Assembly: GCF_004341685.1 (NCBI RefSeq)
Contig: NZ_SMAA01000004.1
Location: 107,354 to 171,353, forward strand
Source: Pectinatus cerevisiiphilus
GTDB lineage: Bacteria > Bacillota > Negativicutes > Selenomonadales > Selenomonadaceae
DNA: 64,000 nucleotides
Direction: 5' to 3'
Shown here: positions 1 through 64,000 of the stretch, in pieces
Position numbering within the stretch: the stretch's first letter is position 1
How the letters are laid out: the number at the start of each line of letters is the position of its first letter
The notes under the pieces: model-generated
Seen by the model: only the letters and a program-made list of their open reading frames with translations
Told to the model about the DNA's origin: nothing
Databases searched by the model: none
Translations under genes and position numbers: made by a program

Positions 1-126
1 AGGTTGTTGTGTTTCTGCAGGTTGCTGCGTATCTGCAGGTTGTTGTGTATCTGCAGGTTGCTGCGTTTCTGCAGGTTGTTGTGTTTCTGCAGGTTGTTGT
101 GTATCTGCAGACTGCTGTGTGTCTGT
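1..126. repeat. 18-bp in-frame tandem repeat
   Basis: Six near-identical 18-bp units fill 1-108 and a degenerate seventh fills 109-126; the array continues past the window edge. Units differ mainly by synonymous or Asp/Glu changes (GTGTTTCTGC versus GTGTATCTGC). Each encodes a six-residue A-(D/E)-T-Q-Q-P unit of the overlapping secreted protein. Confidence 0.9.
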
Positions 127-384
127 TGTTATACTAGTGGTAGTGTTATTATCGCCTATTTCTGCGGCTGTTGGTGCATTCTGCCTGTCTGTTGCCACAA
201 GGCCTCCATCTATACTTGTATCTGGCATCATCATTTGCTGACTATTTGCCATGTTCTCGTCAGCAATTGCATTATAAGCTCCATTATTTTCTTGTGCATA
301 AACCACGTTGCCTTTAACAAATGTAAAATTAGTTACTGCTACAGCCAAAGCACAAGCTAATAAATGCCCCTTCTTTTTATTCAA
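1..384 (-). CDS. Secreted repeat-rich protein of unknown function (3' part beyond window)
   Basis: Open frame of 128 codons that runs off the left window edge without a stop. I place the start at a TTG at 384 because AGGAGGT lies 7 nt upstream; no ATG or GTG is better placed. Residues 1-30 form a signal peptide: Lys-rich start, hydrophobic run, cleavage near VVYA-QE. A low-complexity, Asn/Met-rich segment follows, then an array of six-residue units of the form A-(D/E)-T-Q-Q-P that continues past the edge. The protein is therefore exported to the periplasm or cell surface. Such Pro/Gln/Thr-rich stretches often act as extended linkers, but no domain is visible, so function is unknown. It lies 30 nt after the stop of the one-pass membrane protein gene and could be cotranscribed with it. 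Confidence 0.7.
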   Translation of the reverse strand, partial: MNKKKGHLLACALAVAVTNFTFVKGNVVYAQENNGAYNAIADENMANSQQMMMPDTSIDGGLVATDRQNAPTAAEIGDNNTTTSITTDTQQSADTQQPAETQQPAETQQPADTQQPADTQQPAETQQP

Positions 385-414
385 AAAAATTACCTCCTGA
401 AATTAGTGATCTTA

Positions 415-987
415 TTATTTTTGCAAAGTGTCCTTTGCCGTTCGCATCAGCTGCTGCATCTCTTTCGAAGGAACCTGAATTTCACTCTTAGGGTCAGATA
501 TCTTCTGATAAACTTTTGGTGAACTTTCTTTTTCTTTTTGTTGGTCTACAGATTGCTGTGCTGCATAATTGGGTTCAGCTTCCTGCTGTGCTGCCTCATT
601 TACATTGGTTGAGACATTATGACTTATTTTTTCCTGAGTATTTGTTTGTTCTTGTTCCAATGGATGTTCTTCTATCTTCTTATCAGCTGAAACAACAACT
701 GGAGGAACAGTAATCGCCTTAGCGGAATGATTATGTTCATTTAATAAAAAAAACCCTCCTGCGGCAAAAACAAGGACACTCATCATTAATGGAGCTATAT
801 ATTTAAGCCAGAAAGGTTTGGCTGTATTAGCCATTTTTTCCCTAGCACGTCTCAATTCCGCTTCCGCCAGCATAATATGCAGATCGCTGCGGATGTTATT
901 ATCATGTTCTAACGAATTTTCCGCTTTCCCCAGCCATTTCTTAGCTGCACTTACATGATCCATCATAATCCGGTCTGTTTTTGCCAT
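415..987 (-). CDS. One-pass membrane protein of unknown function
   Basis: 190-residue protein. An ATG 22 codons further upstream exists, but the ATG at 987 has GGAGGG at good spacing and is preferred. Residues 1-58 are charged and helical (cytoplasmic side), residues about 63-83 form one transmembrane helix, and the rest is a Gln/Glu/Lys-rich, low-complexity extracytoplasmic tail. A sigma-70-like factor gene lies 243 nt upstream on the same strand, and the topology (small cytoplasmic part, one helix, outer tail) resembles anti-sigma or sigma-associated membrane proteins. No zinc-binding anti-sigma motif is visible, so this is only a positional suggestion. Function not recognised. Confidence 0.7.
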   Translation of the reverse strand: MAKTDRIMMDHVSAAKKWLGKAENSLEHDNNIRSDLHIMLAEAELRRAREKMANTAKPFWLKYIAPLMMSVLVFAAGGFFLLNEHNHSAKAITVPPVVVSADKKIEEHPLEQEQTNTQEKISHNVSTNVNEAAQQEAEPNYAAQQSVDQQKEKESSPKVYQKISDPKSEIQVPSKEMQQLMRTAKDTLQK

Positions 988-1230
988 GAAACTGCCCTCC
1001 TCACTTATGTTTGTTATTAATATCCATTTAAAGGATTTAATTCTGCATGCCATTTTAGGTTAAATTTACCTTTATTCAGCCTTATCCGTATTTTAACCAA
1101 TTTTTATGAGGTAAAATAACATATTTGCTCTATGTCATGATCGATTTATCGTCAATCATCTATTTCTAATACAATTTTTATCCATTTTTTAATCTTGATG
1201 GGATTAATTAACATCATCTGCAAACAAGCA

Positions 1231-1854
1231 TTAATTCCAATGATGCATAAACTTTGCCATCATTCCCCGCAGGCGATGTACCGCCATCTTCTGCAACCGA
1301 TAAACATGGGACAGACTTACCTGCATGTTATTAGCCAATTCTTGCGGCGCCTTATCTTTTAAATAAACACCATCTAAAACAGCTCTTTCTTTCGGTGGCA
1401 ACCGCAACATAATCTTTTGTACTTGTCCCGTCAAAAAATTTTTTTCTGCCTGATTTTGCACATCGGCCTTATCATCGACCATTGCTGCTACATCATCAAA
1501 AAAATCGTATAAACTACAGTATTTATCCTTTGCCGATTCTTTATTTAAATAATTTAAAATCCGCCCTTTTATTCTATGTACTGCATATAATGAAAACGCA
1601 ACATTCTTGTCGGGGTCATATCGTTCTACAGCCTCAATAAGTCCCACTGTTCCCTCTTGCACCAAATCCATTGCAGCATCCATTTTACAAAAAGGACGCA
1701 CGCATTTGAAGACAAGCGGCTGATAAGCTTCTATGATTCTACAGCGTGCCTGTTCATCGCCATCTTTTTTGTATTGCTGCCAGCACTGCTCTTCTTCTGT
1801 TTGTTCCAACAGTATTATTTTTTTTACCTCAATCATATAATCACCGATGTCCAT
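1231..1854 (-). CDS. Sigma-70 family RNA polymerase sigma factor
   Basis: 207 residues starting at an ATG preceded by AGGAGG. Residues about 45-110 form sigma region 2: the DLVQEGTVGLIEAVERYD stretch is the core-binding part, followed by AFSLYAVHRIKGRILNYL for -10 recognition. Residues about 150-200 form a region 4 helix-turn-helix (LPPKERAVL, then QELANNMQVSLSHVYRLQ). Region 1 is absent and the linker is short, so this is a group 3-type alternative sigma rather than a housekeeping one. The spacing is tighter than FliA. It lies downstream of the outer-membrane block on the same strand. Its regulon is not evident; control of envelope or motility genes is possible from position alone. Confidence 0.85.
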   Translation of the reverse strand: MDIGDYMIEVKKIILLEQTEEEQCWQQYKKDGDEQARCRIIEAYQPLVFKCVRPFCKMDAAMDLVQEGTVGLIEAVERYDPDKNVAFSLYAVHRIKGRILNYLNKESAKDKYCSLYDFFDDVAAMVDDKADVQNQAEKNFLTGQVQKIMLRLPPKERAVLDGVYLKDKAPQELANNMQVSLSHVYRLQKMAVHRLRGMMAKFMHHWN

Positions 1855-1898
1855 TGTCAGCCGCCTCCTTATCTTTAACGTTTGGTAATATTATTCCC

Positions 1899-4800
1899 TT
1901 AAAATTTAATATTCGCATCCAGTGTTACCCTATATCCGTCTCTGCTATCCCATTCATTAAGTATGCTCATATTTTTACTAAGATCATATTGGATACCAAA
2001 CCTATGATCATCATAATTGATGCTGTTCGTGTATTTAAGCATCATTTTATCTGAAATATATTTACCAATTTCGATACTATATACTTCATCATAGTTATTT
2101 TGCCCATTGTGCTCGTTTTCATTATAAATAGTATCACTTACAATGTTAAATTCGTCAAGTTGTAACGTATAACGCATAAAGTTTTCGATTTCATTTAAAA
2201 ATCCCATCTGCAAGCCAACTGTTGCCAACTGCGTCAAATCAGATGAGTCAACACTGTCTCCCTGTCTATCAGCATTACCAAAAGTCAAAAGCTTTATAAT
2301 TTCTTCTTGGCTCATCTGTGGTTCTGAAGTAAGTAAAAATTGCATATTACCAACCGGCCCTTCTATCGACAAGTTCACTTTCACTCTTGATAAATTCGCA
2401 TCACCCTTGAAAGTTATACTTGGCATGAATGATCCCAGCTGATTGAAATAAGCATTTCCTTCCCTTATCTTAAAGACTGTTCTCAGATATTCGACAGTGC
2501 CTCGCAGTACATTAATTTCGCCTGACGGCAGCGGGTGTTCTGTTGTCCCGCCAAAATGGATGCTCCCACCTATATCCATATCATAAAGCATTGATTTATA
2601 AAAACGTACATTATTGCCGACGTTTATGCCGACATCAAGCAGCATCTCAGGTAGAAAAGAAGTACTGCTGTCTGGAATACCGGGGAAAGATATCGTAGAT
2701 TTTTCTATATTCATACTCCCTGCCAGCTTTGGCATATCCCTATTAAAAAATTTACCTTCACTAAAAGTAAATTGCGCACTAAACGGTCCTCGATAGAAAC
2801 TACTGTCTATGAAAAGTTTATCAGCATTAAACGCAAAATTATACTGTTTTAAACCGCCGCCCGTTATCAACGTGTCACCAGTCAGAGAATATGTGCCATC
2901 ACCCATTTGACCACTAAAAGTGTTTACCTTCATATGTTCACGATCAAACGCAACATCAATCTGCATATTTTGTATTGGTTTACCTAATTCTTTAATTTTC
3001 ATTGAACCGTTATCCATCTTAATATAACCCGAAAACAGCGGATGGGCCAATGTTCCATTTATTTTTACATTACCTTTTAGTGGTCCGGTAGCCCAGTCTA
3101 CATGTTTTGTTAAAAGCGGTAAGATACTCAAATCGGCGTTGTCCAACGATACATTTAAATCAATCTGTTCATAATTAGTCAGCATTTCCCACGGTTTAGC
3201 TTTTAAAGCCGTCAATGGTATTTTCCCACTTGCCGAAGCCCTATAAGGTCCCTTATTTATTAAGAATTGGCTGACATTAATAACGCCCTTATCCAGATTA
3301 AACAAGGCGGTCAATTTATCAAAGGTTGCTGTGCCTATCCCACCATTAGAAACTTCAAAGGAAACATTAGCCTGCGGACTCTCCATTGTTCCGGTAACCT
3401 GTGCATAAGCATTCACACTGCCTTTAACATCCGCATCATAATTCATGAGACCGGTAAATAAACTAGCATCTATATCCTGGGCAGAAAAGACCACATTAAG
3501 CGGTCCATTCAAAGTCCATGTTCCCTTCGCAGCGACTTTCCCATTATTTTGTTCTCCATAGAATTGATTAATAACTACAGTATTATCATTATAAGAGGCA
3601 TCTATAGACATCTTTTTCAACGGATATTTTTTTAAATATCCATCATCAATTGTTCCCAATAAATGTACGTTAGGATTACTTAAAACTCCGCTCAAATCCA
3701 TTTCGCCATTAAATATACCTGTCAAATAATTATTTTTAAAGTTGGTCATTGCTGCTAAAGATTCGGCCTTTACACCATCTACTTTTAATTTTCCAGCCAA
3801 TGCACCGTTTGAAGCATTTATCTGGCCATTAAAAACTACTTTGCCAGTTTCCTGCATCCATTGCAGATCACTTATTGAAAACATGCCATTTCGATAATTA
3901 CATTGTCCTGTAACATCAGTTAATGCTTCTCCGTTAAAGATCAGTTTATCCGCTTTTAATTTGCTCGAGAAAATTATATTATCGATAGTTCCACTGACAT
4001 GGCCCGCAAAACTTGCCCGCCCTTCAATAGGATAAGGCAAATAAGACGGCATTTTAGACAAATCAATATCATCTACTACCACATCAAAATTAAGTACGTT
4101 ATTAGCATATATACCACCATTGATTGCTACGTTAGCAAACGGTGACTTTATATTTAAATTCTGCACTGTAACATTACCAGTAGCAGCATTATAAGTATAA
4201 TCCCCCTCAGCTGAAGTCAGCAAGACTCCATGATAGCTGCCTTCATGAAGCAGTACATGCCCTGACACGTTCATATTGCTAAGTGACCCTGTCAAATGCA
4301 GTGTATTATCAATATTTCCTGTTATTGGTTGTCCCGGTAAAAGCACAGAAGCAATATCTTCTATCCGCGCATTTTTCGTATTTACCGTCAAGTCGATTTG
4401 ATGGTCTCCCTTAAATCCCACGATTCCCTGCGCACTATGCACAACTTCATTGGCATCATTTCTAAATACCAGTTTCTTTATCCATACACCATCCATATTA
4501 CCGACAGCAGAAAGACGCAGATTATGATAAGGCTGGTTCATGATCTGTCCATCCTTTGCCCCCAATTCCAATTTTAAATACGGATTATCCATATTCCCCT
4601 GCAAGTGTCCATAAAAAGCCGCTGAACCATCGGCAGGTACTGTCAAATACTTCTGGAATAATGCCAAATTCACATTGGACCCATAAAATTCGAGATTAAG
4701 TACTTTATCATCAACAGTCCCCGCTGCGGAAACGACACCATCCCCATCGAGCGCTACCGTCAGCGCGCCTACATCTATATGCTTCCCTGTTTTTGACAAA

Positions 4801-6215
4801 GAAACATCTGCCTTATTTATTGCTATACCATCATAAAGGCCCCCTCGGAGAGAGGCTGAGGCATATCCTTCTATACTGTCAACACCAGTAGTATCTCCTT
4901 TAAAGACAGCATTCGCCGAAATGCGGCCCGATAATCCTGGCAGATATTCCTGCAAGGCATCACAATTTACATCTTTTACAATAGCATGGCCTTCATATGA
5001 TTTATCTTCTATCTTAAATATTCCATCAGCCTGAACTTTCCCACCAGCAAAATCAAGTGAAGCCTGTTCTATATATAATACATCATTTTCAAAGTTTCCC
5101 TTTACTTTCGCGTTATTAAAAGTATATCCATAAAAACTTGCCTTTTTTGCTGATAAATCTGCTGAAACAATGGGGTTGGCAACCGTTCCCGTTATATTTG
5201 CGGAAAAGGCCGTATCTCCATCAAACGGTATATTGGCAAATATATTTTTGGGGTTTATCGCATCTGAATGTGCTACTAATGACAATTCAGGATCAGCAGC
5301 AAATGATACCTTCCCGTGTACATCTATTGTCTGCCCCTTTATTGCAGCCTTAGCAAAAACTGTCAAAAAATCCTTATTGAAAACAATTTGGCTGTTAATG
5401 TTATCAACATTTGTATCCATAATCCGGCATGAAGCATCATTTATATCAGCCTTGCCCTGCAAAGCTGTTAAATTTTCTCCATCTAAGTCAAGCACCGCAT
5501 TAACGTTCTCTATCGTACCACTATTTATAACAATATTCTGTGGCAATACATCAGCCGGTATTAGATATGTATAATCCGCAATATTGATTTTATCCGCTTT
5601 TATACTAAAATGTTTTTCCTCATTTTCAATGTCACCAGAAAGTGAAATTGGCGTATTCTGCTGCATGAAATCTGCCTTTATATGTGTTTTAGGACTGTCT
5701 GCCATATCAGCATCAATATTCACTTTTGTAAGCGTGATTGTCTTATCGTCTACAGTAATATCCACTGTACCATTTTCTGCCGTCACTTGTCCTGTAAAGG
5801 TGCTTTTGTTTGTATTATCAGTAAAGATATCGGCATAATTCCATGTGCCGTCTTCTCTTTTTTTTATATTCACTGTAGGTTTATCTACACTCACAGAAGC
5901 AATGCTTGTCGCCACATCACCAGTAATAATTGATAGTGGTTTAAACTTCACTGTTGCTGCATCAGAAGATATTATTTTATCCCCATTTTTATCATAAATA
6001 GTTATCCCGTCTGCTTTTATGCTAGACCAGGAAAGTACTGTTAAATTTTCTATTTCCACCTTAGTATGTATAGTTTGCGTCAGAGTATCACTGACTGTCT
6101 GGGCAGCAGATTTCATAAAAATATCTAATCGGCTCATATAAAAAAAAGAAGCCGCAAGTAATATAACGATAAATGAAAATACAATTATCGTAATTTTTTT
6201 TTGCAGCTTCTTCAT
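1899..6215 (-). CDS. tamB: TamB/AsmA-like intermembrane bridge protein
   Basis: 1438-residue protein. Residues 7-27 are an N-terminal transmembrane anchor. The long body is beta-rich with recurring G-x-(V/I)-x-(V/A) strands, as in the AsmA-like beta-taco proteins that span the periplasm. The last 350 residues match the TamB C-terminal (DUF490) type, with FLLTSEPQMSQEEIIKLLTFG as the family hallmark, and the chain ends in Phe like outer-membrane-facing proteins. TamB homologues are thought to move phospholipids between membranes and help assemble outer-membrane proteins. No TamA/BamA partner lies here, but tolC and mlaDFE follow in the same block. GGGGAG precedes the ATG. Length and termini look intact. 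Confidence 0.93.
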   Translation of the reverse strand: MKKLQKKITIIVFSFIVILLAASFFYMSRLDIFMKSAAQTVSDTLTQTIHTKVEIENLTVLSWSSIKADGITIYDKNGDKIISSDAATVKFKPLSIITGDVATSIASVSVDKPTVNIKKREDGTWNYADIFTDNTNKSTFTGQVTAENGTVDITVDDKTITLTKVNIDADMADSPKTHIKADFMQQNTPISLSGDIENEEKHFSIKADKINIADYTYLIPADVLPQNIVINSGTIENVNAVLDLDGENLTALQGKADINDASCRIMDTNVDNINSQIVFNKDFLTVFAKAAIKGQTIDVHGKVSFAADPELSLVAHSDAINPKNIFANIPFDGDTAFSANITGTVANPIVSADLSAKKASFYGYTFNNAKVKGNFENDVLYIEQASLDFAGGKVQADGIFKIEDKSYEGHAIVKDVNCDALQEYLPGLSGRISANAVFKGDTTGVDSIEGYASASLRGGLYDGIAINKADVSLSKTGKHIDVGALTVALDGDGVVSAAGTVDDKVLNLEFYGSNVNLALFQKYLTVPADGSAAFYGHLQGNMDNPYLKLELGAKDGQIMNQPYHNLRLSAVGNMDGVWIKKLVFRNDANEVVHSAQGIVGFKGDHQIDLTVNTKNARIEDIASVLLPGQPITGNIDNTLHLTGSLSNMNVSGHVLLHEGSYHGVLLTSAEGDYTYNAATGNVTVQNLNIKSPFANVAINGGIYANNVLNFDVVVDDIDLSKMPSYLPYPIEGRASFAGHVSGTIDNIIFSSKLKADKLIFNGEALTDVTGQCNYRNGMFSISDLQWMQETGKVVFNGQINASNGALAGKLKVDGVKAESLAAMTNFKNNYLTGIFNGEMDLSGVLSNPNVHLLGTIDDGYLKKYPLKKMSIDASYNDNTVVINQFYGEQNNGKVAAKGTWTLNGPLNVVFSAQDIDASLFTGLMNYDADVKGSVNAYAQVTGTMESPQANVSFEVSNGGIGTATFDKLTALFNLDKGVINVSQFLINKGPYRASASGKIPLTALKAKPWEMLTNYEQIDLNVSLDNADLSILPLLTKHVDWATGPLKGNVKINGTLAHPLFSGYIKMDNGSMKIKELGKPIQNMQIDVAFDREHMKVNTFSGQMGDGTYSLTGDTLITGGGLKQYNFAFNADKLFIDSSFYRGPFSAQFTFSEGKFFNRDMPKLAGSMNIEKSTISFPGIPDSSTSFLPEMLLDVGINVGNNVRFYKSMLYDMDIGGSIHFGGTTEHPLPSGEINVLRGTVEYLRTVFKIREGNAYFNQLGSFMPSITFKGDANLSRVKVNLSIEGPVGNMQFLLTSEPQMSQEEIIKLLTFGNADRQGDSVDSSDLTQLATVGLQMGFLNEIENFMRYTLQLDEFNIVSDTIYNENEHNGQNNYDEVYSIEIGKYISDKMMLKYTNSINYDDHRFGIQYDLSKNMSILNEWDSRDGYRVTLDANIKF

Positions 6216-6257
6216 TTATAAGTCTCCCCTTGTTAAACTTTTTTAAACTAAAAAATT

Positions 6258-7781
6258 TTACTGATTTGCCCCTGATGCACGATCTAATACATTAAGTCCG
6301 GAAGAATTATTTTCTTCTGAACCGGAATTAGCGGTAGTAGCATCAGATTCATCTCCAGAAGCGACAGTTGAGGTGGGAACTTCCTGTGCATTATCTGTAG
6401 ACGCATTAGGATTAGCATTAGTATTAGTTTCGTTGGTTTCGTCACCAGTTGGAGCAACAGGTGTAGGAACATCCTGTGCCACTAATTGTGCCGAAATTCC
6501 CATTGCTTTATATAATGCTGCTTTACTAATAGTGAAATTATACAATGCCTGATTGTAATTCATCCGTGCGCTCGTATATAAAGTTATAGCGTCCAGTCTA
6601 TCACTGTTAGTACCTACACCAGCCTGATAACGAACATCAGCAATTCTATTGTTTTCAACTGCCTGATCGACTGCTGTTTTTGTCGTTTCAATGTTTGTAC
6701 GGGCTGCTTCCATTGATAAATAAGCCTGCCGTACGTCTAGACGGATTTGGTCATCCATATCAGCTTGTGCCTGCTGCGCTTTTGCCAGTGCAGCTTCAGC
6801 TTGTTTTACTTGGGAATGGGTGACATTATTATCAAAAATATTCCAACTGGCTTGTACGCCGACCGATTTTTTATCGCTCTGGTCATTATCCAGCATACTA
6901 TTACCTGCTATGCTTTTTTCCGCTACCACTGATACTTGCGGTTTATTACCAGCTTTTGCTGCTGCAATTTCTGCCTCAGCTTGTTCTACAGACTTTTGTG
7001 CTGCTACACCGTCAGGTCTGTTCTTAAGTGCTATATCCATACATTCTTCCATTGTCTTAGAAAAATTTGTATCTGTCAAATAATTATCACTTGGTTCAAC
7101 ATCAGTCATCAAATCCTGCCCTATGATCTTATTAAAACTGGTCATAGCCACCTGCAAATTATTATCTGCCGTTACAAGATCCTGCTGGGCATTAGCCAGG
7201 TTAACCTGGGCTTCCAGTAAATCGACTTTCGGCACTACACCTGCGCCATATTTAGCATTTGCCATTTTCAAATGTTCATTATACTGGGCGACAGTGTCTT
7301 CATCGACTTCTTTTATATTTTGGTAATTCAGGATATCATAATATCCTTGTAACGTCTGTAATTCTATACCTAGTTGTTCATTTTGTAAATTAAGTTCACC
7401 TATTTGAACACCTATTTTAGCACTTTTTATATTATTTTCCAGTTGCCCACCAGTATATATTGGTATGCTGGCCGTTATATCATTACCATATGAATGGTCT
7501 ATATTCGTATCATCATAATAGTGCCCACCGAGTTTGCTGGCAGAACCTTCCCATTTCAGGGTAACACCAGTTTGCCCTTGTGCTTCTCCTAAAACAGCCT
7601 TTGCATTTTCCAAATCTGCTTCTTCTTGCTTTATACTATGATTGTTATTCAAAGCTTCTGTAATACTTTCCTGTAATGACATACTGCGGGCAAAAACTGT
7701 CCCACTCAACGATATTGTCATCATTCCGCTTAAAACTAACGCAGTTAAATTTTTAACCCATTTGTTTTTACTTTTTGCCAA
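6258..7781 (-). CDS. tolC: TolC-family outer-membrane channel protein
   Basis: 507-residue protein if started at the TTG at 7781, which has AGGAGG 7 nt upstream and gives a clean signal peptide ending at VFA-RS; an upstream ATG would add 12 residues and lacks a ribosome site. Two homologous halves each carry long Ala/Gln-rich coiled-coil helices (for example NANAKYGAGVVPKVDLLEAQ and its second-half partner RYQAGVGTNSDRLDA), typical of the OEP family tunnel. The C-terminal 60 residues are Asn/Thr/Ser-rich and disordered. It would be the outer-membrane exit duct for tripartite pumps; an RND pump and adaptor lacking their own channel lie at 51-55 kb in this window. It lies 42 nt before tamB, so the two are probably cotranscribed. 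Confidence 0.92.
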   Translation of the reverse strand: MAKSKNKWVKNLTALVLSGMMTISLSGTVFARSMSLQESITEALNNNHSIKQEEADLENAKAVLGEAQGQTGVTLKWEGSASKLGGHYYDDTNIDHSYGNDITASIPIYTGGQLENNIKSAKIGVQIGELNLQNEQLGIELQTLQGYYDILNYQNIKEVDEDTVAQYNEHLKMANAKYGAGVVPKVDLLEAQVNLANAQQDLVTADNNLQVAMTSFNKIIGQDLMTDVEPSDNYLTDTNFSKTMEECMDIALKNRPDGVAAQKSVEQAEAEIAAAKAGNKPQVSVVAEKSIAGNSMLDNDQSDKKSVGVQASWNIFDNNVTHSQVKQAEAALAKAQQAQADMDDQIRLDVRQAYLSMEAARTNIETTKTAVDQAVENNRIADVRYQAGVGTNSDRLDAITLYTSARMNYNQALYNFTISKAALYKAMGISAQLVAQDVPTPVAPTGDETNETNTNANPNASTDNAQEVPTSTVASGDESDATTANSGSEENNSSGLNVLDRASGANQ

Positions 7782-7825
7782 AATAATTCCTCCTAAATGC
7801 CAAACATCTGTACTCAAATATATTT

Positions 7826-9100
7826 TTAAAATTCTCTGCGTATACCCAAATAGGTCGTCCTGTCAGCTTTGCTGTTAACATCATTGACTTGCCCCAGCAA
7901 ATAAGTATCAGGTGCCAGTCTATACTGTCCCCGGAATTTCACCCGAATGTCATCCATATCATATGCATCCACGGAAAACCGCCAAGGACCGCTATATGTA
8001 TCAATCCCTATTCCGGCTTTATTATCGAAGAGGCCTATGCGTCCCGAAAAAAAATTATTACCGGAACCTACCTGTAAATTTGTAGCAGGATCATCACCGC
8101 CTATATCATCTCCTCCTATTAATAAAAAATCATTAGGATTATTATATATTTTTAAATCAGCATTCAGCATCATATCTGACTTTTTCCCGCTATATAAAGC
8201 ATCAACGCCGACCTTTGTCTTTATTGAACTTATCTTTGTCATCATATTGTCGGCTTTTTTCGAAACTGCATTTGCATTATGCAAAACACTGCGAAGATCT
8301 TCAGCAGTCTGTGGGTCTGCTATGACAGGTTCAAGATTAGCTGCCATATTTTCTATTCTTGTACTTGTACTTGCCAGATTAGAAGCTGCCGTACGGACAT
8401 TATCCGTCACTTGGCCGTCACCATTTAATTTGACCATAGTCTCTACACTAGAGGATGTACGCTGCATACTAGCAGTGAGTAGTACCATATTATGTACTAT
8501 CTCGTTAACATTCCCTTCATTATTTCCCGCCATGCGGGCTATTACAGCAGTAGCCTGGTCAATATTACCCGTAATATTCTTCAAGTTAACTGCTGATTCG
8601 ATCAGAGAATCCTGTACCTGCGGATTTCCTATTACAGTATTGACTGAAGTAACCATTTTATCAACTTTATCCAATGTATCAGAAACTGAAGCCATCAGTG
8701 AAGTTATATTGCGTTCCTCTGTCCCCTGTACAGTATCCCCAGCAGCTAAATAATCGTCGCCGCCTGTTCCATCGGAATATATATTAACAAATTTTTCTCC
8801 CATCAAACCATCACTAGATATTGTTACCGTAGATTTTTTCGGTACTTTTATGTCATTTTTTATTTCTAAAACAACATTTGCCCCTGATCCATCAGTAGTA
8901 ACTGTGCGCACATTCCCAATATCGACTCCGGCATATCGCACTAGTGCCCCTGGCTTTAAACCATCAACATATTTAAATGAAGCCGTTATTTTATAACGGG
9001 GCGCCTCACCAAAACTAATGTGTCCTAATTGCACCACAATAACCAGTGCTAAAGCCAGCGCCAGCATTGTAAACAATCCCACCTTAGCTTCTGTCGTCAT
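7826..9100 (-). CDS. mlaD: MlaD-family MCE protein with C-terminal beta-rich domain
   Basis: 424 residues, much longer than the roughly 180-residue proteobacterial MlaD. Order: N-terminal anchor (8-27), one MCE domain (about 35-115, with YVDGLKPGALVRYAGVDIG), a long helical Ser/Asn/Ala-rich region (about 130-300), and a C-terminal region (300-424) of alternating strands ending YLGIRREF. The terminal Phe and amphipathic strands suggest an outer-membrane beta-barrel. I therefore infer a protein that bridges both membranes and passes lipid, partnered by the adjacent MlaF ATPase and MlaE permease; no mlaA, mlaB or mlaC is seen here. The ATG follows GGAGG. Confidence 0.93.
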   Translation of the reverse strand: MTTEAKVGLFTMLALALALVIVVQLGHISFGEAPRYKITASFKYVDGLKPGALVRYAGVDIGNVRTVTTDGSGANVVLEIKNDIKVPKKSTVTISSDGLMGEKFVNIYSDGTGGDDYLAAGDTVQGTEERNITSLMASVSDTLDKVDKMVTSVNTVIGNPQVQDSLIESAVNLKNITGNIDQATAVIARMAGNNEGNVNEIVHNMVLLTASMQRTSSSVETMVKLNGDGQVTDNVRTAASNLASTSTRIENMAANLEPVIADPQTAEDLRSVLHNANAVSKKADNMMTKISSIKTKVGVDALYSGKKSDMMLNADLKIYNNPNDFLLIGGDDIGGDDPATNLQVGSGNNFFSGRIGLFDNKAGIGIDTYSGPWRFSVDAYDMDDIRVKFRGQYRLAPDTYLLGQVNDVNSKADRTTYLGIRREF

Positions 9101-9137
9101 ATCATCGCCTCCGTTGTAAATAAAATAATAGTAATCA

Positions 9138-9872
9138 TTATATTATTCGCCCACCATTTATAAATTCCTGTACCCTTTTATCCGAAGAAGTTTTTATAGC
9201 ATGTGCATCCTCCAGCGCTATTATCTCACCTTCATAGATCATCGCAATACGATCGGCAATATAATAGGCACTATCCATGTCATGTGTAACAACCACTGAA
9301 GTTACATGCATCTTCTCTTGTGTATATTTTATAAGCTTATCTATCTTTCCCGCCATAACTGGATCAAGTCCAGATGTAGGTTCATCATACAATATTATTT
9401 CTGGTTCAAAAGCTATCGCTCTCGCCAGACTGACTCGTTTCTTCATGCCACCCGATAACTCATTGGGCATATAATTGGCAAAATCTTTTAACCCGACTGT
9501 GTTAAGTTTCTCCTCAACTATATGACCGATTTCAGCTTCTGTCAATGAACTGTGTTCCCTTAAACCGAATGCCACATTATCAGCGACAGTCATAGAATCA
9601 AAAAGTGCTGAATACTGAAATACCATCCCCATATTCAATCTGACCTTATCCAATTCTTCTTCGTTCAATTTTGCTATATCTTCATTTTTTATCCATACTT
9701 GCCCGCTGCTGGGTCTTTCTAATCCTATCATGAGTTTTAACAATGTACTCTTGCCTGAACCACTAGCACCGATGATAGCAAGCGTTTCCCCCTTGTTTAT
9801 GGACAAATTTATATTTTTCAATACCTTATAATCTTTAAATGACTTATTTACATCTATCAGTTTTATCAACAT
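9138..9872 (-). CDS. mlaF: Mla lipid transporter ATP-binding protein
   Basis: 244-residue ABC ATPase. Walker A is GASGSGKST (residues about 36-44), the signature is LSGGMKKR (the SGGM variant typical of Mla/Ttg2A ATPases), Walker B is IILYDEPTSGLD, and the switch His is in VVTHDMD. It powers movement of phospholipids between the inner and outer membranes together with MlaE and MlaD. It lies 9 nt after mlaE and 37 nt before mlaD, so the three form one transcription unit. Confidence 0.95.
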   Translation of the reverse strand: MLIKLIDVNKSFKDYKVLKNINLSINKGETLAIIGASGSGKSTLLKLMIGLERPSSGQVWIKNEDIAKLNEEELDKVRLNMGMVFQYSALFDSMTVADNVAFGLREHSSLTEAEIGHIVEEKLNTVGLKDFANYMPNELSGGMKKRVSLARAIAFEPEIILYDEPTSGLDPVMAGKIDKLIKYTQEKMHVTSVVVTHDMDSAYYIADRIAMIYEGEIIALEDAHAIKTSSDKRVQEFINGGRII

Positions 9873-9881
9873 GCAGATACC

Positions 9882-10646
9882 TCATCTATACAAAAGCAAT
9901 GACAAAAAACAATTAAAAAAGAAAATGGCCATAATCGCATCAACGACCGATTTAGTAGCCGCTTTACCAACCCCCTCGGCTCCATTACCTGCATTTAGTC
10001 CGTAATAACAACCTATAATGGCAATAATACTACCAAAAACCACAGCTTTTATGAGTCCACCTGTAAAATCATGTATCACAACAAATGAATTAATTGACTG
10101 CATGTACATAAAGGACGACACGTCATAATAATTTGCTATCACCCAACCGCCGAAGGAACCAATGACATCACCAAAAACGACAAGCAGTGGTAACATCACC
10201 ATGCACGCAATAAGCCGCGGCACAACTAAATACCTGATGGGATTTGTTGCCATTACTTCCAATGCATCTATTTGTTCTGTTACTTTCATCGTGCTTAATT
10301 CGGCCGTTATAGCAGCTCCCACCCGGCCAGCAGCCACTACTCCCACTAGCACAGGCCCCAATTCCCTGCCTACGGCGATTGTCACCACTCCACCAATAGT
10401 AGACTGTGCTCCAAATTTTATAAATTCTGTGACTGTCTGTAAGGTCACAACCATTCCTGTAAAAAGCATCGTCAGCATAACTATTGGTAATGTATCGACA
10501 CCCAAATGAGCCATCTGTTGTAAAACATACCGCATCCGTGGTATCCGTTTACATTGCTTCAATGTCTGGAAAAGTAATATAATGAAGCCGCCCCATGTCT
10601 CGAGAATTCTTAGGACAAAAGAACCGACAGCTTCCAGTATAAACAT
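9882..10646 (-). CDS. mlaE: Mla lipid transporter permease
   Basis: 254-residue membrane protein with about five to six hydrophobic helices. The hallmark segments of the MlaE/TTG2B family are present: GAQSTIGGVVTIAVGRELGP, then AAITAELSTMKVTEQIDAL, and the C-terminal GLNAGNGAEGVGKAATKSVV. It forms the inner-membrane dimer beneath the MCE ring of MlaD and binds the MlaF ATPase. First gene of the mlaEFD unit. The 243 nt upstream hold only the terminator of the preceding gene and A/T-rich sequence in which I cannot fix a promoter. Confidence 0.95.
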   Translation of the reverse strand: MFILEAVGSFVLRILETWGGFIILLFQTLKQCKRIPRMRYVLQQMAHLGVDTLPIVMLTMLFTGMVVTLQTVTEFIKFGAQSTIGGVVTIAVGRELGPVLVGVVAAGRVGAAITAELSTMKVTEQIDALEVMATNPIRYLVVPRLIACMVMLPLLVVFGDVIGSFGGWVIANYYDVSSFMYMQSINSFVVIHDFTGGLIKAVVFGSIIAIIGCYYGLNAGNGAEGVGKAATKSVVDAIMAIFFFNCFLSLLLYR

Positions 10647-10840
10647 ATTACCACCATCCTCCCTAGATTTTATTAGTCCATTTTCTCCTAAATCAATCCA
10701 TCAAGTACACTACGCTTCGCCTAGTTTCATAATTATTGCTATTTGCACAGACTTAGCAAGATTTTATATTTCGAGCAAAATACCCAGCACATTATTTCCC
10801 ATGCTAAATAAACATTCTATTAAATGATTTTAACAATAAT

Positions 10841-10878
10841 AAAAAAAATAGTAAATACTAATTTACTATTTTTTTTTT
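10841..10878 (-). terminator. Rho-independent terminator after the S55 protein gene
   Basis: An A/T-only inverted repeat (AAATAGTAAAT arms, ACTA loop) flanked by A- and T-runs lies 12 nt past the stop of the S55 gene. The stem is weak, but it has a run of T on both strands. Confidence 0.6.
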
Positions 10879-10889
10879 AGTACACCACT

Positions 10890-12845
10890 TTATTTTTTTA
10901 TATTCAGGTTTATACGCACTACATTATCAATAATATATCCCGTTGCTGCCTTTACTTCTCTAGGTGCAGCATCCTTTTTTCCCAACTGGCCATTTTTTTC
11001 CATTTGTTTTTGTTTTTCCATGGCATCATCTATAGCCTTTTGCTGTTCCTTTTCATTTGTTATCTCAGGAACTGCTGCCGCTACAACGATTTCATTATTT
11101 TTATCTGTCTGCAATAAACCATTTATTTTATCAGCCGCTGATAACGTCTTATCTTCCTCTGGTGTCATATCTAATCCCTGTAAAGGAGATAATACCACCG
11201 GAATAAGACCACCGCCCCTGACTTCCAGTGTCATGCTGCCAGTACCTTGATTCTGCGGCACAGTATATGGAATGAGCACTTGTTCCTGAGAGCCTCGATA
11301 TGGTTGCAAAATAACTTTTAAATTGACAACTTCACCGGGATGGGCTTCAGTTCTATCAGGAGTTACACTGATGATAGACGCTGTCTTACGGTTTTCATTA
11401 AACGACAAATCGACATTAATACCTGTAATATCATACTGCTTATTAGTATCAGTACAAATAATATTTAACAACTGTCCTAATTCAGAAACGGCAAACTGGC
11501 CGACATCAGTGCCATTATAATACATATTGCTTCTATCGACTTCTCCTGTATTGACAGCATTTGTCCTTATCCCTACCTTAACATCTGCTGTACCAGAACT
11601 GAGACTGTCTATTGTACGGTCTAAAGATGCATAAGCAATACTAGCTGCCAAATTAGGCAGCAATTCTTCATCATAAGCAATATTTGTGGCAAACACTGCT
11701 TTTTTCCCATTTTGCTTATCATCAACAGTAACCTTCATAGGCACTACTGATGGATATTTGCCCAATATACCGCTGACTCCTGAATAGCGGTCCTGGTTTA
11801 TACGACCAATTATTTTACCAAACGAAGATACTTTCTGTCCGTTCACCAGACCATCTGCTGTACCGACAATATCTGCATCTGTCATAAAATAATTTACATT
11901 TCCCCGATAGGTGAACGGATGTCCAAAAGCCAGAACACGATTATTGTCCACTGCTGTAATGGTTCCCACTGCACCTACAGAAAAATCTCCGTAAGTCAAT
12001 GCTACCCCAACAGAACTGCCAGGGCTTACGTTTGCCTGTCCGACAAGACTGTCTGACCCGGAAGACACTGCAGTTCCCATACTAACAGCATAAGGGTACA
12101 TGTTAAACGGCAAAAGTTCCTTTTTTAAGAAATCCATGCCTGCTCCGTAAAACCCATTAACAGCTAATGATACTGCAGCATTTCCATCATCTTTTTGGTC
12201 TTCTGAACCGTATACTTTTTTCCAGCCAGTCGTATCTACAAATTGTGATTTTACATCTTTTGGTTGGGCAGCCTTGGTATCAGATGCAGTTGTTGCTTTT
12301 TTATCTTTAATTCCTGGGACTGGAGTTTTTCCCTTTTTAAACAGCTCATCTAATTTAGCCTCGTCCTGCGCAATCTGTTTCTTTTGGTCAAGCGTATTTA
12401 TCTGCACTTGCTGAATCGTGCCATTGTCAGCTTTTGGATCGGGCAGATCCCAAAGCTGAAGCATATTCTCTACCGGTGTAATATAAAACACCCGCGGATT
12501 TGTATCACTGCCTATACCACGGGCAACTGCCCCTATTAAATAACCATCCACATAAACTGGGCTGCCGCTCATTCCGTGTATGACGCCCTTAGTATCATCC
12601 ATCATTGGCCCATAAGCTTCTGCCATGATCTGCTTAGATGAGCCTTTCCCATTATCTTCTACGCCTATTATTTTTACATTAAAGCTTTCTATGTCACTTC
12701 CCTGTACTACAGTTTTAGCTGTCCCTATCATTCCCGGTTGCAATTGCTGTGTCGTCATAATCGGCACCATAGCCATACTTTTCACCGGCAATGTCAGAAT
12801 ACCTAAAAACAATAACGCAAAAAAAATTTTCTCGATTTTTTGCAA
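10890..12845 (-). CDS. SpoIVB-type S55 peptidase-domain protein, permuted motif order
   Basis: 651 residues from a TTG at 12845 that sits 6 nt after GAGGTG; a GTG three codons upstream overlaps that ribosome site. A signal peptide covers residues 1-26. The serine motif IHGMSGSPVYVDGYLIGAV is near residues 89-107 (predicted nucleophile Ser93), and the motif VGAVGTITAVDNNRVLAFGH, with predicted His309, comes later. In Bacillus SpoIVB the His motif precedes the Ser motif, so the order here is reversed. A Lys/Gln-rich linker (about 140-220) separates the halves, and the C-terminal third is beta-rich. No PDZ domain is seen. Likely a periplasmic serine protease or inactive relative; not evidence of sporulation by itself. 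Confidence 0.85.
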   Translation of the reverse strand: MQKIEKIFFALLFLGILTLPVKSMAMVPIMTTQQLQPGMIGTAKTVVQGSDIESFNVKIIGVEDNGKGSSKQIMAEAYGPMMDDTKGVIHGMSGSPVYVDGYLIGAVARGIGSDTNPRVFYITPVENMLQLWDLPDPKADNGTIQQVQINTLDQKKQIAQDEAKLDELFKKGKTPVPGIKDKKATTASDTKAAQPKDVKSQFVDTTGWKKVYGSEDQKDDGNAAVSLAVNGFYGAGMDFLKKELLPFNMYPYAVSMGTAVSSGSDSLVGQANVSPGSSVGVALTYGDFSVGAVGTITAVDNNRVLAFGHPFTYRGNVNYFMTDADIVGTADGLVNGQKVSSFGKIIGRINQDRYSGVSGILGKYPSVVPMKVTVDDKQNGKKAVFATNIAYDEELLPNLAASIAYASLDRTIDSLSSGTADVKVGIRTNAVNTGEVDRSNMYYNGTDVGQFAVSELGQLLNIICTDTNKQYDITGINVDLSFNENRKTASIISVTPDRTEAHPGEVVNLKVILQPYRGSQEQVLIPYTVPQNQGTGSMTLEVRGGGLIPVVLSPLQGLDMTPEEDKTLSAADKINGLLQTDKNNEIVVAAAVPEITNEKEQQKAIDDAMEKQKQMEKNGQLGKKDAAPREVKAATGYIIDNVVRINLNIKK

Positions 12846-12964
12846 AAAATTCACCTCAAAATTAATGGATTTAAATATATATCCTCGTTAAATAAATTTT
12901 TCTATGTTCCCCATACTACCTTTCAATATCCATAATAATTCAATTTCAAGGCAAATAGCTATTA

Positions 12965-13264
12965 TCATTCAGCCGTAATTCGAGCCACTACCTGCCCTAC
13001 GGATATTTCTTCCCCAGGATTAACCAATATCTCACTTACTGTTCCATTGGCAGATGCCCTGCTCGCTGCTGTTTCTCCTGTCATTGTGGTTATTTTCACC
13101 AAAGCTGCGCCTTCATTTACTGCAATTCCAGGCTGTGCTGTCCATGACACAGTTCCCGACAAAACTGATTTCTGGTCAATTACAGCTTGGGCTTCCGCCA
13201 TATGGTAAATTCCTGCCAAAGCACATATTCCTATAAAGAATACAATTAATATATTTTTTTTCAT
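12965..13264 (-). CDS. Small secreted biotinyl/lipoyl-like (barrel-sandwich) protein
   Basis: 99 residues. A signal peptide (MKKNILIVFFIGICALAGIY, cleavage near AEA-QA) is followed by a single barrel-sandwich fold: the ALVKIT half, a hairpin, ANGTVSEILVNPGEEISVGQ and a final strand. Aligned with a biotin carrier, the Lys of EAMKM is replaced by Gly, so it cannot be biotinylated or lipoylated at that site. Similar hybrid-motif folds occur in membrane fusion adaptors (HlyD/AcrA), but this protein lacks the coiled-coil arm. It lies between the S55 gene and the phosphodiester glycosidase gene. GGAGAG precedes the ATG. Role unknown; a periplasmic binding or scaffold protein is the most that can be inferred. 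Confidence 0.75.
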   Translation of the reverse strand: MKKNILIVFFIGICALAGIYHMAEAQAVIDQKSVLSGTVSWTAQPGIAVNEGAALVKITTMTGETAASRASANGTVSEILVNPGEEISVGQVVARITAE

Positions 13265-13547
13265 TTCTATCGCTCTCCTTAACGAATAATATGTTTATAA
13301 AATCTGCTGGAGTTAATATGTTTTGCATATATTACCTGCCGAAAATACATTTCACTTTGTATATCGAATCTTTTTTCTAAAATACTAAGCTTTATCGGTT
13401 AAACTGCTGGCAAAACCCGTCCTAAATTCTCTCCTTCAGCAGAATAAAAAAGAAACACATCCTTTCTCTAGCAATCTTCTCTACTCATTATACATTAGCC
13501 TTTTTTAATAGCAAGAAGAATATTTTTACTTTATAATAAATATTTTT

Positions 13548-14951
13548 TTAACTTTTCTTTACTACTGCCAATGAAACACCGACCAGTCTTTCATTACCAT
13601 CTGATGGATTATTCACGACTTGATTTCCTACTACCATTTCAGAAGAACCGCCCCCATCAAAATTAACCGCATCGACTGCACCAAATTTTATTAACAATTG
13701 GGCAAACCCATTTAATGTAAGTCCATCAACCTGTTCTTGCCGTCCATCAACCACCATTAGCAAAACATGTCCGTCAGCCTTTATTGCCGCAGCAGTGCGC
13801 GGTGACATGCCCCATGTTACATCTGAACCTATTTGTTCTGCATCAGATGTTATATTAACCTGTCCGTTTTGTACAAGACGCGGTCCCACGCCTACAATCT
13901 GAAGAGAATTTTTCCATATATCGCCAAGATCTTCATTAATAGTCATTTCATCGCCTACTTTTAATCCCTTCAATGCATCCTGCATTGTTCCATGCGCTGA
14001 AATTACAGTTTGCCCGTCTTTTAAAGCGGAGTTATTGGTATTTATCTGCACAATTTTATTATCTTGAACAACGTATTCTATCCCATATTCATTAGTGCCC
14101 GTACTATCTCCGTAAAAAGAATTATATTCGACTATTGTATCGGCACTGCGGTCACAATTAACTCCACTAATTGGATAATCGCCGTTTTTAGTATGCACTG
14201 TTCCATTATAATTCACCAGTCCAATTATTGCTTTTCCCGTATTATCCGTACCAAACGCTGTCCGTGGCAAATAAGTGGTAGTTGCAACAGTTCCATCAAT
14301 TTTCGTCAACCCATATACTTCTTTTTGCCCCCCAAAATAAGAAGCATTTACTCCGGCTTCAGCATTATAATAACGAACCATACTTGAGACTGTACTTTTT
14401 CCCAGTGTTCTTCCTCCGCCAAGTACAGGGATAAGTTCAAACTTAGTAGGATCTATATCAAGGGCATATGCTTTCAGAAGTCCATTTTCATTATATCGAT
14501 CATAAGTAATATAATCTAAGCCATCTTCCACATTATGTTTCAATGTGTGTTCATAATATCTTTTTACATCAATAAATACTCTCGCTGGATTCTGTAAAAC
14601 ATTCACATTATATGGTACCGTCTGATTTAAAGCAATCGTAACCCTGCATCCAGACTGTATATTGGTGATATTTACAGATTGTACCACATCGCCGTCAACA
14701 TTTATACTATTTTGTACCTTTGAAGCATCCACACCCGAAAAATCCACATTGATATTTTTTCCTGATGAATCAACCGTTGCCTGATATACCGGCATTGTAT
14801 CAAATTGCAAGACAATGCGCACATTGTCCTGAGAAATGCCTGAGCGGGCTTGCGTCATATTTATTGGACTACTCGCCGCAAATGTCATGGATTGAAATAT
14901 AAAGAAAAGAAATACTACAATACTAAATACTCTGTTCAAAATTTTTTTCAC
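13548..14951 (-). CDS. AMIN-domain phosphodiester glycosidase family protein
   Basis: 467 residues from a GTG at 14951 with GAGGT 8 nt upstream. This start gives a textbook signal peptide ending FAASS, whereas the ATG 18 codons earlier has no ribosome site. Residues about 30-125 form an AMIN domain, a beta fold that targets proteins to peptidoglycan or septa. Residues about 170-465 match the NAGPA/phosphodiester alpha-GlcNAcase fold, with GVNASYFGG, VGVGPRLVQNGQ, SPRTAAAIKADGHVLLMVVDGR and NFDGGGSSEMV. The protein probably acts in the periplasm on a glycan phosphodiester or a wall-linked polymer. About 280 nt separate it from the next gene, containing an A/T-rich stretch and a 6-bp CTGCTG/CAGCAG inverted repeat but nothing I can name. 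Confidence 0.88.
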   Translation of the reverse strand: MKKILNRVFSIVVFLFFIFQSMTFAASSPINMTQARSGISQDNVRIVLQFDTMPVYQATVDSSGKNINVDFSGVDASKVQNSINVDGDVVQSVNITNIQSGCRVTIALNQTVPYNVNVLQNPARVFIDVKRYYEHTLKHNVEDGLDYITYDRYNENGLLKAYALDIDPTKFELIPVLGGGRTLGKSTVSSMVRYYNAEAGVNASYFGGQKEVYGLTKIDGTVATTTYLPRTAFGTDNTGKAIIGLVNYNGTVHTKNGDYPISGVNCDRSADTIVEYNSFYGDSTGTNEYGIEYVVQDNKIVQINTNNSALKDGQTVISAHGTMQDALKGLKVGDEMTINEDLGDIWKNSLQIVGVGPRLVQNGQVNITSDAEQIGSDVTWGMSPRTAAAIKADGHVLLMVVDGRQEQVDGLTLNGFAQLLIKFGAVDAVNFDGGGSSEMVVGNQVVNNPSDGNERLVGVSLAVVKKS

Positions 14952-15078
14952 TGAACTATACCTCTTTTGATGAATAAAATTAAAAGAGTCCATTGCAAAA
15001 TACATTGATCTGCAGCTGAAAATAAATCAACAGCCTACAAATATATATTTTGCAATAGCCTCTCTAAGTATCAACCGT

Positions 15079-15474
15079 TTATTTTTTATATGCCTTTACT
15101 TCAGACAGTGGTGGTTTGAAGTCCTGCTGCTTTATCTGACGATAAAGCATATCGCCCAATCCTACACCACCAGCTTGAGCTAAATTTTTGGTCATCTCAG
15201 TATCATGCATCGCACGTAGAATATTATCCGCGTTAGAATCGCCTAACAGCGAATCCGCCGGTACAGTTTTACGCATTTCCTTATACATCAAATCAAGGAA
15301 CATTGCTTCAAACTGTACACATGCATCTTTTAACTTAGCATCACCTTTAGCTGTATTAGAAACCTTGGCTGCCCTTTCCAGATTTTCTCCTGATTCTTTA
15401 ATCTGTTTTGTTGCCTGTACCTGCTGTGCCTGTTCTAGTGCGGGTGATGCTGTTACAAGATTTATTCCTTCCAT
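15079..15474 (-). CDS. flgJ: Flagellar rod-binding protein FlgJ (N-terminal domain only)
   Basis: 131 residues from the ATG at 15474 (GAGGA 8 nt upstream). A longer frame would overlap the end of flgI. The core KDACVQFEAMFLDLMYKEMR, then DTEMTKNLAQAGGVGLGDMLYRQI, matches the rod-binding (Rod_binding) domain. The muramidase domain that proteobacterial FlgJ carries at its C-terminus is absent, so wall cutting for rod passage must be done by another enzyme. Last gene of flgFGAHIJ, 10 nt after flgI. Confidence 0.92.
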   Translation of the reverse strand: MEGINLVTASPALEQAQQVQATKQIKESGENLERAAKVSNTAKGDAKLKDACVQFEAMFLDLMYKEMRKTVPADSLLGDSNADNILRAMHDTEMTKNLAQAGGVGLGDMLYRQIKQQDFKPPLSEVKAYKK

Positions 15475-15484
15475 TTCAAATTCC

Positions 15485-16600
15485 TCAAATAACCTGCAAT
15501 TCTGCATGTAAAGCCCCTGATGTTTTCATGGCCTGCAAAATAGCAATAATATCTCTCGGTGTAGCACCAACAGCATTCAGTGCCCCTACTACATCATTTA
15601 CATTAGCCGTTGCGCCAAGGACAACAGTATTTGCCTTTTCTTCTTTTACTCTTGTGTTGTTATTCCTTGTCACAATAGTACTGCCCAAACTATACGGTGC
15701 CGGTTGGTAAACATTAGTTGTTTTATCAATGTTTATACTCAACCCGCCCTGCGCAATAGCCACTTCATCAACGCTCACATTACCACCCATAACGATGGTG
15801 CCTGTGCGTTCATTGACAACTACCTTGGCTGGTGAATCGGGGATAATTGGTAAATTTTCAATGTTAGAAACAAATCCCACAATATTATTTCGATAGCCAG
15901 CCGGTACATTTACATCTACTCTACCTGGATCAACAGCTGATGCAATACCACCATAGTTTGCATTTATCGCATCAGCAATACGTGCTGCCGTCGAAAAATC
16001 GGAATTATTTAATGAAAATGAAATATTACCATTTGTTCCCAGTGTATCTTCCACAGTCTGTTCTACAATGGCACCACCACTGGATATACCAACAGTGGTT
16101 ATATTTTTACTACGCCCAGCTGCCGAATAACCACCGGTAGCAATAGGACCTTGTGCTACAGCATAGACCTGCCCATTTCCTGCGCGCAGCGGCGTCTGTA
16201 AAAGAACCCCGCCGGCCAAGCTCTTTGCATCCCCCATTGACGACGTCGTAAAATCGATATTGTCGCCCGCATGGGCAAATGCCGGCAATGTCGCCGTCAC
16301 CATTACAGCTGCCACATTTTTTGTCTTTAAGGCAGTATTACTACTATCAATATTTACACCAAAATTTTTAAGCATATTTGCTACAGAATTTAATGTCTCT
16401 ATCGTTTTATTGCTGTCGCCTGTTCCTTGAAGTCCTACTACCAATCCATAGCCTACCAGCTGATTGGACCGTACACCATCCACTTTGGCGATATCTTTAA
16501 TTCTCGTCGCCGAAACATCAGCGGCAAAAACACAATTCATTGAAACCAAAGTAAATAAAAGTACTGCCAGACAACTCGCATATTTTAATAACTTCAGCAT
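15485..16600 (-). CDS. flgI: Flagellar P-ring protein FlgI
   Basis: 371 residues, the usual length. Signal peptide 1-26, then the family opening RIKDIAKVDGVRSNQLVGYG and GLQGTGDS, and the C-terminal AVGATPRDIIAILQAMKTSGALHAEL. It forms the periplasmic P ring around the rod at the peptidoglycan layer and is made only by bacteria with an outer membrane, in agreement with the neighbouring flgH and mla genes. It follows flgH by 24 nt. Confidence 0.97.
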   Translation of the reverse strand: MLKLLKYASCLAVLLFTLVSMNCVFAADVSATRIKDIAKVDGVRSNQLVGYGLVVGLQGTGDSNKTIETLNSVANMLKNFGVNIDSSNTALKTKNVAAVMVTATLPAFAHAGDNIDFTTSSMGDAKSLAGGVLLQTPLRAGNGQVYAVAQGPIATGGYSAAGRSKNITTVGISSGGAIVEQTVEDTLGTNGNISFSLNNSDFSTAARIADAINANYGGIASAVDPGRVDVNVPAGYRNNIVGFVSNIENLPIIPDSPAKVVVNERTGTIVMGGNVSVDEVAIAQGGLSINIDKTTNVYQPAPYSLGSTIVTRNNNTRVKEEKANTVVLGATANVNDVVGALNAVGATPRDIIAILQAMKTSGALHAELQVI

Positions 16601-16624
16601 TTGCTCTCCCTCTTCATTATCACA

Positions 16625-17224
16625 TCAAAAGAGTACATTAAATATTTGTGACAGAATTCCTTGTCTCTGTTTCGCATTGAGAGGTCCTTTCCCGTCAAAT
16701 TTAAGTGTAGCATCAGCTACCAGATAAGAGGGAACCGTGTTATCATAAGCCACATCATCTTGCCGCACCGTACCACGTAAAGTGATCTTGTGCTCATCCT
16801 TATTCTGCCATATAGATTGCGTTCCTTCTACTACCATATTGCCGTTTGGTTGTACATCAACTACAGTTACGGTGATCTTGCCATTAACAGTATTTGTATC
16901 TTTTGCCGAACCATCAGCTTTAAAACTGTCCGACTGTCCTGCACTAGCCTGCGCCAGAAAACTAAATATCCCCGCACCTGCATTCAATGAATTATTTGCC
17001 GTCTTTCCATTACTCATAGACTTCGTTGCACTTGTAGATGATGATTCGCTTATAATCACAGTCAAAATATCGCCTATGTTATGTGCTTTACGGTCAGCGA
17101 ACAAGCTCATAGAATAATTATTTTGGGAATCAGCCCATAATGATTGAGCACTGGCCAACGAATGTGGAAAAACAACTGCCCCAAACAAAAAAAGCATTAT
17201 GTATATGGCATGTTTCATTTTCAT
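16625..17224 (-). CDS. flgH: Flagellar L-ring protein FlgH, no lipobox
   Basis: 199 residues from the ATG at 17224 (AGGTG about 5 nt upstream). Family motifs: SLWADSQNNYSMSLFADRKA, HNIGDILTVIISESSSTSAT, then TVVDVQPNGNMVVEGTQSI and the end NAKQRQGILSQIFNVLF. It forms the ring in the outer membrane around the rod. Proteobacterial FlgH is a lipoprotein with an acylated Cys; here the signal peptide ends LASAQSLW and the region has no Cys, so it would be cut by signal peptidase I and cannot be lipidated there. Confidence 0.96.
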   Translation of the reverse strand: MKMKHAIYIMLFLFGAVVFPHSLASAQSLWADSQNNYSMSLFADRKAHNIGDILTVIISESSSTSATKSMSNGKTANNSLNAGAGIFSFLAQASAGQSDSFKADGSAKDTNTVNGKITVTVVDVQPNGNMVVEGTQSIWQNKDEHKITLRGTVRQDDVAYDNTVPSYLVADATLKFDGKGPLNAKQRQGILSQIFNVLF

Positions 17225-17248
17225 TATATCACCTGCAATCAATATATC

Positions 17249-18229
17249 TTAACTATCCATTTGAATTGCAACAGTATTTTCATCAATTACCTGTCCACTC
17301 ACTATGACACCAGTTGTTGAATTTTTCACTCTGATGACCTCGTCCTTACTACCGTCAGTCATCGCCACTCCATCTGTCTGAACAGTCAATCCATTTGTTT
17401 TGACCATAATGTGTACAGGAGCGCCCCTTTTCACTATAACAGGGCTCACTAGTAAACTTTCTTTAAGAATGTCACCCGGCTTAAGCGGATACCGCGATAT
17501 CTGCCCTATTGCCTTATTTATATCAGTCATATAATACGCCGTTACAGAACTGATTTCTTTTTTTTCAATACGTACATCGTCTGCTGTTAAAACAGTGTTT
17601 GCCCTTACCGCTCTGGCTGCTACGACAACATTATCAAAGGTGTGCAATTGAAATCTGCAAACAGCCCGCCCTGCATCTTTTCCCTTTACATTAAAATGGA
17701 CATATACCACAGTTGGCACAGTATATTTTATACCATAGGGCAATTCAGTTTCCATTTTCAGTTCTCCCGGTGGTATTACCATGTCAGCAGCTCCGGTCAG
17801 CAACTCAATAGTCCAGTCCCTTTGCTCACCGCTTGCTTTTACAGCTTGCTCCATTTCAGCTTGGGCCGCAGCATTTATTTGTGTTGAAGGCACTGTTTGT
17901 GAAGCTCTTGTAATTGTTATATTATCAGGTATCGACCATGTTATATTACTACTATCTACTCCAGATGACTGTATTTTCATTTTCAATACATACGCCGTAA
18001 GTGTTTTTACGCCACCTGGTTTAAGAATATTTCCCAGTTTCATATTTATAAGTTCTTGCAACCGCTGCCCATCAGCACAGCTAATATCCGCAATCGACCC
18101 CAGCAAAATATCTTCGCCCCATATTAGTCCCGTGTCATGCACAGTTACCCATGCTGGTGACGCAGCATATGCTAAAGCCGGAAAAGAAAAAAGGACACAT
18201 GTTATCGCAATAACAATATTTCTTCTCAT
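17249..18229 (-). CDS. flgA: Flagellar P-ring assembly chaperone FlgA
   Basis: 326 residues, longer than the roughly 220 of enterobacterial FlgA because of an N-terminal extension. Signal peptide 1-22 (cleavage at AYA-AS). The C-terminal part carries the SAF fold: VVVAARAVRANTVLTADDV, IGQISRYPLKPGDIL, and GAPVHIMVKTNGLTVQTDGV. The protein is the periplasmic chaperone for FlgI P-ring formation. It lies 14 nt after flgG and 24 nt before flgH. Confidence 0.93.
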   Translation of the reverse strand: MRRNIVIAITCVLFSFPALAYAASPAWVTVHDTGLIWGEDILLGSIADISCADGQRLQELINMKLGNILKPGGVKTLTAYVLKMKIQSSGVDSSNITWSIPDNITITRASQTVPSTQINAAAQAEMEQAVKASGEQRDWTIELLTGAADMVIPPGELKMETELPYGIKYTVPTVVYVHFNVKGKDAGRAVCRFQLHTFDNVVVAARAVRANTVLTADDVRIEKKEISSVTAYYMTDINKAIGQISRYPLKPGDILKESLLVSPVIVKRGAPVHIMVKTNGLTVQTDGVAMTDGSKDEVIRVKNSTTGVIVSGQVIDENTVAIQMDS

Positions 18230-18243
18230 TATAAATATCCTAT

Positions 18244-19038
18244 TTATCGTTTAAGTCCATTAGCAATTTCCAACATTGAATCACAGGTAGTAATTGCTTT
18301 TGAATTTGATTCATAAGCACGCTGGGCAACGATCATGTTAACCATTTCATCAGCTACCTGCACATTCGACATTTCAAGATATCCCTGTGTTATTGTACCA
18401 GCTCCATCCTCCCCAGGATTGCCAACTATTGCATCCCCTGAAGCATTGGTCTGATAAAAGATATTTTTTCCCTGTGCCGAAAGCCCTGCCGGATTTACAA
18501 ATCTCGCTAAAGTTATCTGCCCTACTTCTTCCGGTGTATCCTGTCCCGCCGGTGTAGCAGAAACAGTACCATCTGAACCAATTGTAATTGAATCTGCCGG
18601 TGCATCTTCAGGAATAGTAATTTCCGGTTCTAACGGATATCCATCGGAGGTCACCAATCTACGGGTTTCATCTAGTTTAAATGAACCATCACGGGTATAA
18701 CCAATAGTGCCATCCGGCATCGTTACCTGAAAAAAACCATCACCATCAATTACCATGTCGGTTGGATTGCCCGTGGCTTGATAGCTGCCCTGCGTAAAAA
18801 TTCTATTTGTAGCAGATAAACGTGCACCATGCCCCGCCTGCATTGCTGCCGGATAAATCGTATCTGGTCCGCTTGTTGCCCCTGGCTGGCGCAATGTCTG
18901 ATATATCAAATCCTGAAACTCAGCACGCTGTTTTTTATACCCTGTTGTATTCACATTAGCTAAATTATTGGAAATAACATCCATATTCTGCTGCTGTGTA
19001 GTCATTCCTGTAGCAGCAGTCCAAAGTGCTCTCATCAT
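18244..19038 (-). CDS. flgG: Flagellar distal rod protein FlgG (FlhP-like)
   Basis: 264 residues. The N-terminal rod motif is [20 protein letters not shown], followed by [21 protein letters not shown], and the C-terminal motif is [20 protein letters not shown]. The length and the segment [14 protein letters not shown] fit FlgG. The protein polymerises into the distal rod crossing the periplasm to the outer membrane and is exported by the flagellar type III system, so it has no signal peptide. Second rod gene after flgF. Confidence 0.96.
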
Positions 19039-19082
19039 AGCCGTAAGACTCCCTTCAATGTTTCCATTTCAATACAAATCCT

Positions 19083-19928
19083 CTATGAAACCCTGCCAAC
19101 ATCATTGACAGCCTTGTCCAGCAAAGAATCTTGTGTAACAAGCGCCTTAGAGTCAGCTTCGTATGTTCTATAGTTATTAATAAGCTCAACCATTTCTTTT
19201 GCTACGTTGACATTAGATCTTTCAAGCCAGCCTTGTTGGACAGAACCAGCAGCCCGCTGCGGTTGAGCCCCATTTTGCGGACGATATAAATTATTGCCTT
19301 CTTTGAGTAAAGCGCCTCGATCTGCAAATCCTGCCAACTCTATCTGTCCAAGGTTTTGCCCGCCAGCGTTTACCGTTCCATCGGTACCAATATTGATATC
19401 AGCCGTATCAGGTGGAATATTTATTACTCCTCCTGTAGTGTTTAAAACAGCTTGATTATTTGCAGTCACCAATTGTCCTGCTGCGGAACGGTAAAAATTA
19501 CCATCACGCGTATACCGGACTCCCTGCGGTGTGTTTATCGCAAAATACCCGTCACCTGTAATTGCAAGATCCAATTTGTTGCCAGTGTTTTCAAGTGCCC
19601 CCTGGTCACGTATCACAGCGACTTCTGCGACTTTTGCGCCGCGTCCTAAAGTCCCAATGGCAGGTGCTCCGCTGCCACCATCAGCAGCGACAGTTCCTCT
19701 TAAAAGATAATTTCGCGCCGTGTCAATATTTTGCAAGGCCGATATATTATTTTGGGGTGTTTCTCCGTCATTAATGCGATGCAAAAGAACCGACTCAAAT
19801 TCTTCGCTTATCAGTTCATCTTTTTTATAACCATTGGTATTAACGTTTGCCAGATTATTAGCTATTGTATCTGTACGTATTTGTTCGGTTATCATTCCCG
19901 AGGCAGCCGTATACAAGCCACGCAGCAT
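19083..19928 (-). CDS. flgF: Flagellar proximal rod protein FlgF (FlhO-like)
   Basis: 281 residues of the flagellar basal-body rod family: MLRGLYTAASGMITEQIRTD, then [19 protein letters not shown], the middle segment DLAITGDGYFAINTPQGVRY, and the C-terminal SNVNVAKEMVELINNYRTYE. It resembles FlgF/FlhO more than FlgG because it lacks the FlgG-specific segment after GYKK. It lies downstream of the Mbl-like gene with 168 nt between, the same order as mbl-flhO-flhP in Bacillus. GGAG precedes the ATG. I see no clear flagellar sigma promoter in the gap. Confidence 0.92.
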   Translation of the reverse strand: MLRGLYTAASGMITEQIRTDTIANNLANVNTNGYKKDELISEEFESVLLHRINDGETPQNNISALQNIDTARNYLLRGTVAADGGSGAPAIGTLGRGAKVAEVAVIRDQGALENTGNKLDLAITGDGYFAINTPQGVRYTRDGNFYRSAAGQLVTANNQAVLNTTGGVINIPPDTADINIGTDGTVNAGGQNLGQIELAGFADRGALLKEGNNLYRPQNGAQPQRAAGSVQQGWLERSNVNVAKEMVELINNYRTYEADSKALVTQDSLLDKAVNDVGRVS

Positions 19929-20096
19929 ATCATCACTCCTAGTTTAAATACAAAGGGTATCAGCAATTCATCCTAAAAAATAAAAATATATTACATGTAG
20001 TGAAAATATATTATATATTTTATTCGCTAAACTTTTTCCCTATCCTTTTTTATAGCTGCGATTCTTATTTAATAAATACTTGTGTTATGTAACAAT

Positions 20097-21128
20097 TCAT
20101 TCATGTCTTTGCGCATTTTTACCGTTTTTGCCTCTTCTGCCAAGTTTATCTACCCATTCCAAAGCTCTTCCTGTCCCTATTGCCACACATGACAAAGGAT
20201 CATCAGCTAAATATGTAGGAATTTCCGTTTCCTTTTGAATTAGTTTATCTAGTCCATGCAGCATTGCTCCTCCGCCAGTCATTACAATGCCATGATCCAT
20301 TATGTCAGCGGCAAGTTCTGGAGGTGTATCCTCTAAAGTCTTTTTGACACACCGTACAATTGCATTGACTGAGTCTTCAAGAGCACCGGCTATTTCATCG
20401 GATGTCAGTTCAATGGTTTTCGGCAAACCGCTAAGTAAATCTCTGCCGCGGAACTCCATTTTCACATTACGTTCACCCTTTATTGCCGTTCCCACATTCA
20501 TTTTTATATTTTCCGAAGTTCTTTCGCCAATCATGATATTATGGTTGGTTTTTATGTATTTTACAATAGCTTCATCAAACTTATCACCAGCGACGCGCAA
20601 TGATTCACTGACAACGACTCCGCCCAAACTTATAACAGCGACATCTGTAGTACCGCCGCCTATATCTATTACCATGACTCCCTGTGGTTCAGAAATATCT
20701 ATTCCCACTCCCAAAGCAGCAGCCATTGGTTCTTCAATCAGAAAAGATTCAGAAGCGCCTGCCTGTTTAGCAGCCTGATTAACAGCTCTTTTTTCCACCG
20801 TAGTCACCTTCGAAGGCACACATATCATAATGCGCGGCTTTGTAAGAAAACTATGGCCTGCAACCTTTTCAATAAAATACTGGATCATTTTTTCCGTTAT
20901 ATCATAATCGGCAATAACGCCGTCACGCATCGGTCTTATTGCTACAATATTCCCCGGTGTGCGTCCAATCATTTTCTTAGCAGCTTCGCCTATTTCTAAT
21001 ATGCGGTTAGTATCCCTGTCCACCGCCACTACTGACGGTTCACGCAAAACAATCCCTTTGCCTTTGACATATATTAAAACATTGGCTGTGCCTAAATCGA
21101 TACCGATATCCCTAGCCATTCCAAACAT
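20097..21128 (-). CDS. mbl: MreB-family actin-like cell-shape protein (Mbl-like)
   Basis: 343 residues, typical for MreB/Mbl. Nucleotide-binding motifs: phosphate-1 [20 protein letters not shown], phosphate-2 [20 protein letters not shown], adenosine motif [18 protein letters not shown]. MreB homologues form membrane-bound filaments that organise the wall elongation machinery. I prefer the Mbl subgroup because flgF/flgG-like genes follow directly, as in Bacillus, and because mreC/mreD are not adjacent. AGGAGG precedes the start. Confidence 0.93.
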
Positions 21129-21242
21129 TAAATATTCCTCCTAAAACTAAAAAGCCTACATATGTATTACTATATAATATTACAGTAACATTATCAATAT
21201 ATATTTCATATCTTTAACCAATAAGAATAATTCTAAAAAAAC

Positions 21243-21284
21243 AAATGCAGAATTTCTCCGTAATGTTGAAGAAATCCTGCATTT
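21243..21284 (-). terminator. Rho-independent terminator of the acetyltransferase gene
   Basis: 15-bp inverted repeat with one mismatch (arms beginning AAATGCAG and AGAAATCC) and a 12-nt loop; on the minus strand the stem is followed by TTTGTTTTTTT. It lies about 60 nt past the acetyltransferase stop and insulates mbl downstream. Confidence 0.9.
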
Positions 21285-21345
21285 ACATTCATTTTATAAA
21301 GAAAGACTAAAAATAAAAGCTCATCATTCTGTCCTCATAAAGTTT

Positions 21346-21879
21346 TTACTTTTTTGTTTCTTTACGTGCAAAGTACTCTCTGTCCAGTATTCCTAATATT
21401 ATTAGATTTTCATACACGCCGTCAGTCAGTATGGTTTCCCGTATAAGGCCTTCACGTACAAGCCCTTCCGATTCATACACATGCAGCGCACGCGCATTAT
21501 AATCCTTGCAATCGAGCCATGCCCTATGAAACTTTAAATCATCAAATGCCCATGATTCAAGCATCTGCAATGTTTCATGTCCATACCCCTTACCTTTTTC
21601 ATCAAGAATAATCCGTGTAAACTCAATTTCCTTGGAAGGATTATCCAGTCCTGCTATCATTAGGAAGCCTACTTTTTTTCGTGTATCAATAGTTTCTATA
21701 ATAATATGGATAGCTGCCTTGGTATTCAACGTAGTCATATGTACATCCCTTGTATAAGGAATAACATATTTCGCATTTTCCGGCCTATATTCCACTTCCA
21801 TTATATAATCCATGTCATCTTCTTCAGCCTGTCTAAATTGAATACGCTTGCCTTTTTTGATTATTTTGCCTTCTGCCAT
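21346..21879 (-). CDS. GNAT-family N-acetyltransferase
   Basis: 177 residues with the RimJ/SpeG-like GNAT layout: IQFRQAEEDDMDYIMEVE at the start, the acetyl-CoA binding stretch LDEKGKGYGHETLQMLESWA, and the ending strand HRAWLDCKDYNARALHVYES with EGLVREGLIRE. The long form of the RimJ type acts on ribosomal proteins or amino groups of small molecules (spermidine, amino acids); substrate cannot be told from sequence. Monocistronic, between the divergent mscS gene and its own terminator. AGAGGAG precedes the ATG. Confidence 0.88.
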   Translation of the reverse strand: MAEGKIIKKGKRIQFRQAEEDDMDYIMEVEYRPENAKYVIPYTRDVHMTTLNTKAAIHIIIETIDTRKKVGFLMIAGLDNPSKEIEFTRIILDEKGKGYGHETLQMLESWAFDDLKFHRAWLDCKDYNARALHVYESEGLVREGLIRETILTDGVYENLIILGILDREYFARKETKK

Positions 21880-22064
21880 CGTGATACTCCTCTATTATTA
21901 TTCAAATCCCGAAAAAGAGACCTTTATTATCATTCTTTTACATGTTATAGTATAATACATTATAAAGTTAATGTAAATTGACTTATTATAGACTTTTGCA
22001 TCGGTATTATCAATACATCACCGCAATGCATTATTTTATTTTATTTAATACCGGAGGAAATAAA

Positions 22065-23108
22065 ATGAATATACTTTCAAGCCTTGGTGATTGGCACTCT
22101 TGGCTAGATTTGTTGATTGTCCCATTCTTTATTCAAGTTGCCGCATTGATAATAGGTAAAATAATAAATACCTTCATTAATAAAAAATTACAGGAGCATC
22201 TGGAGCAGCATACCCTTCCTTATATTTTTGCCCATGCGGTAAAGGATCTGCCAGTTGCCTGGTGTTCCGGGGTAGGTTTATATTGGACTATCCATTCCAT
22301 CAAAGTCCTTAATACCACTATAATAGATTTATTATCATCTCTGCTATATGCCGTCATCATCTTTTCCATTACCCGCGTTCTTGCCCGTACCGTATCGGGA
22401 ATGATTGCCCTGCATATAGCACGCGCAGAGGACACCACTAAGGCGACTTCCCTTCTCAGCAATATCATTTCTTTTATCATATATTCAGCCGGCGTAATTA
22501 TTATCTTGCAATATCTTGGTATATCCGTCACACCATTTCTTACTGCATTAGGTGTTGGTGGTATGGCTGTTGCTCTTGGTCTCCAAGATACACTTTCCAA
22601 CATATTTTCCGGTCTCCACATCATTTTATCGAAACAACTTCAAGTATATGATTTTGTAAAGCTTGGTAATGGCTACATTGGTCAGGTTGTCGATATAACA
22701 TGGCGTTTTACTAAAATCCAATCACCAGCCAATAATATAATAATCGTCCCTAATAAGGAGATAGCTTCCTCTACCATAATTAATTACAATATGCCCCAGC
22801 AAGAAATTGATATCTCCCTTACGGTTGGTGTCAGCTATGACAGCGATCTTGATTTAGTTGAAAAAGTCAGTCTGGAAGTTGCCCGTAATGTTTTATTGAA
22901 AGTAGAAGGAAAAGTAGATTTTGAACCGTTTGTGCGCTTTTTTGAGTTTGCTGACTCCAGCATTAACTTCAATATAAATATGAAATCTAACATATTTTTA
23001 AACCAATACATAATTAAGCATGAAGTTATAAAGGCATTGACCAAAAGATATCGTGAAGAAAATATAAACATTCCCTTTCCTGTACGCACCATCATTACAG
23101 CAAATTAA
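22065..23108 (+). CDS. mscS: MscS-family mechanosensitive ion channel
   Basis: 347 residues from the ATG at 22065, which has CGGAGGA 5-6 nt upstream; a frame opening 87 nt earlier lacks this. Four or so transmembrane helices are followed by the MscS pore helix and beta domain: TALGVGGMAVALGLQDTLSN, then IFSGLHIILSKQLQVYDFVK, GQVVDITWRFTKIQSPANN and NKEIASSTIINYNM. It opens under membrane tension to release solutes in osmotic downshock. Monocistronic; divergent from the acetyltransferase gene. Confidence 0.93.
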   Translation: MNILSSLGDWHSWLDLLIVPFFIQVAALIIGKIINTFINKKLQEHLEQHTLPYIFAHAVKDLPVAWCSGVGLYWTIHSIKVLNTTIIDLLSSLLYAVIIFSITRVLARTVSGMIALHIARAEDTTKATSLLSNIISFIIYSAGVIIILQYLGISVTPFLTALGVGGMAVALGLQDTLSNIFSGLHIILSKQLQVYDFVKLGNGYIGQVVDITWRFTKIQSPANNIIIVPNKEIASSTIINYNMPQQEIDISLTVGVSYDSDLDLVEKVSLEVARNVLLKVEGKVDFEPFVRFFEFADSSINFNINMKSNIFLNQYIIKHEVIKALTKRYREENINIPFPVRTIITAN

Positions 23109-23289
23109 TTTTTATTTACTTTTTATTTTTAATAGTATTATATGTATTAGTCATTCATCATATTATATTTCATAACAAAATGTGATATAGTGAACTTATA
23201 GTATTTAGTTTCTACTTGAAAAAAGGTAAACATTCGTTTACAATATATTAACTGCTTAATTTATTTATTATTTCAGTAAGGAGATTACA

Positions 23290-23913
23290 ATTATTAATAC
23301 CAAAAACATTCCCCACCGGTCTCTAGTTTTTTTCATAGAATCGTTTGAATTATTATTTTTGATATTAGTTTTACCACTATCCTTCATCCTGCCAACCCCT
23401 CTGGGATGGGAAAATGGGCCGTTAGAAAATTCCCAAGTAGTCATTTTGCTAATTGCGATGCTATTAAACCTGTACTGGTTTTATAAAAAAAAGCATCTCT
23501 TCCAACTTACTGCCAGCGGTGCCTTTTTATTGCTCGCGGGCAGAGAAGTAAACTGGGGGCGCTGTTTTTTCCCCATAGGGATGGGACCTGACGGACCTAT
23601 TTTCATACCGATGGAACAATTTCCGCATCATACAATGATAAATACAGTTATTGGCATAATGCTCGTTATCGTTTTAATTGGGGTTATTTTTACTACGCCC
23701 TGGAAAAAAATAATTGTGCGGCGTTTATTTCCCGTAAAATTATTTATTTTCGCTTGTATCTGTACTATATTTTCCCTTATTGGCGATTCAAGCCGCCTCT
23801 TCTCTGACGCACAGGGCGAACTTGTCGAAGAGCAAGGTGAACTTCTGCTTTATTTTCTACTCTTACATGTCTCTGTGTATTATTATTATTTTCTTAATAT
23901 TGATGATCAATAA
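23290..23913 (+). CDS. Orphan polytopic membrane protein, probable ATT start
   Basis: The frame is open from 23281 and holds no ATG or GTG. The only good ribosome site, AAGGAG at 23278-23283, is 6 nt before an ATT (another ATT follows at 23293). A TTG at 23359 is a fallback but has no ribosome site and would remove the charged N-terminus. With the ATT start it has 207 residues and about five hydrophobic helices, the loop GREVNWGRCFFPIGMGPDGP between helices 3 and 4, and an acidic segment GELVEEQGELL before the last helix. I do not recognise the family. It lies between mscS and the atp operon with no obvious partner. Confidence 0.6.
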   Translation: MINTKNIPHRSLVFFIESFELLFLILVLPLSFILPTPLGWENGPLENSQVVILLIAMLLNLYWFYKKKHLFQLTASGAFLLLAGREVNWGRCFFPIGMGPDGPIFIPMEQFPHHTMINTVIGIMLVIVLIGVIFTTPWKKIIVRRLFPVKLFIFACICTIFSLIGDSSRLFSDAQGELVEEQGELLLYFLLLHVSVYYYYFLNIDDQ

Positions 23914-24073
23914 AAACATTATTTTTATATATGTATTTCCATATTTTTCATCCCAATGCCCTTTTCCGGCACAGATTTTTGATACTGCTAAAATCCCTTG
24001 TTATAGAAATAATTATATGCTATATTTATAGCAGTTGCTTTCCCCTAAATATTCGCTGAAAGGCAGGTTACAT

Positions 24074-24454
24074 ATGCGCAAATTTGCGACTATACGTGGC
24101 CGCTCAATTGCAATAGCAACTTTTATAATTACGTTGCTCATTGCTATCCAGCTGCTTCTCAATAATCAGATTTATTTACTTGCGGCTGTCATCTGTGGTT
24201 ATTTTACAGCAATGTATTACGTTTTCATGCTTGCAACACGTATAAAAAAATCAATGCTGCTTTCACCATCTGCTGCTAAACGCAGTGCCCAAACCGGTAT
24301 GGTGTTGCGTATTATATTCCTTATATTATTTTCCCTGCTCATCATAAAGTTCGCTAAAGATTTTTTTATTGCGTTTATTGCAGGTTTTTTTATTATGCAT
24401 ATAATAGTATTTATTAATTTGATAATTTTTTCTTACCAAGAAAAAATTCATTAG
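24074..24454 (+). CDS. atpI: ATP synthase subunit I (AtpI)
   Basis: 126 residues from the ATG at 24074, with a weak AGG-rich ribosome site; an upstream TTG frame adds 13 residues. Four hydrophobic helices in two pairs with a basic loop (RIKKSMLLSPSAAKRSAQTG) match the small AtpI proteins that precede atpB in Firmicute ATP synthase operons and help c-ring assembly or magnesium supply. Sequence conservation in this family is low, so the call rests on size, topology and position 73 nt before atpB. Confidence 0.78.
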   Translation: MRKFATIRGRSIAIATFIITLLIAIQLLLNNQIYLLAAVICGYFTAMYYVFMLATRIKKSMLLSPSAAKRSAQTGMVLRIIFLILFSLLIIKFAKDFFIAFIAGFFIMHIIVFINLIIFSYQEKIH

Positions 24455-24527
24455 GCTATAAAACTTCGCCCGTTTGGGAAGTTATTTATAGAGGTTTATT
24501 TAAAAATCCAATGTAGGGAGTGATTTT

Positions 24528-25202
24528 ATGCCTGAAAGTGCGGCTCATGAACTCATGTTATTCGGTCTATCTTTTAATCTAGAAACATTAGAAATGACAT
24601 GGATGGTCATGGCTGTCGTTGTTATTCTGTCTATAGTCGCGACGCGCAATTTGAAATTGGTGCCAGCCGGACTACAAAACATATTTGAAATGGTCATAAC
24701 AGGTCTCAATTCCCAGATCAACGCTAATATGGGAAAACGAGGCGCTTTGTTTGCCCCATTTCTAATTTCCCTGTTTCTATTTTTACTTATCTCCAATTGG
24801 TGGGGACTTATCCCGGGTATGTCATCGCCTACCAATACTCTGAATACCAATTTGGGTTTAGCGCTTTTGGTAGTAGTCATGCTCCATGTATTAGGTCTAT
24901 ATTACAAAGGAACTAAGTATATAAAACATTTCTTTGAACCATTTGCTCCTTTTGTAATAATCAAATTGATTGAAGAAATAGCAAAACCAATAACACTTTC
25001 CTTTCGTCTATTTGGTAACATTGTGGCAGGAGAATTATTAATCCATATTCTTCCTAAGCTTTTACCAAATATTTTTGCTGAAATAATACCAGGTGTGGTA
25101 TGGCTTGCTTTCTGCGTCTTTGTTGGTGTAGTACAGGCATTTGTTTTTACGATGCTTTCAATGTCATATCTTGCTGATGGCGTTAGTGATGAGAATGAGT
25201 AA
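24528..25202 (+). CDS. atpB: F0F1 ATP synthase subunit a
   Basis: 224 residues, five to six transmembrane helices. The conserved channel segment KPITLSFRLFGNIVAGELLI contains the essential Arg (SFRLFGN), and the last helix has VVQAFVFTMLSMSYLADGV. It forms the ion half-channels facing the c-ring. GGGAG is 7-8 nt before the ATG. First core gene of atpBEFHAGDC. Confidence 0.97.
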   Translation: MPESAAHELMLFGLSFNLETLEMTWMVMAVVVILSIVATRNLKLVPAGLQNIFEMVITGLNSQINANMGKRGALFAPFLISLFLFLLISNWWGLIPGMSSPTNTLNTNLGLALLVVVMLHVLGLYYKGTKYIKHFFEPFAPFVIIKLIEEIAKPITLSFRLFGNIVAGELLIHILPKLLPNIFAEIIPGVVWLAFCVFVGVVQAFVFTMLSMSYLADGVSDENE

Positions 25203-25264
25203 AATTTGTTTAAGTGCCATAATGGCATAATTATTATATTAACAACCCTGAGGAGGATTTTTTA

Positions 25265-25513
25265 ATGGAAAATTCAATTGCAACAGCAGCAGCTTTATTA
25301 GGAGTGGGCATAATGCTAGGTTTAGCAGCATTTGGTGCAGCTATCGGTGATGGTCTCGTAACCGGCAGACTTATTGAAGGTATTTCCCGTCAACCCGAAG
25401 CTAAAAATACTTTATTTGTCAACACACTCATCTCCGTTGGTCTTGTTGAAGCAATGCCTATTATTGCCCTTGTTGTTTGTTTCATTATCTTAAGTGCTGC
25501 AAAAGTTCTCTGA
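25265..25513 (+). CDS. atpE: F0F1 ATP synthase subunit c (proton type)
   Basis: 82-residue hairpin of two helices joined by the RQPEAK loop. The ion-binding carboxylate lies in LVEAMPIIAL. The residues that define sodium-binding c-rings (Gln in helix 1, Glu-Ser-Thr in helix 2 of Ilyobacter and Propionigenium) are here Asp (AIGDG) and Glu-Ala-Met, matching the Bacillus proton-type ring. The ring is therefore predicted to be proton-driven. Confidence 0.97.
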   Translation: MENSIATAAALLGVGIMLGLAAFGAAIGDGLVTGRLIEGISRQPEAKNTLFVNTLISVGLVEAMPIIALVVCFIILSAAKVL

Positions 25514-25556
25514 TTTTAAACGTTATTACAGTTTACAATAAAAGGAGGACAGTAAG

Positions 25557-26060
25557 TTGATAAATATTGATGGAACGCTTTTAGCGCAGCTTATCAATTT
25601 CATTGTATTGGTCATTCTTCTTAAAATATTCGCCTATAAGCCCATCATGAAACTGCTCCATGAACGTAAAGAAAAAATTGCGTCTTCTATAGAAGCAGCA
25701 GAAAATGATGAAAAGAAAGCTAAGCAAACATTAGATGAATATCAGAAGCAACTTGCTGAAGCCCGTGTCAAAGCCCAAGAGATCGTTGATAAGGCTATGA
25801 AACGTGCCCAACAGGAATACGATGCTTCTCTCGCCCAAACTAAGCAGGAAATTGAACAAATGCGCCAAAAGGCTAAAGAAGATCTCGCGCGTGAACGTAC
25901 ACGTGCTGCTATGCAGTTAAAGGGTGAAGTTGTGTCTGTGTCCATGGCAGCAGCCAGTAAAATCATCGCGGCTAATATGAATAATGATGTTAATCAAAAA
26001 TTAGTTGGTGACTTTATAGAAAAGCTTGATAAGGATAAGCTGGGTGGCTTATCATGTTAA
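25557..26060 (+). CDS. atpF: F0F1 ATP synthase subunit b
   Basis: 167 residues from a TTG with AAGGAGG upstream. One N-terminal transmembrane helix (LLAQLINFIVLVILLKIFAY) is followed by a long charged coiled coil, the peripheral stalk that holds F1 static. The end overlaps the start of atpH by 7 nt, which suggests translational coupling. Confidence 0.97.
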   Translation: MINIDGTLLAQLINFIVLVILLKIFAYKPIMKLLHERKEKIASSIEAAENDEKKAKQTLDEYQKQLAEARVKAQEIVDKAMKRAQQEYDASLAQTKQEIEQMRQKAKEDLARERTRAAMQLKGEVVSVSMAAASKIIAANMNNDVNQKLVGDFIEKLDKDKLGGLSC

Positions 26061-26596
26061 ATATTCAATTAGCAAAAAAATACGCTGCAGCTATGTTCGA
26101 ATTGTCGCAGGAAGAAAACCGGTTGCCCCAGCATGGTGCACAGTTGACTCAAATCAGTAATTTATTTGAGGACAGTCGTGAACTAAAAGCCTTTATGGAT
26201 AATCCACAAATTGATCTGCAAGTGAAAAAAAATCTTATGTCTAAAATATTAGCTGATGATTTTGATGCGCCGGTTTGTAATTTTATACTTTTACTAATTG
26301 ATAAACACCGCATATCACTGCTTTCGGAGATTATCGCTGATTTTCATGCCCTTTCCAATAAAGCTCTAGGTATTCAAATTGTTTATGTTAAAACAGCTTT
26401 TGCTTTAACAGACACGCAAAGAACTTCCCTACTGCAAAAATTGGAAAGCATTACTGAAAAAACCATACAGCTGAAAGCTAATATAGATCCTTCTATAATA
26501 GGCGGTGTGATTATAAAATCAGGTGACAGGCTTATCGACGGCAGTGTTATAGGACAACTAAAATCTATAAAAAAACAACTGGTGGCAAATTGTTGA
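26054..26596 (+). CDS. atpH: F0F1 ATP synthase subunit delta
   Basis: 180 residues. N-terminal helical domain with AKKYAAAMFELSQEENRL, and the C-terminal family motif LKANIDPSIIGGVIIKSGDR with LIDGSVIGQL. Delta joins the b-subunit stalk to the top of the alpha3beta3 head. It overlaps atpF by 7 nt and is 19 nt before atpA. Confidence 0.96.
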   Translation: MLNIQLAKKYAAAMFELSQEENRLPQHGAQLTQISNLFEDSRELKAFMDNPQIDLQVKKNLMSKILADDFDAPVCNFILLLIDKHRISLLSEIIADFHALSNKALGIQIVYVKTAFALTDTQRTSLLQKLESITEKTIQLKANIDPSIIGGVIIKSGDRLIDGSVIGQLKSIKKQLVANC

Positions 26597-26615
26597 TTGG
26601 GGTGACTAACTTTTT

Positions 26616-28124
26616 ATGAAAATGAATCCTGAGGAAATAACGGCCATCATCAAGGACCAAATCAAAAATTATAACATTGATTTGAACGTTGATGATGTCG
26701 GCACTGTTATGGAAATTGGTGACGGCATAGCTCATATCCATGGTCTAAATAAAGCTATGTCAGGCGAACTTCTTGATTTTGGCAGTGACATATATGGTCT
26801 TGTATTAAATCTGGATCAAGACAGCGTTGGTGCTGTTTTGCTTGGCAGCGAAAATAAGATAAAAGAAGGTGCGACTGTAAAGCGCACCGGAAAAATTATA
26901 CAGGTTCCTGTTGGTGAAGCAATGATAGGACGTGTTGTAGATGCACTAGGACGTCCTATTGATGGCAAAGGACCAATAGATTTTCAGGAATATCGCCCTG
27001 TAGAATATCCTGCACCAGGAATTGCTGACAGAAAATCTGTACATGAACCTTTACAGACCGGACTAAAAGCTATCGATGCCCTTGTTCCTATCGGACGCGG
27101 CCAGCGTGAACTTATCATCGGTGACCGTGGTACAGGAAAAACCGCAATTGCGGTTGATACGATGTTAAATCAAAAAGGACAAGATTGTATTTGTATTTAT
27201 GTTGCAATCGGCCAAAAAGCTTCCACTGTGGCACGTGTCGTCAAAACCCTCGAAGATAACGGCGCTATGCAATATAGCATCGTTGTGGCTGCAACGGCAG
27301 CTGACAGCGCGCCGCTCCAATATATAGCACCTTATGCTGGTGTCGCCATGGCCGAATACTTTATGTATAAAGGTAAACATGCTTTATGTGTGTATGATGA
27401 TTTATCCAAACATGCTGCTGCTTATCGTGCAATGAGTTTACTTCTGCGTAGACCGCCAGGACGTGAAGCATATCCTGGTGATGTATTCTATTTACATTCC
27501 AGATTATTAGAACGTGCAGCAAAACTTTCCGATGAATTGGGCGGCGGTTCAATTACAGCACTGCCTATAATCGAAACCCTTGCTGGTGATGTATCAGGAT
27601 ATATACCAACAAATGTTATTTCTATCACTGATGGTCAGATAATGCTGCAAACAGAAATGTTTTATTCTGGCATAAGACCGGCAATTGATGTAGGTCTGTC
27701 CGTTTCCCGTGTTGGCGGCAGTGCGCAAATAAAGGCAATGAAACAGGTTGCCGGACGTATGCGTCTTGATTTGGCACAGTATCGTGAATTAGCTGCTTTT
27801 GCCCAGTTTGGTTCTGACCTTGATAAAGCGACAAAAGAACAGTTGGATCGTGGTGCCCGCATGGTAGAAACATTGAAGCAAGCCCAATATTCACCTCTTA
27901 ACGTAGCTGAACAGGTATTAGTTGTCTATACTGCGGTTCGCGGTTTCTTAACTGATGTACCTACGGAAAAAGTTGCTTCATTCCAGCAGGATTATCTCAA
28001 ATTCATCAATTCATCACATGTCGAACTCATTGACCTTATTAATAAACAGAAAAAGCTCGACGATGATTTAGAAGCACAGATAAATAAATCTATTGAAGAA
28101 TTTAAAGCATCATATACTTTTTAA
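26616..28124 (+). CDS. atpA: F0F1 ATP synthase subunit alpha
   Basis: 502 residues, the usual length. The P-loop is [13 protein letters not shown] near residue 170; the family signature with the arginine finger is in [20 protein letters not shown]. Non-catalytic nucleotide-binding subunit of the F1 head. GGGGTGA is upstream of the ATG. No anomaly seen. Confidence 0.98.
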
Positions 28125-28176
28125 CTAATATTTCAGCATAGTATATTAGTCGAGGAAAAGGCGAGGTGATTAATTT

Positions 28177-29181
28177 TTGGCCAATTTACAGGATATACGC
28201 CATCGTATAAAGAGCGTAAAAAACATCCAGCAGATCACTAAAGCCATGAAAATGGTAGCTTCTGCCAGACTACGGAGAGCTCAGGCAGCCGCAGTAGCCA
28301 ATAAACCATATGCCGAAAAAATGTATCAGGTAATTAATGAAGTTGCTTCCAATACAAATGGTGTTTCGCACCCACTTTTAGAAAAACATGATAGCGGTAA
28401 AACACTTTTTGTTATTCTTGCTTCCGATAAGGGTCTTGCCGGCGCTTATTCCAGTAATGTGTTTAAAGAAGCTAAGATTCATATTACAGGCACTAATGAA
28501 GCACAAAATTTTGCTATAGAGCATAAAAAGGCTGCCACAGAATCTGGCGACAAAGCAACATTGGCGCTTGCTATGCAGCAGAAACCAGCAGAAGCTAATA
28601 CAGAAAAACTTTTAGAAAAAGCTATATTGCAAACTGTAGCAAAAGATGATCTTGATATTATCAGCATCGGCCGAAAAACAACTGAACATTTCAGAACAAA
28701 TGGCTATAATGTCATAAAAAATTATGTAGGGTTTAGTGAAAGACCCAAATATGAAAATGCCCGCGCTATCGCTACAGAAATAACAACTCTTTTTACTGAA
28801 GGGAAATATAAGGATGTGTATATGATTTATACACGTTTTGTTTCCGCTATATCTGCTATCCCTGAAACGGTAAAGCTCTTGCCGTTCACAAATACAGATG
28901 CCGGCTCTGCTAATACTCAGCAGGTCGAATATATTTATGAACCTTCAGCTGAAACTGTACTCGGTTTTTTACTGCCGCAATACTTTGTGACAATGATTTA
29001 TGCTGCATTGCTACAGGCTGCTGCCAGTGAATTATCCAGCAGAATGACCGCCATGAGCAACGCTACAGACAACGCTCAAGATCTTATGTCCAGATTGGAC
29101 CTGCACTATAATAAAGTACGTCAGGCCAATATTACCCGCGAAATCACCGAAATCGTGGGCGGTGCGGAAGCACTTAAGTGA
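28177..29181 (+). CDS. atpG: F0F1 ATP synthase subunit gamma with internal insertion
   Basis: 334 residues from a TTG with GAGGTGA upstream. The N-terminal MANLQDIRHRIKSVKNIQQI and the C-terminal coiled coil (DNAQDLMSRLDLHYNKVRQA, then ITREITEIVGGAEAL) form the rotary shaft. The protein is about 45 residues longer than the common 285-290. The extra sequence is an Ala/Lys/Glu-rich helical segment near residues 105-155, after the GLAGAYSSNV strand, in the globular Rossmann-like domain. It does not disrupt the shaft helices. Confidence 0.96.
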   Translation: MANLQDIRHRIKSVKNIQQITKAMKMVASARLRRAQAAAVANKPYAEKMYQVINEVASNTNGVSHPLLEKHDSGKTLFVILASDKGLAGAYSSNVFKEAKIHITGTNEAQNFAIEHKKAATESGDKATLALAMQQKPAEANTEKLLEKAILQTVAKDDLDIISIGRKTTEHFRTNGYNVIKNYVGFSERPKYENARAIATEITTLFTEGKYKDVYMIYTRFVSAISAIPETVKLLPFTNTDAGSANTQQVEYIYEPSAETVLGFLLPQYFVTMIYAALLQAAASELSSRMTAMSNATDNAQDLMSRLDLHYNKVRQANITREITEIVGGAEALK

Positions 29182-29193
29182 GGAGGTTTTTAA

Positions 29194-30609
<1,416 letters not shown>

Positions 30610-30612
30610 TCC

Positions 30613-31035
30613 ATGTCAACAATTAGATTGGAAATTGTCTCTCCTGACAAAATGGTTTATTCCGAGGATGTAGAGATGGCCATAGTCCGCTCTACTGGGG
30701 GTGAACTGGGTATTTTACCCAAACATACACCTCTTTTGACTGGTATTCTTCCCCATGCTATGCGTATAAAAAGAAATGGTGGAGAAGAACTTATAGCTGT
30801 TTGCGGTGGTTTTATGGAGGTTACACCCCATAAAATTACAATATTAGCTTCAGCTGCCGAATTACCTATCAACATTGATATAAACCGTGCCCAAAAAGCA
30901 TATGACAGGGCGCAAGAACGGCTTGAAGCTTTGCAAAAAGCTCCCGAAGAACATAAAGACATTGATTCAGAACGTGCTCACGCTGCACTTGACCGTGCTA
31001 AAGCACGTTTACAAGCAACAAATAATAAACAGTAA
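30613..31035 (+). CDS. atpC: F0F1 ATP synthase subunit epsilon
   Basis: 140 residues: N-terminal beta sandwich (RLEIVSPDKMVYSEDVEMAI; GELGILPKHTPLLTGILP) and a C-terminal helical hairpin rich in Arg/Ala (RAQKAYDRAQERLEALQKA), the part known to regulate ATP hydrolysis. Last gene of the operon, 3 nt after atpD. The natural terminator downstream is split by an insertion sequence. Confidence 0.97.
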   Translation: MSTIRLEIVSPDKMVYSEDVEMAIVRSTGGELGILPKHTPLLTGILPHAMRIKRNGGEELIAVCGGFMEVTPHKITILASAAELPINIDINRAQKAYDRAQERLEALQKAPEEHKDIDSERAHAALDRAKARLQATNNKQ

Positions 31036-31066
31036 AACTTTTTACCGCAGTAGATGTATTTATTAC

Positions 31067-31104
31067 GGTTCTATACTAAATGTTGGGGTAAGCAAAAATT
31101 CAAG
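31067..31104 (+). repeat. Left terminal inverted repeat of the ISL3 element
   Basis: 38 bp; aligned without gaps to the complement of 32416-32453 with about 27 matches. The blocks GGTTC, GTTGGGGT and AAAAATTCAAG are shared. Confidence 0.9.
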
Positions 31105-31127
31105 CTTACTCCAACATTATTTTTTTA
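31080..31127 (+). terminator. Strong intrinsic terminator inside the left end of the IS
   Basis: 14-bp stem (ATGTTGGGGTAAGC with GCTTACTCCAACAT, one G-T wobble), 10-nt loop, then TATTTTTTT. It overlaps the left inverted repeat and faces transcription arriving from atpC, so it should stop readthrough into the transposase and also serve as the new end of the atp transcript. Confidence 0.88.
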
Positions 31128-31201
31128 CAAAAAAAGAGCATAAAACAAAAAAATCCGTTACAATTAAAGTTCCGCAACTAAAAAGAAAGGATTGATGTTT
31201 T

Positions 31202-32392
31202 ATGCTCAAAGAAAATTATACTATAGAATTATTAAATTTAAAAGGATTTAACGTAATAAGAACAGCTGGCAATGTAATTACTATCTGTCTACCGGTCAAA
31301 CCGCATATATGCCCACAGTGTAAGAATGAAACAAAAAAGATACATGACTATAGGTTACAAAAAGTTAAACATTTGCCCGTAGCACATACAAGCTACACTA
31401 TTTTAATAAAAAAGCGTCGTTACAAGTGCCCTTACTGTAATAAGCAATTTTATGAGAAAAATAACTTATTGTCTAAATATAAGTCCATATCCACAGATTT
31501 GAGAAAAAGTGTTTTGTATTATGCCAGTAAATTGTTTAATACAAAACAAATTGCAGACATTTGTAATCTCTCATATTCTACCGTGGTGAGAATAATCGAT
31601 TCCATAATTATTCCCAAACCAACTGTTTTCCCGGATGTTATTTCCATAGATGAATTTAAGGGAAATACGGGTGGTTATAAATTCCAATGTGTGCTTACTG
31701 ATCCAATAAAGAAAAAAATTATTGAAGTGCTGCCTAATAAAAATAGTGAAGATATATACGGACATTTGGCTAACAACGACATAAAAAATAGACTCAAGGT
31801 AAACTACGTAATAATGGATATGAGCAACCAATTCCGTAGTATAATGACTAATTGTTTTCCTAATGCTAAGGTAATAGCAGATAAGTTTCATGTGCTGAGA
31901 CTGGCAAACTGGGCAATGGAACATATTCGTAAGCAAGAACAAAAACGTTTTACAGATACAAGGCGTCGATACTTCAAAAAGAGCAGGTTTATTTTGCTGA
32001 AAAGGAGGCATAAGCTTAAGAGAAATGAGAAGATACAATTATCCCAAATGCTCAGCGTATCTGTTTTACTAAAAAAAGCCTATATATTAAAAGAATTGTT
32101 TTATATGGTTATGGACAGCAAAAATGAAAAACAGTTTTATAAGAGAATATATAAATGGCTTTTTTTAGTAGAAAAATATGGTATCGATAGATTCCTTGCC
32201 ATGGCAAAAACTGTCAGGCAGTGGCTCCATCCAATAAGAAGAGCCGTTTTAACAGGTTATACAAATGGCTATACTGAAGGCTGTAATAACAGGACTAAGG
32301 TTTTGAAAAGAATATGTTTCGGTGTCAGGAACTTTAAGAGGTTCCGTAATAGATTGATGTTTATTGCTAATTGTAAAAAAGCAGCAGGATAA
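31202..32392 (+). CDS. ISL3-family transposase
   Basis: 396 residues, full length for the family. N-terminal zinc ribbon (C37-x2-C40 and C76-x2-C79), helix-turn-helix near 112-135 (TKQIADICNLSYSTVVRIID), then the ISL3 DDE domain: D150 in ISIDEFKG, the second Asp in IADKFHV (D227) or IMDMS (D206), and E359 in GYTEGCNN. The start is an ATG 7 nt past an AAAGGA-type site at 31186-31191 within the IS. It ends in a small hairpin (about 32381-32405) that may act as a weak terminator. No stop or frameshift is seen, so the enzyme should be active. Confidence 0.95.
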   Translation: MLKENYTIELLNLKGFNVIRTAGNVITICLPVKPHICPQCKNETKKIHDYRLQKVKHLPVAHTSYTILIKKRRYKCPYCNKQFYEKNNLLSKYKSISTDLRKSVLYYASKLFNTKQIADICNLSYSTVVRIIDSIIIPKPTVFPDVISIDEFKGNTGGYKFQCVLTDPIKKKIIEVLPNKNSEDIYGHLANNDIKNRLKVNYVIMDMSNQFRSIMTNCFPNAKVIADKFHVLRLANWAMEHIRKQEQKRFTDTRRRYFKKSRFILLKRRHKLKRNEKIQLSQMLSVSVLLKKAYILKELFYMVMDSKNEKQFYKRIYKWLFLVEKYGIDRFLAMAKTVRQWLHPIRRAVLTGYTNGYTEGCNNRTKVLKRICFGVRNFKRFRNRLMFIANCKKAAG

Positions 32393-32415
32393 TTTTCCTA
32401 CTGCTCTTGTACTAT

Positions 32416-32453
32416 CTTGAATTTTTCATAACCCCAACCATTGACAATGAACC
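32416..32453 (-). repeat. Right terminal inverted repeat of the ISL3 element
   Basis: Complement begins GGTTCATTG and shares GGTTC, GTTGGGGT and AAAAATTCAAG with the left end; the 8-bp duplication TTTATTAC follows directly. Confidence 0.9.
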
Positions 32454-32586
32454 TTTATTACTGCGGTTTTTCTATTTGCTTTTATTATCTATAAAACATA
32501 TAATAGCAATATATTATTAGACGTTTTATGTTTTATTTTTACCTCCTGCAATATTAATATCAATTTGCCCGAAAGGATTATTTAAT

Positions 32587-33549
32587 ATGGACTATACAGG
32601 TTATATTGGTACATATGATTCACCCAAAAGTTCTGGTATCTATCGTTTTATTTTTAATGACCGTACTGGCAGTATATCCCCTCCCGGTTCCTTTTATAAA
32701 ACGGATGGTGGTAAATGTGTAGCTTTTGCAGGTAAAAATCTTATAGTCACAAGAGAACATAACAATAAAGCCGGCATTGCCCTTATTGACGAACAGGCAA
32801 ATGTACTATCAGAAAGCCTTCTTGAAAAAAAGACTCCATGTTTTATTACCTTTCATAATAACATGATATATACTGCTAATTATCACGATGGAACGGTTCT
32901 CCTTTATAAAATAGATAATTATAAACTGCAATTAATAAAGCACCTGTCCATTGGTGCTAATGCAGGGTGCCATCAAGTTCTCTTTTGGCATAATTTAATC
33001 TTCGTTCCCTGTCTCAACCTCGATTGCATAAATATATATGATACAGCGAAAGATTTTACCCTAAAGGGAAAAATACCATTTGCCAAGGGAACTGGTCCTC
33101 GTCACGGCGTCTTCAGCAATGACGAAAAAAGATTCTATCTAGTAAGTGAACTCAGTAATGAATTATTTTATTTTGAATTACAGCCTGATAATTCCTGGAA
33201 ATTAAAAAAGCAATTATCCATTGTAGCAAAATCAGCGACAGTCGACAGTGCTACTGCGGCCATACGCATTTCAATAAATAATCATTTTCTTTACACTTCG
33301 ACGCGCGGCAGTAATCTACTTACCGTGTTTTCGATAAGTGACGGCCCACCAACATGTATCCAACAGATCTCCAGTGCGGGTGACCACCCCAGAGACTTTT
33401 TACTCAGCTCAAATGGCGACTATCTTTTAGTCGTTAATAGATCATCTAATGAATTAATCAGTATGCACATCAATAGGTCTACCGGTCTTATAGAAAATAT
33501 CGTTGCTAGAAGACCAGTTTTTGAAGGTGTAGGAATAGCATTGAAATAG
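32587..33549 (+). CDS. pgl: Lactonase family protein, probable 6-phosphogluconolactonase
   Basis: 320 residues of the seven-bladed propeller (YbhE-type) lactonase family: GTYDSPKSSGIYRFIFNDRT at the start, a HQVLFWHNLIFVPCLNLDCI blade, GPRHGVFSNDEKRFYLVSEL, and the C-terminal DHPRDFLLSSNGDYLLVVNR. These enzymes open 6-phosphogluconolactone in the oxidative pentose-phosphate pathway. The zwf gene begins 11 nt downstream, which supports that role. AAAGGA is 6-7 nt before the ATG. Confidence 0.9.
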   Translation: MDYTGYIGTYDSPKSSGIYRFIFNDRTGSISPPGSFYKTDGGKCVAFAGKNLIVTREHNNKAGIALIDEQANVLSESLLEKKTPCFITFHNNMIYTANYHDGTVLLYKIDNYKLQLIKHLSIGANAGCHQVLFWHNLIFVPCLNLDCINIYDTAKDFTLKGKIPFAKGTGPRHGVFSNDEKRFYLVSELSNELFYFELQPDNSWKLKKQLSIVAKSATVDSATAAIRISINNHFLYTSTRGSNLLTVFSISDGPPTCIQQISSAGDHPRDFLLSSNGDYLLVVNRSSNELISMHINRSTGLIENIVARRPVFEGVGIALK

Positions 33550-33560
33550 GAGGAATCAGC

Positions 33561-34948
33561 ATGTCGGAATCAGCATTTACAATATTTGGTGGAACAGGTG
33601 ATTTAACTTTCCGCAAGTTGCTACCAGCACTTTATAATATGAGTGCTTCCAATGACAGTGCTGCCGATCGCCAAATAATAATCATCGGCCGTCGTAATTA
33701 CAGTACAGAAACATATTGTGCCAAAGCCAGAGAATGGGTTAAACAATTTTCTCGATTACCTTATACAGATGAAGATTTTAAAGTATTTTCTAAGCGAATT
33801 AGTTATTATAAAATGGATTTTACTGATATAGCTACATATACATCCCTAAATGCTTATTATCAAAAACGCCATTTAACAGAACATATATTCTATTTTGCCG
33901 TTGCCCCTCGTTTCTTCAGTATTATTGCCGATGGCCTTACAAACGTAGCTAATGCTTGCCACGGTAAAGTAATTTTAGAAAAACCTTTTGGTGAAGATCT
34001 TGACTCCGCTAAAGTGCTCAATATCCAATTAGAAACATTTTTCAATGCGAAAAATATTTTCCGCATTGACCATTACCTTGGCAAAGAAATGATCAGAAAT
34101 ATCCAGACACTGCGTTTCAGCAATCCAATTTTTTCCAATCTTTGGAACTCCCGCTACATCGAATCAGTGCAGATATCGGCTTTTGAAGATATAGGCATAG
34201 AAGGACGCGGTGGCTACTATGATGCTAGTGGTGCTTTAAGGGATATGGTGCAGAACCATTTATTCCAAATATTATCCATAGTAGCAATGGAATGGCCTGA
34301 AAAATTTTCTACGGATGCAATGCATGATGCCCAAATTCGTGTACTTCGTGCCCTACGCCCCGTGATAGATGTCCGTGAATCATTAGTGCTCGGCCAATAT
34401 GAAGGTTATCATCAAGAAAAGCTGGTAAAACCTCAGTCCAAAACAGAAACTTATGCGGCATTGCGCCTTTTTATAGATAATGAACGCTGGTGGAATACAC
34501 CTTTTTATATTCGTACAGGAAAAAACTAGATCGGCGCGAAATAAAAATCGCTATTATTTTCCGTCCTGCTTTTCTTGAAAAAGCAGCCCAAAACATTCTC
34601 ATAATAAAAATTCAACCTAGTGAAGGTGTTTATCTACAGTTCAATATAAAAAAACCAGGCGATACAGATGAAATCATACAAGCAAAAATGGATTTTTGCC
34701 AAAATAACTATGTAAATAAATTAAACACACCAGAAGCTTATGAACGTCTGATAAAAGCCTGCATTAATAATAATAAATCATGGTTCTCCCAATGGGATCA
34801 AATCGAGCTGAGTTGGAACTATATTGATAAACTGCATGAATTATACGACTGGGAAAAATTACCTTTATTTAGGTATAAGGCGGGTACTACAGGGCCTCAG
34901 CAGGCAAATGAATTACTTCGTCGCTTTGGCCATAAATGGATTGATTAA
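33561..34948 (+). pseudogene. zwf: Glucose-6-phosphate dehydrogenase, frameshifted
   Basis: Reading from 33561 gives 322 residues that end early at a TAG after FYIRTGKN; the next frame from about 34524 continues the same family, starting KLDRREIKIAIIF, to a normal C-terminus at 34948. Joined, the product is about 462 residues, near the usual 480-510. N-terminal NADP-binding motif FGGTGDLTFRKLLPALYNM; active site RIDHYLGKEMIRN. The break falls at a run of six A (34520-34525); seven would restore the frame (gga aaa aaa cta gat). Either a real one-base loss, a slippage-controlled site, or a sequencing error. AGGAGG precedes the ATG. Confidence 0.9.
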
Positions 34949-35046
34949 TATTTATGTTTAATCATCCTTACAGCTCCCATTCCACGCAATCTGACGCTAT
35001 ACAGTATTTTCCATACTTATATTCTCAATTATTATTTAAAAATTTC

Positions 35047-35075
35047 TTGACTCTACCATGCTCTTTTATTATAAT
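35047..35075 (+). promoter_or_regulatory. Sigma-A promoter of rplM-rpsI
   Basis: TTGACT, 17-nt spacer, TATAAT. It is about 115 nt before rplM, which leaves a leader of roughly 105 nt containing a short G/C-rich stretch (35106-35135) that might be an autoregulatory L13 leader, though I cannot assign it. Confidence 0.85.
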
Positions 35076-35189
35076 AATTGAGTATGAAGTTTTCTCTTGT
35101 GATTTCCAGCCCCGGTAATCGCGATGAGGCTTTATATAATTATTTTATAAATTATTTTAGTTAATCGCATTATAGGGAAGGAGATATCG

Positions 35190-35630
35190 ATGAAAACCAC
35201 ATTCATGGCCAATGGCCAAAATGTTGAACGCAAATGGTACATCGTGGATGCTGAAGGTCAGACAGTAGGACGTCTTGCTGCTGAAGTTGCTAAAGTACTC
35301 CGCGGTAAAAATAAACCCACTTTTACTCCACATGTTGATACTGGTGACTTTGTTATTATAGTAAATGCTGAAAAAGTAACCTTTACTGGAAAAAAACTTA
35401 TTCACAAAACTTATTTCCGTCATTCCGGCTATCCTGGAGGTACAACTTTTACTACAGCAGGTCATATGCTTGAAAGACAACCTGTTAAAGTTTTAGAATC
35501 CGCTATTCGCGGTATGCTTCCGAAGAATCGTCTTGGCGCTCAAATGTATAAAAAACTCAGTGTATATGCGGGTACACAGCATCCTCATGCTGCTCAAAAA
35601 CCGGAAGCACTTGAATTTGATATTCGTTAA
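35190..35630 (+). CDS. rplM: Ribosomal protein L13 (uL13)
   Basis: 146 residues with the family motifs [40 protein letters not shown] and [20 protein letters not shown]. It binds 23S rRNA early in 50S assembly. GGAAGGAGAT is upstream of the ATG. First gene of the conserved rplM-rpsI pair. Confidence 0.98.
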
Positions 35631-35657
35631 TAAACTTGGAAGGGAGAACATAATTTA

Positions 35658-36050
35658 ATGGCATTAGTTACTTACTACGGTACAGGCCGCAGAAAAACCT
35701 CTGTTGCCAGAGTTCGCTTGGTTCCAGGTGAAGGCAACATCAAAATAAACGGTCATGATATGAGTGAATATTTTGGTCTTAAAACACTGGAATTGATCGT
35801 AAAACAACCGCTCGTATTGACTGAAACTGAAGGAAAATACGATGTTATCGCTAAGGTAGAAGGCGGTGGAGCTTCTGGTCAGGCAGGAGCAATACGTCAC
35901 GGTATTTCCCGTGCACTTTTACTGGTTGATACTGAACTGCGTAAATCACTGAAAAAAGCTGGTTTCTTAACACGTGATCCACGTGAAAAGGAACGTCGTA
36001 AATACGGTTTGAAAAAAGCCCGTAAAGCTTCACAGTTTTCAAAACGTTAA
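35658..36050 (+). CDS. rpsI: Ribosomal protein S9 (uS9)
   Basis: 130 residues with the family motifs [40 protein letters not shown] and the end [16 protein letters not shown], whose basic C-terminal tail reaches the decoding site. 27 nt after rplM. Confidence 0.98.
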
Positions 36051-36069
36051 TATATCTTTTTGTTATTAC

Positions 36070-36101
36070 AATCCCGCAATTACACGATTGCGGGATTTTT
36101 G
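36070..36101 (+). terminator. Rho-independent terminator of rplM-rpsI
   Basis: 11-bp perfect stem AATCCCGCAAT / ATTGCGGGATT with a 6-nt loop and TTTTT, 20 nt after the rpsI stop. Confidence 0.95.
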
Positions 36102-36167
36102 CATACGTTCACAGCTGCGCTGTTCATTTAAATTACAAATAGGATTTTTCTTTAGGAGGCCTTGTTT

Positions 36168-36710
36168 ATGCTCAAAGAAATACAAAATCGTCGTAGTATC
36201 CGCAAGTATTTACCAAAGGATGTCGACGATGAATTAATTTTACAATTATTAGCAAGTGCCCGTTATGCTCCATCTGGCAGCAACACCCAACCTTGGCATT
36301 TTCTAATAGTACGAGATAAAAAACAGCAATCTAAAATTGTCCGTGCCGATCATAATCAAACATGGATGCTCACAGCTCCTGTTTTTATTGTTTGCGCCGC
36401 TGACATAAACACTCGCATAACAAACAATACCACAAATATAAATTTAGATGAGAATTGTGCTCTACCCGAGCTTAAACTTATTATTCGGGATAGTGCTATT
36501 GCCATTGAGCATATAGTATTGGAGGCAGAACATCTGGGAATTGCTACCTGCTGGACTGCCTGGTTTAACCAGGATGAAATGAAGAAAGCTATTAATGCTC
36601 CTACAAACTTATATATATGTGCTGTACTTACAGTTGGTTTCGCAGACGAAGCACCTACACCACGTCCACGCAAAAAACTCATTGATCTTATCAATTATGA
36701 AAATTGGTAA
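36168..36710 (+). CDS. Nitroreductase family protein
   Basis: 180 residues from the ATG at 36168, 8 nt after AGGAGG (a TTG two codons earlier is too close). The flavin-binding opening IQNRRSIRKYLPKDV and LLASARYAPSGSNTQPWHFL are typical, as are the middle segment EHIVLEAEHLGIATCWTAWF and the end VGFADEAPTPRPRKKL. FMN-dependent NAD(P)H oxidoreductase of small size; the natural substrate is not predictable. Monocistronic between the rpsI terminator and csoR. Confidence 0.92.
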   Translation: MLKEIQNRRSIRKYLPKDVDDELILQLLASARYAPSGSNTQPWHFLIVRDKKQQSKIVRADHNQTWMLTAPVFIVCAADINTRITNNTTNINLDENCALPELKLIIRDSAIAIEHIVLEAEHLGIATCWTAWFNQDEMKKAINAPTNLYICAVLTVGFADEAPTPRPRKKLIDLINYENW

Positions 36711-36934
36711 TTATTTCTCTTAACCACCCCGCGGAATACTATTTCCCCTTTTTATTCCCACATATATTATTCTTATTTGTATTTCATTTCCCACTGTTAT
36801 ATGCCATTTACTATTTTAATAAAAATAATATAGACACTGTCAGTTTGCGATGTTTTAGTTATATGATAAAATATAAGTTATAATATAATTAATTATGTAC
36901 CATTTTACTTTATTTTAATTATACGGGGGCTAAA

Positions 36935-37210
36935 ATGAAACAATGTATGGACGCTGATAATCTTCACCGCCGCTTAAAAAAAATCATTGGTCAAGTTCAG
37001 GCAATTGACCGTATGATAGATGAAGATGTACCTTGCGAAGATATTCTTTCGCAAATAAATGCAGCAAAGTCAGCTTTGCACAAATCAGGACAAGTAATTT
37101 TAGAAGGACATATCCGCCACTGTGTACGTGACGGAATTGAACATGGTGATGTCAATAAAACTATAGACAATTTCACTAAAGCAGTTGAACGTTTTGCTAA
37201 TATTACATAA
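36935..37210 (+). CDS. csoR: CsoR/RcnR-family metal-sensing repressor
   Basis: 91-residue all-helical DUF156 protein (HRRLKKIIGQVQAIDRMIDE). The metal-ligand set is Cys34, His59, Cys63, which matches the copper sensor CsoR (Cys-His-Cys) rather than RcnR (which has His at the last position). It lies upstream of a P-type metal ATPase whose promoter is covered by a 43-bp palindrome with G/C-tracts (CCCATAGGGGTAT), the kind of site this family binds. I infer repression of the exporter relieved by metal. The symbol indicates the family; copper itself is not proven. Confidence 0.87.
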   Translation: MKQCMDADNLHRRLKKIIGQVQAIDRMIDEDVPCEDILSQINAAKSALHKSGQVILEGHIRHCVRDGIEHGDVNKTIDNFTKAVERFANIT

Positions 37211-37222
37211 ATTATTTAGCAG

Positions 37223-37246
37223 CAGCCTTTTAAAGGCTGTTTTTTC
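37223..37246 (+). terminator. Short terminator after csoR
   Basis: CAGCCTTT-T-AAAGGCTG inverted repeat followed by TTTTTTTCTTTC, about 12 nt past the csoR stop, so repressor and ATPase are separately transcribed. Confidence 0.75.
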
Positions 37247-37254
37247 TTTCCCTG

Positions 37255-37303
37255 TTGACAACCCATAGGGGTATATGTATTATATACATATACCCCTATG
37301 GGT
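37255..37303 (+). promoter_or_regulatory. Promoter plus 43-bp palindromic operator of the metal ATPase
   Basis: TTGACA (37255-37260), 17-nt spacer, TATTAT (37278-37283). A perfect palindrome with 20-bp arms and a 3-nt centre (37261-37303) begins right after the -35 and covers the -10 and start site. The ends read ACCCATAGGGGTAT and its complement. Arms contain the GGGGTAT / ATACCCC blocks typical of CsoR-type operators, so metal-free CsoR would block RNA polymerase. Confidence 0.88.
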
Positions 37304-37321
37304 TTAGAAAGGCGATGTAAC

Positions 37322-39223
37322 ATGATACCCCCCAAAACAATTCTCCAAAAATTTATAACCAAAGACATCTTATGCCTTATCATTTCTGCGCTCTCTTTAC
37401 TTTTCAGTTTTTTTGCTATCATCCCTCTTCCCTTTAATGCAGCCTGGATAGCTATTATCCTATGCGGTATCCCAATCATCAAAGAAGCGTTCTCCAGTTT
37501 AATTTCTTCTTTTGATGTTAAGGCAGATCTCTTAGTGTCAATAGCTTTAATTGCTTCCGTAATTATAGGTGAATTTTTTGCAGCCGGAGAGATTGCCGTT
37601 ATAATGAAATTAGGCAGTCTTCTAGAAGATATGACAGTAGCCAAAGCTCAGGCCGGCATAAAAAAATTAGTACAGTTAACACCACAAACTGCCCGGAAAA
37701 TATCAAACGGACAAGAACTTATTATCCCCGCCAAAGATGTTTGCCTCGGTGATATTTTAAGAATTTTACCAGGAGAAACCATTTCCGTCGACGGTAAAAT
37801 CATACGGGGTGAAACATCCGTCAATCAGGCTGTTATGACAGGTGAAGCATTACCTGTTGATAAAGGTGCCGGCGATAAGGTACTAAGTGGTACAATCAAC
37901 CAATTTGGTACTTTTGACATGCAAGCTACACATGTCGGTGAAGATAGTTCTATACAGCGAATGATCCGCCTTGTTCAATCTGCTGATGCCGGTAAAGCAA
38001 AAATTGTCAGCCTTGCAGACAGATGGGCTGTATGGATAGTGGCAGCTGCACTAATCACGGCTTTACTGACCTGGATTATCACGGGGGAAATCATACGTGC
38101 CGTAACAATACTAGTAGTTTTTTGTCCTTGCGCCCTGGTTTTGGCTACGCCCACAGCGATAATGGCAGCTATTGGTAACGCGACAAAACATGGTTTTCTC
38201 ATCAAAGCCGGAGACGCTCTGGAAAAGCTGGCAATGACTTCTAAAATTGCTTTTGATAAGACTGGAACATTAACATACGGGCTGCCCCAGCTTATTGGTA
38301 TGCAAAAATTTTCTTCTGCTTATACGGAAGATGAGATCTTTTTATTTGCAGCCAGCATAGAAGCCCGCTCTGAGCATCCATTAGGAAAAGCTATCCTCGC
38401 AGGTTATACCAAAAGTTCTAATCAAAATTTACTGGCTTTGGAAAAGTTCCAAATATCGCCTGGCCGTGGTTTACAAGCCGTCATTAACGGTAAACATATT
38501 ATTGCCGGTAACATGCGAATGCTCTCAGAATGGCAAATAGATATCAAAAAAAGTCATAGTGATTTTATACAAAAATATTTATCTAACGGTTGCACTCTTG
38601 TATATTTGGCAATTGATAACGAACTTATCGCTTTTTTCGCATTGACTGATACGTTGCGCCCTGACGCAAGCCATATTATTACCAATCTGAAAAACTTAGG
38701 ACTTACCTCTATTCTTTTGACTGGTGACCATGAAAGTGCCGCCCAAAATATCGCCGCCCAAATATACATAGATATAGTCCATGCCAACTGCCTTCCTGTG
38801 GATAAATTAAAGCAAATCGATCTTTATCAAAAAACCGGTAATAATGTCTGTATGGTCGGCGACGGCATTAACGATGCACCTGCCCTAAAAAAAGCCTTCG
38901 TTGGTATTGCTATGGGTGGTATTGGTAATGATATAGCCATGGATGCCGCAGACATCACACTTATAAATGACAATATCAAAGAACTTCCCCATTTGTTACA
39001 TTTAGCAAAAAAAATGATGTTAACCATTAAACACGATCTAATTTTTTCTATGCTGCTTAATTTTATTGCTATTGTTCTGGCAGTAACAGGTATTCTAAAT
39101 CCCGTTGTTGGCGCCTTAGTCCATAATGCAGGTTCTGTACTTGTAATAATAAATTCTTCTTTACTACTAAATTGGCGGGAAAATAAGAACTATACCTATC
39201 CTTCTGCAAAAGAACAGATTTAA
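37322..39223 (+). CDS. Heavy-metal P1B-type ATPase exporter
   Basis: 633 residues from the ATG at 37322; an ATG at 37298 lies within the operator only a few bases past the predicted transcription start. About eight transmembrane helices. Actuator motif TGEALPV, metal-site CPC in FCPCALVLATPTAIMAA (near residue 268), phosphorylated Asp in DKTGTLTYG (near 311), hinge GDGINDAPAL (near 512). No N-terminal HMA domain. The last helices have NPVVGALVHNAGSVLVIINS, a His-Asn signature found in a subgroup whose metal is not settled; it lacks the classic copper residues of helix 6-8 as I recall them. The CsoR neighbour favours copper; zinc/cadmium or another metal remains possible. Confidence 0.9.
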   Translation: MIPPKTILQKFITKDILCLIISALSLLFSFFAIIPLPFNAAWIAIILCGIPIIKEAFSSLISSFDVKADLLVSIALIASVIIGEFFAAGEIAVIMKLGSLLEDMTVAKAQAGIKKLVQLTPQTARKISNGQELIIPAKDVCLGDILRILPGETISVDGKIIRGETSVNQAVMTGEALPVDKGAGDKVLSGTINQFGTFDMQATHVGEDSSIQRMIRLVQSADAGKAKIVSLADRWAVWIVAAALITALLTWIITGEIIRAVTILVVFCPCALVLATPTAIMAAIGNATKHGFLIKAGDALEKLAMTSKIAFDKTGTLTYGLPQLIGMQKFSSAYTEDEIFLFAASIEARSEHPLGKAILAGYTKSSNQNLLALEKFQISPGRGLQAVINGKHIIAGNMRMLSEWQIDIKKSHSDFIQKYLSNGCTLVYLAIDNELIAFFALTDTLRPDASHIITNLKNLGLTSILLTGDHESAAQNIAAQIYIDIVHANCLPVDKLKQIDLYQKTGNNVCMVGDGINDAPALKKAFVGIAMGGIGNDIAMDAADITLINDNIKELPHLLHLAKKMMLTIKHDLIFSMLLNFIAIVLAVTGILNPVVGALVHNAGSVLVIINSSLLLNWRENKNYTYPSAKEQI

Positions 39224-39312
39224 TTTTTTAGTACCCACTCACAATTGTAAATTTTTACATGAATAATACATGATTTTGTACATATTAAATGAAGTTCGTC
39301 ATTCCTTGTCTC

Positions 39313-39341
39313 TTGTCAAAAGATATAGTCTATGCTATCAT
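39313..39341 (+). promoter_or_regulatory. Sigma-A promoter of the MATE gene
   Basis: TTGTCA, 17-nt spacer, TATCAT. The predicted start lies about 10-15 nt before a terminator-like hairpin in the leader. Confidence 0.7.
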
Positions 39342-39360
39342 CAGTTCTGAGCAAAAAAAT

Positions 39361-39390
39361 GAGGGCTGCCCTGCGCAGCTCTTATTTTTC
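39361..39390 (+). terminator. Terminator-like hairpin in the MATE gene leader
   Basis: GAGGGCTGC pairs with GCAGCTCTT (two wobbles) around a CCTGC loop, followed by ATTTTTC. It lies between the MATE promoter and the ribosome site, so it could be an attenuator; it could also simply end upstream transcripts. Confidence 0.6.
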
Positions 39391-39409
39391 TGAAATGAAC
39401 GGAGGCACT

Positions 39410-40774
39410 ATGAAACGAACTTATACCTATAAGCAAAAGACTTTGCAGTTTTTTGCTGTACTGTTACCTATTTTTATAACACAACTTTCAATTGTTTCAA
39501 TAGGTTTTTTTGACACTATCATGTCAGGACATGCAGGTGAACAGGAATTGGCTGGTGTCGCGATCGCTACCAATCTCTTCTTCCCATTTTTCAACAGCAG
39601 TCTTGGCATTATTTCTGGGCTGACACCATCTATAGCACATCTTTACGGAGCAAACGAAAAGGGTAAAATCCGTTTTATCGTCCAACAAGGATTCTATTGG
39701 GCCTTATGTCTAGCTCTGATTTTCATTATTGCCGGTTTTGCACTGGTCACGCTGCTTGTCCCTATTTTGAACCTTGAACCACGTGTAAACTATGTTTTTA
39801 CTCATTTTTTATTGGCCATTGCTTGTGGCATCTGCCCTATTTTTCTATCGGCAGTTTTAAGAAATTTTATTGATGCACTTGGTTTTACCAGACTTACTAT
39901 GTGTATCACGATATGTACTGTTCCCATCAACATCTTTTTAAATTATCTTTTTATTTTCGGTTCATGGGGATTTCCTAGCATGGGTGGTGTTGGTGCAGGG
40001 ATAGGATCAGCCATCACATATTATATAAACCTACTTCTTAATGTACTAGTCGTAACTAATATAAAACCTTTCAAAGATTATCACATCTTCAAGCAATTCC
40101 CGTTACCTTCTTTAAAAGAATGGAAACGGCAGCTTAGCATAGGTATCCCTATAGGGAGTACTATTTTCTGCGAACAAAGTATATTTGGCGCAGTAGGCCT
40201 TCTGATGACTGTTTATGGTACCGTTGTTATTGCCGCCCATCAGTCAGCGCTTAACTTTACTACAATGGTTTATATGATTCCCTTAAGTATAAGTATGGCA
40301 TTAACAATTTTAGTTGGCTATGAACTCGGCGCAGGCCGATATAATGATGCAAAAAAATATAGCCGGCTCGGCCGAATAGCCTCTTTTATTTTCGCAACCA
40401 GTATTGCCACTACTCTAATAAATTTCCGTATGGGAATAGCTTCACTATATACTAATGATCCATCTGTAAAAGCGTTTTTGTCAATATTTCTAATGTATGC
40501 AGTTTGTATGCAGCTGTCTGATGGTATAAATGCTCCATTACAAGGCACTTTACGCGGTTATAAAGATGTCAAAATAACTTTTTATCTTGCTGTATTATCA
40601 TACTGGCTGCTTGGCCTTCCTATTGGCTGGATTTTAGCTGTCCAGCTTAAGCTGGGGCCTTATGGTTATTGGATAGGTTTAATTGCCGGCATCTTAAGCG
40701 GTGCTGTTTTATTAGCACTTCGCCTAAAAGTCGTAGAAAAAAAATACTTAAAAAAAATGACCGGTTCTTGCTAA
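39410..40774 (+). CDS. MATE-family multidrug exporter
   Basis: 454 residues from the ATG at 39410 (GGAGG upstream); a longer frame adds 26 poorly conserved residues. Twelve hydrophobic helices in two homologous halves. NorM-like opening PIFITQLSIVSIGFFDTIMS, the conserved GxAxA-type GELAGVAIATNLFFP region, and FIDALGFTRLTM before helix 6. Such proteins exchange sodium or protons for cationic drugs or metabolites; substrate unknown. Separated from the HAD gene by a bidirectional terminator. Confidence 0.93.
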   Translation: MKRTYTYKQKTLQFFAVLLPIFITQLSIVSIGFFDTIMSGHAGEQELAGVAIATNLFFPFFNSSLGIISGLTPSIAHLYGANEKGKIRFIVQQGFYWALCLALIFIIAGFALVTLLVPILNLEPRVNYVFTHFLLAIACGICPIFLSAVLRNFIDALGFTRLTMCITICTVPINIFLNYLFIFGSWGFPSMGGVGAGIGSAITYYINLLLNVLVVTNIKPFKDYHIFKQFPLPSLKEWKRQLSIGIPIGSTIFCEQSIFGAVGLLMTVYGTVVIAAHQSALNFTTMVYMIPLSISMALTILVGYELGAGRYNDAKKYSRLGRIASFIFATSIATTLINFRMGIASLYTNDPSVKAFLSIFLMYAVCMQLSDGINAPLQGTLRGYKDVKITFYLAVLSYWLLGLPIGWILAVQLKLGPYGYWIGLIAGILSGAVLLALRLKVVEKKYLKKMTGSC

Positions 40775-40850
40775 GGAATCTCTAATTATTTTTCTTCTAC
40801 CTATAAGACGATCGTATTTTACTCTTTTCATTTATATAACTATATAATAC

Positions 40851-40889
40851 AAATACTCGCTGTAATAGATTTTACTACAGCGAGTATTT
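40851..40889. terminator. Bidirectional terminator between MATE and HAD genes
   Basis: Perfect 14-bp stem AAATACTCGCTGTA / TACAGCGAGTATTT, 11-nt loop, T-tract on plus and A-tract upstream giving T's on minus. Overlaps the HAD stop codon. Confidence 0.92.
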
Positions 40890-41689
40890 TATATTTTCAA
40901 CACTTTCTTTATTGCAGCAGCCACTCCATCATTATCACAATCTGCTGTCACAAAAGTTGCTTTTTCCTTAACTGTGTTTTTAGCATTCCCCATTGCTACT
41001 GATAGACCAGCATAAGCAAACATTGGTAAATCATTATCGCCATCTCCCAGCACCATTATTTCTTTCTGGTTAATGCCAAGATATTCTGCCAATAATTTTA
41101 AACCAGTCCCTTTATCTGTTGCAAGGGGTGTAATATCTATTGTATAGCCAGTATTTTGCTGAAAGGAAACATATTTACCAAATTTTTCTTCCAGTTCCGC
41201 TAATATATCTACAGGCAATTTTTTATTATCCCGTAATATAAACTGCGTTATTTTATGGGTATATTTTTTATATGCTTTTCCCGTTTCTATAAAATTAAGT
41301 GTTTTAACAGTAATATAATCAGGAAACATCTTCCACGAAAAATATGGTGCCAGATTTTTTATCCCTATATACCAACTACAATATACATCATTTTCGAAAA
41401 GGAATGCCAAAAGGGCTTCTGCTACTGTATCATCTATATATTTTTCATAAATCAATTCGTCTGTATCAGCAGTTCGCACCATCCCCCCATTACATGAGAT
41501 AACGGGTACTTTACTATGGATTTCTCTGCCAAAAAATGCAGCACAGGCATGCATTCTTCCTGTAGCTATTGATACATCTACATCTTGTTCAGCAGCCTTC
41601 TGCATCAAATTAATGCTTGTCTCACTAACTAATTTCTGGCTGTTCAAAAGAGTTCCATCCAAATCACTGACAATTAATTTTATCGCCAT
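40889..41689 (-). CDS. Cof-type HAD phosphatase
   Basis: 266 residues, HAD superfamily subclass IIB. Nucleophile motif IVSDLDGTLLNS (Asp9, Asp11), motif II VSIATGRMH, motif III Lys in DKGTGLKLL, motif IV GDGDNDLPM. These enzymes dephosphorylate sugar phosphates or flavin/pyridoxal phosphates with magnesium. It lies just downstream of the LevR-like regulator on the same strand (23-nt gap), so it could be a side phosphatase for the sugar-phosphate pathway, but such genes are common and the link is only positional. Confidence 0.92.
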   Translation of the reverse strand: MAIKLIVSDLDGTLLNSQKLVSETSINLMQKAAEQDVDVSIATGRMHACAAFFGREIHSKVPVISCNGGMVRTADTDELIYEKYIDDTVAEALLAFLFENDVYCSWYIGIKNLAPYFSWKMFPDYITVKTLNFIETGKAYKKYTHKITQFILRDNKKLPVDILAELEEKFGKYVSFQQNTGYTIDITPLATDKGTGLKLLAEYLGINQKEIMVLGDGDNDLPMFAYAGLSVAMGNAKNTVKEKATFVTADCDNDGVAAAIKKVLKI

Positions 41690-41712
41690 ACATATCCCAC
41701 CAAACTTTCACA

Positions 41713-44583
41713 TTATTTATATGCTTTTCTAATCAATTCAACAAATTCTGCTTGTTTTTGTATAGATAAAAGTTTTTCAACTTTCTCCTTTTGCTTAAGG
41801 ATCTTAAAAAGTTTATTTATAGCATCAACATCTTCGCTTTTCACTGCTGGCATACATATCAACTGTGCGCTATTACCATTTTTATCCCAATGCATTTCTT
41901 TTTTTAACACAGCAAAAATTATAACCGATTTGTTTACAAAAGATGGCATCCCATGCGGTAGTGCTACATTGTTTCTAAAATAAGTGCTGCTCATAGATTC
42001 CCGTCTCAACACAGAATTTATATACTCGAAGCTTACAAAGCCTTCATTGCATATAAGTTTTCCCATAGTTTCAAGTACTTCCTTTTTAGTTGCACCTTCT
42101 AATCCAATTAATACAAATTTTTCTCTGATTAATGTATGTGCCAACCCACTGCCATTTTTCTTCAGCAAATAATCAAGAAACATTCGTTTATCTTTAGTAA
42201 AATTATTATCATAAGGTATAAAATTTAATCCTTCTATTTTAGGATTAATTGTTCCAACAATGGCCAAAATATTATATTGTTGTTTCAAATTATTTATCTT
42301 GATCTTCACATTATCATCCATTATGCTCATAGAAAATATATTTACACCTGCATAATACCGTGACAGTACATTTTTTATTTTTAAAGCTACACCGTGACCT
42401 GTCAAACACATGCTTATCAATGCTGGTTCTTTATCGGAATTTTCTACTGTTACAAGAGAATAATTATGTTTAGAATTTATGATATCATAATATATATTAT
42501 CTAATGATTCTTCTGATGCATCAGCTTTACGCACTGCTTCCAACACAGAAACTAAATCCACTCTGTCAATTGTCCGTGTCTGCATTCCTGTCCTACTATG
42601 CACTATTTCACCAATACTAACCAATGAACCCATATCTACGAAAAATAATATTCCTTCTTCTGCATTTAAAGATTTTGCAAGTTCAACCACTTGTTCAAAT
42701 ATTTTTACAGGATTTACATCAAGCGGCATATCTATTGCTATAGGAAAATCGACATTAAGCATTTTTTTCACTACATTAACCATTTCTGTTGCTACTTTGC
42801 CATGCGAAATGGTAATTATGGCAATACGATTTCTTCTATCTGGGGACTTCATTAGTTCATGTATATATATTGCAATAAAACCAATTTCCCCTTCGGGTAT
42901 TTCGATTAATTTTCTTTCAGCCAAGCGTTGTGCTAATTGACTAGCCAATTTAAATTCATCAGCAAAATTTTTCTTAATATAAAGAAGATTGGGGTTCATT
43001 ATTTCTTGTTTAAACTTTATTCTTTTTATAGCTTCTTCCAAATGTATAGCTAAATAAATTAATACTTTTTCATTTATTGGTTTATCTGGTTGCTCTTTTC
43101 TTACAAAATTCAAAAATTCTTTCAACAATTGAATAATCGAACTATCTAAAAGATATTTTAGTTCATCAAGCGACGATATATTTCTATTTTGAGAATCCAA
43201 TCGTATTTTATCAAAATATCCCAATAAAAAATTCCATATTATCTCTTCTGTCTTTTCATTAGAAATACTAGCGTTTTTTAACTCATAGTATTTATTTTCT
43301 ATTGTTTCATATATATCTTCTGGTAATGAATATTGATTTTTAGTTGTGAGCAGCGAATCTTCTATTTCGTCACTATTAGGAATAAACAAAGCATCATTAA
43401 ATCTTATATTATTTTTTTGTATGTTTATATCATAAAAAAATTTTTGATATAAAATTTCATTAAAACCTATATATATTTCTTCCCTTTTATTATTTATCTT
43501 ATCAACATATGCATTAGCACAGGTCACCTGTATCTCACTTTTCATCTGACCTATATTTCCCGTATATTTTTTAAAAGCAAATGCTTCCATTATTTTAGCA
43601 TTGACTAAAATTTTATAATTTGTTCTGTTTGCCTCTTGTTGGAAAAAACCATGTATCAATTTTATTTTTTCATGTAAAGACCGATCTTCCAGTGAGGGTA
43701 ATTCTATAATCATCGGAATTCTTCTTCTAAATGTCAAAAGAAGCGACGATTCTATATTCTCTGTAGTTGCTCCAATAAAATATATGTGCGCTGTTCTTTC
43801 TGTATTAACCTCACCCATACGTCTAAACTTCCCTCTATCCAAAATAGAAAATAACATTTCTTGTCCTTTTGGCGGAAGCCGGTGTATTTCATCTAAAAAT
43901 AGCATTCCATTATTTGCTCTTTCTACAAGCCCTTCTGTATCTTTATCAGCTCCTGTAAAAGCTCCCTTTTTATAACCATACAATATTGATACAAGCAGTT
44001 GGGGATTATCACTATAATCAGCACAATTTAACAAAACAAACGGTGCTTCTGCTTCTAAGACTTTTTGCTTCACTGCATATTTATACATATATTCGGCAAA
44101 TAAAGTCTTTCCTGTCCCACTTTCTCCCACAATAAGGGTAGGTAAGCCAAAAGGTGGATATAAAATAGCCGCTTGACCTTGTTTTATATTTTTTAACAGA
44201 CTGCCCTTGCAGCCAATTAATTTTGAAAAAACATCTTTTTCTTCTGTAAATTTTTCTGTATTATTCTCTATATCATTATTTTTTCCTTCATTCATAAGGT
44301 CAGATATATATGTTCTTGATATACAGATGCCTCTTTCTGTTAATTTACTTACAAGGCTGCCTGCACTTATATTTGGTTCACTCATTTTTATTGCGCTGAT
44401 AGCAGCTTTAACAATCTCTTTTTTCCTTGTACGTGAATTGGGTATGTTTAGCTCTTTCCTTATCCCAGTGACAGTTTCGCGTAAAACATTTAATTTTTCT
44501 GCCAATTGTTCATCTGTAAGTGGATTTTTTTTATTTTCAGTCTTAATCATAGCCATCAGCTTATCCTTTAAATTCACAGTCAC
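41713..44583 (-). CDS. LevR-like sigma-54 activator with PTS regulatory domains
   Basis: 956 residues from a GTG with AGGAGG 7 nt upstream. N-terminal DNA-binding region (1-100, two helix-turn-helix-like stretches), AAA+ domain (about 115-350) with Walker A GESGTGKT at 153-160, the sigma-54 contact loop GAFTGA at 207-212 and Walker B MLFLDE at 227-232. Then a PRD (about 465-575), an EIIA-mannose-like domain (RIAIITISHG), an EIIB-like domain (SMCLTGHGVALKIKNVL), and a C-terminal EIIA-type domain with the phospho-His motif ALPHG. Classic LevR ends in a second PRD; here an EIIA of the fructose/mannitol type takes that place. It should sense PTS flux by phosphorylation and open the -24/-12 promoter of the upstream PTS operon. 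Confidence 0.93.
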   Translation of the reverse strand: MTVNLKDKLMAMIKTENKKNPLTDEQLAEKLNVLRETVTGIRKELNIPNSRTRKKEIVKAAISAIKMSEPNISAGSLVSKLTERGICISRTYISDLMNEGKNNDIENNTEKFTEEKDVFSKLIGCKGSLLKNIKQGQAAILYPPFGLPTLIVGESGTGKTLFAEYMYKYAVKQKVLEAEAPFVLLNCADYSDNPQLLVSILYGYKKGAFTGADKDTEGLVERANNGMLFLDEIHRLPPKGQEMLFSILDRGKFRRMGEVNTERTAHIYFIGATTENIESSLLLTFRRRIPMIIELPSLEDRSLHEKIKLIHGFFQQEANRTNYKILVNAKIMEAFAFKKYTGNIGQMKSEIQVTCANAYVDKINNKREEIYIGFNEILYQKFFYDINIQKNNIRFNDALFIPNSDEIEDSLLTTKNQYSLPEDIYETIENKYYELKNASISNEKTEEIIWNFLLGYFDKIRLDSQNRNISSLDELKYLLDSSIIQLLKEFLNFVRKEQPDKPINEKVLIYLAIHLEEAIKRIKFKQEIMNPNLLYIKKNFADEFKLASQLAQRLAERKLIEIPEGEIGFIAIYIHELMKSPDRRNRIAIITISHGKVATEMVNVVKKMLNVDFPIAIDMPLDVNPVKIFEQVVELAKSLNAEEGILFFVDMGSLVSIGEIVHSRTGMQTRTIDRVDLVSVLEAVRKADASEESLDNIYYDIINSKHNYSLVTVENSDKEPALISMCLTGHGVALKIKNVLSRYYAGVNIFSMSIMDDNVKIKINNLKQQYNILAIVGTINPKIEGLNFIPYDNNFTKDKRMFLDYLLKKNGSGLAHTLIREKFVLIGLEGATKKEVLETMGKLICNEGFVSFEYINSVLRRESMSSTYFRNNVALPHGMPSFVNKSVIIFAVLKKEMHWDKNGNSAQLICMPAVKSEDVDAINKLFKILKQKEKVEKLLSIQKQAEFVELIRKAYK

Positions 44584-44737
44584 TATGCAACCTCCTTGTC
44601 ATTAATTAATTTTTCTCATTTTTCTGTTATATATTTTTCAATTTTTTTACTTTTTCCATACTTAAGAAAACAAAACTAAATTATATACTACAACAGTTAA
44701 TAGTAAAAGTACACAATATACAAATTTATATTAGCAG

Positions 44738-44779
44738 AAAAGGCAAGGTTGTATATCTTACAAATACACCTTGCCTTTT
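44738..44779 (-). terminator. Terminator of the PTS/aldolase operon
   Basis: Arms AAAAGGCAAGG and CCTTGCCTTTT extended by TGTAT/ATACA with one bulged T, loop of about 11 nt, T-rich on both sides. It lies about 100 nt past the last dehydrogenase gene, ahead of the regulator gene, which must have its own promoter in the A/T-rich 44584-44737. Confidence 0.85.
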
Positions 44780-44882
44780 CACTCAGTAAAAATGGGGGTT
44801 ATGCTGTGTAGAGTAACAACTACTGCAGCTTAGTTATCAGGCAGTCAACGTCACAGTTTAACTGCCCAGGAAACCTAGTTTA

Positions 44883-45923
44883 TCAATTACGAACATTCAA
44901 CATTTGTTTTCCTGTCAAATAGCGTTTGAGATCCTCTATACCAATTTCGACGGAATTACGCATAGTATCACATGATGTGCCTGCTAAATGAGAAGTAAGG
45001 GTAATATTATCCAACTGCAGATAAGGATGATTTTTAGGTAATGGTTCTTCATCATAGACATCTACTGCTGCGCCTCCTATGCTTCTGTTTTTCAAGGCAT
45101 TTACCAGTGCATCAGTATCTACTAATCCAGAACGGGCTGTATTGATAAAATATGCTGTTTTTTTCATTTTCGCTAATTGCTCAGTCCCAATGAAATGGTG
45201 TGTTTTTTCTGAAAGCCGCAAGTGCACGCTCACGAAATCAGCTGTTTTTAATAATTCATCAAGTTCAACAAATTTTACATTAGTATCTGTAAATTTATTC
45301 TTATCAATATACGGATCATAAACAATAACTTTTGTACCAAATCCTTGTAATCTTTCTGCTACTCTTTGTCCTATATAACCAAAACCAACAATTCCAGCAG
45401 TCATTGTACGCATATCATGAATATATTCCTGATTTACATATTTTTTACACCACTTACCTTCAAATATAAGTTTATGACTACGGGCAATATTTTTATTTTC
45501 TGCAATCATCATACCTACAGTAAAATCAGCTACTGCATTTGCACTACGCCAAGGTGCATTTATAAGTTTTACTTTTTTTTCTGTTAAGGCAGCAACATCA
45601 GCATTTTCATAGCCACCGCGTAATACAGCTGCAACCTTTAAATTTTTACAGGCATTTATTACTTCTTTATTTATAGAAGCTACATGCACTACAAGAATAT
45701 CTTTATCTGCACAATGTTTAAGTAATTCCTGGCATGTAGGTGCAGCATCCACCCCTCCATGTTCTATTAACAACATACGGTCTGTTATTGGCCCCATTGC
45801 ATACATATCTTTATCTTCAATTATTGATACTTCGGCACCGTATTGTTCCAAGTCATGCATTTGTTCCATAAGGTCTTTAGTTATACCACCATCTGCCACG
45901 CAGAGAATTTTTGTCTTTGCCAT
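44883..45923 (-). CDS. D-2-hydroxyacid dehydrogenase, copy 2
   Basis: 346 residues from the ATG at 45923 (GGGAGAG upstream); an ATG 13 codons earlier overlaps the aldolase stop. D-isomer 2-hydroxyacid dehydrogenase family: NAD-binding GIVGFGYIGQRVAERLQGFG, catalytic Arg in AVLRGGYENAD, catalytic Glu in DEEPLPKNHP, catalytic His in LTSHLAGTS. It interconverts a 2-hydroxyacid and 2-oxoacid with NAD(H). Close paralogue of the dehydrogenase two genes upstream, with the aldolase between them. Last gene of the operon. Substrate unknown. Confidence 0.9.
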   Translation of the reverse strand: MAKTKILCVADGGITKDLMEQMHDLEQYGAEVSIIEDKDMYAMGPITDRMLLIEHGGVDAAPTCQELLKHCADKDILVVHVASINKEVINACKNLKVAAVLRGGYENADVAALTEKKVKLINAPWRSANAVADFTVGMMIAENKNIARSHKLIFEGKWCKKYVNQEYIHDMRTMTAGIVGFGYIGQRVAERLQGFGTKVIVYDPYIDKNKFTDTNVKFVELDELLKTADFVSVHLRLSEKTHHFIGTEQLAKMKKTAYFINTARSGLVDTDALVNALKNRSIGGAAVDVYDEEPLPKNHPYLQLDNITLTSHLAGTSCDTMRNSVEIGIEDLKRYLTGKQMLNVRN

Positions 45924-45958
45924 TTTTATCTCTCCCAAAATATTTTCTTCGTCAAATT

Positions 45959-46843
45959 TCATGCTTTATTCGTAGAACCGACCAAATCAATTTTCGCAGC
46001 GACTACTTTCTTTAAGGCTATTAAAGGTTTTTCATTAGCATTATGGGGCCATATAGCTAAATGTTCAGCCGCGTTCAATTCATCTTTCATCGTACCGTAA
46101 AAAGCGGTAAGCATTTCTGAGAATATATTTAATTTGCATATTCCATTTTGTACTGATTCTTTTATTAATGCATCTGGTGTCCCCGAACCACCATGCATTA
46201 CCATTGGTACAACGGATATTTCATTTAATGTCTTTAATCTATCAAAATGAATTTTAGGCTTATATACATATATACCATGCGCTGTTCCCACTGCTACCGC
46301 GATACAATCAACCCCTGTAGCATCAATAAACTGCTTAAGTTCATCTGGGCGCGTCAAAGAATCTTCTGGTTTATCAAATGTATCTTTCTTAGGTGCACCG
46401 ATTTCACTGCTTCCTACTATTCCATCACCTACATGTCCCAGTTCTGCTTCGACACTAACATCAAATTTATGGGCATAATCAACAACAGTTTTCGTCTTTT
46501 CGATATTTTCCTTTAATGGAAGCATTGATCCATCAATCATTACAGATGAAAAACCTGCATTTACGCATTTTTTTATAAATTCCACATCAGTTGCATGGTC
46601 TAAATGAATACATACTGGAACAGATGCTTTTTGCGCTATTTTTCTCAAACTATAAAGCCAATAATCCAACCTGTCGCCTTGTAAATCCAGACATAATCCC
46701 ATTAAAATAACAGGGGATTTCTTTTTTTCAGCCACTTCCACTACGGCAAGTGCCATCTCAAGATTACTTACATCGAACGCTCCTACTGCATATTTGTTCT
46801 TGCGGGCATCGTTGAGCATTTCCTTTAAACTAACTAGTGACAT
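45959..46843 (-). CDS. Class II ketose-bisphosphate aldolase
   Basis: 294 residues, FbaA/GatY/KbaY family. Metal-binding His in CIHLDHATD, the Glu in VEAELGHVGDG, GTAHGIY with a second metal His, and MHGGSG with the third; the phosphate-binding GGSGTP and NIFSEM follow. It splits a ketose 1,6-bisphosphate-type or similar substrate into dihydroxyacetone phosphate and an aldehyde. In galactitol loci the partner GatY acts on tagatose 1,6-bisphosphate, but there is no phosphofructokinase-like kinase or GatD dehydrogenase here, so the substrate may differ. AGGAGGA precedes the ATG. Confidence 0.92.
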   Translation of the reverse strand: MSLVSLKEMLNDARKNKYAVGAFDVSNLEMALAVVEVAEKKKSPVILMGLCLDLQGDRLDYWLYSLRKIAQKASVPVCIHLDHATDVEFIKKCVNAGFSSVMIDGSMLPLKENIEKTKTVVDYAHKFDVSVEAELGHVGDGIVGSSEIGAPKKDTFDKPEDSLTRPDELKQFIDATGVDCIAVAVGTAHGIYVYKPKIHFDRLKTLNEISVVPMVMHGGSGTPDALIKESVQNGICKLNIFSEMLTAFYGTMKDELNAAEHLAIWPHNANEKPLIALKKVVAAKIDLVGSTNKA

Positions 46844-46856
46844 AAATATTCCTCCA

Positions 46857-47885
46857 TTATTTATTTATGATATATTCAGATGATGTATCACCTGACAGGA
46901 ACGGCAATATTTCTTTTGCCAGCAAATACGGTGAATGTAAAAAGGCATCTGTCGTACTTCCGGCTAAATGAGGTGTTATTGTGACATTGGGCAGCGTTGC
47001 TAACGCATATTCCCTAGGTAATGGTTCTTTATCAAACACATCCAAAGCAGCACCGGCAATCCTATTATTGTGCAAAGTTTCATACAGTGCCTCTTCATCG
47101 ACTAATCCAGAACGAGCTGTATTAATAATATATGCTGTTGGTTTCATCATATTCAGCAGCCTGGCATTTATCATATGTTTTGTATCTGCAGTCAAGCGGC
47201 TGTGCAGCAATAAAAAATCAGCATTTTTTACCGTATTTACTAAGCTATCCGTCTTTATATACTCTGGAAGTCCTGCTGCAAATGGATCATAAGCAATTAT
47301 ATTCATATCAAAAGAATGCAATCTTTTCGCAACCTTTTTTCCTATTTGCCCAAGACCTATAATACCTGCTGTTTTATTCGCTAAATCCGGTATATATGCT
47401 TTATTCGCATATTTGCGTATCCATTTCCCGTTTTTCAAGTTGGTATGACTTCTAGCTATATTACGACATTCAGCAATAAGCATTCCCACCGTAAAATCAG
47501 CTACTGCTGAAGAATTTCTCCCCGGTGTATTATAGACAAGAATATTTCTCTTAGTTGCTGCTGCCAAATTAACATTTTCACAACCACCACGCAAAACGCC
47601 TATTACTTTGAGATTTTTACAAGCATCTATAACTTTTTCATTAACAGGGCAAAATTGTGTAATAAGAATATCTGCATCTTTTATCTGTTCAATCAACTTA
47701 TCAGGAACTATATATGCTTCACTGCCTTGTTGTTCTATTTGTAGATTAATCTTCTGCAGTTCTTCCTGATTCTTTAATTGCCAGTCAACAACAGACAAAT
47801 CTATATTCTTATCCTTAAAAATAGCAAAACCTGCTTTTATATACTGTGCGGGTATAAGCAAATCTCCTATTCCGATGACTTTCAT
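46857..47885 (-). CDS. D-2-hydroxyacid dehydrogenase, copy 1
   Basis: 342 residues, same family and layout as the gene at 44883-45923: catalytic Arg in GVLRGGCENVN, NAD-binding GIIGLGQIGKKVAKRLHSFD, Glu in FDKEPLPREYA, His in ITPHLAGSTTD. The shared stretch AVADFTVGMLIAE and INTARSGLVD in both copies indicates a duplication. It directly precedes the aldolase (13 nt). Reaction: NAD-linked reduction or oxidation at C2 of a hydroxyacid; substrate unknown. Confidence 0.9.
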   Translation of the reverse strand: MKVIGIGDLLIPAQYIKAGFAIFKDKNIDLSVVDWQLKNQEELQKINLQIEQQGSEAYIVPDKLIEQIKDADILITQFCPVNEKVIDACKNLKVIGVLRGGCENVNLAAATKRNILVYNTPGRNSSAVADFTVGMLIAECRNIARSHTNLKNGKWIRKYANKAYIPDLANKTAGIIGLGQIGKKVAKRLHSFDMNIIAYDPFAAGLPEYIKTDSLVNTVKNADFLLLHSRLTADTKHMINARLLNMMKPTAYIINTARSGLVDEEALYETLHNNRIAGAALDVFDKEPLPREYALATLPNVTITPHLAGSTTDAFLHSPYLLAKEILPFLSGDTSSEYIINK

Positions 47886-47981
47886 TTAAGTAAATCCTTT
47901 CATAAACAACAAACATTAATAGATGGACCAAAAGACTAACTAATTGATTATATGCACTGTTCTTATATCTGCATCATTAAG

Positions 47982-48464
47982 CTATTGTTGTATTTGCAAT
48001 ATATCCTTCAAAAATATTTCTCGCATCTGCATCTTTGATCTAAGCGCATGAAAACTGATTACATTTTGCTGTTGCTTGAAATAATTAACTATATTTTTTA
48101 AATAATTCAAATGATTATTTTCACCTTTCAATGCCAGCATGAAAACTATGCCTACATCTATCTGTGAACTATTGTTGCCCATTTCCGCAAACTTTACTAC
48201 CTGGGGCAGCACAGCTACCACAATAGCTTCTTTTAAGACATTTTCCGGATTAGAATGTGGGACTGCAATACCTATCGGTTTTGTCGCTAAACCAGTTGGG
48301 TAATTATCTTCACGATCCAGCGTAGCCTTACAATAAGCTTCATTTACGTATCCTTTTTCAAATAGATCTTTGGCCAGAAGAGAGATTACTTCTTCCTTTG
48401 TTTTTACTTCATTTAATATTGCTGCATCATAAAATATATCTTCTGTCTTGCCTACGTTACCCAT
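47982..48464 (-). CDS. PTS sugar transporter EIIA
   Basis: 160 residues from the second ATG, which is 9 nt after AAGGGG (the first ATG touches the ribosome site). Fructose/mannitol/galactitol-type EIIA (PTS_EIIA_2): phosphorylated His70 in IGIAVPHSNPENV and the start AAILNEVKTKEEVISLLA. It takes phosphate from HPr and passes it to the EIIB encoded two genes upstream. Confidence 0.93.
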   Translation of the reverse strand: MGNVGKTEDIFYDAAILNEVKTKEEVISLLAKDLFEKGYVNEAYCKATLDREDNYPTGLATKPIGIAVPHSNPENVLKEAIVVAVLPQVVKFAEMGNNSSQIDVGIVFMLALKGENNHLNYLKNIVNYFKQQQNVISFHALRSKMQMREIFLKDILQIQQ

Positions 48465-48485
48465 ATTCTCCATCCCCTTAAACGT

Positions 48486-49760
48486 TTAAAAACCAAATAT
48501 CCATGAGAACACTTTATAAACTATAACCAATGCTGGCGTACCAGTAGCATCCCATGCGGACAGAGCTCCTTTTGATGCATCATATCCTAAGCTGCCTGCT
48601 AATTGGGTCATTGGTCCGGCCATCAAAGTAGCACCCCAGCAGAATAGTGCAACAATGATTGACAAAATGATAATATTATGCAAAATATTTCCTTCAGTAA
48701 TTGCATTAACAGCAGCACTTTCCCAAAGGACGATAATTAAACTTACCGAAGCAATCATTTGATTTCCCGGCAATAAAACTGAAATTATCAAAGCTAATGG
48801 ATACATAATTAACGTTGTCGGTACTACTGCCGAATGGCCAATAACTGTAGAACAATCAAGTGCTATTCTGACATCATCACGATGCATTTTGCTTACTAAT
48901 ATCTTTCTTGCTGCTTTGATGATAGGAAACCAACCTTCAACAAGAATAGATGCCATTCTTGGCAGTAAAAGAAAAGCGGCAGCCATTTTTACACCTAAGA
49001 GCAGGGAAGCCATAATCCCTATTTGGCTAAAGAGTCCAATTAATATTCCCAGCACTGCCCCCATAACAGTAGTTTCACCCAATACACCAAATTTTTCCTG
49101 TATAGTTTCAGCGTTAAAAGTAGCATCTTTAATCACCGGTATTCTCTTCAATACCCATTCAATAGGAATAGCTATACATGCCTGAAAAGAAAAATGTGTA
49201 CCATGCGGCCATGATCCGCCTGGTGGAAAATTATTGATTTTTTCTATATAAGGTGCCGCAATATCCGCAGCTTTCACATCTATTATCAAAAAAACTACAA
49301 CAGCTACAGTGGCTATCCAGAAGTTACCACTTACTACTCCTACCATACCAGCGAGCAGCATGGCACGCCATGTATTAAATACATCCACATATAATGTCTG
49401 TGTAAAACGAATAGATACTAGGAAGATATTCAAGATAAGAAATACCAGTACCCCGAAATATCCATAAGTATTACCAAAGGCATAGCCCAGACAACCCCAG
49501 CCTATATCAACTACACTCTTATTTATTCCGTACAAAGAAATAATATTAAGAATAGGCTGAACCATAGCTGTTTGAATAAGATTCACTACTAAAAATAAAC
49601 CTGTCAACCCGATAGATACTTTTAAAGCACCTAAAATAGCTTTCTTAAATTCAACGCGTACTAGTATTGAAACGATAAGGATTATTCCGACTATTGTGAC
49701 TGATGAATCAAAACCAAAGAATGTGGATAATCCTTTTGTAATAATTCCTATAAAATCCAT
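48486..49760 (-). CDS. PTS galactitol-type EIIC permease
   Basis: 424 residues from an ATG 8 nt after AGAGG; two in-frame starts lie slightly upstream. About ten to twelve hydrophobic segments. GatC-family features: the NFPPGGSWPHGTHFSFQACI loop, GWFPIIKAARKILVSK, and PTLIMYPLALIISVLLPGNQ. It translocates a polyol or sugar coupled to phosphorylation. GatC homologues carry galactitol, arabitol, ribitol and some sugar acids or modified sugars, so the substrate remains open. Confidence 0.93.
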   Translation of the reverse strand: MDFIGIITKGLSTFFGFDSSVTIVGIILIVSILVRVEFKKAILGALKVSIGLTGLFLVVNLIQTAMVQPILNIISLYGINKSVVDIGWGCLGYAFGNTYGYFGVLVFLILNIFLVSIRFTQTLYVDVFNTWRAMLLAGMVGVVSGNFWIATVAVVVFLIIDVKAADIAAPYIEKINNFPPGGSWPHGTHFSFQACIAIPIEWVLKRIPVIKDATFNAETIQEKFGVLGETTVMGAVLGILIGLFSQIGIMASLLLGVKMAAAFLLLPRMASILVEGWFPIIKAARKILVSKMHRDDVRIALDCSTVIGHSAVVPTTLIMYPLALIISVLLPGNQMIASVSLIIVLWESAAVNAITEGNILHNIIILSIIVALFCWGATLMAGPMTQLAGSLGYDASKGALSAWDATGTPALVIVYKVFSWIFGF

Positions 49761-49792
49761 ACTCATCACCTCTGTCTATTTACTTATTCATC

Positions 49793-50107
49793 TTATTCCT
49801 TCATAATTTTTTTGACATTATCCATAATTTCATCTAATGCTTTTTTAGCTGCAGCGTCATCTAACATAACACCTAACGCCCTAATCATAGGCACAGAATA
49901 ATCACCATTCATTTCTACAGTAGTAACGAGCAAATCCATATTACCACTGGCAAGAGTTTCTTCTACATCTGTAACTCTGCATAAAGTAACGCTAACATCT
50001 TTACTCAAACCTTCTTCTTTTAAACGATCTTCAATTTCTTCCCTTAAATAATTTGACGTACATATTCCCGCACCGCAACAACAAAGAATTTTTACTTTTT
50101 TACTCAT
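49793..50107 (-). CDS. PTS galactitol-type EIIB
   Basis: 104 residues. The P-loop KVKILCCCGAGICTSNYL carries the phospho-Cys (Cys11 by alignment with C-G-x-G-x-x-T-S). It receives phosphate from EIIA and phosphorylates the substrate in EIIC. First gene of the operon; the sigma-54 promoter is about 40 nt upstream of its ATG. Confidence 0.93.
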   Translation of the reverse strand: MSKKVKILCCCGAGICTSNYLREEIEDRLKEEGLSKDVSVTLCRVTDVEETLASGNMDLLVTTVEMNGDYSVPMIRALGVMLDDAAAKKALDEIMDNVKKIMKE

Positions 50108-50154
50108 AATTCATTCATCCTCTTCTTTTATTTTGTAAAGCTAATGCTAAATAG

Positions 50155-50171
50155 AGCAAATCTCATGCCAA
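50155..50171 (-). promoter_or_regulatory. Sigma-54 (-24/-12) promoter of the PTS operon
   Basis: On the minus strand TTGGCATG-N4-TTGCT, differing from the TGGCACG-N4-TTGCW consensus at one position, with the GG and GC elements 12 nt apart. Predicted start near 50145. The operon encodes its own LevR-like sigma-54 activator, which fits. Confidence 0.88.
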
Positions 50172-50532
50172 TTACAAAAAAAACATTGTTTAGCCCTGTA
50201 TTTACTGAATATTTTTTTACAATATTTTATGGTAAATTACATAAACAACATCTTTTTTACAAAACTTGTCAATTTCCACAACAAAATCTTCAATATCAAT
50301 ATTACCAAACAGGTAGATATAATTGATTATAGCTAATTCCTTATTTTTTTAATTGAAGTTTATCTTTTTATTATATATGGGAACTTTGTTACACTATATT
50401 TGTACAATATGATATTAAAACTGATAATTAAACTACTTTAATTAAATTTACTGTCAATAAAAAATATTACTTTTTACCGTAATTTATGATAATATAGAAA
50501 ATATTCACTACTAGGAAAAGGAGTTTTCATTC
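50172..50532. other. A/T-rich intergenic region upstream of the PTS operon and the hemerythrin gene
   Basis: No gene is visible. The minus-strand upstream sites for the LevR-like activator should lie here, but no clear long inverted repeat stands out. AGGAAAAGGAG at 50514-50524 is the ribosome site of the hemerythrin gene. Confidence 0.6.
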
Positions 50533-50925
50533 ATGCATTATGAATTTACTGATGATTATCTAACCGGAATAGAATTCATCGACCAGGAGCACAAAAAGCT
50601 ATTCGACATTGCTAATGAAGCCTATGACCTTTTGACCAATAATTTTATCAATGATAAATATGACCGCATCCTAAATCTCGTTGTCGAATTACGGGAATAT
50701 ACGATTATCCACTTTGCTGACGAAGAGAAATATATGGAAAGTATTCAATATCTTCACCGCTTCAGCCATAAAATTGAACACATGAAATTTGTTGAAAAAT
50801 TAAACTCCATAAATTTAGAAAAAATTGATGCCAACCAAAAAGACAGTATTATAGATCTTCTTGGTTTCTTGGTAGAATGGCTACAAAACCATATAAAGAA
50901 AAAAGATTGCCGCTTAAGAAAGTGA
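50533..50925 (+). CDS. Bacteriohemerythrin
   Basis: 130-residue four-helix protein with a complete di-iron ligand set: His20 (IDQEHKKLF), His60 and Glu64 (HFADEEKYM), His79 and His83 (HKIEHMKF), His120 and Asp125 (NHIKKKD). Binds dioxygen reversibly; in anaerobes such single-domain proteins are thought to scavenge or sense oxygen or store it for delivery. Monocistronic, with good AAGGAG upstream. A stable hairpin element follows 20 nt after its stop. Confidence 0.93.
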   Translation: MHYEFTDDYLTGIEFIDQEHKKLFDIANEAYDLLTNNFINDKYDRILNLVVELREYTIIHFADEEKYMESIQYLHRFSHKIEHMKFVEKLNSINLEKIDANQKDSIIDLLGFLVEWLQNHIKKKDCRLRK

Positions 50926-50944
50926 TTTTTACAATAGATGCTAA

Positions 50945-51054
50945 AAAACACCCTGTGACGCAGATAGGAGATGAACCGCCTCCCATAAGCTAGCTTTTGA
51001 AGTCTAACTTATGGAGGGCACAGTTCAAGAATCTGTTTTGCAGGGCATTTTTTT
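50945..51054. ncRNA. Candidate structured RNA or complex bidirectional terminator
   Basis: About 110 nt that fold as one long arm: CCCTG/CAGGG (50951-50955 with 51041-51045), GCAGAT/ATCTGT (50960-50965 with 51031-51036), TGAAC/GTTCA (50972-50976 with 51023-51027), CCTCC/GGAGG and ATAAG/CTTAT (50979-50989 with 51008-51017, one bulged C), apical loop of 18 nt. The plus strand ends in ATTTTTTT, and the minus strand in TGTTTTTT. It is far more elaborate than needed for termination. I could not match it to a known family; size and sequence do not fit 6S or 4.5S RNA. The inner arms also resemble insertion-sequence termini (GGAGG next to ATAAG/CTTAT), so a small non-autonomous element is an alternative. 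Confidence 0.5.
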
Positions 51055-51279
51055 GCAACTATCCTTTCCATTTATATCATAATAAGTCAATTTCCTTTTA
51101 GTATCTTGTACAATCTAGTATAATATTATTATATAATTTAGTATGAAGGTATTTATTTTATTAAAGCTTTACATATTAAATGTATGATATACTTATGCAA
51201 ATTGACGAATATTTTATACCTTACTTGAAAACAAACGCTTTTTATCTGGCACTTATTAATTTAACATAGGGGGAATTTC

Positions 51280-52374
51280 ATGAAAAGCTGCGTCATCAAA
51301 TTTTTGTGTCTGGGATTAATAACGGTTCTCTTGATTGCAGGTTGTGGGAAAAAAGAAGAACCTGCATCCACTGCACCATTGGTAAAGACTCAAAAAATAG
51401 CTGCGGATAATGATACAGATTCCGCCACTTATGCAGGTTCTGTGCATGGGCGTTACGAAACTAATTTATCATTCCAAGTGGGCGGAAAAATTTTACAGCG
51501 TGCTGTCCAAGCCGGAGATTTTGTCCATGCCGGTGACGTATTAATGACAATAGACAGCAAAGACATCGTCCAGCAAGTTAATCAAAGCGAAGCCCAAACA
51601 GAAGCTGCCTATGCTGAATTGCAGCTGGCAAAGGCAAATCTCACGCGTTATCAACAGCTGTATGCACAGGATGCTATACCCCAAGCTTCACTTGATCAAT
51701 ATCAAACAGCTTACGACTCTGCTCTATCGGCTTATCAGCAGGCAACTGCCCATACTCTGCAAGACCGCAATTCATTATCCTATACAAATCTTATGGCTAA
51801 TGCCGACGGTGTCATTTCTACAATCAATGCAGAAGCAGGACAGGTTGTTACCGCTGGACAAACGGTGATGACTCTCGTCCAAACGAATGAGCTGGAAGTA
51901 GAAATAAATGTTCCTGAAAATGATATCAAATCTCTCAGCCAAGGAATGCACGTAACGGTTTCTTTTTGGGCCCTTGCTGATTCCACAGTTGATGGTATAA
52001 TTCGTGAAATATCACCAATGGCAGACCCAACAGCACGCACTTACCGTGTCAGGATTTCCCTTCCCCAGCCACCTGCTGAATTGAAACTTGGCATGACGGC
52101 AAGTGTTCTCTGTTCTTCAACTTCCGCTGACCAAAACACTTACTTATTACCACTTTCCGCCATATACCAAACAGGTGATACACCAGAAGTATGGATTGTA
52201 GCTGATGATAACACAGTAGCCTTAAAAGAAGTACAGGTTTCCACTTTCGATGAAAACCATGTAAAAGTGTCTGGACTGGATAAAGGTGATGTTGTCGTAA
52301 CAGCAGGTGTGCAAAAGCTGCGTGATGGCCAGAAAGTCCGACTTGATGATAGTACGGAAGGTGATAATTCATGA
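51280..52374 (+). CDS. RND efflux periplasmic adaptor (lipoprotein)
   Basis: 364 residues, AcrA/MdtA type. A lipobox (LLIAGC, Cys near 22) anchors it to the inner membrane. Then the barrel-sandwich halves SFQVGGKILQRAVQAGDFVH and SYTNLMANADGVISTINAEAG flank a coiled-coil hairpin (about 85-155), followed by a beta-barrel with NELEVEINVPENDIKSLSQG and a membrane-proximal domain. It links the RND pump encoded next to an outer-membrane channel, probably the TolC homologue at 6.3 kb. GGGGG precedes the ATG. The 225 nt upstream (51055-51279) are A/T-rich, without a gene. Confidence 0.94.
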   Translation: MKSCVIKFLCLGLITVLLIAGCGKKEEPASTAPLVKTQKIAADNDTDSATYAGSVHGRYETNLSFQVGGKILQRAVQAGDFVHAGDVLMTIDSKDIVQQVNQSEAQTEAAYAELQLAKANLTRYQQLYAQDAIPQASLDQYQTAYDSALSAYQQATAHTLQDRNSLSYTNLMANADGVISTINAEAGQVVTAGQTVMTLVQTNELEVEINVPENDIKSLSQGMHVTVSFWALADSTVDGIIREISPMADPTARTYRVRISLPQPPAELKLGMTASVLCSSTSADQNTYLLPLSAIYQTGDTPEVWIVADDNTVALKEVQVSTFDENHVKVSGLDKGDVVVTAGVQKLRDGQKVRLDDSTEGDNS

Positions 52375-55300
52375 GAAACCTTACTGAATTATCTTTAAAA
52401 AATAAGGACTTAGTTTGGTATTTTATCATTGTCGTTATCATTGCCGGTATTTTTTCTTATAGCAAACTGGGACGCATGGAAGACCCTGACTTTACCATAA
52501 GAGAAATGGTTGTTTCAGTCAGCTGGCCAGGAGCTACTGCCAAACAAATGGAAGAACAAGTGACCGATAAGCTTGAAGAAAAACTACAAGATACACCCGG
52601 TCTTGATTATTTAAAAAGTTCCTCTCGCCCCGGCCTATCAATTATCTATGTAACGCTTCGCCAAGATGTCGACAATTCCAAAATACGTGATACTTGGAAA
52701 GAAGTCCGCAATCTGTGCGAAGACGAAAAACAATACCTTCCTGAAGGTGTTTACGGTCCTTTTTACAATGACCGTTTTGATGATGTTTTTGGCTCTGTTT
52801 ATACTGTCAGCGGTGATGGATACTCTTACGAAGAACTGCGCCAGCATGCTGAACGGATACGGCGTCTTCTCCTTGGTATTTCCAGTGTCCAAAAGGTAGA
52901 ACTGCTCGGCGTACAGACAGAAAAGGTTTATATAGAAGTAAGCAATGTAAAACTTGCTGAGCTTGGTATAAGCCCACAGACTATTGCTAACGCGATAAAA
53001 ACACAAAATGAAATCACGCCCTCTGGCATGATTGAAACATCTTCTGATAATGTTTATCTTCGTTTTAGCGGGATATTTGATAACCTTGATGATATCAAAA
53101 ACCTACCCGTCAATGCCAATGGAAAAATATTCCGCTTAGGAGATATTGCTAAAATTGATCGTCGCTATGCAGATCCGGCTGACCCTAAAATGTTCTTCAA
53201 CGGAAAACCGGCAATTGGCATTGCTGTATCAATGGAACCAGGTGGCAATATCCTCACGCTTGGTAATAACCTCAATACTATGTTGGAAAAAATAAAGGCG
53301 GATATGCCTCTCGGTCTTGAAATCAATCAAGTTTCCGACCAACCGACTGTCGTTAAAGAATCTATAGGGGAATTTGTAAATACACTACGCGAAGCGATTA
53401 TCATCATTCTTGCCGTCAGTTTCTTAAGTCTCGGCCTGCGTACCGGTCTTGTTGTAGCCGGATGTATACCGCTGGTACTGGCTGGTGTTTTCGTGATGAT
53501 GTATATATTTGGCATCGACCTGCAAAAGGTGTCTTTAGGTTCGCTTATTATTGCATTGGGACTGCTTGTTGATGATGCGATAATTGCTGTGGAAATGATG
53601 AGTGTCAAACTTGAAGAGGGACTTGACCGCTTTAAAGCTGCCTGTTATGCATTCGAGGCCACGGCCAAGCCGATGCTTACCGGTACACTGATTACCTGCG
53701 CTGGTTTTATCCCAGTTGCTTTTGCCAAAGGAATGGCTTCCGAATTTTGCAAAAGTCTTTTCCCGGTAATAAGCATTGCCTTACTCATTTCATGGCTTGT
53801 CTCCGTAATGGTTGCCCCACTATTCGGTTATCATCTCATACGTGTTAAACCACCGACCAATGGCACAGGGAAAACTGCACCATACCAAAATAAATTTTAT
53901 TCACTTTTCCGTAAAATTCTTACCTGGTGCCTACAACACAAAAAACCTGTTCTCGGCGTAACTATATGTATATTTGCCCTTTCTATTTTTTCTCTGCGCT
54001 TTATTCGCCAGGAATTTTTCCCGCCTTCCCTGCGGCCAGAGATAATTGTGGAAATGCAGCTGCCAGAAGGATCATCCTTAAAAGCCTCTGAAGACACTGC
54101 AAATAAATTTGCCACCTTCTTAAACACGCAAACAGACAATATTAAAAACTTTTCCTATTATGTCGGCGAAGGAGCCCCTCGCTTTGTCCTGACTACAGAC
54201 CCGCAGCTGCCAGCTGATAATTACAGCCAATTCGTCATTGTTGCCAAGGACGTTGACACACGTGAACAGTTGGCAGAAACAATCAATAAAGAATTAGCTG
54301 ATAATTATCCAAATGTACAGGGTAATGTCAAATTCATCCAGACCGGGCCGCCAGCCGATTACCCTATAATGCTCCGCGTATCCGGTTATGACGAAGACAA
54401 AGTGCGCGGTATCGCAGGTAAAGTAGCAGATATTGTTGCCGCCGACAGCAATAATGAAGACGTCCATTTTGACTGGAATGAAAAGAACAAAACCATGCAT
54501 CTGGCGCTTGACCAAGATAAATTACGTGCAATGGGAATATCCGGCCAGTCTGTGGCACAAATGCTTTACACCGAAATTTCTGGTGCATCGGCTGCCCAAT
54601 ATTATGCAGGTGACAGAACTATAGATATCATGCTCCGCATGAATGACAGCGACCGGCACAGCCTCGCTGACATAAAGAACCTTCCTGTCTATCTTGGTGC
54701 TGCTGGCTATGTTCCTTTACAGCAAATAGCAAAGATCAGTTATGATGCTGAAGATGGACTCATATGGCGCCGCAATTTGCAGCCTACCATCACAGTTGAA
54801 GCCAATATTAAAGAAGGCACTGCCAACGATGCCGCCCAAAAAGCTTATAATGCCACAAAATCACTACGTGACTCATTACCGCTTGGTTATAGCATAGAAG
54901 CCGGTGGATCGCTTTCCGACAGCAACGATGCCGTCCAATTTCTCCTAGTTCCCCTTCCCGCTATGATCTTTGTCATCATGACACTGCTGATGATCCAGCT
55001 CCGGAACGGCAAGCTTGTGATACTGACCTTGCTCACTGCCCCGCTAGGTTTAATAGGTGTAAGCTTCGGTATGATTTTGCTGGATAAAGCTATGGGGTTT
55101 GTTGCACAGCTGGGTATACTAGCCTTAAGTGGTATGATCATAAGAAATTCTGTCATCCTTATTGATCAAATCCAAAAACATATCGCCGCTGGTGAAACAC
55201 CATGGGATGCTATCATCGACTCTGCCATCCTTCGTTTTCGCCCGATCATGCTTACTGCGGCAGCAGCTATTCTGGGGATGCTGCCCCTCATGTCCAGTAC

Positions 55301-55415
55301 TTTCTGGGGACCTATGGCCGTCGCTATCGCCAGTGGTTTATTGGTAGCCACTATACTCACATTGCTCATACTACCAACGATGTATGCAGCATGGTACAAA
55401 GTGAAAAAACAGTAA
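52371..55415 (+). CDS. RND-family multidrug efflux pump
   Basis: 1014 residues, AcrB/MdtB class. Twelve transmembrane helices in two repeats with two large periplasmic loops. Helix 4 carries the proton-relay pair Asp-Asp near residue 400 (ALGLLVDDAIIAVEMM). Typical boxes are present: GRMEDPDFTIREMVVSVSWP and ISWLVSVMVAPLFGYHL, plus the second-half helix LGILALSGMIIRNSVILIDQ. It overlaps the adaptor stop by 4 nt (ATGA), hence translationally coupled. Drives proton-coupled export across the periplasm; substrate range cannot be read from sequence. No local regulator is visible. Confidence 0.95.
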   Translation: MRNLTELSLKNKDLVWYFIIVVIIAGIFSYSKLGRMEDPDFTIREMVVSVSWPGATAKQMEEQVTDKLEEKLQDTPGLDYLKSSSRPGLSIIYVTLRQDVDNSKIRDTWKEVRNLCEDEKQYLPEGVYGPFYNDRFDDVFGSVYTVSGDGYSYEELRQHAERIRRLLLGISSVQKVELLGVQTEKVYIEVSNVKLAELGISPQTIANAIKTQNEITPSGMIETSSDNVYLRFSGIFDNLDDIKNLPVNANGKIFRLGDIAKIDRRYADPADPKMFFNGKPAIGIAVSMEPGGNILTLGNNLNTMLEKIKADMPLGLEINQVSDQPTVVKESIGEFVNTLREAIIIILAVSFLSLGLRTGLVVAGCIPLVLAGVFVMMYIFGIDLQKVSLGSLIIALGLLVDDAIIAVEMMSVKLEEGLDRFKAACYAFEATAKPMLTGTLITCAGFIPVAFAKGMASEFCKSLFPVISIALLISWLVSVMVAPLFGYHLIRVKPPTNGTGKTAPYQNKFYSLFRKILTWCLQHKKPVLGVTICIFALSIFSLRFIRQEFFPPSLRPEIIVEMQLPEGSSLKASEDTANKFATFLNTQTDNIKNFSYYVGEGAPRFVLTTDPQLPADNYSQFVIVAKDVDTREQLAETINKELADNYPNVQGNVKFIQTGPPADYPIMLRVSGYDEDKVRGIAGKVADIVAADSNNEDVHFDWNEKNKTMHLALDQDKLRAMGISGQSVAQMLYTEISGASAAQYYAGDRTIDIMLRMNDSDRHSLADIKNLPVYLGAAGYVPLQQIAKISYDAEDGLIWRRNLQPTITVEANIKEGTANDAAQKAYNATKSLRDSLPLGYSIEAGGSLSDSNDAVQFLLVPLPAMIFVIMTLLMIQLRNGKLVILTLLTAPLGLIGVSFGMILLDKAMGFVAQLGILALSGMIIRNSVILIDQIQKHIAAGETPWDAIIDSAILRFRPIMLTAAAAILGMLPLMSSTFWGPMAVAIASGLLVATILTLLILPTMYAAWYKVKKQ

Positions 55416-55440
55416 TTCTAGTAATTACTGACACATAACA

Positions 55441-55484
55441 AAAATAGAGTTCCTTCCGTTATACAACGGAAGGAACTCTATTTT
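55441..55484. terminator. Bidirectional terminator between the RND and propionate operons
   Basis: Perfect 20-bp stem beginning AAAATAGAGTTCC, 4-nt loop ATAC, ending TTTT; A/T-tracts on both sides make it work in both directions. It separates convergent operons. Confidence 0.96.
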
Positions 55485-55551
55485 AATTACTTGGGGACAA
55501 ACAAAATTCTATTAATAAGAATCTTATTTTTAAATTATTTCAGCAACGAAA

Positions 55552-55929
55552 TCAGCCGAGAATAACCATTGCTTCGCCAGCTTTAACGCTTTTACCAACT
55601 TCAACGTTAACTGCTTTAACTGTACCAGCTGCAGGTGCTGTGATTTCATTCTGCATTTTCATAGCTTCAAGGATAAGTACAACATCGCCAGCTTTAACAG
55701 CCTGTCCTACAGAAGCTACAACTTTAGTGATTTTACCAGGCATTGGAGCTGCTATGGTTGTACCACCTACAGGTGCTGCGGCTGGAGCTGCAGGAGCTGC
55801 GGCTTTAGGTGCTGGTGCAGAAACAGCAGGTGCTGCTTTAGGAGCTGGTGCTGCAACGGCAGCACTTTTTACTTCTTCAATTTCTACTTCATAAGAATTA
55901 CCATTCACAGTTACGTTAAATTTTTTCAC
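55552..55929 (-). CDS. mmdC: Biotin carrier protein of methylmalonyl-CoA decarboxylase (gamma)
   Basis: 125 residues from a GTG at 55929; GGAGGA lies 7 nt upstream, and that ribosome site would itself be read as codons by the frame that opens at an ATG five codons earlier. An N-terminal beta segment (VKKFNVTVNGNSYEVEI), a long Ala/Pro flexible linker (about 25-55), and a C-terminal biotinyl domain with EAMKMQNEITAPAAGTVKAV, where the Lys is biotinylated. It carries the carboxyl group between MmdA and its partner. Last gene of the propionate operon. Confidence 0.93.
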   Translation of the reverse strand: MKKFNVTVNGNSYEVEIEEVKSAAVAAPAPKAAPAVSAPAPKAAAPAAPAAAPVGGTTIAAPMPGKITKVVASVGQAVKAGDVVLILEAMKMQNEITAPAAGTVKAVNVEVGKSVKAGEAMVILG

Positions 55930-55984
55930 AAGATATTCCTCCATAAACGTATTTCTTTTTATTTACAATAATTCATCTAAGAAC

Positions 55985-56128
55985 TCAGACTGCATCGCGA
56001 CGGGCTGCCATAATCCAACCTTCATGGCGTTTAATGCTAATAGCCCTAACTTTTCTGCCCAAGGCAGCTTCAAGAGCTGCGGTAATGGCAGCAACAACTT
56101 CTTCGCTAACTTTATTATTTTTTTCCAT
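55985..56128 (-). CDS. mmdE: MmdE-like small subunit of methylmalonyl-CoA decarboxylase (47 aa)
   Basis: Short ORF between mmdA and mmdC. ATG at 56128 with AGAGGT upstream, TGA at 55985-55987. Content: a helix VSEEVVAAITAALEAALG, a strand VRAISIKR, and the end HEGWIMAARRDAV. It resembles the C-terminal part of decarboxylase delta subunits and the stand-alone epsilon (MmdE) of Veillonella, which holds the complex together. No membrane helix of a full delta (MmdD/OadG) subunit is encoded here. I recall the family from memory; no search was done. Confidence 0.82.
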   Translation of the reverse strand: MEKNNKVSEEVVAAITAALEAALGRKVRAISIKRHEGWIMAARRDAV

Positions 56129-56146
56129 CGATTGCATACCTCTTTA

Positions 56147-57676
56147 TCATAATGGTACATTACCATGTTTTTTAGCTGGACGATCTTCGCGCTTGTTAAC
56201 CAGCATATTCAGTGCTGTAATAATGCGTGGTCTCGTTTCCCGTGGTTCTATTACCATATCAACATAACCACGTTCAGCAGCTTTATAAGGTGTAGCAAAT
56301 TCTTCTATATATTCAGCTGTTTTTTGTTTTACATCTGGATCTCTGCGGAAAATGATATTAGCCGCACCAGCAGGTCCCATTACAGCTATTTCAGAAGTAG
56401 GCCAAGCCATTACTTGGTCAGCCCCTAAATCACGGGAACACATAGCCAAATAAGAACCACCATATGCTTTACGTGTGATTACTGTAATCTTAGGTACGGA
56501 TGCTTCACTGTAAGCATACAGCATTTTTGCACCATGACGGATAATACCACCGTATTCCTGATCAGTTCCTGGTAAAAATCCCGGAACGTCAACAAGGTTA
56601 ACGATAGGAATATTAAAAGCATCACAAAAACGAATAAATCTTGAAGATTTATCAGAAGCGTTAATATCAAGACAACCTGCCATTATGTTTGGCTGATTGG
56701 CAATAATACCTACACTGCGTCCATCAAAATGAGCGAAGCAGGTAATAATATTTCTCGCAAAATGTTCCTGTGCTTCATAAAATTCGCCATTATCAACCAA
56801 CATACGGATAACGTCTTTCATATCATACGGCATGTTAGGATTATCTGGAATTACTGTATTAAGTCCGTCATCCATACGGGAAGGATCATCACCCGTATCT
56901 ACATGCGGTGCATCATCCATATTGTTACTTGGTAAAAAGCTTAACAAATAACGGATTTGCTGTAAGCAATCTTCTTCTGTATCAGCTGCAAAATGAGCAA
57001 CCCCGGATGTGCTGTTATGCGTCATAGCACCACCGAGCTGTTCAGCAGTTACTTCTTCAGCTGTAACTGATTTTATAACAGCAGGACCGGTTATAAACAT
57101 CTGGCTGGTATTTTTTACCATGTAAATGAAATCTGTCAAAGCTGGAGAATAAACTGCACCACCAGCACAAGGTCCCATTATTACAGATATCTGTGGAATT
57201 ACACCTGATGCCAATGTATTTCTAAGGAAGATTCCGCCATAACCGCTCAATGCGTCTACAGCTTCCTGGATACGTGCTCCGCCTGAATCGTTAATGCCGA
57301 TTATAGGGGCGCCCATCTTCATGGCCATATCCTGAACTTTCCATATTTTCTTTGCGTGCATTTCACCGAGGGAACCACCTTCAACGGTGAAGTCCTGTGC
57401 AAAAGCATAAACCAGACGGCCATCAATCGTACCGTAACCGGTAATAACACCTTCACAAGGAAGATCTTTCTTTTCCTGACCAAAATTGGTGCAACGGTGC
57501 TTTACGAATTGGTCAAGTTCAACGAAGGTTCCTTCATCAAACAATAATCCAATACGTTCACGAGCTGTCAATTTACCTTTAGCATGCTGTTTGGCAACAC
57601 GTTTTGGCCCGCCGCCTTGCATATTATGTTCACTTTTCGATCTCATAAGATCGATTTTTTCCTGAACTGTGGTCAA
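56147..57676 (-). CDS. mmdA: Methylmalonyl-CoA decarboxylase alpha (carboxyltransferase) subunit
   Basis: 509 residues, the length of Veillonella MmdA, from a TTG with GGGGAGG upstream. Acyl-CoA carboxyltransferase family: KGKLTARERIGLLFDEGTFV, oxyanion-hole Gly pairs in INDSGGARIQE and MGPCAGGAVYSPALTDFI, C-terminal PRAYGGSYLAM-type ITRKAYGGSYLAMCSRDLGA. It transfers the carboxyl group of (S)-methylmalonyl-CoA to biotin on MmdC, giving propionyl-CoA. Together with a beta subunit it would pump sodium; with an oxaloacetate partner it would be a transcarboxylase. Confidence 0.92.
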   Translation of the reverse strand: MTTVQEKIDLMRSKSEHNMQGGGPKRVAKQHAKGKLTARERIGLLFDEGTFVELDQFVKHRCTNFGQEKKDLPCEGVITGYGTIDGRLVYAFAQDFTVEGGSLGEMHAKKIWKVQDMAMKMGAPIIGINDSGGARIQEAVDALSGYGGIFLRNTLASGVIPQISVIMGPCAGGAVYSPALTDFIYMVKNTSQMFITGPAVIKSVTAEEVTAEQLGGAMTHNSTSGVAHFAADTEEDCLQQIRYLLSFLPSNNMDDAPHVDTGDDPSRMDDGLNTVIPDNPNMPYDMKDVIRMLVDNGEFYEAQEHFARNIITCFAHFDGRSVGIIANQPNIMAGCLDINASDKSSRFIRFCDAFNIPIVNLVDVPGFLPGTDQEYGGIIRHGAKMLYAYSEASVPKITVITRKAYGGSYLAMCSRDLGADQVMAWPTSEIAVMGPAGAANIIFRRDPDVKQKTAEYIEEFATPYKAAERGYVDMVIEPRETRPRIITALNMLVNKREDRPAKKHGNVPL

Positions 57677-57846
57677 AATTATACCTCCCCATAATTTATC
57701 TCAAAAGCTGGTTTTTCAAAGATAAAATATCAATTCTCTTTGCTGTATAGAGCACCCTCCCCGGTCTACATCTGCATGCACCATAAACGCCGCCAGCCAA
57801 GCATTTTGTACATTAATTTAATTCAACCGGGATGGGAACAAAAACA

Positions 57847-57871
57847 ACTAAGACCTTAATTGGTTCTTAGT
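57847..57871 (-). terminator. Terminator-like hairpin after the epimerase gene
   Basis: ACTAAGA(A)CC pairs with GGTCTTAGT (one bulge) around a 6-nt loop, followed on the minus strand by TGTTTTTG, 6 nt after the mce stop. The 200 nt between mce and mmdA (57677-57876) are G/C-richer than average and hold short repeats; an extra promoter or attenuation point for mmdA is possible. Confidence 0.7.
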
Positions 57872-57876
57872 AAAAA

Positions 57877-58290
57877 TTATTTTTTACGCTGACAAAGTTC
57901 GAGCAATACGCCGCTTGCTTTCGGATGAATAAAAGCAATAGAAGATCCGCCTGCACCATAACGAGGTTTTTCATCAATCATGCGTACACCTTTAGCTTTA
58001 AGGTCAGCGATAGCATTTTCAATATTGTCAACACGAAGAGCTACGTGCTGTATTCCCTGGCGTCCGCCATTTTTAGCAATAAATTTAGCAATAGGGCCAT
58101 CTGGTGAGGTTGATTCAAGCAGTTCTACTTCTGCTTCACCTGTAGGAATAAAAGCTGTCTTAACTTTTTGTTCAGCAACTTCTTCTTCACCGGTGCATTT
58201 TAAACCAAGGACATCAGTATAAAATTTCTTTGCTTCTTTTAAATCTGGTACCGCAATACCAATATGATCTACACATTCAACTTTAAACAT
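57877..58290 (-). CDS. mce: Methylmalonyl-CoA epimerase
   Basis: 137-residue vicinal-oxygen-chelate protein: metal His in [26 protein letters not shown] with a second His, and a C-terminal Glu in GVLLELCQ. It converts the (R)- to the (S)-epimer, linking the mutase to the decarboxylase. AGGAGG precedes the ATG. 32 nt after meaB. Confidence 0.95.
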
Positions 58291-58322
58291 TGTATAACCT
58301 CCTAATAAACTTTGTTTATTAT

Positions 58323-59261
58323 TTATTTTAACAATTCGTCCATCAATTGATGGACTATAGTATAAGGATCATTTCGATGTGCTTCAATATCTTGCAGACA
58401 CTTGTTAATTCTACCTGTATCTACAATATGTTTTGTGACATACGTACCTATCGACGAATTGAGCAGTTCCAAAAGTTCTGTTTTAGTCCTGTCATGACGT
58501 CTCTGTGCTAATTTACCTGTTTTGCTTATATAAGCATAATGCTTTTCAATAAGCTTTACGAGGTCATCAATTCCTTCGCCCTGATTTGCAACAACTTTTT
58601 GTATAGGAGGACGCCAATCAAATTTTAGACCATCAAGATCAAGCATCATATTGAGTTCAGCTTGCAGTTTATCTGCTCCATCATGGTCTGCCTTATTGAT
58701 GGCAAACACATCGCCAATCTCTAATATTCCTGCTTTTATAGCCTGAATATCGTCACCCATTCCTGGTATAAGCACAACAATAGTGGTATCAGCTGCTTTA
58801 ACGATATCGACTTCTGATTGTCCAACACCAACAGTTTCAACAAAAATAATATCTTTGCCAAAAGCATCAAGTGCTTTTACAGCATCCGCTGTTTTATGTG
58901 ATAACCCGCCAAGGCTGCCACGAGTTCCCATACTGCGAATGAAAACACCTTCATCAAGTGTAAGTCCATTCATTCTTATACGGTCACCCAAAATAGCTCC
59001 ACCGGAAAAAGGACTAGTAGGATCGACAGCAATTATGCCGACGGTCTTTCCCATATTACGGTATGCTCTTGCAAGTTTGTCTGTCATAGTTGATTTTCCC
59101 GCACCCGGAGGCCCGGTAATGCCAAGGACAAAGGCGTGCCCCGTGTGATGATAGAGCTCTCTCATAATGGATGAGGCATTTTCATGTTCATTCTCTATAG
59201 CCGTAATAGTACGGGATAAAGCCAGCCTGGATCCACCTAAAAGTTCTTTTACTATATCCAT
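58323..59261 (-). CDS. meaB: Methylmalonyl-CoA mutase-associated GTPase MeaB
   Basis: 312 residues, G3E P-loop GTPase. Walker [10 protein letters not shown], the switch region [29 protein letters not shown], Mg-binding Asp/Glu in [13 protein letters not shown], base recognition [12 protein letters not shown]. It gates cobalamin loading and protects the mutase. The gene lies between the small mutase subunit and the epimerase. Confidence 0.96.
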
Positions 59262-59403
59262 ACCTAAGAACCACCTTTGATGTGAATGAAAGTTGCCATT
59301 TCAATAGAATCTTATCCCAAATTTCTGAATTATCCTCTATAGCACAGGCAAAATTTTCTTATTTTGCCAGCGAATAATTTGCTAAAATCGAGCATGTATA
59401 GAC

Positions 59404-59438
59404 ATCTTGCCCTCTCAATAAAACCAAGAGGGCAAGAT
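59404..59438. other. 12-bp inverted repeat between the mutase and meaB genes
   Basis: ATCTTGCCCTCT / AGAGGGCAAGAT with an 11-nt loop. On the minus (coding) strand there is no T-run after the stem, so it is not a standard terminator; on the plus strand T-rich sequence follows. Could be a processing or stabilising hairpin that sets the mutase/MeaB ratio. Confidence 0.65.
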
Positions 59439-59450
59439 ACTACAATATTT

Positions 59451-59843
59451 TTATTTTACGTGTGCTTTAATGAATTCAACAATATCACTAGTTTTTGTAC
59501 CAGGTGTGAAGACTTCAGCTATACCAGCTTTTTTAAGAGCAGGAATATCACTTTCAGGAATAACACCACCGCCGACAACAAGAACATCTTTCATGCCTTT
59601 TTCACGAACAAGTTCTACAACTCTCGGGAAAAGATGCATATGTGCTCCTGATAATATACTCATAGCAATTACATTGACATCTTCCTGAAGTGCAGCTTCA
59701 GCAATTTGTTCAGGTGTCTGACGAAGACCTGTATATATAACTTCAAAACCAGCATCACGAAGTGCGCGAGCTACGACTTTAGCGCCACGGTCATGTCCGT
59801 CAAGTCCAGGTTTCGCAACTAATACTCTAATACGTTTTTCCAT
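59451..59843 (-). CDS. Methylmalonyl-CoA mutase, cobalamin-binding subunit
   Basis: 130 residues; second of two adjacent ATGs is chosen because it is 7 nt from GGAGGG. The B12-binding motif DGHDRG (Asp15-x-His17-x-x-Gly20) supplies the lower cobalt ligand; [10 protein letters not shown] and [11 protein letters not shown] complete the Rossmann-like fold. In many bacteria this domain is fused to the catalytic TIM barrel; here it is a separate subunit, 8-26 nt after the large one. Confidence 0.95.
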
Positions 59844-59869
59844 CATTAGTCCCTCCGACAATCTCTATA

Positions 59870-61522
59870 TTATAAATTTGTATGTGCTTCGTATTCACCA
59901 AATACTTTACGCATTACGCCGCAAATTTCACCAAGTGTAGCATAGGTTCTAACCGCATTAAGAATATGAGGCATAAGATTTTCATTTGCATCTTTACATG
60001 CAGTTTCCAGATCAGCCAAAGTTTTCTTAACCGCGTCATTATCACGTTTTGCTTTCATTTCAGCAAGTTTACGTTTCTGTCTTTCACCAACAGAAGCATC
60101 TACTCTTAAGAGGCCTTTGACAGGTTCTTCTTTAATCTGGAACTTATTGACACCGACAATAGTTTTAGCACCGGATTCAACATCCATCTGCCATTTATAA
60201 GCGCTGTCCTGAATTTCTTTTTGAATATAACCTTTTTCAATTGCCGCAACAGCACCACCGATTTCATCAATTTTCTTGATGTAATCCCATACTTCTGCTT
60301 CAATTTTATTGGTCATTGCTTCAACATAATAAGAACCTGCAAGCGGATCTATAACATCAGCCAATCCACTTTCATATGCGACAATTTGCTGGGTACGAAG
60401 TGCTACCATAACTGATTCTTCAGTAGGCAAAGCCAAAGCTTCATCACGTGAATTTGTATGCAGAGATTGTGTGCCGCCCATTACAGCTGCTGCTGTCTGA
60501 AGAGCAACACGGACAATATTATTATTAGGCTGCTGTGCAGTCAGCATAGAACCTGCTGTTTGTGTATGGAAACGCAGCTTCATAGATTTCGGGTTTTTAG
60601 CATGGAAACGTTCCTTCATGATTTTCGCCCAAATACGACGAGAAGCACGGAACTTAGCAACTTCTTCCAAAAGGTTGTTATGTGCATTCCAGAAGAAGGA
60701 AAGACGTCCGGCAAAAGCATCTACATCAAGGCCAGCCTTAATAGCAGCTTCAACATAAGCTATACCGTCACTGATGGTAAAAGCGATTTCCTGAGCAGCT
60801 GTAGAACCTGCTTCACGGATATGATAACCAGAAATGGAGATTGTATTCCACTTAGGTACATTTTTCGAACAATATTCAAAGATGTTAGTTATAAGACGCA
60901 TTGATGGACGAGGCGGGAAAATGTAAGTACCACGGGCTGAATATTCTTTCAGTATATCATTTTGAATGGTACCTTTAAGTTGGTCAGGAGTTGCTCCTCT
61001 TTTTTCTGCAACAGCGATATACATTGCCAGCAAAACTGATGCCGGCGCATTAATTGTCATTGATGTAGAAACTTTACCAAGATCTATTTTATCGAAAAGA
61101 ACTTCCATATCAGCAAGTGAGTCAATAGCAACACCGACTTTACCTACTTCACCTTCAGAAATAGGATCATCAGAGTCATAACCGATCTGTGTAGGTAAAT
61201 CGAATGCGCAAGAAAGTCCCGACGCACCGGATTCAATCAAATAACGATAACGTTTATTTGATTCTTCAGCTGTGGAAAAACCTGCATACATACGCATAGT
61301 CCAGAAACGGCCACGGTACATGGTAGGTTGAACACCGCGTGTATAAGGATATACCCCTGGGAAGCCGATTTCATCGGCATAATCGGTATCTTTGATATCG
61401 AGCGGAGTATAAAGGCGCTGTTCAGGAAGATTTTTACGTTCTGGGAACCTTCCTATTGCCTTTTCTACGTTGACATTATACTGATCTAATTCAGCTTGAA
61501 TCTTTTCTTTTTCAGTGCTCAT
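59870..61522 (-). CDS. Methylmalonyl-CoA mutase, catalytic (large) subunit
   Basis: 550 residues comprising the TIM-barrel part only. [40 protein letters not shown], the substrate-binding [11 protein letters not shown] and HFHTQTAG-type [11 protein letters not shown]. It isomerises succinyl-CoA to (R)-methylmalonyl-CoA by radical chemistry with adenosylcobalamin held by the small subunit. AGGAGGA precedes the ATG. Split arrangement (about 550 + 130) as in Archaea and several Firmicutes. Confidence 0.95.
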
Positions 61523-61623
61523 AGTTATTTTTCCTCCTGGATTTTTATTTACTCGGATTTATATATAGAGGACTTTTTAATTATCCGATCTATAAACCAA
61601 AATCGTCAGTTTTTGTATTTCAG

Positions 61624-63129
61624 CTATTTTTTCATAGTCCCTGTTTCTAAAAATCTTTGATGCCATGACAAAGCCTCATTCAGCAGATGAGGTGTCTGTG
61701 CGTGCTTAGTAGCCGCATCAGCTCTTTCAAAATAATCAAGAAGCATAGGTTTGAAATCTGGATGCGCGCATTTTTCAATGACAACTCTTGCACGTTTGCG
61801 TGGCGAAAGCCCGCGCAGATCAGCCAGCCCCTGTTCGGTAACAATAATGTCAACATCGTGTTCAGTATGGTCAATATGTGAACAGAACGGTACGATTGAT
61901 GATATTTTCCCACCCTTTGCCGTTGAACCGGTGCAGAAGATAGTGAGATATGCATTACGGGCAAAATCACCCGAGCCGCCAATACCATTCATCATTTTAC
62001 TGCCCATGATATGTGTGGAATTTACGTTGCCGTAAATATCACATTCAATAGCTGTATTCATAGCGATAACGCCTATGCGGCGTGCTACTTCTGGACTGTT
62101 CGATATTTCTTCTGGACGAAGTACAAGATGTTTTCTATATTCTTTTATATTCTTATAGAAACGTTCCAGACCTTCCGGTGATGGAGATAATGCTGTTCCT
62201 GACGCAAAGCTTAATTTACCTGCATCAATAAGGTCAAACATCCCATCCTGAATTACTTCAGTATAAACCGACAAGTCTTTAAGGTCGGATTCAACGAATC
62301 CATGGATAACAGCGTTAGCCACATTGCCTACACCGGATTGGAGCGGCAACAAATTTGCAGGCATACGCCCTTCTTTAATTTCATTGTCGAGTAAATCGAT
62401 AATGAAATGTGACATATGTTTAGAATTATCATCAATTTCGCCTAACGGACGAGTATGATCTTTTACATCACATGGCACGATAAATTTAATTTTATCTGGA
62501 TTACACGGTATATAAGGAGTACCTATGCGATCATTAGGTTTGACAATAGGAATCGGTAAACGATGCGGAGGATCAAGTGGTACATAAACATCATGCATTC
62601 CTTCAAGTTCAAGCGGCTGCGTAGCATTTACTTCTACAATAACCACATCAGCCTGCTGTACATAAGAAGCAGCATTTCCCAACGAAGTTGTAGGAATAAT
62701 GTTACCTTCTTCTGTTATCGCACATGCTTCGACAATAGCTACATCGACGCCACCGCCCATATAACCATATCTTGCGAACTGTGCAGATTCACTCAAATGC
62801 ATATCCAAATAGTCTACATCACCACTGTTTATGCGGTTTCTAAGTTCTTTATTTGTCTGATACGGCATGCGCTTAGCAATACCATTCACTTTTGCCAAAG
62901 CACCGTCTTCTTCAACACCCGTAGAAGCACCTGTCCACAAGTTAATCTTAAACGGTTCTTTTTCCATACGTTTAGCAAGGGCCGTTGGAACAGCTTTAAC
63001 ATAACCTGACGGAGTAAAACCACTGGTAGCTACATTCATTCCGGGTTTGATGTAGGCAGCAGCTTCTTCGGCACTAACGATCTTAGACCGCAATTCCTTA
63101 TTGCGTACGCGATCGAGAATGTCAACCAT
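61624..63129 (-). CDS. Succinate (propionyl-CoA:succinate) CoA transferase
   Basis: 501 residues, acetyl-CoA hydrolase/transferase (Cat1/ScpC) family: RIRNKELRSKIVSAEEAA-like start, GFTPSGYVKAVPTALAKRM, active-site Glu in AIECDIYGNVNSTHI, and GIGGSGDFARNAYLTIF. It would pass CoA from propionyl-CoA to succinate, closing the propionate cycle without ATP. First gene of the operon, GGGGAGGA upstream of the ATG. The gene order with mutase, MeaB, epimerase and MmdA supports the succinate/propionate role over acetate use. Confidence 0.92.
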   Translation of the reverse strand: MVDILDRVRNKELRSKIVSAEEAAAYIKPGMNVATSGFTPSGYVKAVPTALAKRMEKEPFKINLWTGASTGVEEDGALAKVNGIAKRMPYQTNKELRNRINSGDVDYLDMHLSESAQFARYGYMGGGVDVAIVEACAITEEGNIIPTTSLGNAASYVQQADVVIVEVNATQPLELEGMHDVYVPLDPPHRLPIPIVKPNDRIGTPYIPCNPDKIKFIVPCDVKDHTRPLGEIDDNSKHMSHFIIDLLDNEIKEGRMPANLLPLQSGVGNVANAVIHGFVESDLKDLSVYTEVIQDGMFDLIDAGKLSFASGTALSPSPEGLERFYKNIKEYRKHLVLRPEEISNSPEVARRIGVIAMNTAIECDIYGNVNSTHIMGSKMMNGIGGSGDFARNAYLTIFCTGSTAKGGKISSIVPFCSHIDHTEHDVDIIVTEQGLADLRGLSPRKRARVVIEKCAHPDFKPMLLDYFERADAATKHAQTPHLLNEALSWHQRFLETGTMKK

Positions 63130-63317
63130 TAAATATTCTCCTCCCCATGAATCAATAACTATAAATTTTTATATTATTAAACTACCGGCAAAACTGACTG
63201 CCGATGACGTCATATATGGCCTCTAGCTCATTTTCAACTATAATCAAAGCCAATAGTAATTATTCACCTCATTTATAGTGAATTACATAGCAAAACGACC
63301 ATATTTCTACAATTGTT

Positions 63318-63346
63318 AGAATACCACCAGATATTGAACGCGTCAA
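63318..63346 (-). promoter_or_regulatory. Promoter of the propionate operon
   Basis: On the minus strand TTGACG, 17-nt spacer, TATTCT; leader of about 180 nt before the CoA transferase gene. Confidence 0.72.
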
Positions 63347-63383
63347 GCAATTTAGCCAAAAAACAAACCCAAATTGTATATAT

Positions 63384-63403
63384 TTGTGAAAAATTTTACA
63401 TAA
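63384..63403. promoter_or_regulatory. Possible Rex operator
   Basis: TTGTGAAAAATTTTACATAA has a perfect TTGTGAA left half and an imperfect right half compared with the TTGTGAA-N4-6-TTCACAA Rex consensus. It is about 38 bp upstream of the -35 of the propionate operon. Confidence 0.45.
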
Positions 63404-63715
63404 TAGTAAAACGCTGCACTGCCTGTATCCAGTGCTTTATTTTCTATTAACACAGCATGGTGGTACTGATACTTTTAATGTTTTCACATCGTCCCTGCGA
63501 AAATCGTATAATATAATTTATTTATTGACCAGTTTATGTAATTTCTTTAAAAATTATGAGTTAAAGTAATCGTTTGATATTATTTGCAAACATCTTCTAA
63601 AATACGCGGAAAATTTATCTTTCATAAGGTCCAGCGAAATTACATTCCAGCCGTAATAAAAATATGCATTCCATTTCATGCGCTTCTCATGTCTAAACAA
63701 TATCTGCGTTTATCT

Positions 63716-64000
63716 TCAGCGCGGTTTTCTCGTGATATGGTATGACAAACAAGAAAGCCCGATGGATAAGTCTTCATTTACTATGTGCATGTCATCTGGT
63801 ACTTTCATCCTGATCGGTGCGAAGTTCCATATTCCCTTAATTTTTGATTTCACCAGCCGGTTTGCCACTTCCTGGGCAAACTGTCCCGGCACCGTAATAA
63901 TGCCGATATGAATATTTAGATCTTTTATGGTCTGCTCCAGTACATCAATATCAGTCACTTTGACATGGTTTACCGTCTTACCTACAATTGATGAATCATG
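63716..64000 (-). CDS. rex: Redox-sensing repressor Rex (C-terminal part)
   Basis: The last 95 codons of a gene that continues past the right edge. The NADH-binding domain segments HDSSIVGKTVNHVKVTDIDV, IGIITVPGQFAQEVANRLVK and KGIWNFAPIRMKVPDDMHIV are typical of Rex. Rex senses the NADH/NAD ratio and represses fermentation and respiration genes in Firmicutes. The stop is at 63716-63718. The DNA-binding N-terminus is outside the window. Confidence 0.93.
   Translation of the reverse strand, partial: HDSSIVGKTVNHVKVTDIDVLEQTIKDLNIHIGIITVPGQFAQEVANRLVKSKIKGIWNFAPIRMKVPDDMHIVNEDLSIGLSCLSYHITRKPR

Follow-up and report, generated by a model that had tools for sequence, protein, structure and literature searches.

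The 64,000-nucleotide stretch of DNA analyzed here (the window), from Pectinatus cerevisiiphilus, carries on its minus strand an operon in the order EIIB-EIIC-EIIA (Gat-family PTS), a first dehydrogenase (DH1), a class II aldolase and a second dehydrogenase (DH2), with the gene of a LevR-like activator beyond its end. All of these genes are intact, in agreement with a sequence-only reading that had listed the same set. The features are as follows.

50,235–50,275, minus strand: candidate activator-binding region, a TTTTGTAAAA...GTAAT(T) block that lies ahead of the −24 box and is conserved in the aligned upstream regions of four Pectinatus
50,155–50,171, minus strand: sigma-54 (−24/−12) promoter TTGGCAT-GAGAT-TTGC, ~48 bp upstream of EIIB
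49,793–50,107, minus strand: PTS EIIB, Gat type, motif CCGAGICTS (PF02302, 3.5e-06; NCBIfam PTS galactitol IIB, 6e-06, below cut-off)
48,486–49,769, minus strand: PTS EIIC, EIIC-GAT family permease (PF03611, 5e-43)
47,982–48,473, minus strand: PTS EIIA, phospho-His motif GIAVPHS (PF00359, 6e-26)
46,857–47,885, minus strand: DH1, NAD-type D-2-hydroxyacid dehydrogenase (PF02826/PF00389)
45,959–46,843, minus strand: class II aldolase, F_bP_aldolase family (PF01116, 3e-86)
44,883–45,962, minus strand: DH2, NAD-type D-2-hydroxyacid dehydrogenase (PF02826/PF00389), overlapping the aldolase stop by 4 bp
44,731–44,783, minus strand: terminator-like hairpin at the operon end (MFE −24.7 kcal/mol for 66 nt, z −6.7)
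41,713–44,583, minus strand: LevR/DagR-like sigma-54 activator with AAA+ (GAFTGA), PRD, EIIA-man and EIIA-2 domains (Pfam and NCBIfam)

Operon composition and control

The intergenic gaps from EIIB to DH2 are, in order, 23, 12, 96, 13 and −4 bp. Since 299 bp and the hairpin separate the end of DH2 from the LevR/DagR-like gene, the latter is a unit distinct from the PTS-dehydrogenase-aldolase operon. The HAD phosphatase, which had been considered a possible member, adjoins LevR in three Pectinatus only and is missing from the Pectinatus locus L072 and all other loci; it was rejected as a pathway gene on this basis.

EIIA, EIIB and EIIC belong to the Gat family by Pfam, all scoring under the NCBIfam galactitol cut-offs. 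With 229 bits against a TIGR00827 cut-off of 542, EIIC is by its profile score a diverged EIIC-GAT member; it has a solved relative in the galactitol IIC 9u82 and is 73–95% identical to its counterparts in PTS-type relatives. Within the locus interval, neither a Zn-alcohol dehydrogenase (GatD; open reading frames and domain profiles) nor a sugar-phosphate kinase (domain profiles) was found, and GatZ and tagatose-6-phosphate kinase are missing from the same interval. The gene content and the diverged profile scores bear out the earlier view of a locus other than the galactitol type, lacking GatD and tagatose-6-phosphate kinase. An Rfam scan of the 64-kb window gave no match at the gathering cut-off.

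The pattern TGGCAN6TTGCW has a single exact match in the 64 kb, the EIIB promoter; with one mismatch allowed, its frequency equals chance. This promoter is kept at the same position in L031, L032 and L072, and thus in four Pectinatus genomes in all, and rpoN was found in the window's genome. Two further loci with LevR (L039 and L090) carry GGCAC-N7-GC-type elements of GG-N10-GC spacing upstream of EIIB, and no −24/−12-type element was found upstream of EIIB in L053, a locus without LevR. The putative role of the conserved block as an activator site is suggested by its conservation ahead of the −24 box. The activator shows the features of the LevR/DagR family, namely an AAA+ domain with GAFTGA, a PRD, EIIA domains and a −24/−12 promoter on the target operon; L089 and L090, both hybrid loci, carry a 50% relative. 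It shares its AAA+, PRD and EIIA-man domains and the −24/−12 promoter ahead of PTS genes with the DagR/LevR activators of PTS operons; in contrast to those systems, the Pectinatus PTS is Gat-type, not Man-type, and the NCBIfam DagR score (445 bits) falls under the cut-off of 1400.

Dehydrogenases and aldolase

DH1 and DH2 both conserve the catalytic Arg, Glu and His and the NAD site, the traits of D-isomer-specific 2-hydroxyacid dehydrogenases, and DH1 has an Asp after the GxGxxG strand. They are 46% identical and fall into separate clades (support 0.999 and 1.000) that differ in pocket residues. The earlier description of duplicated NAD-linked 2-hydroxyacid dehydrogenases holds as to the presence of two such enzymes with conserved catalytic residues, but not as to local duplication: a recent tandem event was rejected, as identity and tree position mark them as old paralogs. 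DH2 is 68–91% identical in relatives; DH1 stands next to SDR and/or FGGY genes in most kinase-type loci, and the dehydrogenase of the Klebsiella kinase module lies near the DH1 clade. In L072, DH1 is missing and DH2 is the sole dehydrogenase retained, which argues that the two are no fixed, jointly acting pair.

The AF2 model of the aldolase (pLDDT 87) matches the folds of FBP/TBP aldolases, SqiA and YdjI, and its scores of 252–269 bits fall under the GatY/TBP aldolase cut-offs of 383–444. The PF01116 class traits are present (Asp/three-His metal site, TIM-barrel fold, DHAP-phosphate site), with Asp82, three Zn-binding His, Glu134, an Asn and the DHAP-phosphate Ser retained and the acceptor-side residues altered. 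Leu and Val occupy what we take, from the alignment and known structures, to be the positions of the basic C6-phosphate ligands in bisphosphate aldolases; YdjI, whose acceptor is an unphosphorylated acid, likewise lacks a base at the C6-phosphate position. A Phe replaces Asp288 of E. coli FbaA, which contacts the C4-OH (PMC5434028). Because the donor and metal residues are kept and the C6-phosphate ligands lost, the predicted reaction is the cleavage of a mono-phosphate that leaves DHAP and a short aldehyde bearing no phosphate; this agrees with the lack of a sugar-phosphate kinase in the interval. The active-site pattern appears compatible with an IolJ-type cleavage, in which a 5-keto acid 6-phosphate gives DHAP and a semialdehyde.

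Related loci and known systems

In a dozen genomes or more, an ortholog of the aldolase (65–93% identical; next aldolases ≤44%) has an ortholog of DH1, of DH2 or of both as its neighbor. Given this co-occurrence and the separate clades of DH1 and DH2, comparative evidence indicates that the arrangement is not due to chance and is a conserved, co-inherited unit; the aldolase orthologs are found together with both dehydrogenases in Negativicutes and Clostridia. Uptake varies: in other loci a lone GatC-like permease (EIIC-GAT) with an SDR and an FGGY kinase takes the place of the PTS or is present beside it. As two genomes carry both modules (L090; L039 plus L089), the notion that the PTS simply replaces the kinase is too simple, and the picture of a single operon type had to be given up, the same enzymes being used with the kinase module in many bacteria. 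The minimal locus, L072, consists of PTS, aldolase and DH2.

Most relatives have a separate oxidoreductase (SDR, Zn-ADH or, in L087, an Fe-ADH of the glycerol-1-phosphate dehydrogenase type), and the PF04309 glycerol-3-phosphate antiterminator is found in most non-Pectinatus loci. Distant loci combine a DH1-type dehydrogenase and an FGGY kinase with a class II, DhnA-type (L063, L082, L085) or FucA-type (L078–L080, L083, L087) aldolase, three folds that each include DHAP-dependent aldolases. Some also have a GntP permease, which in L068 (by Pfam) lies beside the DH1-type, aldolase and FGGY genes; a gene of GntP size takes its position in L069 and L070, and in L084 and L086 GntP accompanies 6-phosphogluconate dehydrogenase or KDPG-family aldolase genes. 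DH-FGGY-aldolase modules, as in L077, occur in aerobes and haloarchaea. An acetolactate-synthase-like gene near L089/L090 was set aside as a decarboxylase candidate, as a 165-aa gene follows it, the arrangement expected of ilvBN.

No characterized homologous locus was found in the open-access full texts searched, in line with the initial impression that the locus fits no known catabolic pathway. Like the E. coli galactitol operon gatYZABCD, the Pectinatus operon unites Gat-family EIIA/B/C with a PF01116 aldolase; unlike it, it lacks GatZ, GatD and tagatose-6-phosphate kinase and has two D-2-hydroxyacid dehydrogenases, sigma-54/LevR control and an aldolase without the basic C6-phosphate ligand. 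IolJ, a PF01116 member with DHAP and malonate semialdehyde as products, is likened to our aldolase by its described reaction, the cleavage of an acidic 5-keto-6-phosphate, whereas the Pectinatus operon has no iol genes and has the two dehydrogenases. E. coli YdjI (L-glycero-L-galacto-octuluronate-1-phosphate aldolase; ~32% identity in the fold match) is a PF01116 enzyme with a mono-phosphate acidic substrate and no C6-phosphate base, but its operon has a different kinase, Zn-dehydrogenases and a non-PTS transporter. The Klebsiella/E. coli SE11 cluster DhnA-GlpP-FGGY-SDR-2HADH-EIIC (L063, L082), for which no characterization was found in the open-access literature, shares a DH1-type dehydrogenase, an aldolase and a Gat-family EIIC, but is kinase-based, without EIIA/EIIB, and uses a class I aldolase. 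Such DhnA-type enzymes appear to substitute for the class II aldolase, just as an unrelated class I enzyme has been proposed to take over the IolJ step (PMC9007349).

A possible route for keto-sugar acids

We propose, with somewhat less than even confidence, that the operon encodes the import of a keto-sugar acid through the PTS and its breakdown via a DHAP aldolase, the acid being either a 4-keto-pentonate or a 5-keto-hexonate. Beyond the observed gene content, conservation, promoter, active-site pattern and exchanges of transporter, kinase and aldolase, we infer the substrate, the products, the direction of both dehydrogenases and every enzymatic step. The Gat-type EIIBCA would import the acid and phosphorylate the CH2OH next to its ketone, and the aldolase would cleave the phosphorylated acid, releasing DHAP together with a short oxo-acid. 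The pentonate would yield glyoxylate, and the hexonate tartronate semialdehyde, which is a tautomer of hydroxypyruvate. DH2 is predicted to reduce this oxo-acid to glycolate or D-glycerate, regenerating NAD+. DH1 is predicted to act at the level of the substrate; it might, for instance, be a 2-ketoaldonate reductase through which related acids enter. In relatives, an SDR (penultimate-carbon dehydrogenase) and the FGGY kinase would yield the same phosphorylated intermediate, and the LevR-like activator with sigma-54 would turn the operon on. Such a route would probably represent a new form of phospho-ketose aldolase catabolism, comparable to those of IolJ and YdjI.

A substrate of the sugar-acid type, as first suspected, is still the best reading in view of the aldolase pocket and of the GntP permeases and the 6-phosphogluconate dehydrogenase and KDPG-family aldolase genes in relatives. 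The keto-sugar acid is favored because the aldolase beside DH1-type dehydrogenases swaps among folds that all include DHAP-dependent enzymes, because a separate oxidoreductase and PF04309 (the latter outside Pectinatus) accompany most relatives, and because L072 makes do with PTS, aldolase and DH2, no SDR or FGGY relative being found in the window's genome at E < 1e-45. Against it, aerobes and haloarchaea with DH-FGGY-aldolase modules would not need glyoxylate reduction, and L090, which has the SDR/FGGY route beside the PTS, might handle two separate substrates. Tartronate semialdehyde is itself no 2-oxo acid, so the hexonate version would need tautomerization or an isomerase, and the operon has no isomerase. 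We know of no Gat-family PTS described as a keto-sugar-acid importer.

Gat-family PTSs are known for polyols and ketoses, and an aldolase without the C6-phosphate ligand is what a ketose 1-phosphate would require; a neutral substrate (a ketose or polyol), cleaved to DHAP and a plain aldehyde such as glyceraldehyde or lactaldehyde while the dehydrogenases only balance redox by reducing 2-oxo acids or have some other metabolite as substrate, is nevertheless rather unlikely, as DH1/DH2 orthologs accompany the aldolase whichever of two unrelated modules provides uptake, DH1-type enzymes occur with GntP in the distant L068 tier, and the fully kept Arg/His/Glu of both enzymes lead one to expect a carboxylate. 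We consider it improbable that DH1 oxidizes C2 of a phospho-aldonate, the aldolase cuts the 2-keto-6-phosphoaldonate to hydroxypyruvate and glyceraldehyde 3-phosphate, and DH2 forms D-glycerate. This would account for two dehydrogenases around an aldolase, and 2-keto-6-phosphogluconate reductase belongs to their family; yet it requires the far end of the substrate, and not the donor part, to carry the phosphate, so that the active-site residues, which show the opposite pattern, disfavor a hydroxypyruvate-releasing aldolase, and L072 lacks DH1 while retaining the rest. Paired epimerizing dehydrogenases exist in other sugar-acid pathways, and the two clades with their different pocket residues would suit an oxidation-reduction pair inverting C2 before cleavage, but with a single dehydrogenase in L072 and Klebsiella-type loci we give this slightly less credence again. 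Sulfo-sugar catabolism through a SqiA-like sulfofructose-1-phosphate aldolase is very improbable: SqiA, whose acceptor is also acidic and unphosphorylated, is among the best fold matches (8q59/8q5a), but identity is ~34%, neither a sulfolactaldehyde enzyme nor a sulfonate exporter was recognized in the neighboring genes examined, and we know of no ordinary PTS for sulfo-sugars.

Taken as a whole, the proposal is more tentative still: a Gat-family PTS may import a keto-sugar acid into an undescribed route that has its own D-2-hydroxyacid dehydrogenases and a DHAP-releasing aldolase, with glyoxylate or tartronate semialdehyde as the second product. The enzymatic core of this route would recur in lineages as far apart as Negativicutes, Enterobacteriaceae and haloarchaea, while transporter, kinase and aldolase fold are exchanged. 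If true, keto-sugar acids would be added to the substrate classes of the galactitol PTS family, and a function would be given to the widespread, unnamed association of 2-hydroxyacid dehydrogenase, FGGY kinase and DHAP aldolase that Klebsiella, oral Selenomonas, bacteria of the Paracoccus group and haloarchaea share. Lastly, acetic acid bacteria, which make keto-gluconates and keto-pentonates, live in the same breweries as Pectinatus and Megasphaera cerevisiae, so the pathway may also explain a food-spoilage niche for Pectinatus, a beer-spoilage-type bacterium.

Organisation and conservation of the locus

The genes named in the sequence-only reading (EIIB, EIIC-GAT, EIIA, the 2-hydroxyacid dehydrogenase (2HADH) DH1, the class II aldolase and the second dehydrogenase DH2) were all found intact in the 2.63 Mb, 47-contig assembly, and its judgement that the operon is not of the galactitol type held on the features tested. 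The aldolase and DH2 genes overlap; the LevR/DagR-like activator gene begins 299 bp beyond DH2 and is followed by the HAD gene. Because a hairpin (z -6.7) separates DH2 from LevR, EIIB to DH2 was taken as one unit and LevR-HAD as another. A terminator-like hairpin with a 17-bp stem lies directly downstream of the HAD gene (window 40851-40889).

The aldolase orthologs stand apart as a distinct group, at 65-93% identity against ≤44% for all other aldolases. They come from Pectinatus (the window's protein is 93% identical to that of P. haikarae and 90% to that of P. frisingensis), Centipeda, Selenomonas, Megasphaera cerevisiae, Massilibacillus, a Megamonas MAG, Ruminococcaceae, Amazonia and Clostridium algoriphilum. 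DH1 and DH2 orthologs, each a single clade, accompany them in three layouts: PTS only (Pectinatus, C. algoriphilum); a lone EIIC-GAT permease with SDR and FGGY kinase (Selenomonas, Megasphaera, Megamonas, Ruminococcaceae, Amazonia); and both together (L090, and L039 with L089 on two contigs of one genome). Most non-Pectinatus loci also carry a PF04309 glycerol-3-phosphate antiterminator. The locus is real and conserved, and the open literature searched holds no characterised counterpart.

At E < 1e-45 the window's genome contains no SDR or FGGY relative, and phosphate is therefore presumably supplied by the PTS. EIIC permeases of the Gat type that share 27% identity with the window's EIIC adjoin an FGGY kinase in clusters lacking EIIA/EIIB (L033-L038, L040-L042, L063, L082, L085, L088), and are possibly PTS-derived proteins operating without phosphorylation.

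Control region and activator

One promoter-like feature precedes the operon:
TTGGCAT-N5-TTGC, ~48 bp upstream of EIIB: -24/-12 element

This is the sole exact match to the pattern within 64 kb; with one mismatch permitted, matches occur at chance frequency. The element and the upstream TTTTGTAAAA block are kept in the other three Pectinatus loci, and matching elements precede EIIB in two more distant loci from genomes with LevR (L039, with L089, and L090); none was found upstream in C. algoriphilum L053, a locus without LevR. The window's genome contains rpoN, and the activator has GAFTGA, PRD and EIIA domains, its family membership suggesting control by PTS phosphorylation. At its N-terminus (residues 5-55) the activator (41713-44583) matches PF04552, the Pfam model for DNA binding by RpoN, at 27 bits against a cut-off of 22.8; this is a predicted sigma-54-like DNA-binding part.

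Predicted chemistry of the aldolase and dehydrogenases

The aldolase retains Asp82, His83, Glu134, His189, His217, Asn239 and the donor-phosphate Ser220/Ser242, and its AF2 model (pLDDT 87; not confident at a clade-specific insert, 141-152) matches FBP/TBP aldolases, SqiA and YdjI. Leu245 and Val193 occupy the positions assigned, by alignment and from known structures, to the C6-phosphate ligands of Giardia FBP aldolase. Phe241 replaces E. coli Asp288, reported to act on the C4-OH (PMC5434028); Asp24, Leu50 and Asp53 are further residues that set it apart from most of the aldolases in the comparison. We infer that the enzyme cleaves a mono-phosphate, releasing DHAP together with a short aldehyde that carries no phosphate. 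Complete 2HADHs stay with the aldolase, so the simplest aldehyde would be an oxo-acid: glyoxylate by a pentonate route, or, by a hexonate route, tartronate semialdehyde, which would equilibrate with hydroxypyruvate.

DH2 stays with the aldolase, is the only such dehydrogenase in L072 (a Pectinatus locus with PTS, aldolase and LevR, in whose genome no DH1 ortholog was found anywhere) and evolves more slowly, and therefore probably acts on the aldolase product. DH1 probably acts on the substrate side, because the majority of kinase-type loci have it beside SDR, FGGY or both, its relatives adjoin gluconate-type genes, and L072 lacks it.

A wider module and the preferred reading

Dehydrogenases of the DH1 type occur together with an FGGY kinase and an aldolase, which belongs to one of three unrelated types: PF01116 (L066-L070, haloarchaeal L077), DhnA-type (Klebsiella L063, E. 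coli SE11 L082, Pectinatus L085, Rubrobacter L064) or FucA-type (Paracoccus, Cereibacter and Sagittula; L078-L080, L083). IolJ offers a known parallel, an unrelated class I aldolase domain having been proposed to perform its step in other bacteria (PMC9007349). In L077, on a Haladaptatus plasmid, class II aldolase-FGGY-2HADH form a three-gene unit with no adjacent transporter. The FucA-type loci are a conserved alphaproteobacterial plasmid cluster, apparently an uncharacterised pathway, with three CoA-transferase genes, 2HADH, aldolase, FGGY, an acetolactate-synthase-like enzyme and a molybdopterin S/N-oxide reductase. Another Pectinatus carries a Klebsiella-type DhnA-GlpP-FGGY-SDR-2HADH-EIIC cluster (L088, G144:C1), its dehydrogenase gene bearing an in-frame TAA. 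A second locus of the window's own genome (L087, G000:C30) combines a Gat-like PTS, a DH1-like enzyme, a FucA-type aldolase and an Fe-ADH of the glycerol-1-phosphate dehydrogenase family; its regulators are PRD and GntR-LacI.

Gluconate-type acids are the cargo of GntP proteins; a GntP permease occurs in L068, with a same-size gene in the same place in L069 and L070, and in L084 and L086 DH1-like and FGGY genes stand with GntP relatives and with genes for 6-phosphogluconate dehydrogenase or a KDPG-family aldolase. The best supported reading, tentative and unproven, is that the PTS would import and phosphorylate a keto-sugar acid, which the aldolase would split into DHAP and a short oxo-acid for reduction by DH2, with DH1 serving the substrate side.
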